Source: an uncultured Synechococcales cyanobacterium (lineage in GTDB: Bacteria > Cyanobacteriota > Cyanobacteriia > Thermosynechococcales > Thermosynechococcaceae). From it: a DNA stretch of 64,000 nucleotides. This document shows, piece after piece, positions 1-64,000 of this stretch; the first letter of the stretch is position 1; every line of letters begins with the position of its first letter. A program made the position numbers and the translations under genes. The stretch is taken from the NCBI GenBank assembly GCA_902806435.1, contig CADCWO010000246.1, positions 1 through 64,000 on the forward strand, written 5' to 3'. The notes beneath the pieces were generated by a model. The model did not search any database and was not told where the DNA came from. It was given only the letters and a program-made list of their open reading frames with translations.

Positions 1-317
1 TGTACGAGCCAAGCGCATCAGTGAGGGAACGGTCTTAACTGTCAAGGCACTTTATGAGTGTAGGAGCAGGGAATAGGTAATTCTGTTTCTTCCAGACATA
101 AGGAGCAGGATTGCTCTTGGGGAGCTTCTGTCACTCTCGGAAGGCCGGAGCTCAGAACGATTGCTACATAAGGGTTGTAAGCTTTGATCTTTTCTGTCAC
201 TTTGGAATTTGACGAATGGGTCCAAAACAGCACTGCATAAGCATTTTAGCTATTTTGCTTTTCCCAATCTGACAGAAGAGGGATAGGAATAGTCACTATG
301 GGAGTTAACCCAGTCGT
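1..317. other. No recognisable gene at the left edge
   Basis: I see no convincing coding region here. A short minus-strand frame at 42-233 has no recognisable motif and no clear ribosome binding site. The stretch lies downstream of the mcdAB-like pair and probably holds its 3' untranslated region, but I find no clear terminator hairpin. Confidence 0.5.
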
Positions 318-863
318 TTAATCAGCCCAACCAATGCCGCCTCTATTAGAAAACATATCGGGCGAGGAATTCGGCTGAATTGTGTGATGAGGTGCTTTGC
401 GCAAAGCAATCTTTTGTGATGGCTTGGGGGCCTTTTCTTGAGTAGTCTTAGCGTTAGTATCTGAGAGTTGGAGGATCACTTTTTTTGCTTGATCTAATTC
501 AGCTTGGAGTTTCGCTACTAAAGTTTTTTGCTCCTCTAAAGCCGACTGTAAATCCTCATTTCGTTGTTGTAGATAGGCTTCTTCACGTTGGGCTTCTTGC
601 ACGACTTCTCTTAACTCAGCCACCGTTATTTCTAACTCGGCCTTGGTTGGACCTGTGCGCTTAGAACGAGAGGGGAGTGCGGGTGAAGATGTAGTAGTAT
701 CAGTTTCTAGCTCGTGAGCAGAGAGGTTCTCTTGAACTGCTTCAATTTCTAAGTCTGGGGCTTGTTCCACTGTCTCTTGCCTCCTTTGAACTGTTTCATT
801 CTCCGCTGCTGGGGCTTTCTGCGCCTCTTCCCTTAATAAGTCCACTAAACGTTTCTTAGCCAT
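318..863 (-). CDS. mcdB: McdB-like partner of a ParA-type ATPase (carboxysome positioning)
   Basis: This 181-residue protein has a charged N-terminus beginning AKKRLVDLLREEAQ and a long glutamine- and glutamate-rich coiled coil at about residues 80-140. It ends in GGIGWAD, with one tryptophan three residues from the end. That layout, next to a ParA-type ATPase, fits the McdB family, which is described as having an invariant tryptophan near the C-terminus and phase-separating on carboxysomes. I chose ATG at 863 over an upstream TTG at 875 because GGAG lies just before it; this ATG overlaps the mcdA stop codon by one base, so translation is probably coupled. The function is inferred from family and context. 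A generic ParB-like or plasmid-type partner is the alternative. Confidence 0.7.
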   Translation of the reverse strand: MAKKRLVDLLREEAQKAPAAENETVQRRQETVEQAPDLEIEAVQENLSAHELETDTTTSSPALPSRSKRTGPTKAELEITVAELREVVQEAQREEAYLQQRNEDLQSALEEQKTLVAKLQAELDQAKKVILQLSDTNAKTTQEKAPKPSQKIALRKAPHHTIQPNSSPDMFSNRGGIGWAD

Positions 864-1513
864 TAATTTCTCCAATCCCGCCGTATTTCGTCCACCACCC
901 GACGGTAGTCCGCCTCAGCCTCTCGGGCGTTTTTCCCCCGCCATTGAGTAATCGGCATGCCCCCCAGTGTAGCTCTTTCGTGCGCCTTGTAAGCACGCAC
1001 AACCGTATTGCAGACCGGAATTTGCAGTTCCACAAGTGTATTTTTAGCCTCTTGGGCTTCACCTAAACTGCGTGGGTCTACCCGCGTCAGCAGTACTCGA
1101 TGAGCCACGCCTATCGGCATCACAGCTTCTTTAATGGTTTCAATCAAAACTGCCAGATCCATCGGTGCTGGCGGTGTGGGCAAAATGAGATAATCAGCTG
1201 CAGGTATCACGGCTGCTAGGGCTTCAGAGCCCAAGGCTGGGGGCGTATCTACTACAATCAACTCATAATTCGTGATTTTTCGCAAACCTTCTAAGAGCCG
1301 GGGGTCCATCTCCTGGGCCAGATCGAAACCCATCCCTTTTTCACTTCGCTCGACCCACCAGGTTGCAGAGCCTTGAGGATCAGCATCAACTAAAAGGACA
1401 TGGTTTTTCTCCGAAAAAGTTGCCGCCAGATTGATGGCTGTAGTAGTCTTACCAACGCCTCCCTTCCCGTTTAACACAGCTAGGATCTTTGTCGGTGGGG
1501 GCGGTGACGTCAC
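863..1513 (-). CDS. mcdA: ParA/MinD-type ATPase, probable McdA (type 2)
   Basis: This 216-residue P-loop ATPase carries the deviant Walker A motif [10 protein letters not shown] near the N-terminus, with the signature lysine. Walker A' is [11 protein letters not shown] and Walker B is IVVDTPP. It is close to ParA in length and has no DNA-binding N-terminal extension, as in McdA. Family members bind the nucleoid as ATP dimers and are displaced by the partner, which spaces cargo. I start it at GTG 1513 because AAGGAG lies seven bases upstream; TTG 1519 would be too close to that site. The next gene overlaps it and encodes the McdB-like partner, which argues for carboxysome positioning rather than chromosome segregation. 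No RuBisCO or carboxysome shell gene is in the window. Confidence 0.72.
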
Positions 1514-2028
1514 AGACAATCTCCTTTTAGGGTATGGAAGTTGGCAAGCGTGTAACTCCGCGTTAGCAAGGCTTTTCCTAGAATTGCTTGTCAGTTTGAC
1601 TATAACTCGTTATGAGCGACAGAACTCTAACAGGTTGCTCAATATTTGAGGGGATTATCTATTGGAACCCCCGCAAATGCATACAACCCTTTTTTATGTC
1701 CATGCTTAACACCAAACAAACTGGTGTTAAGTAAAATACCTTGAGTTATTCAAGGTTCTAAAACTGTTCATTGCGCCGTGATGTTGTCTGGTTGCTAGGT
1801 GTTTCTGAGCTTTTTGCTTGTGATAATTGTGCTTTTCTAGCAATTGACCTACAACTGTTGTACAACCTGTGTCTCTTTCGTCTTCCAGCAAATCGGTAAT
1901 TTCGTGCTGGTTCAAGTTCGTCCTTTTCAAGTTGATCCGATGGAGGCCTTGCTGTATGTCTTGTAGTTACCTTGGCGATGATATTTAATCGTCTTCCTAA
2001 GCATTAATAAGCGACGAAGCACCACAGT
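1514..2028. other. Intergenic stretch upstream of mcdA, no supported gene
   Basis: This stretch should hold the mcdA promoter. A minus-strand frame at 1727-1930 encodes 67 residues but lacks a recognisable domain and its end runs into a perfect inverted repeat, so I do not call it a gene. The rest is A+T-rich, with no RNA gene that I can identify. Confidence 0.4.
1705..1731. repeat. Perfect inverted repeat (10-bp arms, 7-base loop)
   Basis: CTTAACACCA at 1705-1714 and TGGTGTTAAG at 1722-1731 are exact inverse complements. Neither strand has a clear U-tract straight after the stem, so a classic terminator is doubtful. It could be an operator or a transcript-end stem. Confidence 0.6.
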
Positions 2029-2343
2029 ATTGCGGATTTATTAAAAAATAACCAAGCATGGGTTGCGCACCAGCAGCAAGCTGACCCAAACTATTTCCAA
2101 GAACTGATAACGGGTCAAACCCCGCCTTATCTTTACATTGGGTGTTCAGACAGCCGCTTGCCCCTGACAACGTTTAAGCAGACTGAACCGGGGGAGATGT
2201 TTGTCCACCGTAATGCTAATCAGGTCTGCTTGACAGATATCAACTTTCTGTCGGTTCTGGAATATGCGATCGCTCACCTACATGTCCAGCACATTCTTGT
2301 CTGTGGTCATTATTACTGGGGTGGTATTCAAGCTTTGGTCTAA
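2029..2343 (+). pseudogene. Decayed beta-carbonic anhydrase
   Basis: The frame reads as the N-terminal half of a beta-carbonic anhydrase of the Can type: LLKNNQAW, then YIGCSDSRLP (zinc cysteine plus the Asp-Arg dyad), GEMFVHRNA, FLSVLEYA and HILVCGHYYWGG. There is no ATG at the expected start, because the frame follows a TAA at 2008 and only ATT at 2029 is available. The second zinc-binding segment should read GHYGCGG, but here the cysteine position is tryptophan. A TAA ends the frame about half way through the usual 200 or more residues. The three faults together make this a pseudogene. It lies upstream of the divergent mcdAB-like pair, so the neighbourhood may once have been devoted to inorganic carbon. 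Confidence 0.85.
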
Positions 2344-2683
2344 TCAAAGACTTAAATGTTTCAACTGAAGCTTGGCAGCTCTACCCCAGCTACCCTTTTA
2401 TATTCAACTAGCTCAGCAAGATGTCCCACAACTTATACCAGGGTTTATGCACCTGACCCGTTGGCATCAAAACGATCAACTGCCTAAGGGTGACGCTCAG
2501 CGGCCGCCAGTATTTCACTCCTAGCCAACAACCTCAATACGGTCAGGTGTAAGCGGTTGTGCTGTCGTTTTGTGCTAAGCACCGCTGGTTTCGACCGACC
2601 GAAGGTCATCGCTGCAACCTCCTCACCCACAACACAGGACGAAGGTTTCTCAGATAAATGGGGCAGAAATAGTCTTTAGACGA
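2344..2683 (+). other. Protein-like relics, no intact gene
   Basis: Two short plus-strand stretches look coding but are broken. One, about 2396-2523, contains QLAQQDVPQLIPGF and then a stop. The other, about 2510-2656, contains YGQV, a stop, then FCAKHRWFRPTEGH. I do not recognise the parent genes. They continue the gene graveyard that begins with the carbonic anhydrase fragment. Confidence 0.35.
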
Positions 2684-3673
2684 TTAGAGTTGAGCAGCTT
2701 TGTTTGGACCTGTCTCTATTAATTGTGGCGCCAAGTTAGCTCGTATAGCACGGAACATCCCGAATCGGCAAAGGCCCGTGCCGAATGCTAGCCGCATCAG
2801 CAGAAGGGTGGGCACTTCTCGCAAAGATTTAATGAAACCAGATATACCAAAACGAACCAATCCCTCAGGCCGAGCCACACCTTGCCAAATGGAATCTAGC
2901 CAACTAGGAAGTGTTTGTTCCGTCCAGTCTGCCGTCATCACAGCCCCCTCAACTAATTCTGTCGCCACCAAAAGCTCGGAAAAACCTTCGATGCTTGAGA
3001 AAGCGGGATGAGACCACTGATCTAGTAGTTGCCGCATTACTGGCTTCTCCCAAAAATTTAGAGGCTTTTGGCGATCATCCCTCTGATTCCAGTCAGCTAC
3101 TACCATCACTCCGCCAGGCTTTAGCACCCTCATCAACTCTTTAGCGAAAATAGCTTTGTCTGGCATATGGGGCCCAGCTTCAATCGACCAAACTACGTCA
3201 AAGCTAGCATCTGGAAAAGAAAGTGCCATAGCATCATCCACAAGGAACTGCACATCAAGTTCTTTAGAAGTTAACTCCTGGGCACGTTTAACTTGTTGGG
3301 GACTGATGGTGATACCTGTGACTGCAAACCCGTAATCTTGTGCCAAAATGCGGCTGCTCCCTCCAGTTCCACAGCCAACATCTAAGACGGTGGTGCCACG
3401 CGGTAATGTATTTAAGCCGCCCCAACGCACCATTTCATGTACAAAGTCAGATTTAGCAGCTATAAAATCTTTCCGTTGCGGCGGTGAACCATAATGGCCC
3501 AAGTGGATATGTTCGCCCCAGTAAAACTCCAAAATACCGTCTTCAGTCCATTGGTCATAGGAATTGGCTACAGAATCCGGTGATTGATAACCGCGAGCAG
3601 TAGCTAGATAGAACGAGATGCCTACTGTCAGTAGCGCCAGGAGAAGTCCAAGCACAGAAAAAACCAAATTCAT
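2684..3673 (-). CDS. 2-methyl-6-phytylbenzoquinol methyltransferase (Sll0418-like)
   Basis: This 329-residue SAM-dependent methyltransferase methylates 2-methyl-6-phytyl- and 2-methyl-6-solanyl-benzoquinol, in tocopherol and plastoquinone synthesis. An N-terminal hydrophobic segment (about residues 2-24) should anchor it to the membrane. Then come ARGYQSPDSVANSYDQWTED, the SAM-binding motif VLDVGCGTGGSS, and DASFDVVWS. The sequence follows Synechocystis Sll0418 as I remember it almost block for block, including YWGEHIHLGHYG, GPHMPDKAIFAKEL and NFWEKPVMRQLLDQW. The length is normal for the family. It is not the gamma-tocopherol methyltransferase, which lacks this N-terminal arrangement. It appears to be transcribed alone. 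Confidence 0.9.
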   Translation of the reverse strand: MNLVFSVLGLLLALLTVGISFYLATARGYQSPDSVANSYDQWTEDGILEFYWGEHIHLGHYGSPPQRKDFIAAKSDFVHEMVRWGGLNTLPRGTTVLDVGCGTGGSSRILAQDYGFAVTGITISPQQVKRAQELTSKELDVQFLVDDAMALSFPDASFDVVWSIEAGPHMPDKAIFAKELMRVLKPGGVMVVADWNQRDDRQKPLNFWEKPVMRQLLDQWSHPAFSSIEGFSELLVATELVEGAVMTADWTEQTLPSWLDSIWQGVARPEGLVRFGISGFIKSLREVPTLLLMRLAFGTGLCRFGMFRAIRANLAPQLIETGPNKAAQL

Positions 3674-3836
3674 TGAGATAAGGCCTTAATATTTTTTACA
3701 GTTTTTCCCATTACTGTACTGCAAGCTTCAGTTTGTTCAGGAGAGTGCGGTCCAACCGAATACTGAGTCACAGTATCCATTACAAACCGCTTCTGTCTCA
3801 CGTATCAGTTAGCGATCGCTCAGTAGGCTGAGAAAC

Positions 3837-4106
3837 TTAAAGCGCTTGAATCCACTCATAAACGTTGTATTCAGTCCAAATCCCGTTTTGCCAGTAAGGG
3901 TCTGCCTCAACTAATTGACGCACGGCTGATTCACTCGCTGCTTCGTAGAGGCCAAACACTTTAGTCAAGTCTTTGGTGGGGCCGATGGTGACTAACGTAC
4001 CGGCAGCTTTTTGGGTAGCTAATCCATCAAGATGAGCTTGGCGGTAGGGAGCTCGTTTTTCCACAACATGATCACAATAGCTTCCCCACATGACGTACTT
4101 GGGCAT
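3837..4106 (-). CDS. YciI family protein
   Basis: This small 89-residue protein is one YciI-like alpha/beta ferredoxin-type domain. It shows the expected start (PKYVMWGSYCDH), the RAPYRQAHLDGL segment with the conserved histidine, then GTLVTIGPTKD and a C-terminal aromatic stretch (YWQNGIWTEYNVYEWI). YciI relatives are small dimers whose substrates are mostly unknown. Cyanobacterial homologues are usually annotated only by domain. It is divergent from the DUF4385 gene, with less than 100 bp between them. Confidence 0.75.
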   Translation of the reverse strand: MPKYVMWGSYCDHVVEKRAPYRQAHLDGLATQKAAGTLVTIGPTKDLTKVFGLYEAASESAVRQLVEADPYWQNGIWTEYNVYEWIQAL

Positions 4107-4189
4107 CGTTTAGTATTCCTGGCACTAATTATTCAGTCTATGCTTTATTGGAAGCTGGGAACTACTGCTTCAGCCCAGCGATCGCGCCT

Positions 4190-4687
4190 GTGAAATTTGA
4201 TTACACCCGAGACTTCAAAACGCTTGACTTTCGAGCGCACTCTGAACTCTACCAAATTGGTGTGGGTGAGCAAGGTGTGTTGATGGTTGAACCTTATAAA
4301 AGTGAGGTCTTGCCCCACTGGCGGTTCAAGACCCCTGAAATCGCTAGAGAATCAGCAGAGGCAATCTATGCCATGTTTTTGCACTACAAAACGGAAGGTG
4401 ATTTTGTAGGCATGGATATGGCCCGGAAGTTCCTGCAAATGGGATATACACGCTCTCGGCGCTATGCCAATCACAAAAGCGGCAGAAAATATGCAAAGGA
4501 TGATCGTACGCTGCTGCCCTACCAAGTGGATGAGCAAAAAGCGGAATCTGCGGCCATCTTTAAGGAGAAATGGCAGCAGGCAAAATCAGACCAGGAATAC
4601 TTGCGGTTGAAGCAGCGCCACCAGCAACTATTTGATCCTCCAGAGAAGCGGAAGAGAGCTTACCCACCAAAGTCAAGTTCGAACTGA
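4190..4687 (+). CDS. DUF4385 family protein
   Basis: This soluble protein of about 165 residues opens KFDYTRDFKTLDFR and has the conserved core GVGEQGVLMVEPYKSEVLPHW, then FKTPEIA, DFVGMDMARKFLQMGYTRSRRYANHKSG. These are the hallmarks of DUF4385, a family of unknown function. An in-frame TTG at 4148 would add 14 residues, but I prefer GTG 4190 because family members begin at the KFDY segment and the extra residues (EAGNYCFSP) do not look conserved. A HIP1 octamer lies directly upstream of this start. The C-terminus is lysine- and proline-rich. Confidence 0.7.
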   Translation: MKFDYTRDFKTLDFRAHSELYQIGVGEQGVLMVEPYKSEVLPHWRFKTPEIARESAEAIYAMFLHYKTEGDFVGMDMARKFLQMGYTRSRRYANHKSGRKYAKDDRTLLPYQVDEQKAESAAIFKEKWQQAKSDQEYLRLKQRHQQLFDPPEKRKRAYPPKSSSN

Positions 4688-4695
4688 GTAGGCAC

Positions 4696-7125
4696 TCAAC
4701 TTCTGAGGCTGACACTGAGTTTCTCTTCCAACACCTGTCGTACTTTTTGGTGAGCCGGTTCTACCTCGTCATCGGTGAGGGTGCGATCGCTGGTGCGGTA
4801 GACAAGCCGGAAGGCTAGACTACGCTGCCCCTCTGGAACGTTCTCCCCACGATACTGATCAAACAGTTCTACAGATTCTAGTAGCGAACCAGCCGCTTTT
4901 TGGATCACCCGTTCAATCTCAGCAACAGAAACCTTGGCCGGGGCAAAGAAAGCAATATCGCGATCGCTAGCCGGGTAGGTTGAGTAGGGCTGGAAAACCG
5001 CCTGCGTCTCTTGGCGTTGAGCAAGTTGATCTAAAGCCACATCCAGATTTAGTTCAAAGGCATACACTTCAGTTGGTAACCCCCGCTCATGGCGCAACTG
5101 GGGGTGCAACTGGCCAAAGACACCCAACCGTGTACCCTGAATCCATAAAGAAGCGGTACGTCCAGGATGCAAGCGCCCATCACGGCGATCCGGTTGATAC
5201 TCTACACAAAGGCCAAGGCGCTCAAAAACAGACTCCAGGATGCCTTTGGCTTCAAACCAATTCAGGGGCTGCTCTTTAGCACTGCCTCGCAACCACTTTC
5301 CTTGCACCGGATCACCACCAAGCACTCCGGCGATCGCATCTGATTCATTGTGACTGTCCTCATCTTGCCAGAACACGCGGCCAATCTCAAACCCGTTCAA
5401 GACACTATTACCCTGCTCTAGGTTGTACTCACAGGCGTCGATCAGCCCAGACAGCAGATCCGTACGCAGCGCTGAGTATTCTGCAAATAAAGGATTGATG
5501 ATCACAACTTGTCTTTCGCTGCCTGGCTTCACTAAGGAGTAATGCACCAGTTCAGTTAGCCCGGCAGCCCGGAAGGCTTCCCGCAGTTGGCGAATTAAAA
5601 CCTGATCCAATGAAAGCTGCCCTACTTCCGTTTTGGCCGGTAGTGTATCAGAGAAATTGTTGTAGCCATATAGCCGAGCAATTTCTTCAATCAGATCAAT
5701 CTCACGCTCAATATCCCGGTAACGGTGGGGAGGGATGCTGACCATCCAAACATGATTAGCGGCAGTGGAGACAATCGTAAAGCCTAGGACCCGTAGAATC
5801 CGCTCAACTTCTTCTGGATGGAGTTCGTCTTGATCAGTGTCCGACTCAACGGGACCTAACACCTGATTGATTCGGTCTAGCCGCAATTCAATGGAGCGTT
5901 TGACATCCGTACGATGGTCAACTACCTGCTGGCTAACGCTAACCCCTCCGGCTAACTCGCTAATTAACTGCAGGGCATGGCGACAAGCAATCTCTAGTTC
6001 CGTATCGTTCACCCCACGTTCGTACCGCGCTGACGCTTCCGTGCGTAGGCCTTGGCTACGAGCGGAGCGGCGAATAGTAGTGGGGTTAAATACTGCTGCC
6101 TCTAAAACTAAGCGATGACTGTCAGCGTGGACTTCCGTTGCTTGCCCTCCCATCACCCCGCCCAGGGCTACAGGTTGGTTGTTTGCTGTGATCAACAGCG
6201 TCTGCTCTTGAAGGAGACGCTGTTGGCTGTCTAGAGTAACTAAGGTTTCTCCTGGCTCTGCAAAGCGCACTCCAATCGTTAGGGAGTCACCACCCGCTAT
6301 ACTTTTTAATCGCTCCCAATCAAAGGCATGTAGAGGCTGGCCCCATTGCAGCAAGATGTAGTTGGTAATATCTACGACATTGTTAATTGAGCGGGTGCCC
6401 GCTGCTTCTAGACGCCGTTGTAGCCACTGGGGAGAGGGACCAATCGTAACACCCTCAATCGCTGTGCCGATATAGGCAGGACAGGCTTTTGTTTCAGAAA
6501 CAGCGATCGCAAACCCTTGATCCGCAGCCACAATCTGGGCTTCTGGTATTGATGGTAATTTAAGGGGTGCTCCCGTCAATGCCGCAACTTCGCGGGCAAT
6601 CCCAACCATGCTTAGCGCATCTGCCCGGTTTGCTGTAGAAGTTAAATCTAGGATCACATCGTCTAGACCGAGCAATGGCCGCACATCACTACCGATCGCC
6701 GGTTCTAGTTCAAAACTGTGGATACCACTAGATTCCTTAGCTAAGCCCAACTCAGCTAGCGAACAAATCATTCCCTCTGAAACAACTCCCCTTAGCTTTG
6801 AGGAGCGAATTTTCAGCTTCACATGGGGCAAGTAAGTGCCTACCGTTGCCACGGGGACATAAAGCCCGGATTGGACATTGGCAGCGCCACAGACAATATT
6901 CAACGGTTCACTCGTTCCAGTGTTGACTCGGCAAACTCGAAGCTTGTCTGCATTGGGATGGGGTTCACACTGGAGAACTTTGCCTACAACTACTCCCTCT
7001 GCCCAAGCCCGGCGATCCTCAATCGCCTCTACCTCAAACCCAGCCATTGTTAGCGCTTCCGCTAACGCTTCCGGGTCCATGTCAAAGTCCACCAGTTCCC
7101 GCAGCCAATTGAGAGAGATCCGCAT
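4696..7125 (-). CDS. pheT: Phenylalanyl-tRNA synthetase beta subunit
   Basis: This 809-residue protein is the beta subunit of the heterotetrameric enzyme that charges tRNA-Phe. The N-terminus [15 protein letters not shown] is followed by the EMAP-type tRNA-binding domain (about residues 40-150, [14 protein letters not shown]). Then come the B3/B4 editing region (about 210-380, [14 protein letters not shown]), the B5 domain, a catalytic-like module starting at about residue 465, and the ferredoxin-like anticodon-binding domain at the end ([16 protein letters not shown]). The length is normal for the family. pheS is not adjacent, as is common in cyanobacteria. The ATG is well placed at the family start. 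Confidence 0.97.
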
Positions 7126-7247
7126 GCTTCGTTTCTATACAAAAGCTTTTTGACCAGAGCCTGTAACTGCTCAGGTCAACTACAATGACTCATCCTAACA
7201 AATGCCTGCCACCTCAAGCGCTGGGTGGCAGCTTCAAAGTATTACGT

Positions 7248-8042
7248 TTAGATCCCAGAACCATCGAGAAATTGCTGTACAACCTTGTCACGTAAGCGAC
7301 AACTTTGATAGTCACTGACAGCAGGTACCGGCACCCCAGCTTCAACGGATGATTGCTTAAGCCGCGATGAAGTTAGACTTCCGGCCAGAGCCGAGTTGAT
7401 AGCAGTGTTTGTTTGCTCAAGCCCTTGGAGCCTCTGCTCTAAGGTTTCAATGCGATCAACTAAGATCCGAATCACTTCTGCTTCAGCATCTGGAAGTCGA
7501 CCGTGCTCAAGGGGGTCAACCTTTTCACCATTGCGGTAGACAATCCGGCCTGGTACTCCTACAACTGTGCAGTCTGAGGGTACATCCCGGAGTACCACTG
7601 AGCCAGCTCCAATTCGAACATTGCTGCCGATTTCAATATTGCCTAAAATTTTTGCACCTGCACCAACGACAACATTGGCACCGAGTGTTGGGTGGCGTTT
7701 ACCAGTTTCTTTACCAGTACCACCCAGGGTTACACCTTGGTAGATCAGGCTATAGTCACCGACAACTGCCGTTTCACCAATCACGACGCCCATGCCATGG
7801 TCAATAAACACTCCCCTGCCGATCGCAGCGCCAGGATGAATCTCTATTCCCGTAATAAATCGCGTGATGTGAGAGATCAATCGCGGCACCAAGGGAATGT
7901 TCAGTTTGTACAGTCGATGCGCAAACCGATGAAATGCTAGTGCCTGCAAACCAGGGTAGCAAAGCAGAACCTCTAGCCAGTTACGAGCGGCAGGGTCACG
8001 TTCAAAAATAATCTGGAAGTCGGTCTTGAGAGTAGTGAGCAC
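7248..8042 (-). CDS. cysE: Serine O-acetyltransferase
   Basis: This enzyme transfers acetyl from acetyl-CoA to serine, the committed step of cysteine synthesis. The N-terminal helical part ([32 protein letters not shown]) precedes a left-handed beta-helix of hexapeptide repeats with the catalytic segment [18 protein letters not shown] and VTLGGTG. I prefer GTG 8042, reading LTTLKTDF, because it matches the family start; the frame stays open to 8072 but those ten residues look unrelated. After the beta-helix there is an extra tail of about 80 residues with a short heptad stretch ([16 protein letters not shown]), longer than in the shortest homologues. It is divergent from the antiporter gene. 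Confidence 0.93.
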
Positions 8043-8288
8043 AACAATGTCACCCAAGGCGAGACAAACCACTTACTATCCTAATTCAAACCGGGATGAC
8101 CTATCTTTACTTTGGTCAATTTTGCCACCAATCATTGGCAGCCTATCCATTTGTAAACTTGTCTACTTTTATCGTTCGAAACAATACAGCAAAACTCATC
8201 TAAAGCTGCTATGGAAATCTGCCGCAAGAGGAGTAGACACAAGGCATAAGCAGAGTAGACTCACAGGGCAATCTCGTACAACTTTTCC

Positions 8289-9542
8289 ATGGATCTCTAT
8301 ATCCTCAACCTACTGGTATTGGGCCTGCTGTTACTTTTTGTCACTTTGGGCTCCGGTTGGATTTCCCGTCTGCCCCTTTCCGATGCCTTAATTTACTTGG
8401 TGGTTGGGGTTGCTTTAGGTCCGCTCGGACTTAACTTGCTGCAATTGAAGCCAGATGCCGAGTTACTAAAGCGGTTAACCGAGTTTGTGGTGATTGTCTC
8501 TATATTTGGCTGCGGTTTAAGGCTAAATTTGCCGTTCCAGCTATGGGCCTGGAATTCAACGGCACGATTGATTGGCTTTCTGATGCCCATCTCAATTTTT
8601 GCGATCGCTGCGGTGGGTCACTGGCTCTTAGGGCTTAGTTGGGCAATTGCTGTCCTGTTGGGCGCAATTTTGGCACCCACTGATCCGGTACTAGCTTCAG
8701 AAGTGCAGGTTGAGGATGTTGACGAGGAGGATGAGCTGCGATTTGGCCTGACCTCTGAAGGGGGCCTGAATGATGCACTTGCCTTCCCCTTTGTTTATTT
8801 CGGGTTGCACTGGCTGAAGGATGATAACTGGCAGAATTGGTTTCGTCAGTGGGTAGCTGTTGACCTGCTCTGGGCGATCGCCGCTGGTATTGTTATGGGC
8901 GTTATTGTCGCTAAAGCCGTGATCCGGCTGGATGGTTACCTCCAAAAGTACCGACCTGTAGAAGAAGAAAGAGAAGATTTCGTTGCCCTGAGCACAATTT
9001 TGCTAACTTATGCCCTGACTGAGCTGGTGAACGGTTATGGGTTTTTGGCCGTTTTTGTGGCCGGAGTTGTTGTGCAGCGAGGGTACCACCGAGAGAAACG
9101 GCTATCCCAACTGGTCTTTACCGAGCAAATCGAAAACCTGCTAGAAGTCCTGGCTATTTTGCTGCTAGGTTCTCTGTTGCTAGTGCGGCCGATCTTAGAG
9201 TTTGGGGGTGCTGCCCTACTAGTCGCTGGATTGTTGATCTTTGTCATCAGGCCGGTTGGAACTTGGATTAGTACAATCGGCGCTGGCTATCCGGCCGGAA
9301 AGCGGTGGCTAATTGGCTGGTTCGGGGTACGAGGGGTTGGTTCTCTTTACTACTTGTTCTATGCCTTGGGAGAAGGATTGGAGAAGACTGGCGATCAAGA
9401 CCGAATTATCTGGATCACTTTTCTGACCATTGTTGCTTCTATGATTCTGCATGGCACCAGTGCTACCCCTCTCATGAAGTGGTACGAGCAGAAATTTAGG
9501 GGCAGAAAAAAATTGGATGAGCCTGCTGTTGATGAGAGCTAG
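8289..9542 (+). CDS. Cation/proton antiporter, CPA1 (NhaP-like) family
   Basis: This 417-residue integral membrane protein has about 11-12 hydrophobic segments and the Na+/H+ exchanger fold. The CPA1 hallmark PTDPVLASE sits at about residues 127-135, followed by the conserved loop EGGLNDALAFPF, the equivalent of the ion-binding ND motif. It should exchange Na+ or K+ for H+ across the plasma or thylakoid membrane. It ends soon after the transmembrane core, so it lacks the long C-terminal regulatory domain of plant SOS1 types. Ion preference cannot be read from the sequence. Confidence 0.88.
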   Translation: MDLYILNLLVLGLLLLFVTLGSGWISRLPLSDALIYLVVGVALGPLGLNLLQLKPDAELLKRLTEFVVIVSIFGCGLRLNLPFQLWAWNSTARLIGFLMPISIFAIAAVGHWLLGLSWAIAVLLGAILAPTDPVLASEVQVEDVDEEDELRFGLTSEGGLNDALAFPFVYFGLHWLKDDNWQNWFRQWVAVDLLWAIAAGIVMGVIVAKAVIRLDGYLQKYRPVEEEREDFVALSTILLTYALTELVNGYGFLAVFVAGVVVQRGYHREKRLSQLVFTEQIENLLEVLAILLLGSLLLVRPILEFGGAALLVAGLLIFVIRPVGTWISTIGAGYPAGKRWLIGWFGVRGVGSLYYLFYALGEGLEKTGDQDRIIWITFLTIVASMILHGTSATPLMKWYEQKFRGRKKLDEPAVDES

Positions 9543-9747
9543 GGCTATGGTAGGTGCTGCGTGTGCTCTGTAACCCGCTGAAGCTCGAGCTCGATCTGCA
9601 AGGAGTCTAAGACTACCCATCTGCTGCTTTTTAAGAACAACTACTTAATTTGTCAAAATCAATCGTGAGATGGATAAATTCCTCAAATTGCTGTGACACC
9701 TTCAAAGAAGAGAAAGTTTTAACTTCTATTAAGAGGAGAATATAGTA

Positions 9748-10779
9748 ATGGTGTCCACACTCGACGATACAAAACGCTCTGCAATCGCTACAAGACTGGC
9801 AGATGCGAAAGCGCTACAGGAGTTTTTGATTTCTCTTGAGCAGAAATTGATGTCTGCTGTAGATGATGAAACAACTCGCAAAACGCTGAGCGACATGTAT
9901 GAGTCTGACCAGAAGAACCTCGGGATTTTAGACACTGCGATCGTGCAGTACGGCGTTAAGGGTGAGCCCAGACAAGCTGTCCATAAGTTTATCGACTTCA
10001 TCCAGCAACTGATGGAAGATTCTGAATTTTCCCTCTATGACAAGTTTTCTGAGCTTGAATTGCTAAAGCATAAGCAAGCAATGACGGGTATCATGCTCCA
10101 TAAAGCTGCCCAGCAGGTCGGCGCTGATGTGATCGCTGCTCTGACGCCACTCAATACTGTTAACTTTGAAAATCGTGGCCATCAAGAGCAACTCAAAGGT
10201 ATTTTAGAAAGAATCGGCACGCTAGAGCTGACCGGAAAAGAGGCAGACCAAGGCCTGTTTGCACGTCTACAGGATACAGCCGCCGCCGCTACAGGTGTTG
10301 TCGGTAGTATTCTCAGCAAAGGTTCTGGCAAGGACGATATGGACATCCAAGACTTGATTCGGATGGATCATGCGAAGGCCAACACGCTATTTGCGGAAAT
10401 TCAAAACACTGACGATCCCCAGAAAGCCCAAGAGTATTTTGGTCAGCTTTACAAAGACCTGACTGCCCACGCGGAAGCGGAAGAGCAAGTTGTTTACCCG
10501 GCCATGCGGAGCTACTACAACAACACTCAGGAGCTCTACGATGAGCAAGCCCAAATGAAGCAAATGCTGGAGCAAATCAAAGCTACTAGCCCCGCTTCCT
10601 CTGAGTTTAAGGACCAAGTCAGACAGTTGGCGCAAGTAGTTCAGGACCATGTCAGCGAAGAAGAGAATGACATGTTCGCGAAGATTCGCGACAACTTCAG
10701 CGATGAGCAACGGGAGCAAATGGCAACCCAGTTTAAGTCAGCTAAGAGCCAAGTTCAAGACACACTTGCTGCCAAATAA
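9748..10779 (+). CDS. Hemerythrin-domain protein, copy 1
   Basis: This 343-residue soluble, almost wholly helical protein ends in a hemerythrin HHE domain from about residue 200. The diiron ligands are visible as DHAK, HAEAEEQVVYP (HxxxE) and HVSEEENDMF (HxxxE). The N-terminal 180 residues form a second helical bundle (DTKRSAIATRLADAKALQEF, then MTGIMLHKAAQQVGADV). A small glycine- and alanine-rich linker joins the two. Hemerythrin-like proteins bind O2, NO or iron; which applies here is unknown. A strong AGAGGAGA lies eight bases before the ATG. The next gene is a close paralogue in tandem. Confidence 0.82.
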   Translation: MVSTLDDTKRSAIATRLADAKALQEFLISLEQKLMSAVDDETTRKTLSDMYESDQKNLGILDTAIVQYGVKGEPRQAVHKFIDFIQQLMEDSEFSLYDKFSELELLKHKQAMTGIMLHKAAQQVGADVIAALTPLNTVNFENRGHQEQLKGILERIGTLELTGKEADQGLFARLQDTAAAATGVVGSILSKGSGKDDMDIQDLIRMDHAKANTLFAEIQNTDDPQKAQEYFGQLYKDLTAHAEAEEQVVYPAMRSYYNNTQELYDEQAQMKQMLEQIKATSPASSEFKDQVRQLAQVVQDHVSEEENDMFAKIRDNFSDEQREQMATQFKSAKSQVQDTLAAK

Positions 10780-10792
10780 TGCGCTAGTAGGT

Positions 10793-10851
10793 TGATACAG
10801 CTCTTGGCGCTGTATCAGTAAGAAGCTAAGTAGGGGGTATTATTGCCCCCT
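10793..10851 (+). terminator. Two hairpins between the hemerythrin paralogues
   Basis: The first stem pairs TGATACAGC (10793-10801) with GCTGTATCA (10809-10817). The second pairs AGGGGG (10832-10837) with CCCCCT (10846-10851). Neither has a long U-tract, so they may attenuate or stabilise the transcript rather than end it. Confidence 0.45.
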
Positions 10852-10892
10852 TAAGCACTTCTAGTCACAACAACTATTTAGGGAACGCAGAT

Positions 10893-11939
10893 ATGGTATC
10901 CACACTTGATGACACAAAGCGTTCAGCAATTGCAGAGCGCTTGGCAGACATGAAGGCTGTCCAAGAATTACTGCTCTCCAATGAGCAAAAACTGGCGGCT
11001 GCTATCAATGACGCAGAACTGAGTCAACGCCTGAGGGACATGCATGAGTCTGACCAAAAAAACCTGGGTGTTCTAGAGACGGTGATCGTGCAGTACGGCG
11101 TCCAAGCCGAACCCAGACAGGTTGTGCAGCAATTTGTCGATATGATTCGGCAATCGATGGAGAACTCTGATTTAAGCCTGTACGACAAAGTAACCCAGCA
11201 CGAGCTACTAAAGCATTCGCAGTGCATGACAGGTATCATGCTGCATAAGGCTGCTCAAAAAGTTGGTGCTGATGTCTTGCTGGCCTTTGGCCCCCTCAAT
11301 ACGGTCAACTTTGAGAACCGGGCTCATCAAGAGCAACTCAAAGGCATCATGGAACAGATTGGAACTCGTGAACTTACCGGCGAAGAGGCTGACCAAGGTC
11401 TCTGGGCAAGGGTTCAGGATGCGACAGCAGCTCTATCAGGTGTGTTTGGCAGTCTAGTCACTCAAACCTCCGATAAAAAGGATCTCAACATCCAAGACGT
11501 AATTAGATTGGATCACAACAAAGTCAATACTCTATTTACGGAAATTGGCCAGTCCGACGATCCTCAAAAAATCCAAGAGTACTTTGGTCAAATTTATAAA
11601 GATCTGCTCGCTCACTCTGAGGCGGAAGAGCAAGTAGTCTACCCAAAAGTGCGCTCTTTCTACCCTCAAGATAAGGTGCAGGAACTCTACGACGAGCAGG
11701 GTGAATTCAGACGGCTATTGGACGAAATCAAGGCCATAGATCCTGTTGCTTCTAAAGATGAATTTAAGAGCAGAGTCAAAGATCTGATGGATGCGGTTGG
11801 CGACCATATTCGTCAAGAAGAGTTTGATATGTTTACGGCAATTCGAAACAACCTCAGCGATGAGCAGAGCGAGCAACTGGCTAGCGAATTCAAAGCGGCT
11901 AAGAGCCAATCGCAGCAGCAAATGGCATCTGCTAGCTAG
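10893..11939 (+). CDS. Hemerythrin-domain protein, copy 2
   Basis: This 348-residue paralogue of the gene just upstream has the same two-part architecture and opens with the same MVSTLDDTKRSAIA block. All HHE ligands are kept: DHNK, HSEAEEQVVYP and HIRQEEFDMF. By eye about two thirds of residues are shared, and divergence is spread along the whole length, so the duplication is not very recent. A single strong terminator follows this copy, which suggests the pair can be cotranscribed. As in copy 1, the N-terminal bundle (LYDKVTQHELLKHSQ, MLHKAAQKVGADV) resembles a second ferritin-like unit, but I cannot assign metal ligands there. Confidence 0.82.
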   Translation: MVSTLDDTKRSAIAERLADMKAVQELLLSNEQKLAAAINDAELSQRLRDMHESDQKNLGVLETVIVQYGVQAEPRQVVQQFVDMIRQSMENSDLSLYDKVTQHELLKHSQCMTGIMLHKAAQKVGADVLLAFGPLNTVNFENRAHQEQLKGIMEQIGTRELTGEEADQGLWARVQDATAALSGVFGSLVTQTSDKKDLNIQDVIRLDHNKVNTLFTEIGQSDDPQKIQEYFGQIYKDLLAHSEAEEQVVYPKVRSFYPQDKVQELYDEQGEFRRLLDEIKAIDPVASKDEFKSRVKDLMDAVGDHIRQEEFDMFTAIRNNLSDEQSEQLASEFKAAKSQSQQQMASAS

Positions 11940-11975
11940 GTTTATCAAACTAGCCTGAACCTAAGTACCCGCTTC

Positions 11976-12006
11976 AAATGGAGGGTGATATCACCCTCCA
12001 TTTTTT
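11976..12006 (+). terminator. Strong Rho-independent terminator
   Basis: A perfect palindrome spans 11976-12003, centred on GATATC with arms built on AATGGAGGGTGA, and runs into six T residues at 12001-12006. It closes the hemerythrin pair and also separates it from the convergent fabH. Confidence 0.9.
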
Positions 12007-12038
12007 ATTACTCCCCTAAGGCCAACCAAACCAAGCGC

Positions 12039-13040
12039 TTATCGGCCCCACTGGAAAATGGCTGCACCCCAGGTTAACCCGGCACCAAACCCAGAGGCCG
12101 CAATCACATCGCCAGATTTAATCTTGCCCTGACGCACCTGTTCATCCAGCGCCAAAGGCATAGAGGCGGCAGAGGTATTACCGTAGTTTGCCAGGTTACT
12201 AATCACTCTTTGACTTGGAATCTTTAACCGCTGGGCTACAGCATCTAGGATACGTTGATTGGCCTGGTGGAGCAGTAGCCAGTCAATTTGCTCAGCACTG
12301 AGTTGAGCTCGGAATAGGGCTTTTTCAAGGACTTCTGGTACCCGTTTGACGGCGAAGCGATAGACTTCCTGGCCATTCATTGAAATTGGCTGGTAGGTTC
12401 CCTGCGCAACGCTGACTCCTGGAGTTAAGGCTCGGGGTTGACCTTGGTAGGGCAAGGTCAGGCAACTATTCTGGTTGCCATCACTACGTAACTCGAATCC
12501 CAATAGGCGATCGCACTCGTTGGCCTGGAGGACCACTGCCCCGGCACCATCGCCAAACAAGATACAGGTACGGCGATCGCTCCAGTCCACCCATCGGGAT
12601 AGCACATCGGCGGCAATCAGCAGCACATTCCGGTAAACGCCAGTTCGAATATACTGAGCGGCCGTCACCAAACCAAAAATAAATCCTGAACAGGCAGCGG
12701 TGATGTCAAAAGCGACGGCCCGTTGAGCACCGAGTTGCGCTTGAATCAGACTGGCGCTGCCAAATAGATCATCAGGGGTAGAGGTTGCCAAAATAATCAA
12801 GTCCAACTCGCTGGGAGCAATTCCGGCCATACTAATTGCTCCTTGGGCAGCGGCTGTGGCGATCGCCGTTAGAGATCCTTGGGCATCGGCCAGGCGCCGA
12901 CTCCGAATACCTGTACGCTCCACGATCCATTGGTCAGAAGTATCAACAATCTGGCTGAGGTCCTGATTATCAACCGCAGCCTCTGGTACGGCGGACCCAC
13001 TGCCTATAATTGCTACCCCTGGCCCTAACTGCTGTTTCAT
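12039..13040 (-). CDS. fabH: 3-oxoacyl-ACP synthase III
   Basis: This condensing enzyme of about 333 residues joins acetyl-CoA to malonyl-ACP and starts fatty acid synthesis. The catalytic cysteine is in FDITAACSGFIFGL, the histidine in LLLHQANQRILDAV, and the asparagine in ISNLANYGNTSAASMPLAL. I start it at ATG 13040 (MKQQLGPGVAIIGSG); a GTG 12 bases upstream is possible. It lies directly downstream of plsX in the same direction with a gap of about 30 bases, the usual plsX-fabH arrangement, so the two are very likely cotranscribed. Confidence 0.96.
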   Translation of the reverse strand: MKQQLGPGVAIIGSGSAVPEAAVDNQDLSQIVDTSDQWIVERTGIRSRRLADAQGSLTAIATAAAQGAISMAGIAPSELDLIILATSTPDDLFGSASLIQAQLGAQRAVAFDITAACSGFIFGLVTAAQYIRTGVYRNVLLIAADVLSRWVDWSDRRTCILFGDGAGAVVLQANECDRLLGFELRSDGNQNSCLTLPYQGQPRALTPGVSVAQGTYQPISMNGQEVYRFAVKRVPEVLEKALFRAQLSAEQIDWLLLHQANQRILDAVAQRLKIPSQRVISNLANYGNTSAASMPLALDEQVRQGKIKSGDVIAASGFGAGLTWGAAIFQWGR

Positions 13041-13073
13041 GGACAAACACACTACGCTGTTATGTTGTTGGGA

Positions 13074-14099
13074 TTAATCATCGGCGACAGGCACCTTGGT
13101 TTGGGAGCGGGATTGAATTCGCTCTAGCACCTGGTTATCAACCGCTTCCTTAGCCAGGCGGATCGCATTAAAAATCGATGGGGCTTGCGAACTGCCGTGG
13201 CTGATAATACAAACTCCAGCAACCCCCAATAGCAAGCCACCGCCATGCTCAGCGTGGTCCATGCGCTGTTTAATTCGTTTGAGATTAGGCTTTAACAATC
13301 TAGTGCCAAGCTTACCATTGACGCCTTGGGGCAACTCTTCGCGGAGAATTTGCAGGGCTACCTCCCCCACCGCCTCCGCGAATTTCAGCAGTATGTTCCC
13401 GACAAAACCATCGCAAACAATCACATCAAATCGCCCAGAGAGCACATCCCGGCCTTCAGCATTGCCAGCAAAGCGAATCTGCCGATTGTTGGAGAGCCTT
13501 TGATGGGTTTGCACCGCTAGGTCATTACCCTTACCAGGTTCCTCCCCAATGTTAAGTAGCCCGACTTTAGGGTTAGGGATGCCGAGGACATACTGGCTGT
13601 AGATTGTCCCCATGCTGGCAAACTGCTCCAGAAATTTGGGTCGGCAGTCAACAATTGCACCGACATCAAGGACAATTACAGGTTTACCAGCAACCAAGGT
13701 TGGCAAAACTGCACCAATCGCTGGCCGGTCAATACCACGTAAGCGCCCCAAGCGCAGGAGAGCAGCTGCCATTGCCGCACCAGAATGGCCAGCGGAAACC
13801 ACTGCCTCCGCTCGCTTCTGCTTGACCAAGTCCATCGCCACATTAATCGAGGCCTGAGGTTTGCGCTTGAGACCACTCAAGGGCTCTTCATGCATTTCAA
13901 TTGTGCCCTCAGCAGGTACAATCTCTATCTGGTTCAGGGTGGGCTGGGGGACTGCCGCTCTGATTTGTTCAGGATCACCCACCAGGACCACTTCAACGTC
14001 CAGTTCTTCCCGCGCCCTCAGCGCTCCGGCAACGATCTCTCCAGGGGCGCGATCGCCGCCCATGGCATCAATTGCTATCCGTGCACGAGTCGCTCCCAT
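13074..14099 (-). CDS. plsX: Phosphate acyltransferase PlsX
   Basis: This 341-residue enzyme makes acyl-phosphate from acyl-ACP for phospholipid synthesis. The N-terminal signature RIAIDAMGGDRAPGEIV is followed by VSAGHSGAAMAAALLRLGR, VLDVGAIVDCRP and FVGNILLKFAEAVGE, all typical. The length matches the family. It heads the plsX-fabH unit; no rpmF precedes it here. The ATG sits exactly at the family start. The upstream 200 bases, shared with the divergent carboxypeptidase gene, should contain both promoters. Confidence 0.96.
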   Translation of the reverse strand: MGATRARIAIDAMGGDRAPGEIVAGALRAREELDVEVVLVGDPEQIRAAVPQPTLNQIEIVPAEGTIEMHEEPLSGLKRKPQASINVAMDLVKQKRAEAVVSAGHSGAAMAAALLRLGRLRGIDRPAIGAVLPTLVAGKPVIVLDVGAIVDCRPKFLEQFASMGTIYSQYVLGIPNPKVGLLNIGEEPGKGNDLAVQTHQRLSNNRQIRFAGNAEGRDVLSGRFDVIVCDGFVGNILLKFAEAVGEVALQILREELPQGVNGKLGTRLLKPNLKRIKQRMDHAEHGGGLLLGVAGVCIISHGSSQAPSIFNAIRLAKEAVDNQVLERIQSRSQTKVPVADD

Positions 14100-14315
14100 G
14101 AATTAACGTTGTAAAACACTTCAGAATTTTAGCAGATAGCTCACACCTAAAGGATGAATCGCCGCGGTACTAGGGCCACTTTTGCTGATTCAGCCAGTTT
14201 GCTATTGCAGTTTAGAGTAAATTAAAATCTTGCTGCACCTACCACAATTTCTGAGGGCATTGGGTGCAATCAAGTCACTGTAACTTCGATTCCATGCGGC
14301 TCGGGAAGCTAAGGA

Positions 14316-15617
14316 ATGTTCATGCTGGAATTATTTGCATCGGGTGTTTTTTCACTCTGGCTGGAAGCGGCTGGGATCAAATCTCCTACCCTCCAACCGA
14401 GCAACGTTTCCACAGCTAGCGCCCTACTATTAGGGCAAGACCCCGTAACGGCTACTGTGGTCAAACGTTACCTCCAGCAGCTCTCTGCCCAAGGCTTTAG
14501 TGAATCCCAGCAAGGCGTTTGGATTCAATCGGGAAACCAATTACTAGCCACTCAGCAGGGATCAATCCCTCTTCCGGCTGCTTCTTTAACCAAAGTTGCT
14601 ACCTCTTTGGTGGCCCTACAAACCTGGGGGCCTCAGCATCAATTTATTACTCAAATCGGGACTACAGGTGCAGTTCAAAAGGGGGTTTTGAAGGGTGACT
14701 TAGTCGTTCAAGGCGTCGGCGATCCCCTATTTATCTGGGAGGAAGCAATTAATCTTGGCAACACCCTTAACCGGATCGGGATTAGACAAGTCACAGGTGA
14801 TCTTGTGATTGTTGGCGGCTTTACCATGAATTACGAGTCAGACCCAATGGTTGCTGGTAACCTGCTGCGGGAAGGGTTAAATGCAACAACCTGGGGAGAG
14901 GAAGCGCAAAGCCAGTACTCAACCATGCCGCGTGGCACTTTGAGACCACAAGTGGTAATTCAAGGGAATGTGCAACTCCAGCCCAGGCCCCCAGTGCAGC
15001 AAAGACTCCTAGTGCGGCATCGCTCCTTGCCCTTAAGCCAGCTTTTGAAGCAGATGAATATCTACAGCAACAATGCAATGGCGGAAACGCTAGCTGCTTC
15101 CTTGGGCGGAGCCAAGGTTGTTGCCCAGCGGGCGGCGATCGCCGCTGATGTGCCCCAATCAGAAATCCAGCTGATCAATGGTTCTGGCTTAGGCACGGCA
15201 AACCGGATGTCGCCACGAGCTGCCTGTGGGATGTTTCAATCGATTGAACGTCAGCTGCAGCCCTTTAAGCTCACCGCAGCGGATTTCTTTCCTGTTGCCG
15301 GACGCGATCGCGGCACGTTAGAAGCGCGACAGCTGCCACCCGCAACGGTGGTAAAAACGGGGACCCTTGCAGACGTGAGCACCCTAGCCGGGGTGATACC
15401 TACCCGCAAGTATGGGCCGATCTGTTTCAGTATTATGAATCGGGGTGATGCCGTGGATGACTTTCGGGTGCGGCAAGATCTCCTCTTACAAAACCTGCGT
15501 ACTCATTGGGGGACCACTGCATTAGCAAAAGAGAAGCTACAGCCCAATCTGAGCGCTGTTCCGATGGGTGCAGGTGATCGCGACGAGATCCTACTACCGG
15601 CTAAGCCACCCTCCTGA
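14316..15617 (+). CDS. D-alanyl-D-alanine carboxypeptidase, PBP4/DacB type
   Basis: This 433-residue penicillin-binding protein of the S13 type cleaves terminal D-Ala or peptide crosslinks in peptidoglycan. The three active-site motifs are visible: SLTK (SxxK) at about residue 91, SNN in IYSNNAMAE, and KTG in VVKTGTLAD. An N-terminal hydrophobic stretch may act as an export signal. Between SxxK and SNN lies the domain insertion expected for PBP4, with GDLVVQGVGDPLF. The ORF meets the convergent LptC-like gene with about 25 bases between stops. Confidence 0.9.
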   Translation: MFMLELFASGVFSLWLEAAGIKSPTLQPSNVSTASALLLGQDPVTATVVKRYLQQLSAQGFSESQQGVWIQSGNQLLATQQGSIPLPAASLTKVATSLVALQTWGPQHQFITQIGTTGAVQKGVLKGDLVVQGVGDPLFIWEEAINLGNTLNRIGIRQVTGDLVIVGGFTMNYESDPMVAGNLLREGLNATTWGEEAQSQYSTMPRGTLRPQVVIQGNVQLQPRPPVQQRLLVRHRSLPLSQLLKQMNIYSNNAMAETLAASLGGAKVVAQRAAIAADVPQSEIQLINGSGLGTANRMSPRAACGMFQSIERQLQPFKLTAADFFPVAGRDRGTLEARQLPPATVVKTGTLADVSTLAGVIPTRKYGPICFSIMNRGDAVDDFRVRQDLLLQNLRTHWGTTALAKEKLQPNLSAVPMGAGDRDEILLPAKPPS

Positions 15618-15642
15618 TGTCTAGAGGTAAAACATGGCTTAA

Positions 15643-16800
15643 TCAGGGAATAATTTCCGTCACGACATTACCCCCACTAATTAACACCGCCTGTTCCTGA
15701 AATTTTCCAAACGCCTGCGGACCTCGCAGCTCGAACCTAGGCTGCTGCTGCTGATAAACAACGTTGCCGCGAGCTTCAATGCTCTGTGTAGGAATGCGCC
15801 AAGTGAGTTGATCGGTTTTCAAAAGGGAGCGGTTTCGCTTTCCAGTGGTTTGAACTGAGCCCGTTAATTGCACCCGTTTCTGATTCAAATCAAGCTGGCC
15901 TGCATTTGCCGTGACTGCCACCTTTTGTCCCCGATCCTGGACATAGAGTGCTTGGGGACTTGTCACAACTCCTTGGCCTAAGTTCCAAACAAGTTGCTGG
16001 CTGGCTATCTCTAAATCAGGGTTGAGAAAGCTGAGGCGAACATTAGATTGGAGAGCTAATACTTTTGGGTTTAAGTGCAGTACTGCTTGCCCCGCTGTTG
16101 CCCGGTCTGTTGGTTGCGAACGAACCAGACGTTCAATTTGCACAGGCTGAGCATTTGCTTTAGAACCAGCGGTTAAACGCTGCTGAACTAACTGCCACAC
16201 TAGGCGCTCAGTTCGCAGGCGCAACTTAGGCTCATTCAGTACCGCAACCACTTGACCTTGAGCCTGGAGCTGATGGGTGCGGCTAGACGCATAGGCTTCC
16301 CTGGCAGATACCCGGACTTGCGGGTGGATAATGCTCAAGTTACGACGGAGAATCAACAAATCAGCTTGTGGTTGCCACTCTAGCTCCCGCCCCTCTAATC
16401 GGATGCCATTTCTGGTATCAGTGGCGATGATCTCGCCCTTCAAGGAAATTTTCTGACTTTCAGGATAAACTTCCCCCTGCTTCGCTTTAATTTGGAAAAC
16501 AGATTTTCCATCCTGAAATAGCTCGCCAACTAGCTCCTGCACTTGAGCTGTTCTGCGGTCTTGGTTATAGGTTGCTTGCTTGACTTTAATTTGCCACAAG
16601 GGACGCCCTTGGGGATCAGCCTGATTTAGTGTCCCATTATGAAAAGCTAGTTCCTCCTGCGTTAAAGGCCGAGCAGAACTGGCATCTTTTGCCTGCTGTG
16701 GTGGCCTTTGATTGCTCGCGAACCAACGCTGACCATTATTACAAGCACTTACCCCAACAACTAAAACAGCTAGAGTGACCTGGTGAAAAAACGGCTTCAC
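15643..16800 (-). CDS. lptC: LptC-like lipoprotein of the LPS export machinery
   Basis: This 385-residue protein has a lipoprotein signal peptide with cysteine in VGVSACNNG, so it should be anchored in the cytoplasmic membrane facing the periplasm. The body contains repeating beta-strand units of the LptA/LptC beta-jellyroll type (WQIKVKQATYNQDRRTAQVQ, VFQIKAKQGEVYPESQKISL, GIRLEGRELEWQ). It is about twice as long as proteobacterial LptC, which is usual for cyanobacteria and suggests two stacked jellyrolls. In the Lpt bridge LptC passes lipopolysaccharide from LptBFG to LptA-type domains. No other lpt gene lies nearby. Confidence 0.78.
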   Translation of the reverse strand: MKPFFHQVTLAVLVVGVSACNNGQRWFASNQRPPQQAKDASSARPLTQEELAFHNGTLNQADPQGRPLWQIKVKQATYNQDRRTAQVQELVGELFQDGKSVFQIKAKQGEVYPESQKISLKGEIIATDTRNGIRLEGRELEWQPQADLLILRRNLSIIHPQVRVSAREAYASSRTHQLQAQGQVVAVLNEPKLRLRTERLVWQLVQQRLTAGSKANAQPVQIERLVRSQPTDRATAGQAVLHLNPKVLALQSNVRLSFLNPDLEIASQQLVWNLGQGVVTSPQALYVQDRGQKVAVTANAGQLDLNQKRVQLTGSVQTTGKRNRSLLKTDQLTWRIPTQSIEARGNVVYQQQQPRFELRGPQAFGKFQEQAVLISGGNVVTEIIP

Positions 16801-16930
16801 TAAGAAGCTCCTTTAGCGTTTCGCCGTGTAGATGGCTCTTAAGACTGGAGTACCAGAAGAAAAGCCTGTTTAAAATTGATCCAGGACGCCTCTAAAAAAT
16901 CAGCCCGACACCATAAGGACCTGTCAGCCC

Positions 16931-17575
16931 TTAACCAAAGCTGGTTGGCTTTGTTTCCTCATTTGAGTTGATCAGGCTGATTGTGGTTTGCTCGCTGAGA
17001 TCAAGACCTGGTAGGGGCCGGTAAGTATAGCTAGTGCGTGGCACTTTCTGGATATCTTCTTTGATGCTGTCAAGGTCAATATAGCGATCAGCGACATTGA
17101 TCAAGCTATCGCTGGTCATGGTTCGCAAGCTAACTACTTCCACCCGCACACCGCGATAACTAACAGCGTCAACAGCATAAGCAAGATCTCCATCTCCGCT
17201 GACAAGAATTGCCGTATCGTAGGAACCTACTAACGCCATCATATCTACGGCAATTTCCACATCTAAGTTGGCTTTTTTTGAGCCGTCTGGTAGCTGCACC
17301 AAATCCTTTGCAATCACTCGGTAGCCATTGCGCCGCATCCAGAGTAAAAAGCCCTGTTGCTTTTCATTCGTTGGGTCTACTCCGGTGTAAAAGAAAGAGC
17401 GCAGTAGCCGGGAACCAGCGGTCAAGCGGCAAAGCAGCTTTGTATAATCGATTTCAATCCCCAGCTGTAAGGCGGCGTAGAACAAATTTGAGCCGTCAAT
17501 AAAGATCGCAATTCGACCCCGATTCTCTAAGACTTGCTCTGGGGTAAAGACTGAGTTATTTTCAAAATTCAACAT
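16931..17575 (-). CDS. NYN-domain (LabA-like) protein
   Basis: This 214-residue protein has a single PIN-like NYN domain of the former DUF88/LabA group. The acidic metal-binding residues expected of the fold appear in IAIFIDGSNLFYA, NLDVEIAVDMM and AILVSGDGDLAYAVD. In Synechococcus elongatus LabA affects circadian gene expression; other members are ribonucleases. Which role applies here is unknown. The short C-terminal tail is poorly conserved. It lies upstream of the LptC-like gene on the same strand, with a gap of about 130 bases. Confidence 0.85.
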   Translation of the reverse strand: MLNFENNSVFTPEQVLENRGRIAIFIDGSNLFYAALQLGIEIDYTKLLCRLTAGSRLLRSFFYTGVDPTNEKQQGFLLWMRRNGYRVIAKDLVQLPDGSKKANLDVEIAVDMMALVGSYDTAILVSGDGDLAYAVDAVSYRGVRVEVVSLRTMTSDSLINVADRYIDLDSIKEDIQKVPRTSYTYRPLPGLDLSEQTTISLINSNEETKPTSFG

Positions 17576-17676
17576 CTTATGCTTATTACCTCTGTTATCA
17601 GTATTTTCAAAAGGTTCTTATTTTATCGGTGTAGCGCAAAAATTTTAAGAATATGTCCAGCCTTAAAAATTAGGTT

Positions 17677-19254
17677 TCAGAGTTCAATTCTTTGGAAAAT
17701 TGGTTCAGGCGGTCCTAGCACCTGAGCCGGAGAAAGGATTCCCCACTGGGCTTGCTTGGTGTAATTCATCAGATTATCCTGGGCAGATTGTTGATTAAAG
17801 TTAACGGAAAAGCCCAACTGTTGATAAATTTTTGTACTGATAGTTGGAATAATTGGAGCGAGTAAATAGGCTGCCAGTCTCACCGTTTCCAAAACGGCAT
17901 ATAGAACTTGATTTACCACCTCCTGTTTACCTTGCTTGTACAAGCTCCAAGGGGCTTGCTGGTCAATGAACTTGTTCCCCGCCCTGACTAGGGCTAGGGC
18001 TGCCTCACAGGCATGACTAAAGGCGTAGGTTTCATAAGCTTCAGCAGCGCGATCGCCCGCTGATAATCCTAGGCTCTTTAAAGGATGATCCGCAGGGATC
18101 TCCGTGGCAGAAACGAGGGGGACTTGGCCATCACAGTACTTAACAGCCATTTTGAGGGTCCGGTTGAGCAGGTTACCTAAGTCATTCGCCAGTTCAGCGT
18201 TCAGAATATTGACGAATCGAGATTCATTAAAGTCCCCATCGCGACCAAATTCAATTTCTTTCAAGAAGTAATAGCGAACGGCATCAGCACCGTATCGGTT
18301 CGCCAGCACCACCGGGTCTAAAGTGTTACCCAAACTTTTACCCATTTTCTGACCATCTTTAGTCAGGTGACCGTGGCCAAACACATGTTCTGGCAGGGGC
18401 AGTCCTGCGGACATCAGCATTGCTGGCCAGTAAATCGCGTGGAACCGGAGGATGTCTTTACCAATCAAGTGTAAATTCATGGGCCACCAGTGTTTGAGAG
18501 CATTGTCTAGGGTTGGCTCACTGTCTGGTTCTAGTAAGGCGGTAATGTAGCCCAGTAAGGCATCAAACCAAACGTAAAGCGTCTGGCTAGGATCTACAGG
18601 GACAGGGATTCCCCAATCCACGTTGACCCGGGAAATTGAAAAGTCTTGCAAGCCCTGGCTGACAAAGCTGAGTACTTCATTGCGGCGGATTACCGGTTGG
18701 ATAAACCGAGGCTGCTTTTGATAAAGGTTTTCCAGCTGGGTTTGGTACTTAGACAAGCGAAAGAAGTAGTTCTGTTCGTCTCGCCACTCCGCCTGTCGGT
18801 TGGTGTGAATCGCGCAGTGATGATTTTCAAGCAGCTCCCGCTCTTCTTTGAACTCTTCACACTCAACGCAGTACCAACCCTGCTGCTGATTGAGGTAAAT
18901 GTCATTCTGTTGCCAAACCCGGTGGAAAAACTCCTGGACAATCGCAGCATGGCGCGGATCAGTTGTGCGACTGAAGCGATCATATTGGATATCGAGCTGT
19001 TTCCAGGTGGATATAAAGGCTGCCGATATCTGATCACTGTGTGCCTGGGGCGAACGCTCTAAGCGCTCAGCAGTGCGCTGGATCTTTTGTCCATGCTCAT
19101 CGGTGCCAGTAACCAATAAAACTTGATTGCCACGCAAGCGTTGAAAGCGCGCAATGACATCCGCGGCAATCGTCGTATAAGCACTGCCAATATGAGGCAC
19201 GTCATTGACGTAATAAAGCGGTGTTGTTAGTGAAAAAGTGGTTTTATGAGCCAA
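17677..19254 (-). CDS. metG: Methionyl-tRNA synthetase
   Basis: This 525-residue class I synthetase has the HIGH-type motif (VPHIGSAYTT) near the N-terminus and the KMSKS-type motif KMGKSLGN at about residue 300. A CxxC pair (WYCVECEEF) is present in the connective domain. The sequence ends soon after the anticodon-binding helices, so it lacks the C-terminal EMAP-type dimerisation domain, as in other short cyanobacterial and organellar enzymes. It is transcribed alone. Confidence 0.97.
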   Translation of the reverse strand: MAHKTTFSLTTPLYYVNDVPHIGSAYTTIAADVIARFQRLRGNQVLLVTGTDEHGQKIQRTAERLERSPQAHSDQISAAFISTWKQLDIQYDRFSRTTDPRHAAIVQEFFHRVWQQNDIYLNQQQGWYCVECEEFKEERELLENHHCAIHTNRQAEWRDEQNYFFRLSKYQTQLENLYQKQPRFIQPVIRRNEVLSFVSQGLQDFSISRVNVDWGIPVPVDPSQTLYVWFDALLGYITALLEPDSEPTLDNALKHWWPMNLHLIGKDILRFHAIYWPAMLMSAGLPLPEHVFGHGHLTKDGQKMGKSLGNTLDPVVLANRYGADAVRYYFLKEIEFGRDGDFNESRFVNILNAELANDLGNLLNRTLKMAVKYCDGQVPLVSATEIPADHPLKSLGLSAGDRAAEAYETYAFSHACEAALALVRAGNKFIDQQAPWSLYKQGKQEVVNQVLYAVLETVRLAAYLLAPIIPTISTKIYQQLGFSVNFNQQSAQDNLMNYTKQAQWGILSPAQVLGPPEPIFQRIEL

Positions 19255-19660
19255 TTCTATAGCCTTGATTAGAAAATTTTATAAACAAACAAAAAAACTA
19301 TTTTTTCTTAGAGCGACCCTATAGTAGGGTGCAAATATTGGTGATGGCAAATATTGTTTAGCAAGGTTGTTATGAGATTGAAAGCAGTAGGAAACGATAT
19401 AAACACCCGGAAAATTCTTTAACACAAATTAACTTATTAAATCTTAATATAATCATAATTCCGGTCATAAATCCAGCGGTCAGTAAATAGGGGCAGTGCT
19501 GTGAGAAACTGCATAAAACAAGGGTACTAATGTCGCAATGGTGACATCAATTGCCAGTTATTACACCTAACTCCCTCGTCAGCTGCTTGAATTGGGTCAC
19601 TATAGCCAAGTAAAGTAATGTTAAGAGAGGGCCAGTCTTATCCTTTGCCTATAAGCACTA
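19255..19660. other. A+T-rich divergent promoter region
   Basis: Between metG (leftward) and the acyltransferase gene (rightward) there is no gene that I can support. The stretch is A+T-rich, with long runs such as the A-rich block near 19290-19310, and presumably contains two divergent promoters. I see no tRNA or riboswitch. Confidence 0.5.
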
Positions 19661-20383
19661 ATGTTGACTGAGAGACCACTGCTTGTTTCTCAATTGTTAC
19701 TTTCTAGCCTAGGCACTCGGCTGTTTCTGCATCACGGCGATCGAGTGCCAATAGAGGGTCCAATTTTGATGGTAAGCAATCACCGCAGCTTTATTGATGC
19801 CCCTTTGTTGATGGTGGCGACTAATCGCTCGATTCGTTTTGCCTGTCATCACTATATGAGTCAGGTTCCGGTAATGCGCGAGGTCGTGGCGCAATTGGGT
19901 TGTTTGCCTTTGGATAAGCCGGAGTGTCGACAACGGCGTTTTTTTGCCCAAGCTACGCAGTTGCTCCAAAAGCAGCAGATTGTAGGTATTTTTCCAGAGG
20001 GAACACCGCCGATGGTAAAAGTGACAGCACCTGAATCAGTTGGTGACTTTCAAAGGGGGTTTATGCACCTAGCTTTGCGGGCAGAGGTGCCAGATTTGGC
20101 GATTCTACCGGTAGCAATCGCTGCTGTGGAAGAGACCTGTACAGCGGTGGCCCCCTTAAAGCTCTTGAGTTGGTTTGATCCTTCTGAACCTCTGTTTCGG
20201 CAAGGGGGTTGGCATCCAATGGTGATCTACCAGCAGGTCAATGTGCTGGTCGGTCGCCCCCGCTGGCTTACCTCATCGGAACGTCAACGCTATCAAGGTA
20301 GAGCCGCCAAAGCCTTGGTGAACGAGCTGAGCCATCACTGCCACGCAGAGATCAAACAACTACTGCATCAAAGCTATGTTTAG
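19661..20383 (+). CDS. PlsC-type 1-acyl-glycerol-3-phosphate acyltransferase
   Basis: This 240-residue acyltransferase has the NHxxxxD catalytic motif (VSNHRSFIDAPLL) and the substrate-binding motif FPEGTPP. It belongs to the LPLAT/PlsC superfamily that acylates lysophosphatidate or related acceptors. The alpha/beta hydrolase gene follows in the same direction 87 bases later. In plant phytyl ester synthases an alpha/beta hydrolase and an LPLAT-like domain are fused in one chain, so this pair could act on phytol, diacylglycerol or carotenoid esters rather than in bulk phospholipid synthesis. That is inference from context. Confidence 0.8.
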   Translation: MLTERPLLVSQLLLSSLGTRLFLHHGDRVPIEGPILMVSNHRSFIDAPLLMVATNRSIRFACHHYMSQVPVMREVVAQLGCLPLDKPECRQRRFFAQATQLLQKQQIVGIFPEGTPPMVKVTAPESVGDFQRGFMHLALRAEVPDLAILPVAIAAVEETCTAVAPLKLLSWFDPSEPLFRQGGWHPMVIYQQVNVLVGRPRWLTSSERQRYQGRAAKALVNELSHHCHAEIKQLLHQSYV

Positions 20384-20470
20384 TGGTTTCTGCCAAAAAC
20401 AGCCTAAGTATTTTTGCTGCGATTATGGCTGTGAACCAGCTTAGTTTCCCAGTTTATCGTCATCAACTTC

Positions 20471-21283
20471 ATGAGTCACATTTGTTTCTTAACCCCAAGA
20501 ACTGTTAATCCGACCTATCCGCTGTTTGTTTTTCTACCCGCAATGGATGGGACGGGTAAGTTACTGCGAGCCCAAACCGTAGGTTTAGAAAAAACCTTTG
20601 ATGTCCGCTGCTTGGCCATCCCTGCTGATGACTTAACAGACTGGGAGCACCTGAGCAAAGAAGTTGTTGGTTTAGTGATAGGGGAATTAAATAGAGCGCC
20701 TCAGCGCTCTGTTTACCTGTGTGGCGAGTCTTTTGGGGGGTGTTTGGCCTTAAAGGTGGCCCTTCGGGCACCTCACTTATTCCACCGAATTATTCTGATT
20801 AATCCGGCTAGCTCATTTAACAGTCGCCCCTGGATGGCTTGGGGTTCACGCTTGGCTCAGTGGCTACCACAATTTCTCTACCACTACTCTTCTGCTGCCC
20901 TTTTACCATTCCTGGCCGCTTTAGAACGAATTGCTCCGCCGGAGCGTCAGGCCCTAGTAGAGGCAATCCAATTAGTGCCACAGAAAACTTCAATTTGGCG
21001 TTTATCCCTCTTAGCACAATTTGAGGTTACGCCAGCCCAGCTGCAGTCAATAACTCAACCCGTTTTACTGATCGCAAGTAACGCAGATCGGCTTTTACCT
21101 TCTCTGCCAGAGGCGCAAAGGCTAGCCGAGTGGTTACCCGATGCTCAGGTGGTGACCTTGCCTGATAGCGGCCATGCTTGCTTACTAGAAGCCGAAATCA
21201 ATCTTTTAGAGATTTTAAGATCCGCTAACTTTTTGATGGATCTGCACTCCGCTAATGAACAGGTGTTTGTGAGCGATCGCTAA
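20471..21283 (+). CDS. Alpha/beta hydrolase of the plant PES N-domain type
   Basis: This 270-residue alpha/beta-fold protein has LFVFLPAMDGTGKLL near the start, the nucleophile elbow CGESFGGCLAL with serine in the GxSxG position, an acidic residue in LIASNADRLLPS and the histidine in PDSGHACLLE. The LPAMDGTG opening resembles the N-terminal domain of plant esterase/lipase/thioesterase proteins of the phytyl ester synthase family. It sits behind the acyltransferase gene and is probably cotranscribed with it. Its 3' end overlaps the convergent anti-sigma-type gene by about 30 bases. Confidence 0.75.
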   Translation: MSHICFLTPRTVNPTYPLFVFLPAMDGTGKLLRAQTVGLEKTFDVRCLAIPADDLTDWEHLSKEVVGLVIGELNRAPQRSVYLCGESFGGCLALKVALRAPHLFHRIILINPASSFNSRPWMAWGSRLAQWLPQFLYHYSSAALLPFLAALERIAPPERQALVEAIQLVPQKTSIWRLSLLAQFEVTPAQLQSITQPVLLIASNADRLLPSLPEAQRLAEWLPDAQVVTLPDSGHACLLEAEINLLEILRSANFLMDLHSANEQVFVSDR

Positions 21284-21710
21284 CAGATTTGCACAGCCGC
21301 AATGCTGTTCCTTTCGCATTCCAATAGACTCGATCAAAAATCTGGTAGAGAATATACAACCCCCGCCCACACTCACAGTCTGCCTGAGGTAGCTTTTTGG
21401 GGGATGCACTGCAACGGCCGGGGGTAACGAACCCGGAACCTTGGTCAGAAATGATCCACCAATACTGATGCCGGACCACTGTAAAGTGAACTAATACTAG
21501 CTTGTTGGGATCTAGCTCGTTACCATGCTTAGCAGCATTTACTAGTGCCTCTTGCAATCCCAGCCGCAGCTCTGCGTGGCAATGCGGGGGAACTTCTGCT
21601 AGTAACAAATCAAGGACGGGATGTAAGTAAAGCGTAGAGGAAAAGCTGATACTCGTCCAGGAGCGGCTGGTCGGACGAAGGGAAGTTGCAACCACTTCAA
21701 AAAACCTCAC
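21252..21710 (-). CDS. Anti-sigma-type serine/threonine kinase (HATPase domain)
   Basis: This 152-residue protein is a single GHKL ATPase domain of the RsbW/SpoIIAB kind. The N-box appears as LRLGLQEALVNAAKHGNELD and the G1 box as ISDQGSGF, followed by CGRGLYILYQIFD. Such proteins bind or phosphorylate anti-sigma-factor antagonists in partner-switching circuits. No STAS or PP2C partner gene is adjacent. The start is GTG 21710. The tail overlaps the convergent hydrolase gene. Confidence 0.8.
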   Translation of the reverse strand: MRFFEVVATSLRPTSRSWTSISFSSTLYLHPVLDLLLAEVPPHCHAELRLGLQEALVNAAKHGNELDPNKLVLVHFTVVRHQYWWIISDQGSGFVTPGRCSASPKKLPQADCECGRGLYILYQIFDRVYWNAKGTALRLCKSVSDRSQTPVH

Positions 21711-22087
21711 AGCTTTTAGGTAAACAGGCGTTCATCTTCATAGGTCAAGTTGAAAAGAAGGGCCTTGAAACCTTGAGCTTGTTGTAAAAATTGTCGATAG
21801 TCGAGACTAATCTATCTACTAAGAGTTGTTTGTACTTACTAAAAGCATACTCAACTTTGATTGGATGTACAATTATTTTGATTTTCTTATCATTAATATT
21901 GATGTTTTTTATTAACAGGGGATTGCCCTTTAAAAGCTGAAAGTCAAGGATTTAACCAATTCAATAGGAGTCATTATTGCAATGACTAGCTGCCTCCTCA
22001 GGATATTCCTGGCTTAGCTTAAAAGTGCTAAATACTAATAGCCGCAGGTTTTCTGATTGAGTTGCAACCATCCAGGAAGAAAGTGAT
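21711..22087. other. A+T-rich intergenic stretch with a short coding relic
   Basis: No intact gene is present. On the minus strand a 31-codon frame (21811 to 21716) reads like the C-terminal end of a real protein, with DYRQFLQQAQGFKALLFNL and EDERLFT, but a stop lies directly before it and there is no start. The remainder is A+T-rich and without features that I recognise. Confidence 0.45.
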
Positions 22088-23680
22088 TTAGGAAAATTGC
22101 TGATGATAGAGTGTCACAATTTGCGCTGTAACCTCAGCAATACTCAAGCTATCTGTATTAACTTCAACGGCATCCAGAGCTTTGCGTAGGGGCGCAATCG
22201 AGCGGCTACTGTCTTGGCGATCGCGTTGTTCAATATCCTGCTCTAATTGCTCAAGGCTAATCGTGGCAATACTTTGAGTTACTAATTCCTGCTGACGCCG
22301 CCGAGCCCGTTCACCAACTGAAGCCGTCAAAAAGATCTTCAGCTCCGCATCGGGGAAGACATGAGTGCCAATATCACGGCCTTCAACAGCAATTCCGCCC
22401 GTGCTGCCATAACGTTGTTGCTGCTTAACCAACGCCCAGCGGACTGCTGGCTGGGCGGCGACCGCAGAAACCTGAGCGGTAACTTCCAAACTGCGAATCT
22501 TTGCGGTCACATCCTGACCGTTCACCACAACTCGGGGAGGGGTATTGGCATCACTGGTTGGGAGCAACTCTATCTGGCACTGCTCAACCAGTTCAGCTAC
22601 AGCATCCTGGTCAGACACAGAGACACCAGATTGTAGAACCAACCAAGTCACGGCCCGGTACATGGCTCCCGTATCTAAATAGAGTAGTCCTAGCGCCTTG
22701 GCAACGTTGCGGGTGACCGTAGACTTGCCTGCCCCAGCTGGACCGTCAATGGCGACAATTGGTTTACGATTATGCAACAACGTGTTGTCGATCAATCGCG
22801 TGGAGCCAACGGAAGCGGCGATCGCCAGTAGGCCAGTATCTTCAACTTCTACCAAGGGAGTTAGCATTGTTGGATCTACCAATTCAATATACTCAGGTTT
22901 AATGTCTGGGGTGGTCGCCAGTTCTTGCTCAACAGTTGTGATTAAGGTAGTGCGATCACGGCAACCAGAATAAAAGGCTCGTTTCGCCTGCTGTAAGCTG
23001 CGGTACAAAACGGTTGCTTGTTGGCTTTGGGCAGATGTGAGATAGGCATTGCGAGAGCTGTAAGCAAGACCGCTTACTTCTCGGACAATTGGACAGGGGA
23101 CAACCTCAACTGGAAAATTGAGATCAGCGACCAACCGTTGAATAATTGCCAGTTGTTGGGCATCCTTACGGCCGAAATATGCACGCTGCGGCTGAACAAG
23201 ATTGAATAGCTTGGCCACAATCGTCGCCACTCCTTGAAAGTGAGCTGGCCGAGATTGACCGCAGAGCCTTTCGGTTAGCTGGGAGGAGGGAACAACCTGC
23301 GTCACCGGCCCGTTGAGAGCAATCATGGGGAATAGCTCTTGGGCTGATGGGGCAAAAATTACATCCACCCCTGCTTGTTCACACACTCTGGCATCTGCGG
23401 TTAAAGTACGCGGGTACTGCTGGAAGTCCTCGGCTGGCCCAAATTGCAGAGGATTCACAAAAATACTGACAATTACTAGCCGGTTTTCGTACCGAGCACG
23501 CTGGATCAGACTGAGATGCCCCAGGTGTAGCGCGCCCATTGTAGGTACAAAGCCAATTTTAGTAAAAGCATTATTCCGCCTGAACTTTGGTCCAGAGGCA
23601 TTCAGCTGAATGTAAAACTGAGCTAAATAGTGCCTTAGCTCAGCGACTGTAGTCAATAACGAGATAGATTTACTGGTCAT
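22088..23680 (-). CDS. panC/cmk: Bifunctional pantoate-beta-alanine ligase / cytidylate kinase
   Basis: This 530-residue fusion is typical of cyanobacteria. Residues 1 to about 295 are pantothenate synthetase, with VPTMGALHLGHLSLI, IVSIFVNPLQFGP and the KMSKS-like region after YFGRKDAQQLAII. From about 307 on comes CMP kinase, with the P-loop IDGPAGAGKSTVTRNVAK, the DTGAMYRAVTW motif and GRDIGTHVFPDA. One half makes pantothenate for CoA; the other phosphorylates CMP and dCMP. Both active sites look intact. The ATG is at the family start. Confidence 0.96.
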   Translation of the reverse strand: MTSKSISLLTTVAELRHYLAQFYIQLNASGPKFRRNNAFTKIGFVPTMGALHLGHLSLIQRARYENRLVIVSIFVNPLQFGPAEDFQQYPRTLTADARVCEQAGVDVIFAPSAQELFPMIALNGPVTQVVPSSQLTERLCGQSRPAHFQGVATIVAKLFNLVQPQRAYFGRKDAQQLAIIQRLVADLNFPVEVVPCPIVREVSGLAYSSRNAYLTSAQSQQATVLYRSLQQAKRAFYSGCRDRTTLITTVEQELATTPDIKPEYIELVDPTMLTPLVEVEDTGLLAIAASVGSTRLIDNTLLHNRKPIVAIDGPAGAGKSTVTRNVAKALGLLYLDTGAMYRAVTWLVLQSGVSVSDQDAVAELVEQCQIELLPTSDANTPPRVVVNGQDVTAKIRSLEVTAQVSAVAAQPAVRWALVKQQQRYGSTGGIAVEGRDIGTHVFPDAELKIFLTASVGERARRRQQELVTQSIATISLEQLEQDIEQRDRQDSSRSIAPLRKALDAVEVNTDSLSIAEVTAQIVTLYHQQFS

Positions 23681-23762
23681 AGCCGTATTTTCTCAGGAAT
23701 CCGGCTTGGAAAGGCCAAACTAGAAGCATCCTGCTTGACCAGACGATCAATGCTAGCTACCG

Positions 23763-24776
23763 CTACTTCATGACATCAATCCGAACTGGGGCCACACCGC
23801 TATTGACAACACCCAGAACTTGGGCTGCTTGTCTAGATAAGTCAAGAACTCGGCCATGGCTAAAAGGGCCGCGATCGTTAATCCGAACAATCACGGAACG
23901 GCCGTTGTCTAAATTTGTGACTTGTACCTTCGTCCCAAACGGCAAGGTGCGGTGAGCAGCTGTCATTGCATATTGGTTAAATCGTTCACCGTTGGCTGTG
24001 GGATTGCCTTGAAAGCCTGGCCCGTACCAGGAAGCCCAACCTTTAACCAGAAATTGCAGGGGTCCTGAAGCAAGTTTCTGTAGCCGTCGAGCCTGTGCTG
24101 CTGACTGACCTAAGATTTTCCGTAAAGGTGGAGCATTACCGAGCTGACGCCGGATCTGGTTAGTGATTTGAATCGCGTTTGTGGCTAAATCACGACTGGG
24201 ATTAACGGCAACGGTTTGAGCATCTAGCTCAACTACATGTTCTTTTCCAGCCCGGATCACAGGATGCTTTCCTTTAGCATCCCAAAGAACTTTGATCAAG
24301 CTAGCATCTATATTTTGACGCTGAAGTTGATTCAGCTTTGCCGCTACCGCTGTAGCCCGCCAAACTGGATCTTGAGGATTGTCTACAGCCTCACCTTTGA
24401 GGGTGGTATCAGAAAATAACTGCTCTGAGCTTCCGCTAGACGCTACTTTAACCCCTGGAGCAGCGGCAGACCGAGAACCCAAGAAAGTAAGAACTGGTGT
24501 ATTGCGAAGATAAAGAGTCGCAGCCTGACGACCAGATAACCTATGAGCTTGTACTTGAGCAACGACTTGCTCCGCATCGTTAGTTTGAGATTGGCGCTCA
24601 CCCATTTTGATGGCATTACTAGGTTGAGCGTTGGCAATGGAGCCAGTCTTAAGCGTTGCTTCGGATTGAGAGGTTGGCTGAGCGGATTGCTCTTGACTAG
24701 CCTGACTCGAAGCTGCTGCACCGACAGTGGTGATGAATAGAGCGCTAAGCAATCCACTCCAAATTTGTTGCTTCAT
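23763..24776 (-). CDS. rlpA: RlpA-like lytic transglycosylase
   Basis: This exported protein of 337 residues starts with a signal peptide at ATG 24776 ([20 protein letters not shown], cleavage probably after the following AAASSQA). An upstream start at 24824 would add 16 residues before the signal and is less likely. The C-terminal double-psi beta-barrel shows [39 protein letters not shown] and [10 protein letters not shown], with the aspartate that is catalytic in RlpA. RlpA cleaves naked glycan strands at the septum. The long middle region of about 200 residues has no clear domain and there is no SPOR domain. Confidence 0.85.
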
Positions 24777-25279
24777 AAGCGTTTTTGAGAAGGGCACTAT
24801 AAAGATCGAATCTGCAAGCGGCAATCTGTAAAACTAGAAACTAGCGACTTACAAACTCATACTTGTTTCCTGGTTGCATTCGGTTACAAAACTGTTACAC
24901 CCTACCATGAAGTTTTAGCTTGGGGATCAGCGTCTTTTAGTAACAATTGCTGCTTAATAGAGACTATCTACACCTATAGACATAGAGGAGAATGCCTAGT
25001 TGACTGGGCTTCACTCGATTTTTAATCGCTATTGAATGATTAAGAAAATCTATGATTATGCAAGTTTGTTTTTGAATGTTTGAATAAAAACTACGCAGTA
25101 AAGTCATTAATCACTAAACAACTAATTAGAAATTGATAAGTTATTCATAAGTTTTTCTAAGCAGTAATTCGCAAATGATAGACATTTCAATTAAAGCGAC
25201 GCACTGCTGGTTACTTGCAGACTAAAGCTTAAAATATGCTTGCAAGTAAGACTGGTAGATAACGCTATGAGTTGTTGTA
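24777..25279. other. A+T-rich divergent promoter region of rlpA and purM
   Basis: No gene is supported in this stretch. It is among the most A+T-rich parts of the window, especially 25030-25200, and should hold the leftward rlpA promoter and the rightward purM promoter. I looked for a PurR-type or purine riboswitch structure and saw none. Confidence 0.45.
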
Positions 25280-26323
25280 ATGGATTATCGTGAAGCTGGG
25301 GTCGATGTTGCCGCTGGGCAAGCTTTTGTTAAAGGAATCCGGCATCTGGTTCAGAGTACCCAGCGGCCGGAAGTCTTGGGGCAGCTTGGTGGGTTTAATG
25401 GGCTGTTCCAGTTGTCTTCTAAGTATCGCGAGCCAGTTCTCGTTGCTGGCACAGATGGTGTCGGGACAAAGTTGAAGTTAGCCCATAGCCTGAACTGTCA
25501 CCATACTGTTGGCATTGATCTCGTGGCTATGTGCGCCAATGACGTGCTGACCTCTGGTGCCGAACCTCTATTTTTCCTCGACTATCTGGCAACAGGGCAA
25601 CTTAATCCGGAGGAACTGACCCAGGTTGTCGCCGGGATTTCTGAGGGGTGTCGTTTAGCCAACTGTGCCTTGCTAGGCGGAGAAACAGCGGAAATGCCAG
25701 GGTTTTATCAGCCGGGGGAGTACGATTTAGCAGGCTTTTGTGTAGGTGTAGTTGAAAAAAGTAAACTGGTGGATAGCTCATCCGTACAAGTAGGAGATGT
25801 GGCGATCGCTTTAGCCAGTCAAGGCGTCCACAGTAATGGCTTTAGTTTGATCCGTAAAATTGTGTCAGATCAAGGTTTAAATTGGCATGACAAGGTAAAG
25901 GTAGTAGAGCTGCCAGACACCTCACAGAAAAGTTTAGGTGAGATTTTGCTCACCCCCACCCGCCTCTATGTCAAACCAGTGCTAGAAGCGCTTCAGGCAG
26001 GGCTAGAAGTTCATGGTATGGCCCATATTACAGGGGGAGGGCTACCAGAAAATTTGCCGCGTTGCCTGGGAGAGGCCCAGTCGATCCAGATTAACCCCCA
26101 GCAATGGTCAATTCCCCCTATCTTTACTTGGATTGCTAACACTGGCAACATCAGTACTGGAGAGATGTTCCGGACATTCAATATGGGAGTTGGATTTGTA
26201 CTATTGGTACCGTCAACTCACCGCGATCAGGCCCTTAATTGGTTTGCCGACCATCAGCTTGCAGCTTCTGTGATTGGGGAAGTTGTAGCTGGTAATGGTG
26301 AGCTGATTGGATTACCAAGCTAG
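25280..26323 (+). CDS. purM: Phosphoribosylaminoimidazole synthetase (AIR synthetase)
   Basis: This 347-residue enzyme closes the imidazole ring in purine synthesis. The start [17 protein letters not shown] and the signature [14 protein letters not shown], then [34 protein letters not shown] and [13 protein letters not shown] are all typical of PurM. The length is normal. Other purine genes in this window (purL and purF) lie about 25 kb away, so this gene is not part of a pur operon. It ends one base before the stop of the convergent small gene. Confidence 0.97.
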
Positions 26324-26324
26324 C

Positions 26325-26690
26325 CTAGTGCTTTTCCGGCCAAGTAGACTGCCAGTCGGGGCAAGCATCTTCATCCCATCCGTAGGGGTGCATGGCACAA
26401 ATTAGCAAGTTATCACCGTGCACTTGCCCGTAGTAATGACGGCAGCCAATGCAAGCTGAATGTTCTTCTATCATTGGCTGGACCGTTTGGATGATTGGTT
26501 GCGTAGCGTCCCCAACCACGGTCTCTAATCCCAAACAAATCTCCACCACGGGAACAATCGCCTCTGTAAGCAACTGATCAATATCGGTGGCAATCTCCTC
26601 AACCACCTCTAAGACGCCGTCCAAAAACTGCTCCGCCTCGGAGGTTATGCCCTCGATCATTTGGAGAAAATCTTTTTGCCAAGGCTCCAT
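26325..26690 (-). CDS. Conserved small cysteine-containing protein
   Basis: This acidic protein of 121 residues has two parts. The first 75 residues are helical and rich in isoleucine, valine and glutamate (ITSEAEQFLDGVLEVVEEIA). The last 45 contain four cysteines in CIGCRHYYGQ, LICAMHPYG and DACPDW, which could bind a metal. I recognise the pattern as one found in cyanobacterial hypothetical proteins but know no function. It is probably cotranscribed with the phasin-like gene upstream. Confidence 0.65.
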   Translation of the reverse strand: MEPWQKDFLQMIEGITSEAEQFLDGVLEVVEEIATDIDQLLTEAIVPVVEICLGLETVVGDATQPIIQTVQPMIEEHSACIGCRHYYGQVHGDNLLICAMHPYGWDEDACPDWQSTWPEKH

Positions 26691-26759
26691 TGACTGCCTC
26701 CCAACTTTCTAGTCACGCTAGCGACTACTAACTGAATCCTACGGCTCTATAACTCCCAA

Positions 26760-27071
26760 TCACTGAGGTGGTAGCTCATCAGGTGGGATTTGGTCTGAGG
26801 TTTCATCCTCTGTGAAAATCTCAATTCTGCGGGGGGGTTCGGATGATTGTGAGCCGACAGATGGTTGGTTAGTAGCTTGATTGGTCACGTCTTCAACCCA
26901 GCGTCGAGCTTCCTCGGTTGTCATCTCTCCGCGGCTGACCAATTCATCTACTAGTTCCTGAGCCTGCTCACGAAGTTCTCCAAAGGTACTAGTAGCTTTT
27001 TCGCCAGCGTAGGAGGCGATGCCAACCCCAAGATAAAATGCCTTCTGCACGATATCAGTAAAACTATTCAT
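26760..27071 (-). CDS. Phasin-like small helical protein
   Basis: This 103-residue protein opens with a helix typical of cyanobacterial proteins annotated as phasin family (FTDIVQKAFYLGVGIASYAGEKA). It continues with a charged coiled-coil segment (FGELREQAQELVDELVSRG, TTEEARRWVEDV) and a proline- and acid-rich tail. Classic phasins coat polyhydroxyalkanoate granules, but these short cyanobacterial forms lack proof of that role. It lies next to the SRP RNA gene and upstream of the cysteine-containing small protein on the same strand. Confidence 0.6.
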   Translation of the reverse strand: MNSFTDIVQKAFYLGVGIASYAGEKATSTFGELREQAQELVDELVSRGEMTTEEARRWVEDVTNQATNQPSVGSQSSEPPRRIEIFTEDETSDQIPPDELPPQ

Positions 27072-27242
27072 GGCTACGCAGGCTCCTTGAACTCGAGTTG
27101 TAGATCTTGTCTAAACAGTCTAACTGTGGCTGACACAACAAGGCTTGACAATTCTGCAGTAGTTTTAGTGTTTTGGTAGGGATAAGCCTGTCCGATAAGT
27201 CAGGGATCAGCATCCAATGGTGTGGACCTACACTAGAACTGC

Positions 27243-27266
27243 TTCAATCCTAGATTGAGGATTGAA
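27243..27266 (-). repeat. Perfect hairpin downstream of SRP RNA
   Basis: TTCAATCCT (27243-27251) and AGGATTGAA (27258-27266) form a perfect 9-bp stem with a 6-base loop just past the 3' end of the SRP RNA. No U-tract follows on the minus strand, so it may be a weak terminator or a processing signal. Confidence 0.55.
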
Positions 27267-27273
27267 ATAAAGA

Positions 27274-27371
27274 CGGACCCGGAGTCCACGCCTACCACAA
27301 GCATCCCGTATTGCTGCTACCTTCCGGTCCTGACAAGATTTGGGCGTTGTAATTGCATGAGTCCAGGTCCA
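27274..27371 (-). ncRNA. ffs: Bacterial small signal recognition particle RNA (4.5S type)
   Basis: The minus strand contains the near-invariant SRP apical motif (CAGGACCGGAAGGTAGCAGC, at about 27315-27334). The flanks pair as a long rod: GGACCTGGAC at the 5' end with the ACTCCGGGTCC segment at the 3' end. The length of about 98 bases is right for the small bacterial SRP RNA, which binds Ffh and helps target membrane proteins. The exact ends are estimated from the pairing. Confidence 0.93.
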
Positions 27372-27518
27372 ATCTCAGTTTAGCATCGTTGTCCTGAGTG
27401 GTGAAGTCTTGGATTGGGCGAAAAATTCAGCCTACCGATTGGATATGGGATAATATAGCGGCGCAACTGCCAGCGGCTTCGCTAGCAAACTTGCCTTTTC
27501 CCCTCAAAGAGCGATCGT

Positions 27519-28145
27519 GTGTCCCAGCTTTCTAACCCTTCTTGGCCAGTTATTTTAGGTGTGTCTGGTGCATCCGGCTTGATTTATGCCGTCCGTGCCC
27601 TGAAGTTTTTGCTCCAAGCTGACTATGCAGTTGAATTAGTGGCCTCGCGGGCCACCTACCAGGTCTGGCAAGCAGAACAAAACGTGCGCATGCCCCCGGA
27701 ACCAATACAGCAGGAGGAGTTCTGGCGACAGCAAGCCAAGGCAGAGGGCGGCAAACTAATCTGCCATCCGCCTACGGATCTAGGAGCTAGTATTGCCAGC
27801 GGCTCTTTCCGAACGTTGGGCATGGTGGTGATTCCTTGCAGCATGAGTACTGTCGGAAAACTAGCGGCGGGTCTGAGTTCGGACTTGCTCGAAAGAGCCG
27901 CTGATGTTCAACTAAAAGAAGGTCGCAAATTAATCTTGGTACCCCGCGAGACACCTTTCAGCCTGGTTCATCTGCGGAATTTGACAGCTCTAGCGGAAGC
28001 GGGAGCGCGAATCGTGCCCGCAATTCCTGCCTGGTATCACCACCCCCAAAGTATTGAAGACTTGGTGGATTTTGTGATTGCCAGAGCCTTGGATCAACTC
28101 CAGATTGACTGCGTACCGCTACAGCGCTGGCAGGGGCATACTTAA
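27519..28145 (+). CDS. ubiX: Flavin prenyltransferase UbiX
   Basis: This 208-residue enzyme prenylates FMN with dimethylallyl phosphate to make the cofactor of UbiD decarboxylases. The flavin-binding start VILGVSGASGLIYAVRALKF, then SGSFRTLGMVVIPCSMST and LVPRETPFSLVHLRNLTALA, are the family signatures. The start is GTG 27519, directly behind a HIP1-like GCGATCG. In cyanobacteria UbiX and UbiD act in plastoquinone ring synthesis from 4-hydroxybenzoate. ubiD is not in the window. The LapA-like gene follows 42 bases later. Confidence 0.95.
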   Translation: MSQLSNPSWPVILGVSGASGLIYAVRALKFLLQADYAVELVASRATYQVWQAEQNVRMPPEPIQQEEFWRQQAKAEGGKLICHPPTDLGASIASGSFRTLGMVVIPCSMSTVGKLAAGLSSDLLERAADVQLKEGRKLILVPRETPFSLVHLRNLTALAEAGARIVPAIPAWYHHPQSIEDLVDFVIARALDQLQIDCVPLQRWQGHT

Positions 28146-28187
28146 AGCAGCATAAAAAAATGCAATGACTCTTTTAGAAAACTCCCA

Positions 28188-28751
28188 ATGTCTGTAGTCC
28201 GACTTCTATTACTCCTGGTGATTTTGGCGGGGCTGGCAGGTTTAGTGCTCCAAAACTTGTCACCCTCGGTGCCACTAGTATTTTTAGGAGCGCGATCGCA
28301 GCCACTTCCTTTAGCTTTTCTGATTTTTGGGGCAGTGACTGCTGGGGTGATCACAGGTTTGACCATCTTGGGTTTAGTTTCATTGGGCAACTACTGGTCT
28401 CAACGGCAATTGCGATCGCGCCTGCGCGACCTTGAGGATACACCCCAGCGTCAACAAACCCAAACAAGTGATCAAAGGCCAAAATCAGAACCTAGATATA
28501 ACCAGGGCACTAGAAATTACGAAGCAGACCCAAAACCACGAACTGGCCAGCAATCTGGCTCAGCTTACTCCTATAGCTATCAGAACAGCCGCCAGTCTGG
28601 GGTAGGGCGAAGAGAATCCGTTTTTGACGCAGAGTATCGTGAGGTCACACCCCCAAGCCAACCGGAAGACTTAGAAAATTTAGAAGATGACTGGTTTGAA
28701 GACGATAGCGATGACTGGGATTGGGAGGATACACCTAAATCTCGACGCTAG
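28188..28751 (+). CDS. LapA-domain (DUF1049) membrane protein
   Basis: This 187-residue protein has two transmembrane helices in the first 75 residues (LLLLLVILAGLAGLVLQN and LAFLIFGAVTAGVITGLTIL) that match the LapA/DUF1049 pattern, including the NLSPSVPLVFLG link. The rest is a polar low-complexity cytoplasmic tail rich in Q, R, S and Y, ending in the acidic stretch DWFEDDSDDWDWED. In E. coli LapA takes part in controlling LPS synthesis; in cyanobacteria the role is unknown. It follows ubiX in the same direction. Confidence 0.7.
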   Translation: MSVVRLLLLLVILAGLAGLVLQNLSPSVPLVFLGARSQPLPLAFLIFGAVTAGVITGLTILGLVSLGNYWSQRQLRSRLRDLEDTPQRQQTQTSDQRPKSEPRYNQGTRNYEADPKPRTGQQSGSAYSYSYQNSRQSGVGRRESVFDAEYREVTPPSQPEDLENLEDDWFEDDSDDWDWEDTPKSRR

Positions 28752-28763
28752 GAGCTTTAACCC

Positions 28764-30791
28764 TTACCGCCATAGCCTAACTGTTTTATCCTTACTGCCA
28801 CTAACAACGATCTGCTGCTCAGCGCTGTTTGCACCAGAACCGGCAAGTCGCTTCTCCCCTAGACCATAGGCAACCGAAATCACCCAGTCAGTGTGCCCGC
28901 TCAGCGTCCGCAGCAGTTCTCCACTCGGTAAATGCCATAGTTTAATCGTTCTATCGCGGCTGCCGCTAGCTAAAGTTTGTCCATCTGGGCTAAAGGTAAC
29001 CGTTGTCACCCGGTCTGTATGGCCAGTAAAAGTACGCAGTAGCTCCCCCGTTTGTAGGTTCCAGAGCTTAATGGTTCGGTCCCAACTACCACTGGCTAGC
29101 CTCTGCCCGTCCGGACTGATGGCAATCGATCGGACAAAGTCGCTGTGTCCAGAAAGGTTGTGCAGTAGTTCACCCGTCTCTAAGCTCCACAGCTTAATCG
29201 TGTTATCACCACTGCCACTGGCTAGGGTTTGACCATCACGGCTAATTGCAATAGACCAAACTGGGCCAGCATGTCCGCTCAGGGTGCGTCGCAACTGACC
29301 CGTCTTTAAGTCCCAAAGTTTGATCGTACTGTCGTAACTAGCGCTGACTAAAGTCTGGCCATCCGGGCTAACGGCAACGGACCAAACTGGGCCAGTGTGC
29401 CCACTGAGAGTAAACAGCAGTTCGTCCGTCTCCAGATTCCAAACCTTAATCGTGTTATCACCACTAGCACTGGCTAGGGTTTGGCTATCACCGCTAATCG
29501 CAACAGACCTCACGGCGTCGGTATGCCCGCTCAGGGTACGCTGCAGTTCGCCTGTGGTGGGATTCCATGACTTGATCGTTCTATCTGCACTGCCACTGGT
29601 TAAGATTTCTCCATCCGAGCTGAGGGCGACAGAAAAAATGGCATCAGAATGCCCGGCTAGGGTTTTGACCTGAACATTTTGCCAGCGAAGTCCAGCCTGA
29701 CACTGCTGGAGCAGCCTCTGCGCCGTAGTGTATTGCGCTAATTTTTGAGGAATGGTTTGAGCTTTCGTGACGCACTCATTATAGTTTTTGGCTTGGGCTA
29801 AGGCCTTGACTGCTTTGAGCTGTTCAGAGGGCTGGTGTTGTGCCTGGCGTAGCCCAAACAGAGCAGCAACCATTAAAACAGCGGCCGTGAAGCCTGCTCC
29901 TAGGATCAAGCGAGATTGGCGCGTTGTAGTCGTAACTGATCTTTGTACTGCTGGGGGATGCTTAACCTGTTGCAGAGATTGCACCGCTGTGAACTGGCAG
30001 GCAACTTGATCTTCTAGTTTTTGAATATCGGTACTGGTAAGCCCTAAATCTTGCTGCGATCGCGCTAAATGCCTGCGTGAGACATCAGTGAGAGGATATT
30101 CACGCTCTAGGGCTTGCAAATACTCCCGCTCATACCGCTGTAGTTTTTGCTGGTATCCCTGAGCAGGAACTGGTATAGGGACAGGAGTAAGAGTAGTAGC
30201 TTCAGCCTCTGCCAATACACCATCCCTACTCCAGTGGTGACCATTGCTGGGCAACGGTCCCTGCGGCTTATCCCTCTCCCCAGCGACTACTGGAATAAAT
30301 AGGTCTAGCAACTTCCCTTGCTTCAGCTCCCAGTCGCTGCGATCGCGAAGGTCAGCCGGGATCATCACCCCGGTACGAGCTGGCTGGTAATTCCATAAAT
30401 TTGGCGCTGCGATGCTTTCTAAACTGGCGGGGCACTGCTGTCGATCAATTAAGGCTACGGGTCCTTTGTGCAGACAAGCGAAGATAGCTTCAAGATGGCT
30501 TGGATTCAGTCCCTCTGCCAGGTGGTAACAGAGGAAATACGGCACATGGCTGCGACCAAAATCGTCTAAGCCACCATTGTATAGCCAGCCGAATAGGCAC
30601 TCTTTCGAGGTTAGCTGATGCACATAGGCAGCCCGGTATGCCAATCCTGGCGGGTTATAGGCATCCCAATGAGGGTGAACAAGCTTTTGTAGAAAGGCTT
30701 GCTGGGCCACCGCCGGAACCTGAGGACTGGCGAGGAGCTTAAATCCCACCCCTGGAAAGCTGGTATAGATAAGTTGGCCTAGGAGCAGCAT
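28764..30791 (-). CDS. WD40 propeller protein with GTPase-associated-type N-domain
   Basis: This 675-residue protein has three parts. Residues 1 to about 200 begin QLIYTSFPGVGFKLLASPQVP and contain SHVPYFLCYHL, which resembles the N-terminal domain of GTPase-associated proteins (GAP1-N type) as I remember it. A single transmembrane helix lies at about 292-312 (LILGAGFTAAVLMVAALFG). From about residue 370 seven WD40 repeats form a full propeller, each with a GH near the start and ending in TIKxW. It is encoded downstream of a membrane P-loop GTPase with TPRs, in the same direction, 63 bases apart. Together they look like a GTPase-controlled scaffold, possibly signalling or defence; this is inference. 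Confidence 0.72.
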   Translation of the reverse strand: MLLLGQLIYTSFPGVGFKLLASPQVPAVAQQAFLQKLVHPHWDAYNPPGLAYRAAYVHQLTSKECLFGWLYNGGLDDFGRSHVPYFLCYHLAEGLNPSHLEAIFACLHKGPVALIDRQQCPASLESIAAPNLWNYQPARTGVMIPADLRDRSDWELKQGKLLDLFIPVVAGERDKPQGPLPSNGHHWSRDGVLAEAEATTLTPVPIPVPAQGYQQKLQRYEREYLQALEREYPLTDVSRRHLARSQQDLGLTSTDIQKLEDQVACQFTAVQSLQQVKHPPAVQRSVTTTTRQSRLILGAGFTAAVLMVAALFGLRQAQHQPSEQLKAVKALAQAKNYNECVTKAQTIPQKLAQYTTAQRLLQQCQAGLRWQNVQVKTLAGHSDAIFSVALSSDGEILTSGSADRTIKSWNPTTGELQRTLSGHTDAVRSVAISGDSQTLASASGDNTIKVWNLETDELLFTLSGHTGPVWSVAVSPDGQTLVSASYDSTIKLWDLKTGQLRRTLSGHAGPVWSIAISRDGQTLASGSGDNTIKLWSLETGELLHNLSGHSDFVRSIAISPDGQRLASGSWDRTIKLWNLQTGELLRTFTGHTDRVTTVTFSPDGQTLASGSRDRTIKLWHLPSGELLRTLSGHTDWVISVAYGLGEKRLAGSGANSAEQQIVVSGSKDKTVRLWR

Positions 30792-30854
30792 GGTTCCCTT
30801 GAAAAAGACACACGAGCTAGCTTCTCATTTTGCAGTTGTCATTCGCCCAGTAGA

Positions 30855-32183
30855 TTACTGGAGCGTACTTTGAGCTAAATTTCGAATTTTTGGTTTCGAC
30901 TCGTCTGGGGCAGCTTTCTCTGCTTGCCCAAACAGCGTTTTTGCCATTTCTGTGTCTCCTTGCTCAGCGCGCAGCATTGCTTTGCTGATCAAAGCCGTTA
31001 GGTTGCTTTTTTCCTGTACCAGAACTTCGTCATAGACCACTTCTGCCTTCTGCTTTTGGCTTGTGAGCTCATAGAGCTGGGCTAGATTTAAGTTCAAATC
31101 AAGGTTTTTCGGGTCTTGCTCGACTAGTTTCTCCATCAAGGGAACGGCTTGATTTGGCTGGCTCATTTGAATGTGCAGGTTAGCCAGCTTAATCAGCGCA
31201 GTACTATTATTGGGGTCCCGCTGAAGAACCTGCTCGTACTCCCGAATTTGCTTTTGCGCCCCCTGAGCAACGCTAGGAGTAAGGTGCTCAAAACTAAAGA
31301 AGATGGCTGCGATCGCTCCCAGTAAGCCAAGACCTGCTAGGCCCAGCCATGGGTAAGTGCGATTGGTGAGCGGTAGATTGAGGCCAGGAAGCTTTTTAAC
31401 TGCGCTTGTGCCCGCTAAGGGAGATAAGCCCTGCATTGAGCCTTTAGCTAAAGTTGCTGGCGCAGACTGATAAATCTTTCTCAACTCCATCGTTAGCCAA
31501 AGAAGTGGGGCAGCGGCACCCGTAGGCTTGATGGTTGCCGAGCCCGCTGTCGCCACAATCGGAATTGCGGAATAGAATCGCCGATAATTTGCTTTACTAG
31601 CATCTAGGCGAGTGATTAGAGATTGCAGATTTTGCTCAACCTGGAGCAACCCAACCGCACTAGATTCGAGCCGATCACATTGGGTAAAGATCAGCGCAAA
31701 AGCATACTTTAAGTTATTCAAAGAAACTAGGGAGGCGATCGCCGCCACTTGATCAATCACATCCTCCATCATCTTTAGGTAAGCTGCATCATGGACCAGC
31801 GCATCGGCATTAATAAACACACAGCAGCCGTGGGATGCCAACACCATTCTCTGAAAATCAGTGTTGTGGATGTCACAAAGCTCACCAGGAATGTCGTGCC
31901 AGCGAAAATGGCATAACGTTTTACTTCTACCTAGCCATTGCCTTTTCAGGCTAAAGCTAAAATCGGTAACTTTCATCGTCGGCGGCGGATACTGGCCAGT
32001 CCGAGCAATGTAGTTAAGGATATTCTCAAGGTTTCCCTGCACCTGGATATCTTGGCTATCAAACCACAACTGCTGGCGATCTGACTGATGCTGAGAATGC
32101 GATTCTGCGTAACTACCAGCAAGAAACACTGTCTTACCCACCCCCCTTTGCCCAATGCTGAGGAGATTAAATGTTTTCATCAT
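30855..32183 (-). CDS. Membrane-anchored P-loop GTPase with TPR domain
   Basis: This 442-residue protein starts with a GTPase-like domain: Walker A in LLSIGQRGVGKTVFLAGSY, a DxxG-type element in RWHDIPGELCD and a base-recognition-like TQCDRLES. A transmembrane helix follows at about residues 276-295 (WLGLAGLGLLGAIAAIFF). The C-terminal 140 residues are TPRs (DPNNSTALIKLANLHIQMSQ, DPKNLDLNLNLAQLYELTSQ). The TQCD element replaces the usual NKxD, so guanine specificity is uncertain. It precedes the WD40 gene and probably forms an operon with it. The combination recalls bacterial GTPase-adaptor conflict or signalling systems; no effector domain such as a nuclease is visible. Confidence 0.7.
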   Translation of the reverse strand: MMKTFNLLSIGQRGVGKTVFLAGSYAESHSQHQSDRQQLWFDSQDIQVQGNLENILNYIARTGQYPPPTMKVTDFSFSLKRQWLGRSKTLCHFRWHDIPGELCDIHNTDFQRMVLASHGCCVFINADALVHDAAYLKMMEDVIDQVAAIASLVSLNNLKYAFALIFTQCDRLESSAVGLLQVEQNLQSLITRLDASKANYRRFYSAIPIVATAGSATIKPTGAAAPLLWLTMELRKIYQSAPATLAKGSMQGLSPLAGTSAVKKLPGLNLPLTNRTYPWLGLAGLGLLGAIAAIFFSFEHLTPSVAQGAQKQIREYEQVLQRDPNNSTALIKLANLHIQMSQPNQAVPLMEKLVEQDPKNLDLNLNLAQLYELTSQKQKAEVVYDEVLVQEKSNLTALISKAMLRAEQGDTEMAKTLFGQAEKAAPDESKPKIRNLAQSTLQ

Positions 32184-32342
32184 AATTCCGGGTTAACAGA
32201 TACTTTTGATTCTCCCAGAGCTGTGTTTTAATAGCCAACCCATAGCTGAAAGTACTTAGTAGCTGGAGAGCCTGTACTTAGGACTAGGCCGGGATTTGAA
32301 CCAAATTGGCTGGCAATAGCAACTTGTAAGCACTCAGTGTTA

Positions 32343-33218
32343 CTAGTGGGAGTGCGAGGCAGGTGGTTGGGAAGAGTTTAAGGGCTGATTCAATCCAACG
32401 ACACCCTTTAAGTCAGCACCCTCTAAATTGGCACCCTTTAAATTAGCGCCTGTTAGATTAGCTTTATTGAAGCGGGCTTGCGTTAGAGTTGCTTGGGTTA
32501 AATAGGCTCCCAGTAGACTTGCCCTTTGCAGATTTGCACCTGTGAGGTCTGCTCCTGCAAAACTACTTCTTTTCAGGTTGGTTCCCTCCAGGTTCGCTCC
32601 GCTTAAGTTTGCACCATTAAGATAAATGGCGCTCAGGTCGGCCCCGCTTAGTACCGCCCTCCGCAGGTCTGCGTCAACTAAATCTGCGGCATGCATGTAG
32701 GTTCCCTTCAGGTTTGCCCCTCTAAGATTCACTCTTGGCAAGCTGGCAACGGCAAAATTTGCACCAGCTAGATTGGCCTGGCTCAGGTTGGCACCACTCA
32801 TCTTTACGGCAAACAGATCAGCCTTGCTCAAGTTGACACCACTTAAGTTAGCCTGAGGTAAGTAAGCGCCGTGTAGGTATGCCCGCTGCAAATTTGCTTG
32901 GCTTAGGTCTACGCCAGGTAGGTAAGTTGTGATCAGATTAGCCTGAGTGAGATTGGCTTTGCTGAGATTAGCTCCACTCAGGTATGCCCCCTGGAGGTTT
33001 GCTGTTCTCAGGTCAGCACCGCTTAAATTGGCACCACCTAAGTTACATCCTGGGCATTGCTTAGTCTCTCGTAGCTGTTTAAGGTGGTTAGGGTTGGGTG
33101 AAAGCTTGCTTGCTGAACTTGCCGGATTAGCAGACTGATCAGCAGAGCTTACATTCTGGGAGCAGGCTGAAGAAGCCGAAACTACCAACACGAATGAAAT
33201 CAGGGTGTTTAGTTTCAT
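32343..33218 (-). CDS. Pentapeptide-repeat lipoprotein
   Basis: This 291-residue protein carries a lipoprotein signal peptide with the lipobox ending in SSAC. After a short linker (KQCPGCNLGGANLSGADL) it consists almost wholly of A(D/N)LxX pentapeptide repeats from about residue 60 to 275, roughly 40 in number, which fold into a right-handed quadrilateral beta-helix. It should be anchored to a membrane on the periplasmic side. Cyanobacteria have many such proteins; their functions are mostly unknown. The tail is proline- and histidine-rich. Confidence 0.88.
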   Translation of the reverse strand: MKLNTLISFVLVVSASSACSQNVSSADQSANPASSASKLSPNPNHLKQLRETKQCPGCNLGGANLSGADLRTANLQGAYLSGANLSKANLTQANLITTYLPGVDLSQANLQRAYLHGAYLPQANLSGVNLSKADLFAVKMSGANLSQANLAGANFAVASLPRVNLRGANLKGTYMHAADLVDADLRRAVLSGADLSAIYLNGANLSGANLEGTNLKRSSFAGADLTGANLQRASLLGAYLTQATLTQARFNKANLTGANLKGANLEGADLKGVVGLNQPLNSSQPPASHSH

Positions 33219-33635
33219 GGATTTTAAGTAGTTGCGTAGCGTTAAAACTAATCCCCCCAGAGGTCAAACCTAGCCACTAAGAATACTTTGAGGCAGCGTA
33301 TTCAAGTTAGGCTTTCGTATATTGAGATTAGAGTAAAACAGCCAAATTCGGCTGTCAGCCCTAGCAACTTTTAATTTTTCTTATTGCTCATGTCTTAGTT
33401 ACTCTGAGCCAGTAGTTTTTCGCTTTAACTAGCGGTTGCTTTCCCTAGATCAGCCCTAACCACCTGATTCACTCTCGGACTCGTGCCAGTTAGCCAAGCC
33501 TAATTTGGCTCCTGCTCAATGCAGCATCAACTACTCTAAAGATGAGTTTCTAACAGCTCATATAATTCTTGATAAATTTGAAGTATTAAGATTGCCAGGG
33601 GGATAACTGAAAGTAATCCTTTTTAAGCCTTCCTA
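33219..33635. other. Divergent promoter region without a gene
   Basis: Between the pentapeptide-repeat gene (leftward) and radC (rightward) no gene is supported. The stretch is moderately A+T-rich, and I see no tRNA, hairpin terminator or riboswitch. Both neighbouring promoters should lie here. Confidence 0.5.
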
Positions 33636-34367
33636 ATGACTTACTGCCTCAGAGTCGCCGACATCCCTACAAGTGAGCGGCCCCGTGAACGGCTAATGAC
33701 CCAAGGCGCAAGGTACCTAAGCACCGCTGAATTGATTGCCATTTTGCTAGGTACAGGCCAAGGACCCGGAAAACTATCTGCGGTTGGTTTAGGACAATAC
33801 ATTTTGCATGAATTAGGACGTCACCAACGAGATCCACTGGCAGCCTTGCGCGATATTAGCATCCAAGAACTGATCAAGATACCGGGAGTCGGTCCGGCTA
33901 AGGCCACAACCATCTTGGCAGCAGTTGAGTTAGGCAAACGAGTTTTTCAATCCCGACCTATAGTGCAAACAGTCATTGATGACCCTTCTGTAGCTGCCGC
34001 TGCCTTGAGCGAAGATTTAATGTGGCAAGCACAGGAACGATTCGCAGTTTTGCTGTTGGATGTCAAGCACCGGCTGATTGGCACTCGGGTTATTACGGTG
34101 GGAACTGCTACGGAAACGCTAGCCTCCCCACGCGATATCTTTCGGGAGGTCATTCGTCAAGGAGCTACTCGCATCATTGTCGCTCACAACCACCCTTCCG
34201 GGAGTGTTGAGCCTAGCCCTGAAGACATTATATTAACTCGGCAGTTGTTAGAAGGTGCCCTACTACTGGGAATTCCCTTGCTGGACCACCTAATTTTAGG
34301 TAACGGTGAGTTTAGAAGTTTGCGTCAAACAACCCCTTTATGGAACGATTGTCCTCAAGTGGATTAA
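33636..34367 (+). CDS. radC: RadC family protein (JAB/MPN domain)
   Basis: This 243-residue protein has an N-terminal helix-hairpin-helix region ([22 protein letters not shown]) and a C-terminal JAB metalloprotease-like domain. The metal motif reads [16 protein letters not shown] (HxHxnD type). E. coli RadC was named for DNA repair but that role is disputed; the true activity is unknown. The length and the opening [13 protein letters not shown] are normal for the family. It is transcribed alone. Confidence 0.94.
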
Positions 34368-34580
34368 GTCTGCTCGGTTCTAGTTGTTCACGCCCCATGC
34401 TTGTCCTAATGCACTACCGCATCCGCAACTGGATTGGGTATAACGCTACCCTGAAGTCACGAGGAAAACTGAAGTTTAGGGTCAGCGCGCTAAAGCTTTG
34501 AAGAAGTACAGCCACTTTCTAGAATTGGATTAATACTGACCAACGATGGGCGATCGCAACTGCCACAGCAGCATGAATAA

Positions 34581-36827
34581 TCACTGGACGACCTGCTTCA
34601 TATAATTTCCCCACAGCTGGGCAGCTAGACCACTACTACCGGAGGTCGGCGTATTATCATCATTACCTAGCCAAATTCCAGTTAGCAGATTTTTACTAGG
34701 CACATAGCCAATAAACCAGAGGTCACGGTTATCATTGGTTGTCCCCGTTTTACCTGCTTCATCTAATCCTATCCCAGCACTCCTGCCAGTTCCGGACTGC
34801 ACTACCCCACGAAACAAAGTAGTCATAGTATCCGCTACGTCAGCATCAAGGACTTGGGCACTCGCCTCTTTTTGCCGCTCATAGATGACCCGGCAACTCT
34901 GAAAATCCTTTGGGTTTTCGCAATCGCCAGCATCCAAAATGCGGCTGATGGCACGAGGAGGTGTACGCATCCCCCGGTTGGCGACTACGGCAAAGGCTCC
35001 AGCCATTTCTAACAATGTCGTTTCACTTTGGCCAAGTACCAGACCAGGCACTGGAGCTAAGTCCGATTCAATCCCCATACGGCGAGCCATCCCAATCACG
35101 TTTCCTAAGCCCATCTCACGGGCCACCCGCAGGGCGATCGCGTTCTCAGATAGCGCCACTCCCGTGTACATATCCATACTACCGGCACCGGAGCGACAGC
35201 CAGCAAAAGCTTGGTTTTGCCACTCCACCGGAGCGCAGGAGAAGACGTTACCAGGGGAGAGACCTTGGGCAATCGCAGTTGTGTAGGTAAAAATTTTAAA
35301 GGTAGATCCTGGTTGCCGCTCTGCTTGCGTCGCCCGGTTAAACTGACTGCGGTTGTAGTCTACCCCGCCCACTAAGGCATGGATTTGGCCGCTGGTAAAG
35401 TCGAGGCTAACCAGCGCTCCTTGAGAGAAATTGTAGCTTCCCCCTTCAGTATTCACGGCATTAGCAACGGCTGTCTCCGCTTTGGCTTGCATGCCTAAAT
35501 CAAGACCCGTTTCGACAATAAAGTTACCCTCAGCCGCCAACTGCTTCCCCAGCAGGGTTTCTAGCTCCTCAAGCACATAAGTGTAAAAGTAGGGGGCTTT
35601 TGTGCTTTGTAGTTCTTCGAGGGCAGCGGGGCTGACTTCAATCCGCGATCGCCGTGCCCGCGTCGCTTCATCGTTACTGATCATGCCCTGGGCTGCCATG
35701 CGGTTAATCACGCGATCGCGATACTCAATAGCGGTGTTGTAATCCTGGATTGGATTAAAGCTGTTCGGGGCTGGCAGAATTCCCACCAGCGTTGCCGCTT
35801 CCGACAGGCTTAGCTCTGTGGCTGACTTAGCGAAGTAAAACTGCGCTGCATCTTCAAACCCAGCCGTGCCGCTACCCAGGTAAACGCGGTTTAAGTAGGT
35901 CCGCAATAAAAAGTCTTTGCTATAAACCGTTTCTAACTTTAGGGCAACCACGGCTTCGCGGAACTTGCGTCCGGCAGAATCTTCTCGGCCCACATAGTCG
36001 CGCAACAAGTTACGGGCCAACTGTTGCGTCAGGGTACTACCGCCTTCACGGATCCCGCCGCCCAGGATATTGACTACCGAGGCGCGCAAGATGCCGAGCG
36101 GGTCGACGCCTAGGTGCCAGTAGTAACGACTGTCTTCAGACGCCAGGACAGCCTTGGCGATATAAGGGGAGAACTCTGAGAGCCGCTTGATTTCTCGATG
36201 GACTTCATCTCGGCGACGGCGCAGGGGGGTTTCGCCATCTCGCGCTACCACCACCACGGGTCCTTGGGTAGAGGCAGGTAAGGGGCGTACAGAGAAGCGC
36301 TGCCATTCCACACCAATCCACAGCAAAAGTAAAGCGGTCAGACTACCCGCACCGTAAAGGGTATAGCGTGCTGCTTGGATATACCAGGGAGGTGGATCGA
36401 CGTACTGCACCCTAACCGCTGCTTCTAACTCCGGCGGGCCAAACGTCAATACATCTTTGTGGTGTAGCGTCCGCCCTTTAACCCGTTGCTTGCCGCGAAA
36501 CACACCGTTGGTCGAATTTTCATCCTTGATTACAAAAGGAGTTTTATGCCGCCGATCGCGCTCTAGGGAAGCATGAATCTGGCTGACAATCGGATTGCGA
36601 ATCACAATATCGCAGGACTTGGAACTGCGGCCAATCAAGTAGCGATCGCCCAGTAACGGGTAAACCTGGGCTTTTTCAGCTCCGGCATCCTGAACCCAGA
36701 GCTCCGGCACCCTAGCATCAGGCTTAAGGGCCAGTTTGGAAAAGTCAACTTTCGCCTGAATCGTCTGTACCGCTTGGGTAAGATTACCCAGCAACGTCCG
36801 GGATTGCGGAGATGGGGGAGGCGTCAT
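34581..36827 (-). CDS. Class A penicillin-binding protein with N-terminal FHA domain
   Basis: This 748-residue protein builds and crosslinks peptidoglycan. Residues about 60-140 form an FHA domain (YLIGRSSKSCDIVIRNP, then HASLERD and NSTNGVF), which in other proteins binds phosphothreonine. One transmembrane helix follows at about 150-170. The glycosyltransferase (GT51) domain shows EDSRYYWHLGVDPLGILRA and GGSTLTQQLARNLL. The transpeptidase has STFK in RQPGSTFKIFTY, SEN in ALSENAIALR, and KTGT in AGKTGTTNDNRD. The FHA domain lies on the cytoplasmic side, which suggests control of wall synthesis by Ser/Thr kinases. All catalytic motifs are intact. Confidence 0.92.
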   Translation of the reverse strand: MTPPPSPQSRTLLGNLTQAVQTIQAKVDFSKLALKPDARVPELWVQDAGAEKAQVYPLLGDRYLIGRSSKSCDIVIRNPIVSQIHASLERDRRHKTPFVIKDENSTNGVFRGKQRVKGRTLHHKDVLTFGPPELEAAVRVQYVDPPPWYIQAARYTLYGAGSLTALLLLWIGVEWQRFSVRPLPASTQGPVVVVARDGETPLRRRRDEVHREIKRLSEFSPYIAKAVLASEDSRYYWHLGVDPLGILRASVVNILGGGIREGGSTLTQQLARNLLRDYVGREDSAGRKFREAVVALKLETVYSKDFLLRTYLNRVYLGSGTAGFEDAAQFYFAKSATELSLSEAATLVGILPAPNSFNPIQDYNTAIEYRDRVINRMAAQGMISNDEATRARRSRIEVSPAALEELQSTKAPYFYTYVLEELETLLGKQLAAEGNFIVETGLDLGMQAKAETAVANAVNTEGGSYNFSQGALVSLDFTSGQIHALVGGVDYNRSQFNRATQAERQPGSTFKIFTYTTAIAQGLSPGNVFSCAPVEWQNQAFAGCRSGAGSMDMYTGVALSENAIALRVAREMGLGNVIGMARRMGIESDLAPVPGLVLGQSETTLLEMAGAFAVVANRGMRTPPRAISRILDAGDCENPKDFQSCRVIYERQKEASAQVLDADVADTMTTLFRGVVQSGTGRSAGIGLDEAGKTGTTNDNRDLWFIGYVPSKNLLTGIWLGNDDNTPTSGSSGLAAQLWGNYMKQVVQ

Positions 36828-37084
36828 TCGTTCTAGTACAAGTTGCTAATCAAGAAGTCACAAAAAACGGTGATCGACACGGGGGGTGATCTTCTCCTGA
36901 TCATACACGCACATTTATGCTTGCCTGAAAATTAGGATGGGGCAGGGCAGCTCAAACAGCTCAACCCTTCTAGAGCTATAAGCCTAGCGGTAGAATTGCT
37001 AGTGTTAGCATATGAGCGCCACAGAAAATATAGCCCTCAAGTTTTTCCAATCGCCCTTTTATCTCTTCACTAGGTATCTAACTG

Positions 37085-37777
37085 ATGTTTATTCATAAAA
37101 AAGAACCCCTGCATGTGGTCGATGTTGATCAGGCAAACCCGCGTTTCGCTCAGTTTCTGTTAGAGCAGTTTGGCGGAGCAACGGGAGAACTGACCGCAGC
37201 ATTGCAGTACTGGGTGCAGTCATTCCATGTCGAGAACGCAGGTATCAAGGATATGCTGCAAGACATTGCGATCGAGGAGTTTGGGCATCTAGAGATGGTC
37301 GGCAAGCTAGTTGAAATCCACACGAAAGGCGTTGACCAGACGGATGCTTATAAAAGTACGCTATTTGCGGTTCGGGGGATGGGACCCCACTTTCTAGACA
37401 GCCAGGGCAGCGCTTGGACCGCTAGCTACATCAATGAAGGCGGTGATGTTGTGCGGGACCTGCGGGCTAATATTGCCGCAGAAGCAGGCGCACGTCAGAC
37501 CTATGAATCGTTGATCAAGATGGCACCGGATGAAGGCACCAAGAAAACCTTGGTTCACTTGCTGACCCGGGAAATATCTCACACACAGATGTTCATGAAA
37601 GCCCTAGATTCGTTAGGTAAACTAACGGACCCAATGTTCGGTACTATCCAACCCGATGAAACGGTTGATATCTACTACAACCTTTCTAGCAACGGCGGCC
37701 AGGATGAGCGGGGTGCTTGGAACTCTGAACCTACTTTCAGATATATTGCTGACCCTGCCCAAAGTGTTTCTAGCTAG
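37085..37777 (+). CDS. Manganese catalase
   Basis: This 230-residue non-heme catalase has the four-helix bundle with dimanganese ligands visible in GATGELTAALQYW, IAIEEFGHLEMVGKLVE, NIAAEAGARQTYE and REISHTQMF. It destroys hydrogen peroxide in the cytoplasm. The length is at the short end of the family, as in other cyanobacterial forms that lack the long C-terminal tail. It is convergent with the LOV-type histidine kinase gene, with a shared hairpin between them. Confidence 0.92.
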   Translation: MFIHKKEPLHVVDVDQANPRFAQFLLEQFGGATGELTAALQYWVQSFHVENAGIKDMLQDIAIEEFGHLEMVGKLVEIHTKGVDQTDAYKSTLFAVRGMGPHFLDSQGSAWTASYINEGGDVVRDLRANIAAEAGARQTYESLIKMAPDEGTKKTLVHLLTREISHTQMFMKALDSLGKLTDPMFGTIQPDETVDIYYNLSSNGGQDERGAWNSEPTFRYIADPAQSVSS

Positions 37778-37825
37778 GGTATTGCCAGCCTTGGCATCAC
37801 AGATGTGCGAACGATCACCAGGCAA

Positions 37826-37861
37826 GGAGGAGGGGAAGAAAGATTACTTTCTACCTCCTCC
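37826..37861. terminator. Shared hairpin between convergent catalase and kinase genes
   Basis: GGAGGAGG (37826-37833) pairs with CCTCCTCC (37854-37861), and AGAAAG (37837-37842) with CTTTCT (37847-37852) inside it, around a 4-base loop. The kinase stop codon lies inside the stem. There is no long U-tract on either strand, so its efficiency as a terminator is uncertain. Confidence 0.5.
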
Positions 37862-40804
37862 CAGGCTCTGTTTGCCACTCAAGCTGTTCACTACCGCAAC
37901 TAGTTGATCGGGGTTGACGGGTTTAGCCATGTGCATCTGGAAGCCTGCTGCCAAGGCGCGATCGCGGTCTTCTTCTCTGGCATAGGCGCTAAGGGCGATC
38001 GCCGGCATTTTTCCACCTTGATCAGCGAGACGCGCCCTCACTTTTTGAATCAGGGTGTAGCCATCTTCCTCTGGCATGCCAATATCACAAATTAGGATGT
38101 CAGGTTGGCTTTGATCGAGTGCCGCGATCGCCTGTCTTGCAGAAGCAACAACCGTTACCTGTGCACCATACTGCTCAAATACGGCATTGACAATTTCCCG
38201 CGCATCAGCCTCATCATCTACCACAAGTACTCGTAAATTGTGCAGTGGTGAAGAGCCATTCAGAACAGGCTCGCTGATTGCAGACGTTTGGGACTGGCTG
38301 CTGACTGAACTACGGCCAGCAGCGAGTGGTAGCCTAATCGTAAACGTCGCTCCTGTGTTTTCGCCTGCGCTTTCAGCTTGAACAGTGCCTCCGTGCAACT
38401 CTATCAGATAGCGGACAATTGCTAGCCCCAGACCCAAGCCCCCATAGGCTCTGGTACTGGTGCTGTCCGCTTGACGGAAACGCTCGAAGACGTAGGGCAG
38501 AAACTCTGCACTGATGCCTTTACCGGTATCACTGACCCTGAGCTGAATAGAAGAGGCAGCTTGTAGGAGCCGTACTTCGACTCGTCCACCTTTTGGGGTA
38601 AATTTAATTGCGTTAGACAGTAAATTCCACACAACCTGTTGCAAACGATCTGGATCCCCTGAGACAAGGAATTGTGGGTGCGACTGGGGTGACGAAGGGG
38701 TGCTGGATTGGAGAGTTGCGTCAAGATCGTTCAACTCAACTGTCTCTACTTGATCAGGCTCTACTCCAAATCCAGTCCAAACCCTCAGCTCAATCGCCTT
38801 GACCTCAGCCGTAGGCCGAACAGTGTCTATTGCTGAGGTAACTACTGCGCTAAAGTCGCAAGGGTACAGCTGAAGCTTGAACTTGCCGCGAATAATCCGG
38901 GAGATATCTAAGAGATCCTCAATCAGTTGGGCCTGGGCTTTAGCATTGCGCTCAATCGTTTCTAGGGCGCGCGCTGTGACCTCGGAGCTCAGCTTGCGAG
39001 TGCGCAGTAGTTGCACCCAGCCAAGCATCGCATTCAGGGGCGTTCGCAACTCGTGGGAAAGGGTCGCTAAAAATTCATCTTTGATCTGGTTGACTGTTTC
39101 GGCTTTGGACCGGGCCTCCTGCTCGGCTTTCAGAAGCTGTTCACGTTCTATCTCTACTTGCTTGCGATTGCTGATATCGGTCTTCACCCCAATAAAGTGG
39201 GTCAACCGACCAGTATCATCCCGGACAGGAGCGATCGCCAGTTCGTTCCAGAAAGGTGAGCCGTCCTTGCGGTAATTCTCAATCACTACTCGGCAACCGC
39301 GCCCGGCAGCCACGGCTTCCCGAATCTCCGCTCGAACGGCTTGATCAGTGTCAGGGCCCTGCAAGAACCGGCAGTTGCGCCCCAGGGACTCCTGTTGAGA
39401 ATAGCCACTCATCCGTTCAAAAGCAGGGTTGCAGTAGATGATTGGATTATCCGGTTGATTGGGATCAGTAATGACAATCGCGCTTAGGGTCTCCGCCATC
39501 GCCCGGTTTTGCAACCGCAGTTGCTCCTCTACCTGCTTGCGTTCTGTAATGTCACGCATTACCTTGACAAAGCCACGAAATTGCCCAGCGTCTAGGGGGG
39601 TGACAAGTCCAGTCGCCCAAAACCGACTGCCGTTTTTTCGCACATGCCAGCGATCGTCTTCGGCCCGACCATCGGTCAAGGCTTTGTGTCGTTCTTTCTC
39701 CGGTTCCCTTTTCTGAACGTCTTCCGGTATAAAAAATATAGAACTGGGCTGGCCGAGGATCTCTGCTGCTTGGTAACCTAAAACGCGCTCGGCTCCCGCA
39801 TTCCAACTGGCAACCCGCCCCTCCATGTCGAGCATGAAGATGGCGTAGTCCTTGGCACTCTCCACTAACACTCGGAACCGCTCTTCACTCTGCCGGAGCT
39901 CTTCTTCTTTGCGCTGACGATTAATTGCTTCTGCTAAGACGTTAGCGATTGCTTGCAGGAAGTTGGTATCATCCTGGGTGAACATCCGTCGCCTAATTGT
40001 ACAAGCACTTAAGACCCCAAAGGGCTGGCCTTCTCCCTGGATGATCACGCTGACACTACTGAGCACCTTGTGCTCTTGAAAAAACAAAGGAATTTCAAAC
40101 CGCGTTTCTGTTCGCAGATCTTTAGTGATCACTGGCTTATTAACCATTAGGGTATAGCCAGCGTGAGACTGTCTCTCAACTCCCACTGTTAAATGTCCCA
40201 CTACCCCTGGCTGCCAACCCACCCCCGCGCTGAGCAGCAAGGTGTTGCCACCAGGAAGCCGCTCTAAAATCTTGGAGTACTCCACCTCTAAGGTTTGGGC
40301 AATCAATAAAACTGCTTCATCCATCAGCCCAGAGATACTAGTGCCACTGAGTGCCTGATGGCCAAACTGCGCTACCGCTGCCTGCTGGCGCAGCCGCGCT
40401 TTCAGGACAAACTCTGCCCGCTGATGGGCAGCAGCTACAACGCTGACCAGTAAGCCCAACAATACGAATACAACAATTCCTAGGACCTCATCCCAACAAA
40501 CCGCGAAGGAGTAGAGTGGAGGAGTAAAAAAGTAGACACTGGCTAAAGTAGCCAAGGTGCTAGCGAGTAACCCAGGCCCCAGGCCACCATACCCAGCACT
40601 CGCAGCCACAGCGACAAAAAAGACGACAAAAGATTGCTCTGAGGCAATTAGAGGATCTAGAAAAAATTTGATAATTACTGCTTGGGCAACAGCTAATACA
40701 GCAATTCCATAACGTAGCCAAGCAGAGTGCACTGTTCCCATTGTTTCGATCTTTGCAGCAGCGAGATTAAAACTATTTGTGGCAAAGGCGCCTATCACAT
40801 CCAC
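37844..40804 (-). CDS. Hybrid histidine kinase with DUF4118, GAF, PAS and LOV domains
   Basis: This protein of 986 residues begins with a DUF4118 four-helix membrane unit (to about 120). It continues with GAF (about 150-290), PAS (about 300-420), a second PAS of LOV type (about 430-550), HisKA with SHELRTP (His about 584), HATPase (NLLSNAIKFTPKGG, FRQADSTSTRAYGGLGLGL) and a C-terminal receiver (ILICDIGMPEEDG). The LOV signature GRNCRFLQG places the flavin-binding cysteine at about residue 478, followed by NYRKDGSPFWNEL and HFIGVKTDIS. It should therefore sense blue light through FMN. The start is GTG 40804, though ATG 40741 is possible. No separate response regulator is adjacent. Confidence 0.88.
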   Translation of the reverse strand: MDVIGAFATNSFNLAAAKIETMGTVHSAWLRYGIAVLAVAQAVIIKFFLDPLIASEQSFVVFFVAVAASAGYGGLGPGLLASTLATLASVYFFTPPLYSFAVCWDEVLGIVVFVLLGLLVSVVAAAHQRAEFVLKARLRQQAAVAQFGHQALSGTSISGLMDEAVLLIAQTLEVEYSKILERLPGGNTLLLSAGVGWQPGVVGHLTVGVERQSHAGYTLMVNKPVITKDLRTETRFEIPLFFQEHKVLSSVSVIIQGEGQPFGVLSACTIRRRMFTQDDTNFLQAIANVLAEAINRQRKEEELRQSEERFRVLVESAKDYAIFMLDMEGRVASWNAGAERVLGYQAAEILGQPSSIFFIPEDVQKREPEKERHKALTDGRAEDDRWHVRKNGSRFWATGLVTPLDAGQFRGFVKVMRDITERKQVEEQLRLQNRAMAETLSAIVITDPNQPDNPIIYCNPAFERMSGYSQQESLGRNCRFLQGPDTDQAVRAEIREAVAAGRGCRVVIENYRKDGSPFWNELAIAPVRDDTGRLTHFIGVKTDISNRKQVEIEREQLLKAEQEARSKAETVNQIKDEFLATLSHELRTPLNAMLGWVQLLRTRKLSSEVTARALETIERNAKAQAQLIEDLLDISRIIRGKFKLQLYPCDFSAVVTSAIDTVRPTAEVKAIELRVWTGFGVEPDQVETVELNDLDATLQSSTPSSPQSHPQFLVSGDPDRLQQVVWNLLSNAIKFTPKGGRVEVRLLQAASSIQLRVSDTGKGISAEFLPYVFERFRQADSTSTRAYGGLGLGLAIVRYLIELHGGTVQAESAGENTGATFTIRLPLAAGRSSVSSQSQTSAISEPVLNGSSPLHNLRVLVVDDEADAREIVNAVFEQYGAQVTVVASARQAIAALDQSQPDILICDIGMPEEDGYTLIQKVRARLADQGGKMPAIALSAYAREEDRDRALAAGFQMHMAKPVNPDQLVAVVNSLSGKQSLGGGRK

Positions 40805-41158
40805 AGCGAAGTAAAAAGCAGTAATACTTCCACTGAGATAGATGCTGAAGGTAGTAACCGAGGGTTATTCAACCATGCTATCTGAGTGCCAACCTCAAAT
40901 CAGCAAACCTGTAGCACTGTATATCTACTCTTGTAACCTTAAGTCTTTGTTCAGCAACTCCATCAATAGTCAGGTAAGCAGTTTAATCGATAGATCTTTC
41001 CTCCTAACATTGGCGATCGCTGAGCGGCAAGTCCCCAGTCTGGAGCCCCTACATGCGCCTCGCCACCACAGGTAGATTTAATTGATCCAACAAAACCTAC
41101 ATATAGTGTCGAGGATCGGCTAATCTACTTTCAACCCCTTGTATTAGTGGAACTACCT
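40805..41158. other. Promoter region between the LOV kinase and dnaE-N
   Basis: This divergent intergenic stretch has no supported gene. A plus-strand frame at 40842-41075 lacks any recognisable motif. It should contain the leftward kinase promoter and the rightward dnaE-N promoter. Confidence 0.5.
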
Positions 41159-43753
41159 ATGTCCTTTGTCGGCTTGCATATCCACAGTGACTACAGCCTG
41201 CTCGATGGGGCCAGTCAGCTCCCGGAATTAGTGGATCAGGCGATTCGATTGGGAATGCCAGCGATTGCCTTGACGGATCACGGGGTGATGTACGGGGCGA
41301 TTGAGCTGATCAAAGTTTGCCGAGGTAAAGGGATCAAGCCGATTATCGGCAATGAGATGTATGTGATCAACGGCGACCCGGAAAAGCAAGAACGACGGCC
41401 CCGTTATCACCAGGTTGTTTTAGCTAAAAACACCCAGGGCTACAAGAACCTGGTGAAGTTAACCACCATCTCTCATCTGAAAGGCATGCAGGGCAAAGGT
41501 ATCTTCTCGCGCCCCTGCATCAACAAGGAGCTACTGGCTCAATACCACGAGGGGCTAATTGTCACCAGTGCCTGCTTAGGCGGCGAAGTTCCCCAGGCGA
41601 TCCTGCAGGGCAAGCCAGAAATTGCTCGCCGCGTTGCCCAGTGGTACAAGGAGCTGTTTGGGGAGGACTACTATTTAGAAATTCAAGACCACGGTTCCCT
41701 AGAAGATCGGATTGTTAATGTTGAGATTATCAAAATCGCGCGTGAGCTAGATATTAAAGTCATCGCCACAAATGACTCCCACTTTATTTCTTGCTTCGAC
41801 GTCGAGGCCCACGACGCCCTGCTATGTATTCAAACTGGCAAACTAATCGCCGAAGATAGCCGCCTGCGCTACAGCGGTACGGAATATCTGAAGTCCGCCG
41901 CAGAAATGGCCCAACTATTCTGCGACCACCTACCGGAGGATGTGATTCAAACGGCGATCGCGACCACGGTGGAAGTTGCCGACAAGATTGAACCCTATCA
42001 AATTTTGGGTGAACCCCGGATTCCCAACTATCCCGTACCGGCTGATCACACTGCTGATACCTACCTGGAGCAAGTCACCTGGCAGGGATTGCTGGAACGG
42101 TTGAATCTTCAATCCCGCACAGACGTAGACGTTACCTACCGCCAGCGGTTGGATTATGAACTCAAGATGATGCAGCAGATGGGGTTCTCGACTTACTTTT
42201 TGGTCGTCTGGGACTACATCAAGTACGCCAGGGATAGCGGCATCCCAGTCGGTCCAGGGCGGGGCAGTGCCGCCGGCTCCCTAGTTGCCTATGCCCTAAA
42301 AATCACCAACATTGATCCGGTGCATCATGGGTTGCTGTTCGAGCGCTTCTTAAACCCAGAACGCAAGTCGATGCCGGATATTGATACCGACTTTTGTATT
42401 GAGAAACGCGATCGCGTGATTGAGTACGTCACCCAGAAGTACGGTGCCGACCGGGTGGCGCAGATCATTACCTTCAACCGCATGACCTCCAAGGCAGTCT
42501 TAAAGGACGTCGCCAGAGTGCTGGATATTCCCTATGGGGAAGCGGATCGGATGGCAAAGCTAATCCCGGTATCGCGGGGCAAGCCAGCTAAATTAAAGGT
42601 GATGATCTCTGAGCAAACGCCTGCCCCAGAGTTTAAGGAAAGGTACGACAAAGATCCGAAAGTGCGCCACTGGCTAGACATGGCAATGCGAATTGAGGGG
42701 ACCAACAAAACCTTTGGTGTCCATGCCGCCGGGGTGGTGATTGCCTCCCAGCCTTTAGACGAAATTGTGCCCCTACAGCGTAACAACGACGGCTCCGTGA
42801 TCACCCAATACTTCATGGAAGACCTAGAAATGCTGGGCCTACTAAAGATGGACTTCCTTGGCCTGCGGAATTTAACCATGATCCAGAAAACCGTGGATCT
42901 GATCAAGCAGACCCGCAACTTTGCCCTGGACGCAGATAACATTCCGATGGATGACCTCAATACCTTTCAGCTCCTAGGCCGGGGCCAACTAGAGGGTATC
43001 TTCCAATTAGAATCATCTGGGATGCGTCAGGTAGTCCGCGACCTCAAGCCCTCCAATCTAGAGGACATTTCTTCTATCCTCGCCCTCTATCGCCCTGGCC
43101 CCTTGGATGCCGGACTAATTCCCTTATTTATCAATCGAAAACATGGCCGGGAAAAAATAGAGTATCAGCATTCGTCTTTAGAGCCAATTCTTAAGGAAAC
43201 CTATGCTGTTTTGGTTTATCAAGAACAGATCATGAAAGTAGCCCAAGATTTGGCCGGATATTCTTTGGGTCAGGCTGATCTGCTTCGTCGAGCAATGGGA
43301 AAAAAGAAAATTTCTGAGATGCAAAAGCATCGAGAAATCTTTGTTGATGGAGCGGCAAAAAATGGGGTGAAGCCCAAAATTGCTGAAGCATTATTTGACC
43401 AAATGGTGCTGTTCGCAGAATATTGCTTGAGCTATGACACTGAATTATTAACTGTTGAATATGGACCACTGCCCATTGGTAAAATTGTTGAGCAAGGTAT
43501 TAACTGCACTGTTTATAGTGTCAATAATAATGGCAATGTCTATACGCAGCCCATCGCGCAATGGCATCATCGTGGTCAGCAAGAGGTTTTTGAATATTGT
43601 CTAGAGGATGGCTCAATCATTCGAGCGACAAAAGACCATAAGCTTATGACCACTGATGGCCAGATGCTACCAATTGATGAAATATTTCAGCGGGGGTTGA
43701 ACCTGAAGCGTTTAGAAAAACTGCAAACATGCTTACAACTTACCGCAAGTTAA
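41159..43753 (+). CDS. dnaE-N: DNA polymerase III alpha, N-terminal part with N-intein (DnaE-N)
   Basis: This 864-residue chain is the first part of the replicative polymerase, from the PHP domain ([14 protein letters not shown]) to the palm with [16 protein letters not shown] and the catalytic aspartates in MPDIDTDFC. The extein part is 755 residues and ends FAEY. From TGC 43424 comes a 109-residue N-intein whose blocks A ([14 protein letters not shown]) and B ([12 protein letters not shown]) match the Npu/Ssp DnaE split intein. I chose ATG 41159 over GTG 41147 because family members start at [11 protein letters not shown]. The stop TAA at 43751 overlaps the start of the endonuclease gene. 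Trans-splicing with DnaE-C should rebuild a chain of about 1,163 residues. Confidence 0.95.
43141..43423 (+). other. Low-G+C tail of the N-extein
   Basis: Over this part of the coding sequence G+C drops to about 41%, against about 53% in 42,901-43,140 (hand count). The low value continues through the intein and endonuclease and rises to about 54% at 44,641-44,760. The protein sequence is normal DnaE. This is consistent with a co-conversion tract brought in with the intein. Confidence 0.5.
43424..43750 (+). other. N-terminal half of the DnaE split intein
   Basis: The 109 residues run from Cys1 to the DnaE-N stop. Key residues are Cys1, the TxxH motif in block B (TKDH, residues 69-72), and [13 protein letters not shown], all matching the fast Npu class. 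The last dozen residues after [14 protein letters not shown] depart from Npu, which ends soon after that point. Confidence 0.92.
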
Positions 43754-44508
43754 ACCCTTATCAGAAGCAGCAAATTATCGAGGCCTTTCAGAATGGAATG
43801 GAATGCCGTGGTATTTCTTCTTGCCTGACAGTTAGTAGCAGAGCTGTTTCAAGGGTATTAGTTGAGTCTGGCATGAATACCAAGCGGAGGAACCGTTACA
43901 CTCTAAACGAAAGTTATTTTGATATTATTGACTCCCCAGTTAAGGCATATTTGCTAGGATTAATTGCTGCTGATGGCTGTGTTACTACTACAAACTATGT
44001 CGCTTTTGAATCCGTTGATCAAGAGTTGACAGAACAACTTAAGGTAGAACTGCAATATTCAGGTGCAATCAGGATTATTCAGCCTCAAGGCTATGCTCCT
44101 CATTACCGGATTAACTTTTCTTCTAAACAGTTAGCGACTGCACTTTCAAAATGGGGTGTTGTGGCTGGTCGAATGGTATCTGGCCTTTTTTACTTTCCTG
44201 AGCCGGAGTACTTATCTGCTTATGTTTTGGGCTACTTTGATGGTGATGGTTGCGCCTATGTTAATCATGGCAGGAGTGGTGGACTAGTCTGCATAGTAGG
44301 TTCCTTTGAATTTACTAGCGAATTGGCAAGGCTTTTGAAAATGGGCGTTGTTATGAAGCATCACTCAAAACCAGTTTACTATTGGCGAATTTATAGTCGA
44401 GAAAACATAGATGCACTCTATAACCTCATCTACCACCACCAAGGGTTAGGGTTGCGACGCAAGAAGAGCAAAATCGAACAAATTTTGGGGAGCTACAAAC
44501 GTGGTTAG
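43729..44508 (+). CDS. LAGLIDADG homing endonuclease between the intein halves
   Basis: This 259-residue protein has two LAGLIDADG motifs, [10 protein letters not shown] at residues 74-83 and [10 protein letters not shown] at 165-174. Each ends in an acidic residue before glycine, as needed for metal binding, and the spacing is that of a single-chain enzyme. Residues 8-48 look like a helix-turn-helix ([25 protein letters not shown]) that could aid DNA binding. The gene is free-standing: it overlaps dnaE-N by 25 bases and dnaE-C by 8. Its frame is shifted by -1 relative to both and is open upstream only to 43681. No strong Shine-Dalgarno precedes ATG 43729, so translational coupling or a frameshift from dnaE-N is possible. 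Confidence 0.92.
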
Positions 44509-44608
44509 AATTGTTAGTCGCAAATCAGTAGGTACTCAGGCGGTCTACGACATTGGTGTTTCAAAAGACCATAACTTTTTGTTAGCTAACGGTTTGGTTG
44601 CTTCCAAT
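44501..44608 (+). other. C-terminal half of the DnaE split intein
   Basis: The 36 residues include block F (VYDIGVSKDHNFLL) with the conserved aspartate and histidine, and block G ending ASN before the extein cysteine. The penultimate residue is serine rather than histidine, as in Npu DnaE, so this is not a defect. The length equals that of Npu DnaE-C intein. Confidence 0.93.
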
Positions 44609-45835
44609 TGCTTTAATAAATCCCATTCCACAGCCTACGGCTACGTCACCTATCAAACCGCTTACCTGAAGGCCAATTATCCCGTTGAATACATGGCGGC
44701 GCTGTTAACGGCCAACAGCGGAGATCAGGCAAAGGTGCAGCGCTATATTGCCACCTGCTTAAACATGGGTATCCAGGTGGAGCCGCCAAATATCAATCGT
44801 TCTGGGGTAGACTTCACCCCTTTAGAAGCAAGTATTTTGTTTGGACTGTCGGCGGTGCGGCATGTTGGGCAAGGGGCGATTGAAGAAATCCTGGCCGCGC
44901 GTCAGAGCGCCGAGTTTCAATCCCTGGCGGACCTGTGCGATCGCGTTGATTCCCGCGTGGTCAACCGCCGGGCTTTAGAAGCCTTAATTCATAGTGGGGC
45001 CTTCGATACCCTTGAGCCGAATCGCAATCAACTGATTCATGATCTTGAGCTAGTAATAGACTGGGCGCAGACCCGGGCCAAGGACCGTGCTGTTGGTCAG
45101 GGAAATTTATTTGACCTATTTGGTAGCAGTAGCACTAACAAAGAAAATTCCACCTTTGAATCTGCGCCAAAAGCTGCCCCGGTGGAAGACTTACCCCAAA
45201 ATGAAAAGTTACGCCTCGAAAAAGAACTTTTGGGCTTTTACATTAGCGATCATCCCCTGAAGGCGGTGCAACAATCTGCCCAAATTTTGGCTCCGGTTAA
45301 CCTACTCGAGCTGGAAGAACAGCCGGAGAATAGCCTAGTCAGCGCGATTGTGCTGCTGACGGAAGTGAAGCAGATCGTCACCAAAAAAGGCGATCGCATG
45401 GCAATCGTTCAACTGGAAGACCTGACAGGTAAGGCAGAAGCGGTCGTATTCCCTAAAAGCTTTGAACGGATTGGCGCTTACATTACCCCGGATCAACGCC
45501 TAATGGTCTGGGGCAAAGTAGACCGCCGGGATGATCGGGTGCAGTTAATCATCGAAGATGCTGAACCTGTGGAAGAAGTACGGCTGGTGATGGTAGAACT
45601 TACGCCTCACAAGGCAGCGGATATTGAAGAGCAGTATCGCCTCAAAACGATACTGCTGGAACAGGGTGGCGAAGGTGAAAACGCCAAATTTCCAGTTGTG
45701 GCAGCGATCGGCAACCAGCACCAGCGTTCCTTTGTCCGCTTGGGGGCTCGCTTCCGGGTAGAAAATGACCAGGCTGCGGTGCAAGCACTGGTGAGCGCCG
45801 GGTTTCAAGCCCGTTCCTCCAGATTAACCAGCTAA
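44501..45835 (+). CDS. dnaE-C: DNA polymerase III alpha, C-terminal part with C-intein (DnaE-C)
   Basis: This 444-residue chain starts with a 36-residue C-intein ([27 protein letters not shown]) ending VASN, followed by the +1 cysteine in CFNKSHSTAYGYVTYQTAYLK. That is the conserved insertion site of the cyanobacterial DnaE intein. The rest covers the remaining fingers and tau-binding parts of DnaE, with an OB-fold region (IVTKKGDRMAIVQLEDLTG). The start is GTG 44501, with GGGGAG eight bases upstream inside the endonuclease gene. The C-extein is 408 residues. The order dnaE-N, endonuclease, dnaE-C on one strand is unlike the dispersed loci known in other cyanobacteria. Confidence 0.95.
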   Translation: MVRIVSRKSVGTQAVYDIGVSKDHNFLLANGLVASNCFNKSHSTAYGYVTYQTAYLKANYPVEYMAALLTANSGDQAKVQRYIATCLNMGIQVEPPNINRSGVDFTPLEASILFGLSAVRHVGQGAIEEILAARQSAEFQSLADLCDRVDSRVVNRRALEALIHSGAFDTLEPNRNQLIHDLELVIDWAQTRAKDRAVGQGNLFDLFGSSSTNKENSTFESAPKAAPVEDLPQNEKLRLEKELLGFYISDHPLKAVQQSAQILAPVNLLELEEQPENSLVSAIVLLTEVKQIVTKKGDRMAIVQLEDLTGKAEAVVFPKSFERIGAYITPDQRLMVWGKVDRRDDRVQLIIEDAEPVEEVRLVMVELTPHKAADIEEQYRLKTILLEQGGEGENAKFPVVAAIGNQHQRSFVRLGARFRVENDQAAVQALVSAGFQARSSRLTS

Positions 45836-45856
45836 TAGCAGCTTTGCTCGCCCCCT

Positions 45857-46921
45857 CTAAAGGGCTACTAGCTGAGAATCAATGGCTCCCTGTGAGTAGG
45901 GCCCCTGATCTGAATGCTGACTCAGTTGCTCAATCGCCTGGTCAATCAACGCTAATCCCTGCTCTACCGTCTCAATTAGACACAACTGGCCCCGCAGTTC
46001 CGCTGCGCCGGGAAATCCCTTAGCGTACCAAGTCATGTGTTTACGAGCTTGGCGGATACCGCGATCGCCTTTGTACTCCCACAATGCCTGCAAATGATCC
46101 TGAGCACACCGCAGGCGCTCCACGACGCTTGGCGAGGGCTTAAGCTGCCCTGTCCTTAAGAAGTGGTCAATTTCCCCCACCAAAAAGGGGTAACCCATGG
46201 TTCCCCGTGAGCACATCACCCCATCTGCGCCGGTTTGCTCTAAGCATTTGACGGCTGCCTCTACAGAAAAAATATCTCCATTGGCAATCACCGGAATGGT
46301 GAGTACTTCTTTGACGCGGCCAATCCACTCCCAGCGGGCTAAGCCGTTGTAACCTTGCGCCCGAGTCCGCCCATGCACCGTGATCATTTGGGCACCCGCA
46401 TCTTCCATGCGACGCGCAAATTCCAAAATATTAATTTCTTGATCTGTCCAGCCAATCCGAGTTTTTACGGTCACAGGCACCTTAACTGCTTTAACAACGG
46501 AGCGCACAATCGCTGCCGCTATCTCTGGCTGCCGTAGCAACGATGAGCCACCACCATTTTTAGTGATTTTGTTAACGGGGCACCCCATATTGATGTCAAC
46601 AGTGTCTGCCCCTTCCTGCACAGCCATTTGCGCGGCTTCCGCCAGAAAATCAGGCCGACAATCAAATAACTGGATACTGATTGGCTTCTCGTCTGGGTCA
46701 ACCTCCATCAGCTTCGGTAGGGTTTTGACATGGTGCAGCCCTGTCGCATTCACCATCTCCGTATACATCATCGAGTCTGGCGCATAGCGGCGAACCAAGC
46801 GGCGGAATACCAGGTCGGTCACTCCAGATAAAGGAGATTGTAAGACGCGGCTATTCAGCTTCAGAGAACCAACCTTAAGCGGCGTTGCTAAGCGTGATTG
46901 CAGGCTAGAGGAGAGAGACAT
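45857..46921 (-). CDS. dusB: tRNA-dihydrouridine synthase
   Basis: This 354-residue flavoenzyme reduces uridine in the tRNA D-loop. The opening SPLSGVTDLVFRRLVRRY, the catalytic cysteine in NMGCPVNKITKNGGGSSLL, and VKTRIGW with VHGRTRAQGYNG follow DusB. The length is normal. The C-terminal helical domain contains ARKHMTWYAKGFPGAAELR. It is convergent with dnaE-C, with only about 20 bases between stops. Confidence 0.93.
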   Translation of the reverse strand: MSLSSSLQSRLATPLKVGSLKLNSRVLQSPLSGVTDLVFRRLVRRYAPDSMMYTEMVNATGLHHVKTLPKLMEVDPDEKPISIQLFDCRPDFLAEAAQMAVQEGADTVDINMGCPVNKITKNGGGSSLLRQPEIAAAIVRSVVKAVKVPVTVKTRIGWTDQEINILEFARRMEDAGAQMITVHGRTRAQGYNGLARWEWIGRVKEVLTIPVIANGDIFSVEAAVKCLEQTGADGVMCSRGTMGYPFLVGEIDHFLRTGQLKPSPSVVERLRCAQDHLQALWEYKGDRGIRQARKHMTWYAKGFPGAAELRGQLCLIETVEQGLALIDQAIEQLSQHSDQGPYSQGAIDSQLVAL

Positions 46922-46993
46922 GAAATAACTAAAGTTGTCAAACGGCTTCTATTAACAGCATAAGTGAATGGTTACGGCAATCGCTTTCACGAA

Positions 46994-48502
46994 TCAAGGC
47001 GACAGAACTCGCTCGACCGCTTTCTGCCAGGTGACAAAATTGGCTTGTGCTGCGGTTGCACCGCTGCCCGGATAAAATACACGCTCAATCTGGCGGTTGG
47101 CGATCAGCGTAGCGTAGTCTTGCCAAAAACCGATCGCTAAACCGGCCCCAAAAGCTGCCCCTTGGGCAGTGGCATCAAAGACAGCAGGACGCTCTACCGG
47201 AATCCCTAGAACATCAGCCTGAAACTGCATCAAAAAGTTATTCTGGCAGGCGCCGCCATCCACTTTTAACAATCCAACAGGGGTACCACTATCCCGGTTG
47301 ATTGCCTGTACTACTTCCTTGACTTGATAGGCAATCGCTTCTAACACTGAGCGGACCATATGCTCTCGTTGTACACCACCCGTAATGCCCAAAAATGCAC
47401 CACGAGCATTCATATCCCAATGCGGTGTACCTAGGCCGCTGAACGCCGGAATAAAATAGACCCCATTCGAATCAGCAACCTGACTCGCTAGCAGTTCTGT
47501 TTCTGCGGCTGTAGCAATCAACTTCAGGCGATCACGTAGCCATTGGATGCAGGCCCCAGTGGTAAACATCGCGCCTTCCAGGGCGTAGTCCACGGCCAGC
47601 GAACCATCAATCTCAGCACAAGTCCAAGCTACCGTTGACAGTAGCCGGTTGTGAGATCTTCTGAGGGTTTTGCCCGTATGAGCAATCAAGAAGCTACCCG
47701 TACCGTAGGTACATTTCACGGTCCCAGGCTGATTACAACCATGGGCAAACAGAGAGGCCTGTTGGTCACCAAAGATAGCCGCGATCGGAAGCGCTGCACC
47801 GAACAACTGTGGCTCAGTATGACCGAAAACACCGAGACTCGGTTGAATCTTTGGCAGGATGTGGCCAGGAATTCCGAACAAATCCAGCAGCAACGGGTCC
47901 CAGGTTTGGGAATCTAAATTCATCAGCATCGTACGGCTGGCGTTGCTGTGGTCGGTGGCATGAACCTGACCGCCTGTCAGGTTCCAGAGTATCCAGCTAT
48001 CAATGGTGCCCGCTAGGGCATGGTCAAGGTTAGTCGTTGGCTGTTCGCGCTGCACATACTCTAGCAGCCAGGCTAGCTTTGTGGCGGAGAAGTAGGCATC
48101 GAGCACCAGACCAGTGCGATCGTTGATTGGCTGAGCGTACTCTGCCAACTGCTGGCAGAAGTCAGCGGTGCGGCGATCTTGCCAGACAATGGCATTGTGT
48201 AACGGCTTGCCTGTGGTTTTATCCCACAGTAAACAGGTTTCTCGCTGTACGGTCAACCCAATCGCTACCACCTCAGCAACCGCAATCCCTGTATCCTTTA
48301 GCACTTGCTGGACTGCCCAGCAGGTAGCCTGCCAGATCTCCATTGGGTCGTGCTCTAACCATCCTGGCTGCGGATAGTGTTGGGTTAGTTCTTTGTAAGC
48401 TTGCCCTACGACAACACTTTGAGCGTTAAATAGCAGAGCGCGGTTCCCAGTGGTACCTAGGTCAAGCGCCAAGATATAGCCCGAAGTATTAGTCACCACC
48501 AC
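46994..48502 (-). CDS. glpK: Glycerol kinase
   Basis: This 502-residue FGGY-family kinase phosphorylates glycerol. ATP and glycerol motifs are visible: LALDLGTTGNRALLF at the start, HPQ-like YPQPGWLEHDP, ERGV-like CNQPGTVKCTYGTGSF, and DGGACQNNFLMQFQADVLG near the end. The phosphate 1 loop reads GTTGNR instead of the common GTTSSR, a small change that is tolerated in the family. The length is normal. The metallophosphoesterase gene lies upstream on the same strand 31 bases away, so the two may be cotranscribed. Confidence 0.93.
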   Translation of the reverse strand: MVVTNTSGYILALDLGTTGNRALLFNAQSVVVGQAYKELTQHYPQPGWLEHDPMEIWQATCWAVQQVLKDTGIAVAEVVAIGLTVQRETCLLWDKTTGKPLHNAIVWQDRRTADFCQQLAEYAQPINDRTGLVLDAYFSATKLAWLLEYVQREQPTTNLDHALAGTIDSWILWNLTGGQVHATDHSNASRTMLMNLDSQTWDPLLLDLFGIPGHILPKIQPSLGVFGHTEPQLFGAALPIAAIFGDQQASLFAHGCNQPGTVKCTYGTGSFLIAHTGKTLRRSHNRLLSTVAWTCAEIDGSLAVDYALEGAMFTTGACIQWLRDRLKLIATAAETELLASQVADSNGVYFIPAFSGLGTPHWDMNARGAFLGITGGVQREHMVRSVLEAIAYQVKEVVQAINRDSGTPVGLLKVDGGACQNNFLMQFQADVLGIPVERPAVFDATAQGAAFGAGLAIGFWQDYATLIANRQIERVFYPGSGATAAQANFVTWQKAVERVLSP

Positions 48503-48533
48503 AGTTCAAATACCTTTCTGTGCATCCAACTTT

Positions 48534-50114
48534 TCAAACCTCGAACGGCTCCAGGTGGCCATGGCTCCATTTTTGCTGATATCGTTCAGCAATAAACGGT
48601 CGTACAACAAGCTTGAGTGGCCGACCATCCTGGACATCAATCCGTAAAAAAGAGTAGGGTCGCCGCCGCTTTGACCCTTGGCCACTTCTACCCGTAAAAA
48701 GCAGAGATCGCGCTACAAGATGAGTCGAATTTCCCTCAGCTTTCCTAAAGGTTTCCATTAATTCCGGCCCCTCAGGGCGCTGACGGCGGAGGCTATAACC
48801 ACTACCCCCGCAAACAATCCAGTTGAGGTTGGCATCGGCGTGACCAGTATCAACCGTACGAATATATTCCAGGCAATGGGCGTGACCACTGAGGATTAAA
48901 TCGACGAGTGGCTGCTCTTTTTCTTTTGCCTGGTCACCGACTGCATCAGCCACCTTATCCAGCACCTGGCGGAGCCGATAGCGAATTGCCAAGGTCTGTG
49001 CCTGATGCCACTTTGTTGCCTCCGTCACGTAGGGGGGATGGTGCAGATAGATCACCCGCCCCCGCACCTCGCTTGTGTTCCAGGATTCAATCAGCCTGTG
49101 CTCTAGCCAATCTAGCTGCTCATGATCCGTCGTCGCTGTTTCATCAGCAGCCAGTTGTTTATCAATATCGAGCTTCATCTCTGTGATCTGCTCCAACTTG
49201 GCGTGGAGGTCATCCAACTTCTCAGCGTCATCTGGCAGCCCAGCGTTCAGGCTGGTACAGGTTTCCAAGATCCGAAGTCTTTCCTGCTCCAGATCATTGC
49301 GCCGACTTTCCAACCGCCGCCGGTCAGCTTCCCCTTCCCCAGTTTTGGGAAGGGGTATGGGTGCATTAAAGGTGTTGGAGTCCAGCGCAAAGAAGTCAAT
49401 CCCGCCGCTACGAAATGAGTAATAGCGGTTGGGTAGCCGCGTGAAGCGCTTTGGTTCATAACGTAGACAGCGGCCCATATCACTCTGAGCCGTGTAATGG
49501 CTATCAAGATGACGGGCTAAACCACCTTTGGTGTTGAAGGCTTGCAGGTAATCTAGAAATGCCTCCGCATAAGCTTGACCTTGGCCAGAGCCATGCCAGC
49601 CCACGTTAAGGTTGGACTTGAACCGCAGCAAGCGGCGCAGCGGTAAGGTCGTCTGGGCGAGCAGCCCATAGGGCAACGGTAGGTCGTAGTAGTCATGGTT
49701 GCCCGGTACCGGCAAAAACGGTAGGGTAAAGACCATACGGTTAAAGGCGATTCTTTCAGGGTGCTCACCACCTACCAGAAAATCGCGGTAGGGTTTGATG
49801 AAATTATCTGGGTAGTACTCACTTGAGCCGACAAGATAGATCACATCCCCCGTGTGCAACACAAAACGGCAACCGTCCCCGTGTTCCAGCATTTGTTCAG
49901 CGACTTGTCGTTGTGGGTTGTGCCCCTGGTGGGGTCCCGAACCAGTGTCACCCATAACCAGGAATGAGAACTCTGGGCTATCTGCCCACCCCTCTGCAAA
50001 CGCCATTTGGGTTTGGTCAATTCCTCGCTCGACAATCAGTGGCTCTTGCCACCGCACCCGCTGCTTCATCTTGCGGATTTTGACAGAAATTGGCGGGTCG
50101 GATACGAATTGCAT
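48534..50114 (-). CDS. Calcineurin-like metallophosphoesterase
   Basis: This 526-residue protein has the metal-binding motifs of the family in order: FLVMGDTGSG, VLHTGDVIYL, VPGNHDYYDL, VIYLHHPPYV and LSGHAHCLEYIR. No signal peptide is visible, so it should be cytoplasmic. An insertion of about 70 residues between the NHD and HHPP motifs is highly charged and predicted as coiled coil (RRLESRRNDLEQERLRILE, LDDLHAKLEQITEMKLDID). The substrate is unknown. It appears cotranscribed with glpK downstream. Confidence 0.82.
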   Translation of the reverse strand: MQFVSDPPISVKIRKMKQRVRWQEPLIVERGIDQTQMAFAEGWADSPEFSFLVMGDTGSGPHQGHNPQRQVAEQMLEHGDGCRFVLHTGDVIYLVGSSEYYPDNFIKPYRDFLVGGEHPERIAFNRMVFTLPFLPVPGNHDYYDLPLPYGLLAQTTLPLRRLLRFKSNLNVGWHGSGQGQAYAEAFLDYLQAFNTKGGLARHLDSHYTAQSDMGRCLRYEPKRFTRLPNRYYSFRSGGIDFFALDSNTFNAPIPLPKTGEGEADRRRLESRRNDLEQERLRILETCTSLNAGLPDDAEKLDDLHAKLEQITEMKLDIDKQLAADETATTDHEQLDWLEHRLIESWNTSEVRGRVIYLHHPPYVTEATKWHQAQTLAIRYRLRQVLDKVADAVGDQAKEKEQPLVDLILSGHAHCLEYIRTVDTGHADANLNWIVCGGSGYSLRRQRPEGPELMETFRKAEGNSTHLVARSLLFTGRSGQGSKRRRPYSFLRIDVQDGRPLKLVVRPFIAERYQQKWSHGHLEPFEV

Positions 50115-50292
50115 GGCTCGTTATTTCCAATTTCGAACTTTTGAAGGGCACCTCTCCCTTGCTGATTGTACCTGCCTGGTCTCTTGCCTTAGCTACCTCT
50201 ATGGATCTACCGGTAGGTGTTGAAACCTCAGGGACTGGATAATCTATAGGTGTGGATAGTACCTTCTACTTCTTAAACTTCTAGAAACAACG

Positions 50293-50583
50293 ATGACCGT
50301 TGAAGAATTTACCCAGTTGATCGCCCAGGAATGCCCGACCTCTTTGCCCTCAGCGTTACAGGCCCTATGGTACGCAAAAAACCAAGCCTGGGATAAAGCT
50401 CACCAAATCGTCCAGAATGATCACAACAGGGACAGTGCTTGGGTCCACGCATACCTGCACCGTCAAGCAGGAGATCTCAGCAACGCTCGCTATTAGTATC
50501 GACGCAGTGGGCAGTCAGAGTATCAAGGAGATCTTGAGCAGGAGTGGGAGCAGATCGCCAAAGCCATTCTCAGTCAGACCTAA
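50293..50583 (+). pseudogene. Small conserved gene interrupted by an in-frame TAG
   Basis: A coherent 97-codon frame runs from ATG 50293 to TAA 50581, broken only by TAG at 50494-50496. The first part (VEEFTQLIAQECPTSLPSAL, SAWVHAYLHRQAGDLSNARY) continues without a shift after the stop (YRRSGQSEYQGDLEQEWEQI). TPR-like proteins with this segment commonly read ARYWYRRAG, so the stop most likely arose by one change, TGG to TAG. Both sides look coding, so the mutation is recent, or the codon is read through, or it is a sequencing error. The function is unknown. Confidence 0.75.
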
Positions 50584-50627
50584 AATGGAGGTGCTATCGA
50601 GGATAACTTATTGACCTACCACCAGGA

Positions 50628-52142
50628 TTAAACTCGAACTGGATCCTCCAGCCGTATTTTGGAGCGTTTGATAGGCTCCGGCACTGGAATAGGGTAATCA
50701 CCCGTAAAGCAAGCAGTGCAGAAATCTTCGGGGTTTTCTCGCGTTGCCTCTAACATACCCTGCCAACTGAGAAAATGCAGAGAATCAACGCCAATCTGGT
50801 CCGCGATCTCGGCAACAGACTTTGTAGCACCAATCAATTGCTCTTGATTATCGGTATCAATACCATAAAAGCAAGGATGGGTGACTGGCGGTGAGGAAAC
50901 CCGCATATGAACTTCAATTGCTCCTGCTTCCCGAAGCGCTTTAACGATTAGCCGACTGGTCGTACCTCGCACGATTGAATCATCGACCATCAACACCCGT
51001 TTACCGGCTAGCACATCTTTCAGCGGATTCAGCTTCATTCGAATACCGGATTCTCGCATTGCTTGCGTGGGTTGAATGAAGGTACGGCCCACATAACGAT
51101 TCTTGATCAGGCCCTCAGCAAAGGGAATACCAGAGGCTTCGGAAAAACCAATTGCCGCTGGAATACCGGAATCAGGCACCGGAATCACAACATCTACATC
51201 TGCCGGCGCTTCTGCTGCTAAGCGCCGACCTAGGCGCATCCGGTAACTGTAGAGGCTCTCATTATGCATTTGGCTATCGGGGCGCGCAAAATAAATCATC
51301 TCAAAGATACAAAGTTTGCGCTCTGGCTGCTTAGCCCATCGGAAAGAGGTCATTCCCTCTTCCGTAATCCAAACGAGTTCCCCCGGTTCTACATCCCGAA
51401 GGTACTCTGCTCCGATAATATCTAGACCGCAGGTTTCTGAGGCAAGGACATACCGCGGGGGGACCTCCGGAGCATCACCGCCCAAGATGCCAATCACTAG
51501 GGGCCGGATACCATTCGGATCACGAATTCCCATTAGACCATTTGGGATCCCCAAAACAAGGCTAAACGCACCCTGGCAACGTTGACATGCCGCGATCGTT
51601 CCATCCAGCCAATCCTTACCCGTACTAACTTCATGGGCGATCGCAAAGGCAATCGCTTCTGAGTCAGTAGTAGTGATAAAACAATAGTTATCTCGCTCCA
51701 ACAGCTCCCGGAGCTGGGCAGTGTTAACCAAGTTGCCATTGTGAGCCAAAGCTAACTTGCCTAGACGTGTCTCCAGAACTGCTGGTTGAGCATTGACTAC
51801 CCGGCTAGAACCTGTAGTGGAATAGCGGGTGTGCCCAACCGCCAAATCACCTGGCAGCTGACTGAGAATTTGTTCATTGAAAACTTGAGAAACCAGGCCC
51901 ATTTCTTTGTAAAGGTGGACTTGCTCTCCCTCAAAAGTGGCAATGCCGGCGGACTCTTGGCCCCGGTGTTGAAGAGCGTACAGCCCAAAGTAGGTCAGTT
52001 TGGCAATGTTCTCCCCCGGTGCATAAATACCGAAGACACCACAGGCTTCCTCCGGTTTATCTGATTCCCCTTTAGCCGCATGGTCTATCCAGTCATCAAC
52101 CTCTGGCCACTGTTGCGTTGGCAGGAAATCGTTGGCAGACAT
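50628..52142 (-). CDS. purF: Amidophosphoribosyltransferase
   Basis: This 504-residue enzyme is the first step of purine synthesis, transferring the glutamine amide to PRPP. After a propeptide of about 33 residues comes the catalytic cysteine in EEACGVFGIYAPGE. The PRPP loop is seen in VLMVDDSIVRGTTSRLIVK. Cysteines in PCFYGID and EDFCTACFTG fit the iron-sulfur-containing Bacillus-type enzyme. purL lies upstream on the same strand with a 125-base gap, so the two are probably cotranscribed. Confidence 0.96.
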   Translation of the reverse strand: MSANDFLPTQQWPEVDDWIDHAAKGESDKPEEACGVFGIYAPGENIAKLTYFGLYALQHRGQESAGIATFEGEQVHLYKEMGLVSQVFNEQILSQLPGDLAVGHTRYSTTGSSRVVNAQPAVLETRLGKLALAHNGNLVNTAQLRELLERDNYCFITTTDSEAIAFAIAHEVSTGKDWLDGTIAACQRCQGAFSLVLGIPNGLMGIRDPNGIRPLVIGILGGDAPEVPPRYVLASETCGLDIIGAEYLRDVEPGELVWITEEGMTSFRWAKQPERKLCIFEMIYFARPDSQMHNESLYSYRMRLGRRLAAEAPADVDVVIPVPDSGIPAAIGFSEASGIPFAEGLIKNRYVGRTFIQPTQAMRESGIRMKLNPLKDVLAGKRVLMVDDSIVRGTTSRLIVKALREAGAIEVHMRVSSPPVTHPCFYGIDTDNQEQLIGATKSVAEIADQIGVDSLHFLSWQGMLEATRENPEDFCTACFTGDYPIPVPEPIKRSKIRLEDPVRV

Positions 52143-52267
52143 TCAGTAACCTCACTCTTGATAATTGGAGCCAATTTCAATGAATAGCAGTTCAAATCAA
52201 TAGAACTAGTTCCTAAGAGCAGCTAAGGGTTTGATGGACCCAAAGCAGCAAAGGCTTAAGTGATCAG

Positions 52268-54619
52268 TCACAGGCTATCTTGGCTAGACAGACGACGTTC
52301 AATGGCGGTAGACCAGCAATCACTAACGTCTTTCATCGTAACGCTGATTAAGGGAAAGTTATCCACCGATAAAATCTCTAAAGGGGAGTTTACCGTACCC
52401 ACTTCTCCCAGCTTTTGCCAGTCATTTCCTAAGGATGTTGATAAATGCGCTTCCCAAGCCGTTTGCTGTGTTGGGGAAACCGAAACTAAAATGCGGCCAC
52501 CCCCTTCTGCGAACAAGACCTGGTCCCAACGTAGAGCATCGTTGGATTTAGCTGGCAAGTCTAGGTGAATCATGGCACCCCGCTGTCCACTGATACAGGC
52601 CTCTGCTAGGGCGATCGCCACGCCGCCTTCAGCGCAGTCATGGGCGGAGCGAATCCAGCCACGCCGGATGCCCTCCCGACAAACCGCTTGTACCCGCCGT
52701 TCCAACTCAAAATCTACAACTGGCGGTTGACCTGCCACAGTATTGTGAATAATTGCCAGGTATTCAGAGCCACCTAAGCTGACAGAGGGGGAGGAGATGT
52801 CCAACCGCAAGCCCAAGAGATAGATAGCATCTTTCTCGGAGCGCCAACCTTGACCACAAATTTGAGTAATATTTGGAATCAGTCCCACCATACCGACAAC
52901 TGGCGTCGGGTAAATCGGCTGAGGCTGACTTGATACATCCAAGGTTTCATTGTAGAGCGAAACATTACCTCCGGTGACAGGGGTATCAAACTCGCGGCAG
53001 GCTTCCGCCAACCCTCGGCAAGCTTCTGCCAGTTGCCAGTACCCTACCGATTTTTCTGGACTGCCAAAATTCAAGTTGTCGGTTACCGCCAGTGGTTCTG
53101 CCCCCACGCAGCTTAAGTTGCGAGCCGCCTCTGCGATCGCCGCTTTCGCCCCCTCATAGGGATGCAGGTAGACATAGCGCGGGTTACAGTCTACTGTTGC
53201 TGCCACTCCCGGATTGCCGGCCGTAGGAGCATCGCCCTCATACCGCAGTCGGATCACAGCAGCATCCGCATCACCGGGTAAGAGCACGGTATTGTTCTGG
53301 ACTTGATGGTCGTACTGGCGATAAATCCAGCGTTTAGAGGCGATTGTTGGACTGTCCAGCAGCAGCAGTAAAACATCATTCCAAGTTTGATTGGCTTGAA
53401 CTTCGATTCCACCTGCGGTACAAACTGGCAGTCGATCAGCAGTCCATTCCCAAGCTTGACGCGCGTAAGTTGGGGGTTCGCCAGGCAACTCCCGCTGATA
53501 TAGAGGGGTATCCTCCACCAAAGCGCTCGTTGGTACTTCTGCGGCAACCTCACCTTGAAAGCTAATCCGCACCACCGGCTCCGAAATTACATTGCCAGCG
53601 ACAATTGCGTGCAGTCCCCACCGTTCAAAAATAGCAATTAACTCCTGCACCCGGTCTGGCTGGGCAACCAGCAGCATCCGTTCTTGGGATTCGGACAACA
53701 AGTACTCGTAGGGTACCATCCCTTGCTCCCGCACGGGAATGCGATCAAGATCGAGTGCAATCCCCACGCCACCCTTCGCTGCCATTTCAGCTGTGGAACA
53801 GGTAATCCCCGCCGCCCCCATGTCTTGAGCCGCGACTACGGCTCCCGACTTAAATGCTTCCAAGCAAGCTTCAATCAAGGATTTTTCTAAAAAGGGGTCA
53901 CCGACTTGCACCGCAGGGCGGTCTTCAACGGACTCCTGACTTAGTTCTGCACTGGCAAAGCTAGCCCCACCCATGCCATCGCGCCCAGTCGTCGAGCCAA
54001 CATACAGGACTGGGTTACCTATACCGACAGCACCAGATTTGACAATTTCTGGGGTTTCCAGCAATCCCAGCGCCATGACATTGACTAGTGGATTGCCGGA
54101 ATAAGCTGGGTCAAAATAAACTTCCCCACCCACTGTGGGTACACCAACACAGTTGCCATAGTGGCTAATCCCGGAGATAACGCCATTAAATAACCTGCGA
54201 GTCTTGGGATCTTCTAAAGCTCCAAATCGCAGAGAATTTAGGAGAGCAATGGGTCGTGCTCCCATCGTAAAGATGTCCCGCAGAATGCCGCCAACCCCAG
54301 TAGCTGCGCCTTGAAAGGGCTCTACTGCCGAGGGATGATTGTGGGACTCAATTTTGAAGGCAAGTTTAAGCCCCATGCCTAAATCCACAACCCCAGCATT
54401 TTCCCCCGGACCTACAAGTACTCGCTTTCCCTGAGTCGGAAACTGCTTTAAGAGTGGACGGGAGTTCTTGTAACAGCAATGTTCAGACCACATGACTCCA
54501 AACATTCCTAACTCAGCCCGGTTAGGATGGCGACCTAGACGCCGGACAATCTCTGCGTATTCTGCAGCAGTCAAACCCTCGTTGGCAATTTCTTCATGGG
54601 AAGCAAAGGTACCCAGCAT
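52268..54619 (-). CDS. purL: Phosphoribosylformylglycinamidine synthase subunit PurL
   Basis: This 783-residue ATP-dependent subunit makes FGAM together with PurS and PurQ. The N-terminus shows [21 protein letters not shown] and [14 protein letters not shown]. Two PurM-like halves follow, with [51 protein letters not shown], and GNVSLYNET in the second half. It is the small type of PurL, so separate purS and purQ genes must exist elsewhere. purF follows downstream. Confidence 0.97.
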
Positions 54620-54675
54620 AAAACCCTAGCAAAAACGGCACAGGTTTCAATTTTAGCCAGATTTAACTCTACACC

Positions 54676-54711
54676 AAAGAAAAAGTGGGCCAACCTAACA
54701 GGCTGACCCAC
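54676..54711 (-). terminator. Rho-independent terminator after ycf35
   Basis: On the minus strand GTGGGTCAGCCT pairs with AGGTTGGCCCAC (54685-54711, 12 pairs including two wobbles, 3-base loop) and runs into TTTTTCTTT. It follows the ycf35 stop by about 20 bases and closes the ycf46-ycf35 unit. Confidence 0.88.
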
Positions 54712-54731
54712 CATGGGAACGCGCAGAAAAC

Positions 54732-55082
54732 CTAGTTGAGGACTAGCTTGACGTTGGCATTCTGTAAACCAGGACGCTTTACTTCTGCCAAGGTCTTGTT
54801 GACTGCATACTTTTGATTGATCGAGTTGATTAGCTCGGTCTGATTGTGCTTTTTGGCAACACCCCAGAGATCAGCAATTAGATCAAAGGAGCCGTCAGTG
54901 TTCCGGGACCAGCCAAGGTCGTACTCGCCTTCAAGGGTAGCGACGATGTCAGAGCGAACGCGCTGACCGTTGTAGCCACGTACATCAGCATCAGTTTTAA
55001 CTGAAATGCCAAGATCACGCAGAGAAGCTTTCAAGATTTCAGCATCAGTGATTTTGGTACGCAGGGTGCTAAAGTGAGACAT
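54732..55082 (-). CDS. ycf35: Ycf35 family protein (DUF1257)
   Basis: This 116-residue protein is conserved between cyanobacteria and algal plastids. The start SHFSTLRTKITDAEILKASL and the core VRGYNGQRVRSDIVATLEG and DLGWSRNTDGSFDLIADLWG are family hallmarks. I place the ATG at 55082, with GGAGG upstream; the frame is open further but the added residues are basic and not conserved. The function is unknown. It lies downstream of the ycf46-type AAA gene on the same strand, and a strong terminator follows. Confidence 0.92.
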   Translation of the reverse strand: MSHFSTLRTKITDAEILKASLRDLGISVKTDADVRGYNGQRVRSDIVATLEGEYDLGWSRNTDGSFDLIADLWGVAKKHNQTELINSINQKYAVNKTLAEVKRPGLQNANVKLVLN

Positions 55083-55197
55083 TGAGGATTTCCTCCGTTT
55101 ATAGGGTTGAGAAGAACAACGTTTGAACTTAAGCGGGCGCATTTTCTGCACTTGCAGACCTTGCGGAAGGTTGTGATCCTACTAGCTAGTAGCTAGT

Positions 55198-55225
55198 CTT
55201 TCCTCCTGTTGGGAGCAGGAGAAAG
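55198..55225 (-). repeat. Hairpin between ycf46 and ycf35
   Basis: CTTTCCTCCTG (55198-55208) can pair with CAGGAGAAAG (55216-55225) with a single-base bulge. No U-tract follows on the minus strand, so it may attenuate or process the ycf46-ycf35 transcript rather than end it. Confidence 0.4.
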
Positions 55226-55228
55226 CTT

Positions 55229-56737
55229 TTAGAACTCAAGTCGCTGGTACTCTGCGACTGAGGACGCAGCAGGTCTTGCACGCTGTCTAGCCCAGTCCCT
55301 CAGGGCTGTTACCTGCTCAGTCATTGTTTTAGATAGGGGCAAAGTTGCTCTGCAAGCCGCAATGATATCAAGCTGGGTAAACTCGCGGTCTTGGGCAAAG
55401 GCTTCGTACATTGCAGCGACGATTCCTTGTTCTATCTCTGCCCCAGAAAAGCCGTCACAAACATTGGCCAACTGTTCAATGTCAAACCGCTCAATGTCAG
55501 TCCGGCGCTTGAGAAGATGAATTTTGAAAATTTCTTGGCGCTCTTCCGCGTTGGGTAAGTCAACAAAGAAGATTTCATCAAAGCGACCTTTCCTCAAGAA
55601 TTCCCCTGGCAGCCGTTCTACCCGGTTGGCAGTTGCCATCACAAATACGGGGGAGGTTTTTTCCTGCATCCAGGTTAAGAATGAGCCAAAAATCCGGCTA
55701 GAGGTACCACCATCTGAATCTGAGGAACCGGTGCTACCAGCAAAGGCCTTGTCCATTTCATCAATGAACAGAATTGCCGGAGAGATAGACTCTGCCGTCT
55801 TCAAGGCATTCCGCAGGTTCTGCTCTGAGCGTCCAACCATCGAGCCATCGTAAACACGACCCATATCAAGGCGAATCAGGGGCAGCCCCCATAGCCGAGA
55901 GGTCGTTTTGGCAATTAGGGATTTACCACAGCCAGGCACTCCCAGAATCAGCATTCCTTTGGGCTGAGGTAGGCCGTATTCCCTAGCTCTTTCCGTGAAA
56001 GCATTAGAGCGTTGCTGCAACCAGCGCTTTAGCTCTTCCAGCCCTCCAATTGAGTCAATCGTTTCATCAACCTCGATATACTCTAAAATGCCGTTGCGCC
56101 GGATCAGTTGCTTCTTCTCCGATAAGACAATTTCAACCTCTGATTCTGTTAGCCGACCAGCGGTGACCAGCGCTTTGCGGTAAACTTTTTGTGCTTCATC
56201 GCGAGTCAGACCCAGAGCTGCTTTTAACAGTTTTTCCCGTGCATCTGTGGTTGTTCGACGGGCTCGAATTTGTTCTAGCTGAAAGGACAAGACTTCATCC
56301 AATTCCGTCATATCAGGAAGTGGATAGTCTACGACAACCACTTCCTTCTCCAATTCAATGGGCACCTGTTGGACAGGTGACATCAAAATAATATTCTTCT
56401 GAGTGCCTTTAAAGCTGGCGATCGCATCCCTTAGCCAACGGGTAGTTGCTGGAGAATCAATAAAAGGATGCAAGTCTTTGAAAATATAGATGCCTGGATC
56501 ACGCTGCCGGACCACCCACTCAATGGCTGCCTCTGGGGAAACCGTATTGTGCTGGGTGAGGCTACGGGGTTGACCGTGCTCAATAATGCCGTGAGTGACA
56601 GTCCAAATGAAAACGCGCCGTTGAGGTTTGAACTGAGCAATGGTAGCGATCGCTTGCTCAGAACGTTCTTCCTCAGAGGTTAGGAGGTAGATCAGAGGAT
56701 ATTGAGCTTGAATCAGAATATTGAGCTCTTCTTTCAT
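55229..56737 (-). CDS. ycf46: AAA ATPase of the Ycf46 family
   Basis: This 502-residue protein has a poorly conserved N-terminal domain (LIQAQYPLIYLLTSEEERSE) and a classical AAA domain from about residue 225. Walker A is ILGVPGCGKSLIAK, Walker B AILFIDEMDKAF, and the arginine-finger region is LRKGRFDEIFFVDLP. Ycf46 is kept in red algal plastids, and cyanobacterial homologues have been linked to control of inorganic carbon uptake or photosynthesis, which I treat as uncertain. ycf35 lies downstream on the same strand, separated by a hairpin. Confidence 0.88.
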   Translation of the reverse strand: MKEELNILIQAQYPLIYLLTSEEERSEQAIATIAQFKPQRRVFIWTVTHGIIEHGQPRSLTQHNTVSPEAAIEWVVRQRDPGIYIFKDLHPFIDSPATTRWLRDAIASFKGTQKNIILMSPVQQVPIELEKEVVVVDYPLPDMTELDEVLSFQLEQIRARRTTTDAREKLLKAALGLTRDEAQKVYRKALVTAGRLTESEVEIVLSEKKQLIRRNGILEYIEVDETIDSIGGLEELKRWLQQRSNAFTERAREYGLPQPKGMLILGVPGCGKSLIAKTTSRLWGLPLIRLDMGRVYDGSMVGRSEQNLRNALKTAESISPAILFIDEMDKAFAGSTGSSDSDGGTSSRIFGSFLTWMQEKTSPVFVMATANRVERLPGEFLRKGRFDEIFFVDLPNAEERQEIFKIHLLKRRTDIERFDIEQLANVCDGFSGAEIEQGIVAAMYEAFAQDREFTQLDIIAACRATLPLSKTMTEQVTALRDWARQRARPAASSVAEYQRLEF

Positions 56738-56826
56738 GACCTTTGGCCCACGGTATAGTTAGCGGACAACCTAAAACGAATGCAGCAATTCTAGTCAAAA
56801 GGCTGGAGAACTACTTGGCTGGGGCA

Positions 56827-57156
56827 CTAAACCCTGGCCGGAACTAACTTTTCGGAATTAATGGGCTGAACTGGCCGCTCGTCACTCAAAACACCAGTTT
56901 GTTGCTCGAGTGCAACCATCTCCCCGGAGCGCAAGGTAACTGAACTACTACACTCAGGACAGGCATAAACTTGGTGGGTTGAACCATACCCTTGGCAGGA
57001 CTCGACTTGCTCAATCACATCTGAATGGGATAAGTAGAAATCAATCGCTTGTTCAGCAATTGCAGACATGGGTTCTGAGTCGACCGCTGCTCGAATTTTT
57101 AGTTGGCGGTGGAGTTCGGGTGGAAGATATAAAGTTACTTTCTGCTTGTCTTGCAT
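56827..57156 (-). CDS. Ribbon-helix-helix regulator with zinc-ribbon-like tail
   Basis: This 109-residue protein begins with an Arc/CopG-type ribbon-helix-helix domain (KQKVTLYLPPELHRQLKIRA, MSAIAEQAIDFYL). After it comes a short CPEC element (VYACPECSS) with one cysteine upstream in ESCQGYG, which may form half a zinc ribbon. I start at ATG 57156 (MQDKQK); the frame is open to 57189 but the RHH strand begins right after this ATG. Small RHH proteins usually repress their own promoter. Two direct copies of GGCATGAC lie about 70 bases upstream. Confidence 0.75.
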   Translation of the reverse strand: MQDKQKVTLYLPPELHRQLKIRAAVDSEPMSAIAEQAIDFYLSHSDVIEQVESCQGYGSTHQVYACPECSSSVTLRSGEMVALEQQTGVLSDERPVQPINSEKLVPARV

Positions 57157-57528
57157 ATCACTTTTCAGTGGTCGTACCCAGGTATGCATCCCAACATATC
57201 CAGATTAGACCTTACTGTCAAGATGGCATGACGGCATGACGTCAATATATTTACATTTGTTTATACTTTAGACTCTTGAGCCAGAGCTTATCTAGGATAG
57301 AGATTCGGTCAAAAATATAAATCACACTGATTTGGACGACTGTAGAACTAAGCCAGCCAATTTCACAAGCAGGTTGACCTCTAACTTTTACTTCATGTCA
57401 GTGGAACCTGCTGCAGCTTTCCAGCCAGTGATCTTAGGCAGCACTGCTTTCAGCAGTTCAAAGTGGTTTACAGTCATTCCTTTCTAGGATCTTCGTTCGA
57501 ACTCAATATCTTAAGTCCTGTCCCTGTA
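57157..57528. other. Divergent promoter region of the RHH gene and menD
   Basis: This stretch contains the tandem repeat annotated separately and is otherwise A+T-rich. It should hold the leftward promoter of the RHH gene and the rightward promoter of menD. I do not see another gene in it. Confidence 0.5.
57225..57240. promoter_or_regulatory. Tandem 8-bp direct repeat, candidate operator
   Basis: GGCATGAC occurs twice in direct succession (57225-57232 and 57233-57240), followed by GTCA. It sits about 70 bases upstream of the ribbon-helix-helix gene. Arc/CopG proteins bind short tandem or inverted half sites as dimers of dimers, so this is a plausible autoregulatory operator. Confidence 0.4.
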
Positions 57529-59304
57529 ATGCCGATTGATTTCAATAACACCAACTCTATTTGGGCTTGCATATTGACAGAGACGTTGCAGCGTCTAGGA
57601 GTAGTGGCTGCGGTTATCTGTCCGGGGTCACGGTCTAGCCCCTTGGCGATCGCCTTTGCTCAGCAACCAGGAATAGAAGCAATTCCGGTTTTGGATGAGC
57701 GTTCCGCTGCTTTTTTTGGCTTAGGCCTTGCCCGCCAACTGCGGCTACCTGTGGTCTTGGTTTGTACTTCTGGCACAGCGGGAGCCAACTTCTACCCGGC
57801 GGTCATTGAAGCACAGGAAAGCCGGGTGCCGTTGTTAATTTTGACAGCTGATCGCCCACCGGAACTACGAGACTGCCGGGCGGGACAAACGATTGATCAA
57901 CTGCGGCTATTTGGTCATTTTCCAAACTGGCAAGGGGAGTTAGCGCTACCAGCTTTGGAAAAGGGAATGCTGGCTTACTTAAGGCAGACGATTATTCATG
58001 CTATACAGCGATCGCTGCTGCCTTTCCCGGGCCCGGTTCACCTAAATATTCCATTTCGAGAGCCGCTGGCTCCTCTGCCAGAATTTGAAGCAACCACGGT
58101 GGCATCTCACTTTCACCCAGAAGAGTTCTTTTCAGCAGTTGAACCTCTGATTCAGAGTAAGCTATTGCCTCAGGAAGCATTTCAAACCCTGGCTATCCCC
58201 ATCCAGCATTGGCAGCAGTGTAACCGGGGCATTATCATTGCAGGACCTGCCCAACCGCAAGAGCCAGAGCAATACTGTAGGGCGATCGCTAAACTTTCCG
58301 AAGCATTAAGCTGGCCTGTCCTAGCTGAGGGACTTTCTCCTTTAAGAAACTATGCTGCTATTAATCCTAATTTAGTCTCCACCTATGACCTGATTCTGCG
58401 ACATCAGCCGCTGGCAAAACAACTCGCCCCAGAAATGGTGGTTCGGATTGGTGAGCTACCTACCAGTAAGGAACTACGAACCTGGTTGAACCTGACTCAA
58501 CCGACGCAGTGGATCGTTGATCCAGGACAGCAAAATCTTGATCCGCTTCACGGCCAGACAACTCACTTGCGGCTATCTGTAGAGCAGCTTGCCCAGGCGC
58601 TTCAAGATAAACGAAGTAAATCAAAAGCACCCAGTGAGTTCCTAAATCTTTGGTCTACAGCTGAGACTCAAGTTAGGCAATCGCTTGACCAATCACTGGC
58701 AGCAATTACCACCCCATTTGAAGGAAAAGTGGCCTGGTTACTCTCGCAGACGCTTCCCTCTCACACCCCTCTGTTTATCGCTAACAGCATGCCAGTTCGG
58801 GATGTGGAGTTTTTCTGGCAACCCGGAAACTTTAAAGTCAGACCCGTCTTTAACCGAGGTGCAAATGGCATCGACGGCAACTTATCCACCGCTTTGGGTG
58901 TAGCTCATCGCAATCAAAGTAGTGTCATGCTGACGGGAGACTTAGCTTTGTTGCATGATACCAATGGCTTTCTGCTCAGAAACAAGTTTGCTGGACATCT
59001 GACGATTGTTTTAATCAACAATAACGGTGGTGGCATCTTTGAAATGCTGCCTATCGCCAAGTTTGAGCCACCTTTTGAAGAATTTTTTGCCACACCACAA
59101 GATATTGACTTTGCTCAACTCTGTGCCACTTATGCATTAGAGCACGAATTGATTCAGTCTTGGGAACAATTTACCCAGCGGCTAAACCCACTACCCACGC
59201 AGGGTATTCGAGTGCTGGAATTGCAGACAGACCGCAAGACAGACGCAAAGTGGCGACAGGAAAATTTGGGTAGATTTGCCGAGGATGTTCACACCTTGCC
59301 TTAA
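57529..59304 (+). CDS. menD: SEPHCHC synthase MenD
   Basis: This 591-residue thiamine-diphosphate enzyme joins isochorismate and 2-oxoglutarate in the phylloquinone pathway. It opens MPIDFNNTNSIWACILTETL, and the family signatures VAAVICPGSRSSPLAIAF, DERSAAFFGLGLAR, VCTSGTAGANFYPAVIEA and the TDP-binding GDLALLHDTNG are present. I use ATG 57529 rather than an upstream in-frame start at 57463 because homologues begin here. The product feeds phylloquinone of photosystem I. It appears transcribed alone. Confidence 0.94.
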   Translation: MPIDFNNTNSIWACILTETLQRLGVVAAVICPGSRSSPLAIAFAQQPGIEAIPVLDERSAAFFGLGLARQLRLPVVLVCTSGTAGANFYPAVIEAQESRVPLLILTADRPPELRDCRAGQTIDQLRLFGHFPNWQGELALPALEKGMLAYLRQTIIHAIQRSLLPFPGPVHLNIPFREPLAPLPEFEATTVASHFHPEEFFSAVEPLIQSKLLPQEAFQTLAIPIQHWQQCNRGIIIAGPAQPQEPEQYCRAIAKLSEALSWPVLAEGLSPLRNYAAINPNLVSTYDLILRHQPLAKQLAPEMVVRIGELPTSKELRTWLNLTQPTQWIVDPGQQNLDPLHGQTTHLRLSVEQLAQALQDKRSKSKAPSEFLNLWSTAETQVRQSLDQSLAAITTPFEGKVAWLLSQTLPSHTPLFIANSMPVRDVEFFWQPGNFKVRPVFNRGANGIDGNLSTALGVAHRNQSSVMLTGDLALLHDTNGFLLRNKFAGHLTIVLINNNGGGIFEMLPIAKFEPPFEEFFATPQDIDFAQLCATYALEHELIQSWEQFTQRLNPLPTQGIRVLELQTDRKTDAKWRQENLGRFAEDVHTLP

Positions 59305-59317
59305 TCTGCTCAAGCTT

Positions 59318-59902
59318 TTAGTGCCTAAAATAGTCCGGCTCGTTACCGGGTTTCCATTTAATATTGCAACCAATACTTGGCTTTTGATCTTGGCTAACGG
59401 ATTGACCTGCCAATACTTGCTCAAGAGCAGTTCGCAAATCATGCCCATCCACAGGCTGATCATTACTGGGACGACTATCATCTAACTGGCCTCGGTAGAC
59501 AAGTCTCTGATCCGCATCGAAGAGAAAAAAGTCTGGCGTGCAGGCAGCTGTGTACGTCTTAGCCGTTTCCTGGCTCTCGTCATAACAAAAGGGGAAGGTA
59601 AAGCCAAGTTCGTCAGCCATCGCCTTGAGCTTTTCTGGGGCATCATCCGGGTAGTTGTTCGCATCGTTGGCACTGATTGCAACAATTGCCACATCCTGTT
59701 TTGGATAGTCGCGGCCAATCTGTGCTAGCTGATGCTGTACATGCTTAACGAACGGGCAGTGCTGGCAGATAAACATTACCAGTAGTGCTTTCTTACCCAC
59801 AAAGTTCGCAATCGAAACCGTCTGGTTAGAAATTACATCAGGCAAGTTAAAATCTGGGGCTTTGGTGCCAAGGGGCAACATGGTTGAGGCTGTTAGCGCC
59901 AT
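59318..59902 (-). CDS. Thioredoxin-fold protein (peroxiredoxin-like)
   Basis: This 194-residue protein has the redoxin opening LGTKAPDFNLPDV, then VMFICQHCPFVKHVQHQL with a CxxC (CQHC) active site, and CTPDFFLFDADQRLVYRGQLDD. That pattern matches the thioredoxin family proteins common in cyanobacteria that carry CxxCP near the start of the first helix. It should reduce disulfides or peroxides in the cytoplasm; the target is unknown. It is convergent with menD. Confidence 0.85.
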   Translation of the reverse strand: MALTASTMLPLGTKAPDFNLPDVISNQTVSIANFVGKKALLVMFICQHCPFVKHVQHQLAQIGRDYPKQDVAIVAISANDANNYPDDAPEKLKAMADELGFTFPFCYDESQETAKTYTAACTPDFFLFDADQRLVYRGQLDDSRPSNDQPVDGHDLRTALEQVLAGQSVSQDQKPSIGCNIKWKPGNEPDYFRH

Positions 59903-60443
59903 AGATTCGCTCCTATGATTCTGATGTGCTTAACATCCCTTGCGGATGAAGAGTGTTCTAAAAACTAATGGTAAGGCACTGGTTCCAAAAAAATTCCCAA
60001 CTGATGCCAGCTGGGAAGAAGTAATCATCACTAGGTTGAAAATATCTGGCTATCCAGAAGAGTTATCTGAGTCTTCTGCAAAGTAGGCCACAGTGCCAAT
60101 AACGGAAGCCATAATCCAGCCAATGACGAAAACCAAAGCGACGTTAAACATTGAATGGTCCATTGATTCCTCCTCTAAGTATAAATACTTAGTAGTTTAG
60201 GTTGGTCATGCATACCCTAGCAATGGGATCAAGCAACTGCAATATTTATTAATAGAAAAATAAAATCTTTATAGTTGTATACAGATCACTTCAAGCTTCT
60301 CAGGAATGAGCAAGCATCCAAACATCTGTAATCGCTGAGTGATCGCTCTGTTCCTCCCTTAGTTGGTTAATCAGGAAGTATGAGAACGCGATCGCCCCTG
60401 GCAGGAATCTGAGTGCAGGAAAATAGCCCAAAAGGAGTAGAGA
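59903..60443. other. Intergenic stretch with one micro-gene
   Basis: Apart from the 37-residue reading frame at 60050-60163, annotated separately, I see no other gene. The stretch from 60180 to 60300 is very A+T-rich and probably contains the micro-gene promoter. Confidence 0.45.
60050..60163 (-). CDS. 37-residue single-helix membrane protein
   Basis: ATG 60163 has a very strong AGGAGG six bases upstream. It opens a 37-codon frame ending at TAG 60050. The product has a single membrane helix (FNVALVFVIGWIMASVIGTV) with a short acidic tail (YFAEDSDNSSG). Size and layout are typical of small subunits of photosynthetic or respiratory complexes, but I cannot match it to a known Psb, Psa, Pet or Ndh subunit. 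It lies downstream of the type II NADH dehydrogenase gene on the same strand, about 280 bases away. Confidence 0.7.
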   Translation of the reverse strand: MDHSMFNVALVFVIGWIMASVIGTVAYFAEDSDNSSG

Positions 60444-61859
60444 TCAGGATTTTGATGGCAACAGCCGATCTAGTAAAACAGGTAGCCCGGTTGGCTGCCA
60501 GATCCGGTTAAATTGCTGCGGTTCAACCGCTCGCCACCCCAGTAAGCCCGAACCTACTAGAAGGGTAGTTATGACCATACCGCCAATCCAGCGAACCAGT
60601 GGGGCAGCTTGCTGCGACTGAGAACGGTTCCAGGCTTCGCTGCTCAGCCAGCCGGTAATCACTGGCAGATTTAGGCCCAAAGGCGGTGTCCGGTCTAAGT
60701 AGGTTCCCTGTCGGACTAAGTTTCCTAACTTTCCTGTGATGGCAAAGCGGTCAAATAGGTTGGCCGCGCTGTCTCCCACTCCTAGCTTCAGAAATGATCC
60801 TCGTAAAGTAATATGAGCCGGACGGGGAGAGTACCCTTGAGAAATTGCCTTAAGGTTGCGAGCGATCGCTGCCCCTTGCTGATAGGCCACCTGGGCAGTG
60901 GCGGGCAGCGGGTTTAGTTCTACTGAGGCACAATCCCCGCCCGCAAAAACCTCTGGAAACCCAGGTATTTGTAGTGTCGGGGCAACCTGGATCCGACCTT
61001 GTTTGTCACGGCCTAACTCAGGCAGGGGTAAGGTTTTAATTAGAGGAGAAACTGTTGTACCCGCAGTCCAAACAATGGTTGCCGCCGTTAGAAATTCCTG
61101 CTGGTTGTGGCGCTGAAACTCCACCTGATTCGCATGAACTGCTGTCACCTCGGCGTCCAGCAAATACTCGACAGGTACTGTTCTCTGTTGTAGCCCGCGC
61201 AGAGCGGCCTTACGAATCGGCCGATTCACATCCCCTTCTAGAATTTTAGAATCACGACTTAGCAAAACCACCCTGATTTCTGCACTGTTACCTCCGAGTT
61301 CGACGTACCAGGCTGGTAGCAGATCGGCAAGCGTTCCTGCTAGTTCTACACCTGTTGGCCCCGCACCAATTACCGCAACCGTCAGCAGGGTATGCCTGGC
61401 GGCTCGATCTGGAGTCTGTCGGGCTTGGCGCAGACAGTGCCGCAGATGGTGAGCCAATGCCACAGCATCTTCTCCAGTTCGAAAAGGCCAGGAGTGCTCC
61501 TGTGCTCCTGACACGTTGAAGTAGCCTGTGGTGCTACCCAAAGCAATCACTAACTGGTTGTAGCTGTAGCATTTACTAGAGGTTAAGTGTACCTGCCGCT
61601 GCTTCAGGTCAATGGCTTGCACAATAGCTTGCACAAAAGTGACACCGCTGCCCTGCAGCAGTTCCTCGTAGCGCAACCAGACTAGCTCAGGCTTCATTTC
61701 CCCGCTTAGTAACTCATAAAGCAAGGGTTGGAAAATAAACCGCTCTGACTGGTCGATCAGAACAACTGGTGCGTCATAGCCTAGGCGGCTGAGATGAAGG
61801 GCAGTAAATAGGCCAGTGAAACCACCCCCAATGATTAAGGTAATTGCGGTGTCACTCAT
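60444..61859 (-). CDS. ndbB: Type II NAD(P)H dehydrogenase (NDH-2)
   Basis: This 471-residue flavoprotein has two dinucleotide-binding folds: the FAD site TLIIGGGFTGLFTALHLSRLG at the N-terminus and the NAD(P)H site VAVIGAGPTGVELAGTLADLL at about 165. The quinone-oxidoreductase pattern continues with VFAGGDCASVE and AQVAYQQGAAIARNL. A hydrophobic segment near the C-terminus (IGGMVITTLLVGSGLLGW) could anchor it to the membrane. NDH-2 oxidises NAD(P)H and reduces plastoquinone or related quinones without pumping protons. The Ndb subtype (A, B or C) is only suggested. Confidence 0.85.
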   Translation of the reverse strand: MSDTAITLIIGGGFTGLFTALHLSRLGYDAPVVLIDQSERFIFQPLLYELLSGEMKPELVWLRYEELLQGSGVTFVQAIVQAIDLKQRQVHLTSSKCYSYNQLVIALGSTTGYFNVSGAQEHSWPFRTGEDAVALAHHLRHCLRQARQTPDRAARHTLLTVAVIGAGPTGVELAGTLADLLPAWYVELGGNSAEIRVVLLSRDSKILEGDVNRPIRKAALRGLQQRTVPVEYLLDAEVTAVHANQVEFQRHNQQEFLTAATIVWTAGTTVSPLIKTLPLPELGRDKQGRIQVAPTLQIPGFPEVFAGGDCASVELNPLPATAQVAYQQGAAIARNLKAISQGYSPRPAHITLRGSFLKLGVGDSAANLFDRFAITGKLGNLVRQGTYLDRTPPLGLNLPVITGWLSSEAWNRSQSQQAAPLVRWIGGMVITTLLVGSGLLGWRAVEPQQFNRIWQPTGLPVLLDRLLPSKS

Positions 61860-62133
61860 CTCAAAGGGCTCAAGTAAATGGCGTCAGGAAGGCCCAGTAC
61901 TCCAAAGTAGTTCCACCAACGCTGACTTACACTGTAGCTTTTTCAAATCGGCCTGGATAGGAGTGTTTACTGTCCTCCCTTCGTGGCGCAACATCCGGAA
62001 AAACAAGATGGTGTCCACTTTGTAGCTGCCAGGGGATTAGTCCCATATTAAGTTTTAGCAGACCTGTCAGTGGCCGCTCAACCAGCAGCCACCGCACCGG
62101 TAACCCAACCCAGATTGCTTTAAGGGGGAAGTA

Positions 62134-62617
62134 ATGATGACGGAGCTCTTTGAGGGCGCGATCACTGTTGATGCCAAGCCTTTAGTGAAATTTATGAACA
62201 GTATTCTCTAGGCATCGACGGAGCACGCGATTATTAGCCTCAACCGGGAGGGCAGCATTTTACTCTGGAATGAAGGGGCGCGGCAACTTTATTGCTATGA
62301 GTGAGAGGCAATTAGTTTGACGGCCAAACATCTCTCTGATTGAGTCGCCTGTTGGGGGCGAGGAATTTGTCTTTGTTCTACCTAACACCAGTGGCAAAGG
62401 AGCAGTACATGTTTCTGAGGGTATCCGTTCTGGCATCAAAGCTTCAAAGATTGTGCAAGCTAATTTTCCTGTAAGTTCCTACGTCACCGTTTGTTTGGGA
62501 GTAGCAACAATGCTTCCAAACCCCAACTTCTCCTGGGAAGCGCTGTTAACAACAACTGACTGGGCACTCTACCAAGTAAAACGAGAGGGGCACGATCGCT
62601 CACTCTTAGCTTCCTAA
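62134..62617 (+). pseudogene. Wrecked PAS-GGDEF gene
   Basis: The start resembles a PAS sensor: after ATG 62134 the sequence reads VKFMNSIL, a TAG, then STEHAIISLNREGSILLWNEGARQLY and further stops. From about 62356 another frame gives GGEEFVFVLPNTSGKGAVHV, then SYVTVCLGVATMLP and DWALYQVKREGHDRS, the C-terminal half of a diguanylate cyclase with an intact GGEEF. The middle (rest of PAS and first half of GGDEF) is missing, so a deletion plus several stops inactivated it. Intact PAS-GGDEF proteins make cyclic di-GMP. Confidence 0.85.
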
Positions 62618-62641
62618 ACGGGTTCAGGGCCTACATAAGCC

Positions 62642-62995
62642 TTAAACAGTAAGCCCTGGAATCAGCTGGTAAATGAGCGAGTTGATAACGCTGAGGGCGA
62701 TCGCTCCAATCAAGGCACTGACAATTCCCCAGCGGAGGCGAAAGCCGGGGACGAGTAAAGCAGCAAGGCCAAAGATAATCGCATTTAGAACCACAGCAAA
62801 CAATCCAAATGTCAAGAAGGTAATTGGAAAGGCAATAAACCCTAAAATTGGCCGCAAAAATGCATTCAAAATTCCGAAAACAGCAGCTGAAACCACCGCT
62901 TTGCCGAAACCGTCAATTTCAATGCCTAGAGGCAGCCGAGAAATGATAAATAAGCTGACGCTAGTCACTAGCCAAGCAACAAAAATTCCAGCCAT
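62642..62995 (-). CDS. Phage-holin-like four-helix membrane protein
   Basis: This 117-residue protein is almost wholly hydrophobic, with four membrane helices. It matches the superfamily IV holin pattern (LPLGIEIDGFGKAVVSAAVFG, NAFLRPILGFIAFPITFLTFG, NAIIFGLAALLVPGF). Members are widespread in cyanobacteria and usually not linked to phage; their function is unknown. No lysis gene or phage gene is near. Confidence 0.82.
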   Translation of the reverse strand: MAGIFVAWLVTSVSLFIISRLPLGIEIDGFGKAVVSAAVFGILNAFLRPILGFIAFPITFLTFGLFAVVLNAIIFGLAALLVPGFRLRWGIVSALIGAIALSVINSLIYQLIPGLTV

Positions 62996-63088
62996 ACTTC
63001 ACCTTCAAGCATTCACTTCCCTACTTATAGCGGCACCTACCAGATATTGCACTAGCTAGTTCTGTTTATCTTAGTACTGGCAACAACC

Positions 63089-64000
63089 TTACACCCGGAC
63101 ACTGACAACCCCGGCGATCGCGGAAGCAGCTGCAGATACACAAGCTGTCCCAAATAGCCACCAAGCAGCTGTTTCCGCTACTTTTTGCTGGGCTTCTTGT
63201 TGCTGTTGCGCTTGACGTTTTCGAGTTTCTTCGATCAGTTGTTCTAGCTTTGGGGTTAACTGAGCAGGCTGAGGTTGCTGCGGATGGGCAGCACTTAAAG
63301 CGCCAACCAAGCCATTCTGCTTCTCCTTAGATTCCTGTTGGGGCTGGCCCCAGACTTGCTGCCAAAAATTCTCAAACTGTCCCAGCGCCTGACTGATATC
63401 TTGTTTTGAGAACTCTGTTCGGCTAGTTACTATATTCAAAAGGGTGTTACGACCAACATTGTGCAGATGATGCTCTTGAGCAATTGCTTGCATCTCTGGC
63501 TCGCTGACTAGCCGTTGAAATTTGCCCTTCAGTTCTTGGTGCTCTATCTCTGGCAGCCGCAGCTTGTGTAGGTAATTATCAATTGCTTGGCGGCGGCTCT
63601 CTAGGTCTACCGCTAGACTCAGTTCTCGCCGAACCGTGGTTGCCGCGGCTTCCGCAGTAGAGGCAACTTGCTCGGTGACATTTTTGGCCCCAATCGCCAC
63701 AGCCGCCGTACCAACAATCCCTTGCAGGCCAGAAGTTGCTGTGTTGATCACAGTCCCAATTAAGGAACCCGCCGTTGTTAAACTAAGCCACAACAGTAGC
63801 GAGAAGTAGGCGGCCCAGATCACAATACCGAGAATTGCGCCCAAAGCTGGGTCATGGGTAAGGCATAGTTTGGTTGCCATAAAACAAGCGGTGAACAAGG
63901 AAACACTGATTGTCCCTAAAGTCCGTAGGCCAACCACCGTTCCCACTTTTGTGATCGTCTCGTCCAGGCTGTCTTCTTGATCTGAGCTAGATTCGTCTTC
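63089..64000 (-). CDS. Membrane protein with coiled-coil middle, cut by window edge
   Basis: The frame is open up to the last base of the window, so the N-terminus lies outside. The visible part (303 residues) begins with acidic, serine-rich residues and then has two membrane helices (GTISVSLFTACFMATKLCL and ALGAILGIVIWAAYFSLLLW). A GLQGIVGTAAVAIGAKNVTEQ segment follows, then a long amphipathic and Q-rich coiled coil, and a C-terminal hydrophobic helix (WWLFGTACVSAAASAIAGVV). I do not recognise the family. GTG 63946 could be mistaken for the start, but the upstream frame is open and codes for plausible residues. Confidence 0.7.
   Translation of the reverse strand, partial: EDESSSDQEDSLDETITKVGTVVGLRTLGTISVSLFTACFMATKLCLTHDPALGAILGIVIWAAYFSLLLWLSLTTAGSLIGTVINTATSGLQGIVGTAAVAIGAKNVTEQVASTAEAAATTVRRELSLAVDLESRRQAIDNYLHKLRLPEIEHQELKGKFQRLVSEPEMQAIAQEHHLHNVGRNTLLNIVTSRTEFSKQDISQALGQFENFWQQVWGQPQQESKEKQNGLVGALSAAHPQQPQPAQLTPKLEQLIEETRKRQAQQQQEAQQKVAETAAWWLFGTACVSAAASAIAGVVSVRV

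Follow-up and report, generated by a model that had tools for sequence, protein, structure and literature searches.

A lysine at the signalling-glutamine position of a LOV domain in a predicted membrane-anchored cyanobacterial hybrid histidine kinase

The signalling glutamine of LOV domains was long thought to be essential. Mutants and one natural receptor now show that it is not. For YF1, light responses were reported to be kept in the majority of 19 Gln substitutions; the residue is described as dispensable in several LOV proteins, with water proposed as a relay for protonation of flavin N5 (Dietler et al. 2022, PMC9098866). The same study counts around 350 putative natural LOV-deltaQ receptors, at whose site charged residues are "largely absent", and reports that a GGDEF fragment of one natural Met-type receptor responds to blue light in E. 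coli. It also describes YF1 Q123H as binding flavin and making no adduct, and Q123R as failing to bind flavin and tending to aggregate (PMC9098866). Lysine has been engineered into this position in iLOV-Q489K and CagFbFP-Q148K, both of which are reported to still hold flavin with absorption blue-shifted by 6 and 3 nm, respectively; the engineered Lys turns from the flavin and opens the end of I-beta, and Thr at the V392/I52 site returns it (PMC8131319). A review describes receptors of the LOV and bacteriophytochrome types in particular as cytosolic and soluble (PMC6798134).

The kinase considered here lies in a window of 64,000 nucleotides (the whole stretch of DNA that was analysed) on contig CADCWO010000246.1 of an uncultured Synechococcales cyanobacterium (GCA_902806435.1; 4.79 Mb in 278 contigs). 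Its ORF and strand are those given by the initial annotation, with 986 residues if counted from the GTG (Table 1). The ATG is the likelier start, giving a predicted 965 residues, because the start of the orthologue L031 aligns with Met22; no strong Shine-Dalgarno sequence was seen by eye at either start. Pfam places seven domains, each above its cut-off, in the order DUF4118-GAF-PAS-LOV-HisKA-HATPase-REC, confirming every module that had been named alongside the LOV domain. With a HisKA domain holding His584, an HATPase_c domain and a receiver whose Asp907 we take, from family knowledge, to be the phospho-acceptor, the protein has the parts of a hybrid histidine kinase. The GAF domain holds a single cysteine (C268, within LSACTIRR), and inspection of the Cys positions by eye recognised no bilin-type motif in it of the sort expected for a cyanobacteriochrome. 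The layout had been called non-standard, and it does look rare: a GAF-PAS-LOV query run at E <= 1e-70 against 242 class genomes, with at most seven candidates scored per genome, matched, among the candidates listed, the kinase and, within its own genome, a partial paralogue (the orthologue's genome, G003, is absent from those rows and was probably outside the sample). In the open-licence literature, one paper mentions both DUF4118 and LOV, and its subject, to go by the title, is universal stress proteins.

Table 1. Features of the kinase and neighbouring genes in the window (residue numbers count from the GTG start).
Feature	Position	Strand	Basis
Bifunctional penicillin-binding protein with N-terminal FHA	34581-36827	-	Pfam
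Mn catalase gene	37085-37777	+	Pfam; tail to tail with the kinase
Hybrid histidine kinase gene	37844..40804	-	ORF call, 986 aa from GTG 40804; likelier start ATG 40739-40741
Receiver (Response_reg), residues 859-972	37889..38230	-	Pfam; predicted phospho-acceptor Asp907
HATPase_c, residues 716-828	38321..38659	-	Pfam
HisKA, residues 575-637, SHELRTP, His584	38894..39082	-	Pfam; orthologue alignment
Signalling-helix linker, Asp543 to phospho-acceptor His584	39053..39178	-	41 residues; commonest heptad register
LOV domain, residues 434-553 (Pfam PAS_9 442-545)	39146..39505	-	Pfam, PDB sequence matches, alignments, predicted fold
Lys541, codon AAG, where the signalling Gln is conserved (AsLOV2 Q513, YtvA Q123)	39182..39184	-	Alignment
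Arg491, at AsLOV2 V463	39332..39334	-	Alignment
Cys478, codon TGC, predicted flavin-adduct cysteine	39371..39373	-	Core-residue table, AsLOV2 alignment
First PAS (PAS_4), residues 321-424, without Cys	39533..39844	-	Pfam; Cys positions
GAF, residues 160-294	39923..40327	-	Pfam 7.6e-11
DUF4118 membrane unit, residues 32-131	40412..40711	-	Pfam 6.8e-17; hydropathy peaks
DnaE-N with N-intein	41147-43753	+	Pfam
Free-standing LAGLIDADG gene	43729-44508	+	Pfam
C-intein with DnaE-C	44501-45835	+	Pfam

The stretch GRNCRFLQG (residues 475-483), on which the LOV assignment had first been based, is borne out as a LOV signature: it contains the motif G-X-N-C-R-F-L-Q with the adduct cysteine, and solved LOV domains match the region both by sequence and by predicted fold. 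All nine core residues as defined after PMC9098866 are present, Cys478 included. In a PDB sequence search, 166 distinct sequences match at E <= 0.001 (best 9vf7_A, 9.3e-42), so that the match is not a chance one; the names among the best 60 of them include LOV domain, phototropin, aureochrome, blue-light-activated histidine kinase, sensory box or PAS/PAC sensor protein, and histidine kinase. An AF2 model of the domain (126 residues, 21 aligned sequences, mean pLDDT 79.2, pTM 0.71) has the LOV/PAS fold and retrieves 9vf7 as its top structural match (Z 17.3 over 126 residues, 2.0 A), LOV structures heading both lists. The Asn residues of G-beta and H-beta (YtvA N94, N104) are N510 and N520, in the stretch NYRKDGSPFWNEL (510-522), and the phosphate-binding arginines are R479 and the one aligned with AsLOV2 R467. 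Read with a list of what we take to be flavin-contact positions, the AsLOV2 alignment shows N449, C450, R451, L453, Q454, R467, N482, N492, F509 and G511 conserved; the adduct Cys and the flavin-contact Asn, Arg and Gln residues are thus kept, with Arg on the phosphate side and Asn on the pyrimidine side. With this complement of residues, the domain very probably binds flavin, and adduct formation at Cys478 appears somewhat favoured. An additional arginine, at the AsLOV2 V463 position, occurs only in the kinase and its orthologue among the 61 Cys-bearing rows of a 72-row set.

The stretch GVKTDIS (539-545), which had been counted as further support for a LOV domain, is instead where this one deviates. 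Because Lys541 replaces the signalling Gln of I-beta, the domain is placed as a Gln-free variant and not as a canonical LOV; with nine of nine core residues and a lysine, it falls among the natural LOV-deltaQ domains, taken as those with at least eight of the nine core residues and no Gln at the I-beta site. Loss of the Gln as such is not new, because natural Gln-free LOVs have been published (PMC9098866), and the Lys type with its Cys is a further variant. In the open-licence literature, consulted mostly as titles and abstract openings, no description was found of a natural Lys type that keeps the Cys, of the membrane hybrid layout, or of an orthologous pair with Lys in one member and His in the other.

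How common such variants are was gauged with nucleotide patterns (AAY-TGY-MGN-TTY-YTN-CAR, then GGN-RTN), spaced by 165-171 bases for the Gln and Lys types or by exactly 168 for the A/G/T and His types; as letters and spacing are fixed, domains that depart from either escape the count, whichever type they belong to. Within the one phylum to which the Gln, Lys and A/G/T counts are confined, the Gln type gave 81 listed matches in 55 of 386 genomes, and the Lys type a single match in 386 genomes, the kinase itself. Codons starting with A, G or T (a DNN pattern blind to Leu(CTN), Pro, His and Arg(CGN) codons) were matched four times, in three of 388 class genomes (three times in two genomes of an earlier 214-genome sample): by the kinase with Lys, by an Ala domain of the same genome (G000:C244) and, in another genus, by a Ser (G466) and an Ala (G584). 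The His pattern matched one of 94 relatives, the orthologue. A pattern search of the kinase's own genome also matched C267, and a control pattern likewise had one match. Among fetched LOV segments, which are best matches to the kinase query plus chosen regions and not a random sample (76 rows in the table, 72 in the tree), 18 of 76 fail the rule of eight of nine core residues plus Cys, and the 58 that pass comprise 53 with Gln, two with Ser and one each with Lys, His and Ala.

The only orthologue found, L031 (G003:C338), comes from the Thermosynechococcaceae MAG YX3bin19. It has the same seven-module order, is 65% identical overall and 63% in the LOV domain, and carries all nine core residues identically, the adduct Cys included, with His (codon CAT) at the Gln site. 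Between the two proteins, dN is 0.250 for the whole protein, 0.254 for the LOV domain, 0.214 for the PAS domain and 0.11-0.13 for the kinase core. On this pairwise estimate, purifying selection acts on the LOV domain, because its dN of 0.25 stands against a dS of 1.4, a ratio that is rough since dS is near saturation.

Both genomes hold further LOV-like domains that have departed from the usual residues. In the kinase's own genome, four are found at E <= 1e-35, on C246 (Cys, Lys), C70 (Cys, Gln), C244 (Cys, Ala) and C187 (Tyr for Cys, Ser), and a fifth, weaker match lies on C199, where Pro replaces the Cys and Glu the Gln. The set in G003 consists of the His orthologue, a Ser domain that has lost a core Arg (L150), an Ala domain that has lost two core residues (L151) and one with Pro for Cys that keeps the Gln (L152). 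In a tree of 72 rows (four of the 76 were dropped) and 121 columns, the Lys and His domains pair (92/93) amid Gln LOVs, and the Ser/Ser/Ala/Ala domains of both genomes form one clade (100/100), three of whose four members have lost core residues. A single origin of all six Gln-free domains was also considered: the best tree splits the Lys/His pair from the Ser/Ala clade, and the AU test does not reject one clade (p = 0.43), so that one loss and two losses cannot be told apart. In the stretches read, the four Ser/Ala relatives combine HisKA and HATPase_c with an N-terminus that is CHASE3, receiver or hydrolase-like. Ser takes the Gln site in two of them, G000:C187 (L003, the one with Tyr for the adduct Cys) and G003:C333 (L150), both of which have N-terminal receiver domains; G000:C244 (L001), a CHASE3-LOV-HisKA-HATPase kinase, keeps the Cys and has Ala in place of the Gln.

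The kinase is indeed tail to tail with a manganese catalase gene, as initially reported. The attached idea of a light-peroxide module with the catalase is, however, very improbable: tail-to-tail neighbours do not share a promoter, and the link is rejected because the two other catalase-bearing genomes have no LOV kinase alongside. This catalase occurs in three of 29 genomes, the kinase's own included; the others, G003 and G006, have genes 87-88% identical, around which, within 9 and 11 kb, no LOV kinase was matched by tblastn at E <= 1e-8. In G003 the LOV kinase lies beside dnaE and the catalase on a separate contig (its downstream ORF looks NRPS-like by eye), and G006 had no LOV match at E <= 1e-15. 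Most simply, then, the adjacency is chance. As the contig of L031 stops 94 bases past the kinase stop, its 3' neighbour is out of view.

On the other side, the kinase and its orthologue are both head to head with dnaE. In the window, dnaE (41147-45835, + strand) is cut into three overlapping ORFs; the halves of cyanobacterial split DnaE are usually far apart. G033 likewise has these three parts, in this order, at a single locus. At the orthologue's locus (L031 880-5558), dnaE reads FAEYCFNKSHS, with the intein absent at that site, and its two parts are split by other ORFs that look intein- or endonuclease-like by eye only.

How, then, might a LOV domain with this lysine work? Given the intact core residues, the published Gln-free responses and the register of the linker, we lean towards a blue-light sensor that still works, though in altered form; redox sensing and decay are its serious rivals. 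In full, this is a membrane-anchored hybrid kinase whose Gln-free LOV domain would bind flavin and answer blue light along a route that bypasses the Gln. We give this reading an even chance. The domain would bind FMN, and blue light would produce the Cys478-flavin adduct and protonation of flavin N5; the signal would reach the I-beta strand through water or through a shift of the Lys541 strand. The helical linker would then carry the change to His584, from which phosphate would pass to Asp907 and on to a further partner, with DUF4118, GAF and the first PAS probably supplying other inputs. The 41 residues from Asp543 to His584 have the register modulo 7 that is common to 25 of 41 PAS-HisKA linkers of the fetched loci, with 12 more one residue off, and the usual helical route to the kinase therefore looks intact; coupling of the LOV domain to kinase activity is about as likely as not. 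Evidence against this best reading is the histidine of the orthologue, if it behaves like that of YF1 Q123H as reported (PMC9098866). A further point against it is that the engineered Lys is described as opening the I-beta end and that the Thr which holds it is absent here: the site equivalent by alignment to V392/I52 is Val444 in the kinase and Val also in the orthologue, from which Lys541 is predicted to point outward. Finally, Gln-free kin in both genomes are losing core residues, one of them the Cys.

Because the engineered change from Gln to His blocks the adduct in YF1, some weight stays with a redox sensor or a decaying LOV. A flavin sensor tuned by redox or pH, in which the flavin is bound and a base in place of the Gln shifts the domain from adduct photochemistry to sensing flavin reduction, would explain why both orthologues have a protonatable base at the site; it also agrees with the flavin-binding, adduct-free Q123H variant (PMC9098866) and with the resemblance of the predicted fold to the FAD-binding PAS domain of NifL (2gj3, Z 15.3, which shows fold only). 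A pure redox sensor would have no need of the adduct Cys that both proteins keep, and we consider this reading unlikely, if a serious contender. Slightly less likely again is a LOV domain whose sensory role is being lost and which serves as a structural PAS between the other inputs and the kinase. That a single site holds Lys in one protein and His in the other suggests a lost constraint, and the core-residue losses of the Ser/Ala clade in the same two genomes point the same way; yet neither orthologue has lost any of the nine core residues, and the LOV dN, taken to two digits, does not exceed the whole-protein value, though it is above those of the PAS domain and kinase core. An ordinary LOV photoreceptor, its Lys codon due to a sequencing error or to a neutral change, is improbable. 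One base separates Gln CAG from Lys AAG, and the sequence comes from a single assembly; against this, the orthologue also lacks the Gln, which is otherwise the rule among fetched segments. With Lys541 here and His in the orthologue, a reading of the protein as an ordinary blue-light kinase is unsupported.

A bolder version of the altered sensor, doubtful in our estimate and more so than decay, is that the LOV kinases of this lineage gave up the Gln, perhaps more than once, and that in the kinase and its orthologue a Lys or His base near flavin N5, together with the Cys and the extra Arg, forms an evolved membrane flavin switch reading light along with pH or redox and dispensing with the glutamine flip. 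If true, a flavin switch combining these signals at the membrane would be naturally evolved. Since Lys and His occur naturally in orthologous kinases with intact Cys, one protein pair could test photoreceptor, redox sensor and relic against each other, and a natural Lys variant may also inform the spectral tuning of flavin fluorescent proteins.

Among described systems, the LOV-deltaQ receptors share with the kinase a LOV core that has lost its Gln, and differ in that charged residues are reported as largely absent at the site (PMC9098866), where the kinase has Lys within a DUF4118 membrane hybrid kinase. The same position holds Lys in iLOV-Q489K and CagFbFP-Q148K, in a flavin-holding LOV fold (PMC8131319). 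These are engineered fluorescent proteins, CagFbFP being a C85A variant, whereas the LOV domain of the kinase is natural and has its Cys. The adduct Cys is missing from iLOV as well. Brucella LOV-HK, YF1 and the LOV of Meiothermus ruber Mrub_1259 (9vf7) likewise have LOV in a histidine kinase and are among the best sequence or fold matches; 9vf7 carries Gln in place of Lys541, and Brucella LOV-HK and YF1 have Gln too. To the layout of these three, the kinase adds DUF4118, GAF, PAS and a receiver. With KdpD-type sensors it has the DUF4118 membrane unit in common, whereas KdpD and Usp domains are absent from the 12 Pfam families found here and LOV and a receiver are added. Closest of all is the YX3bin19 kinase, with the same seven-module order and the same place beside dnaE, and with His instead of Lys.
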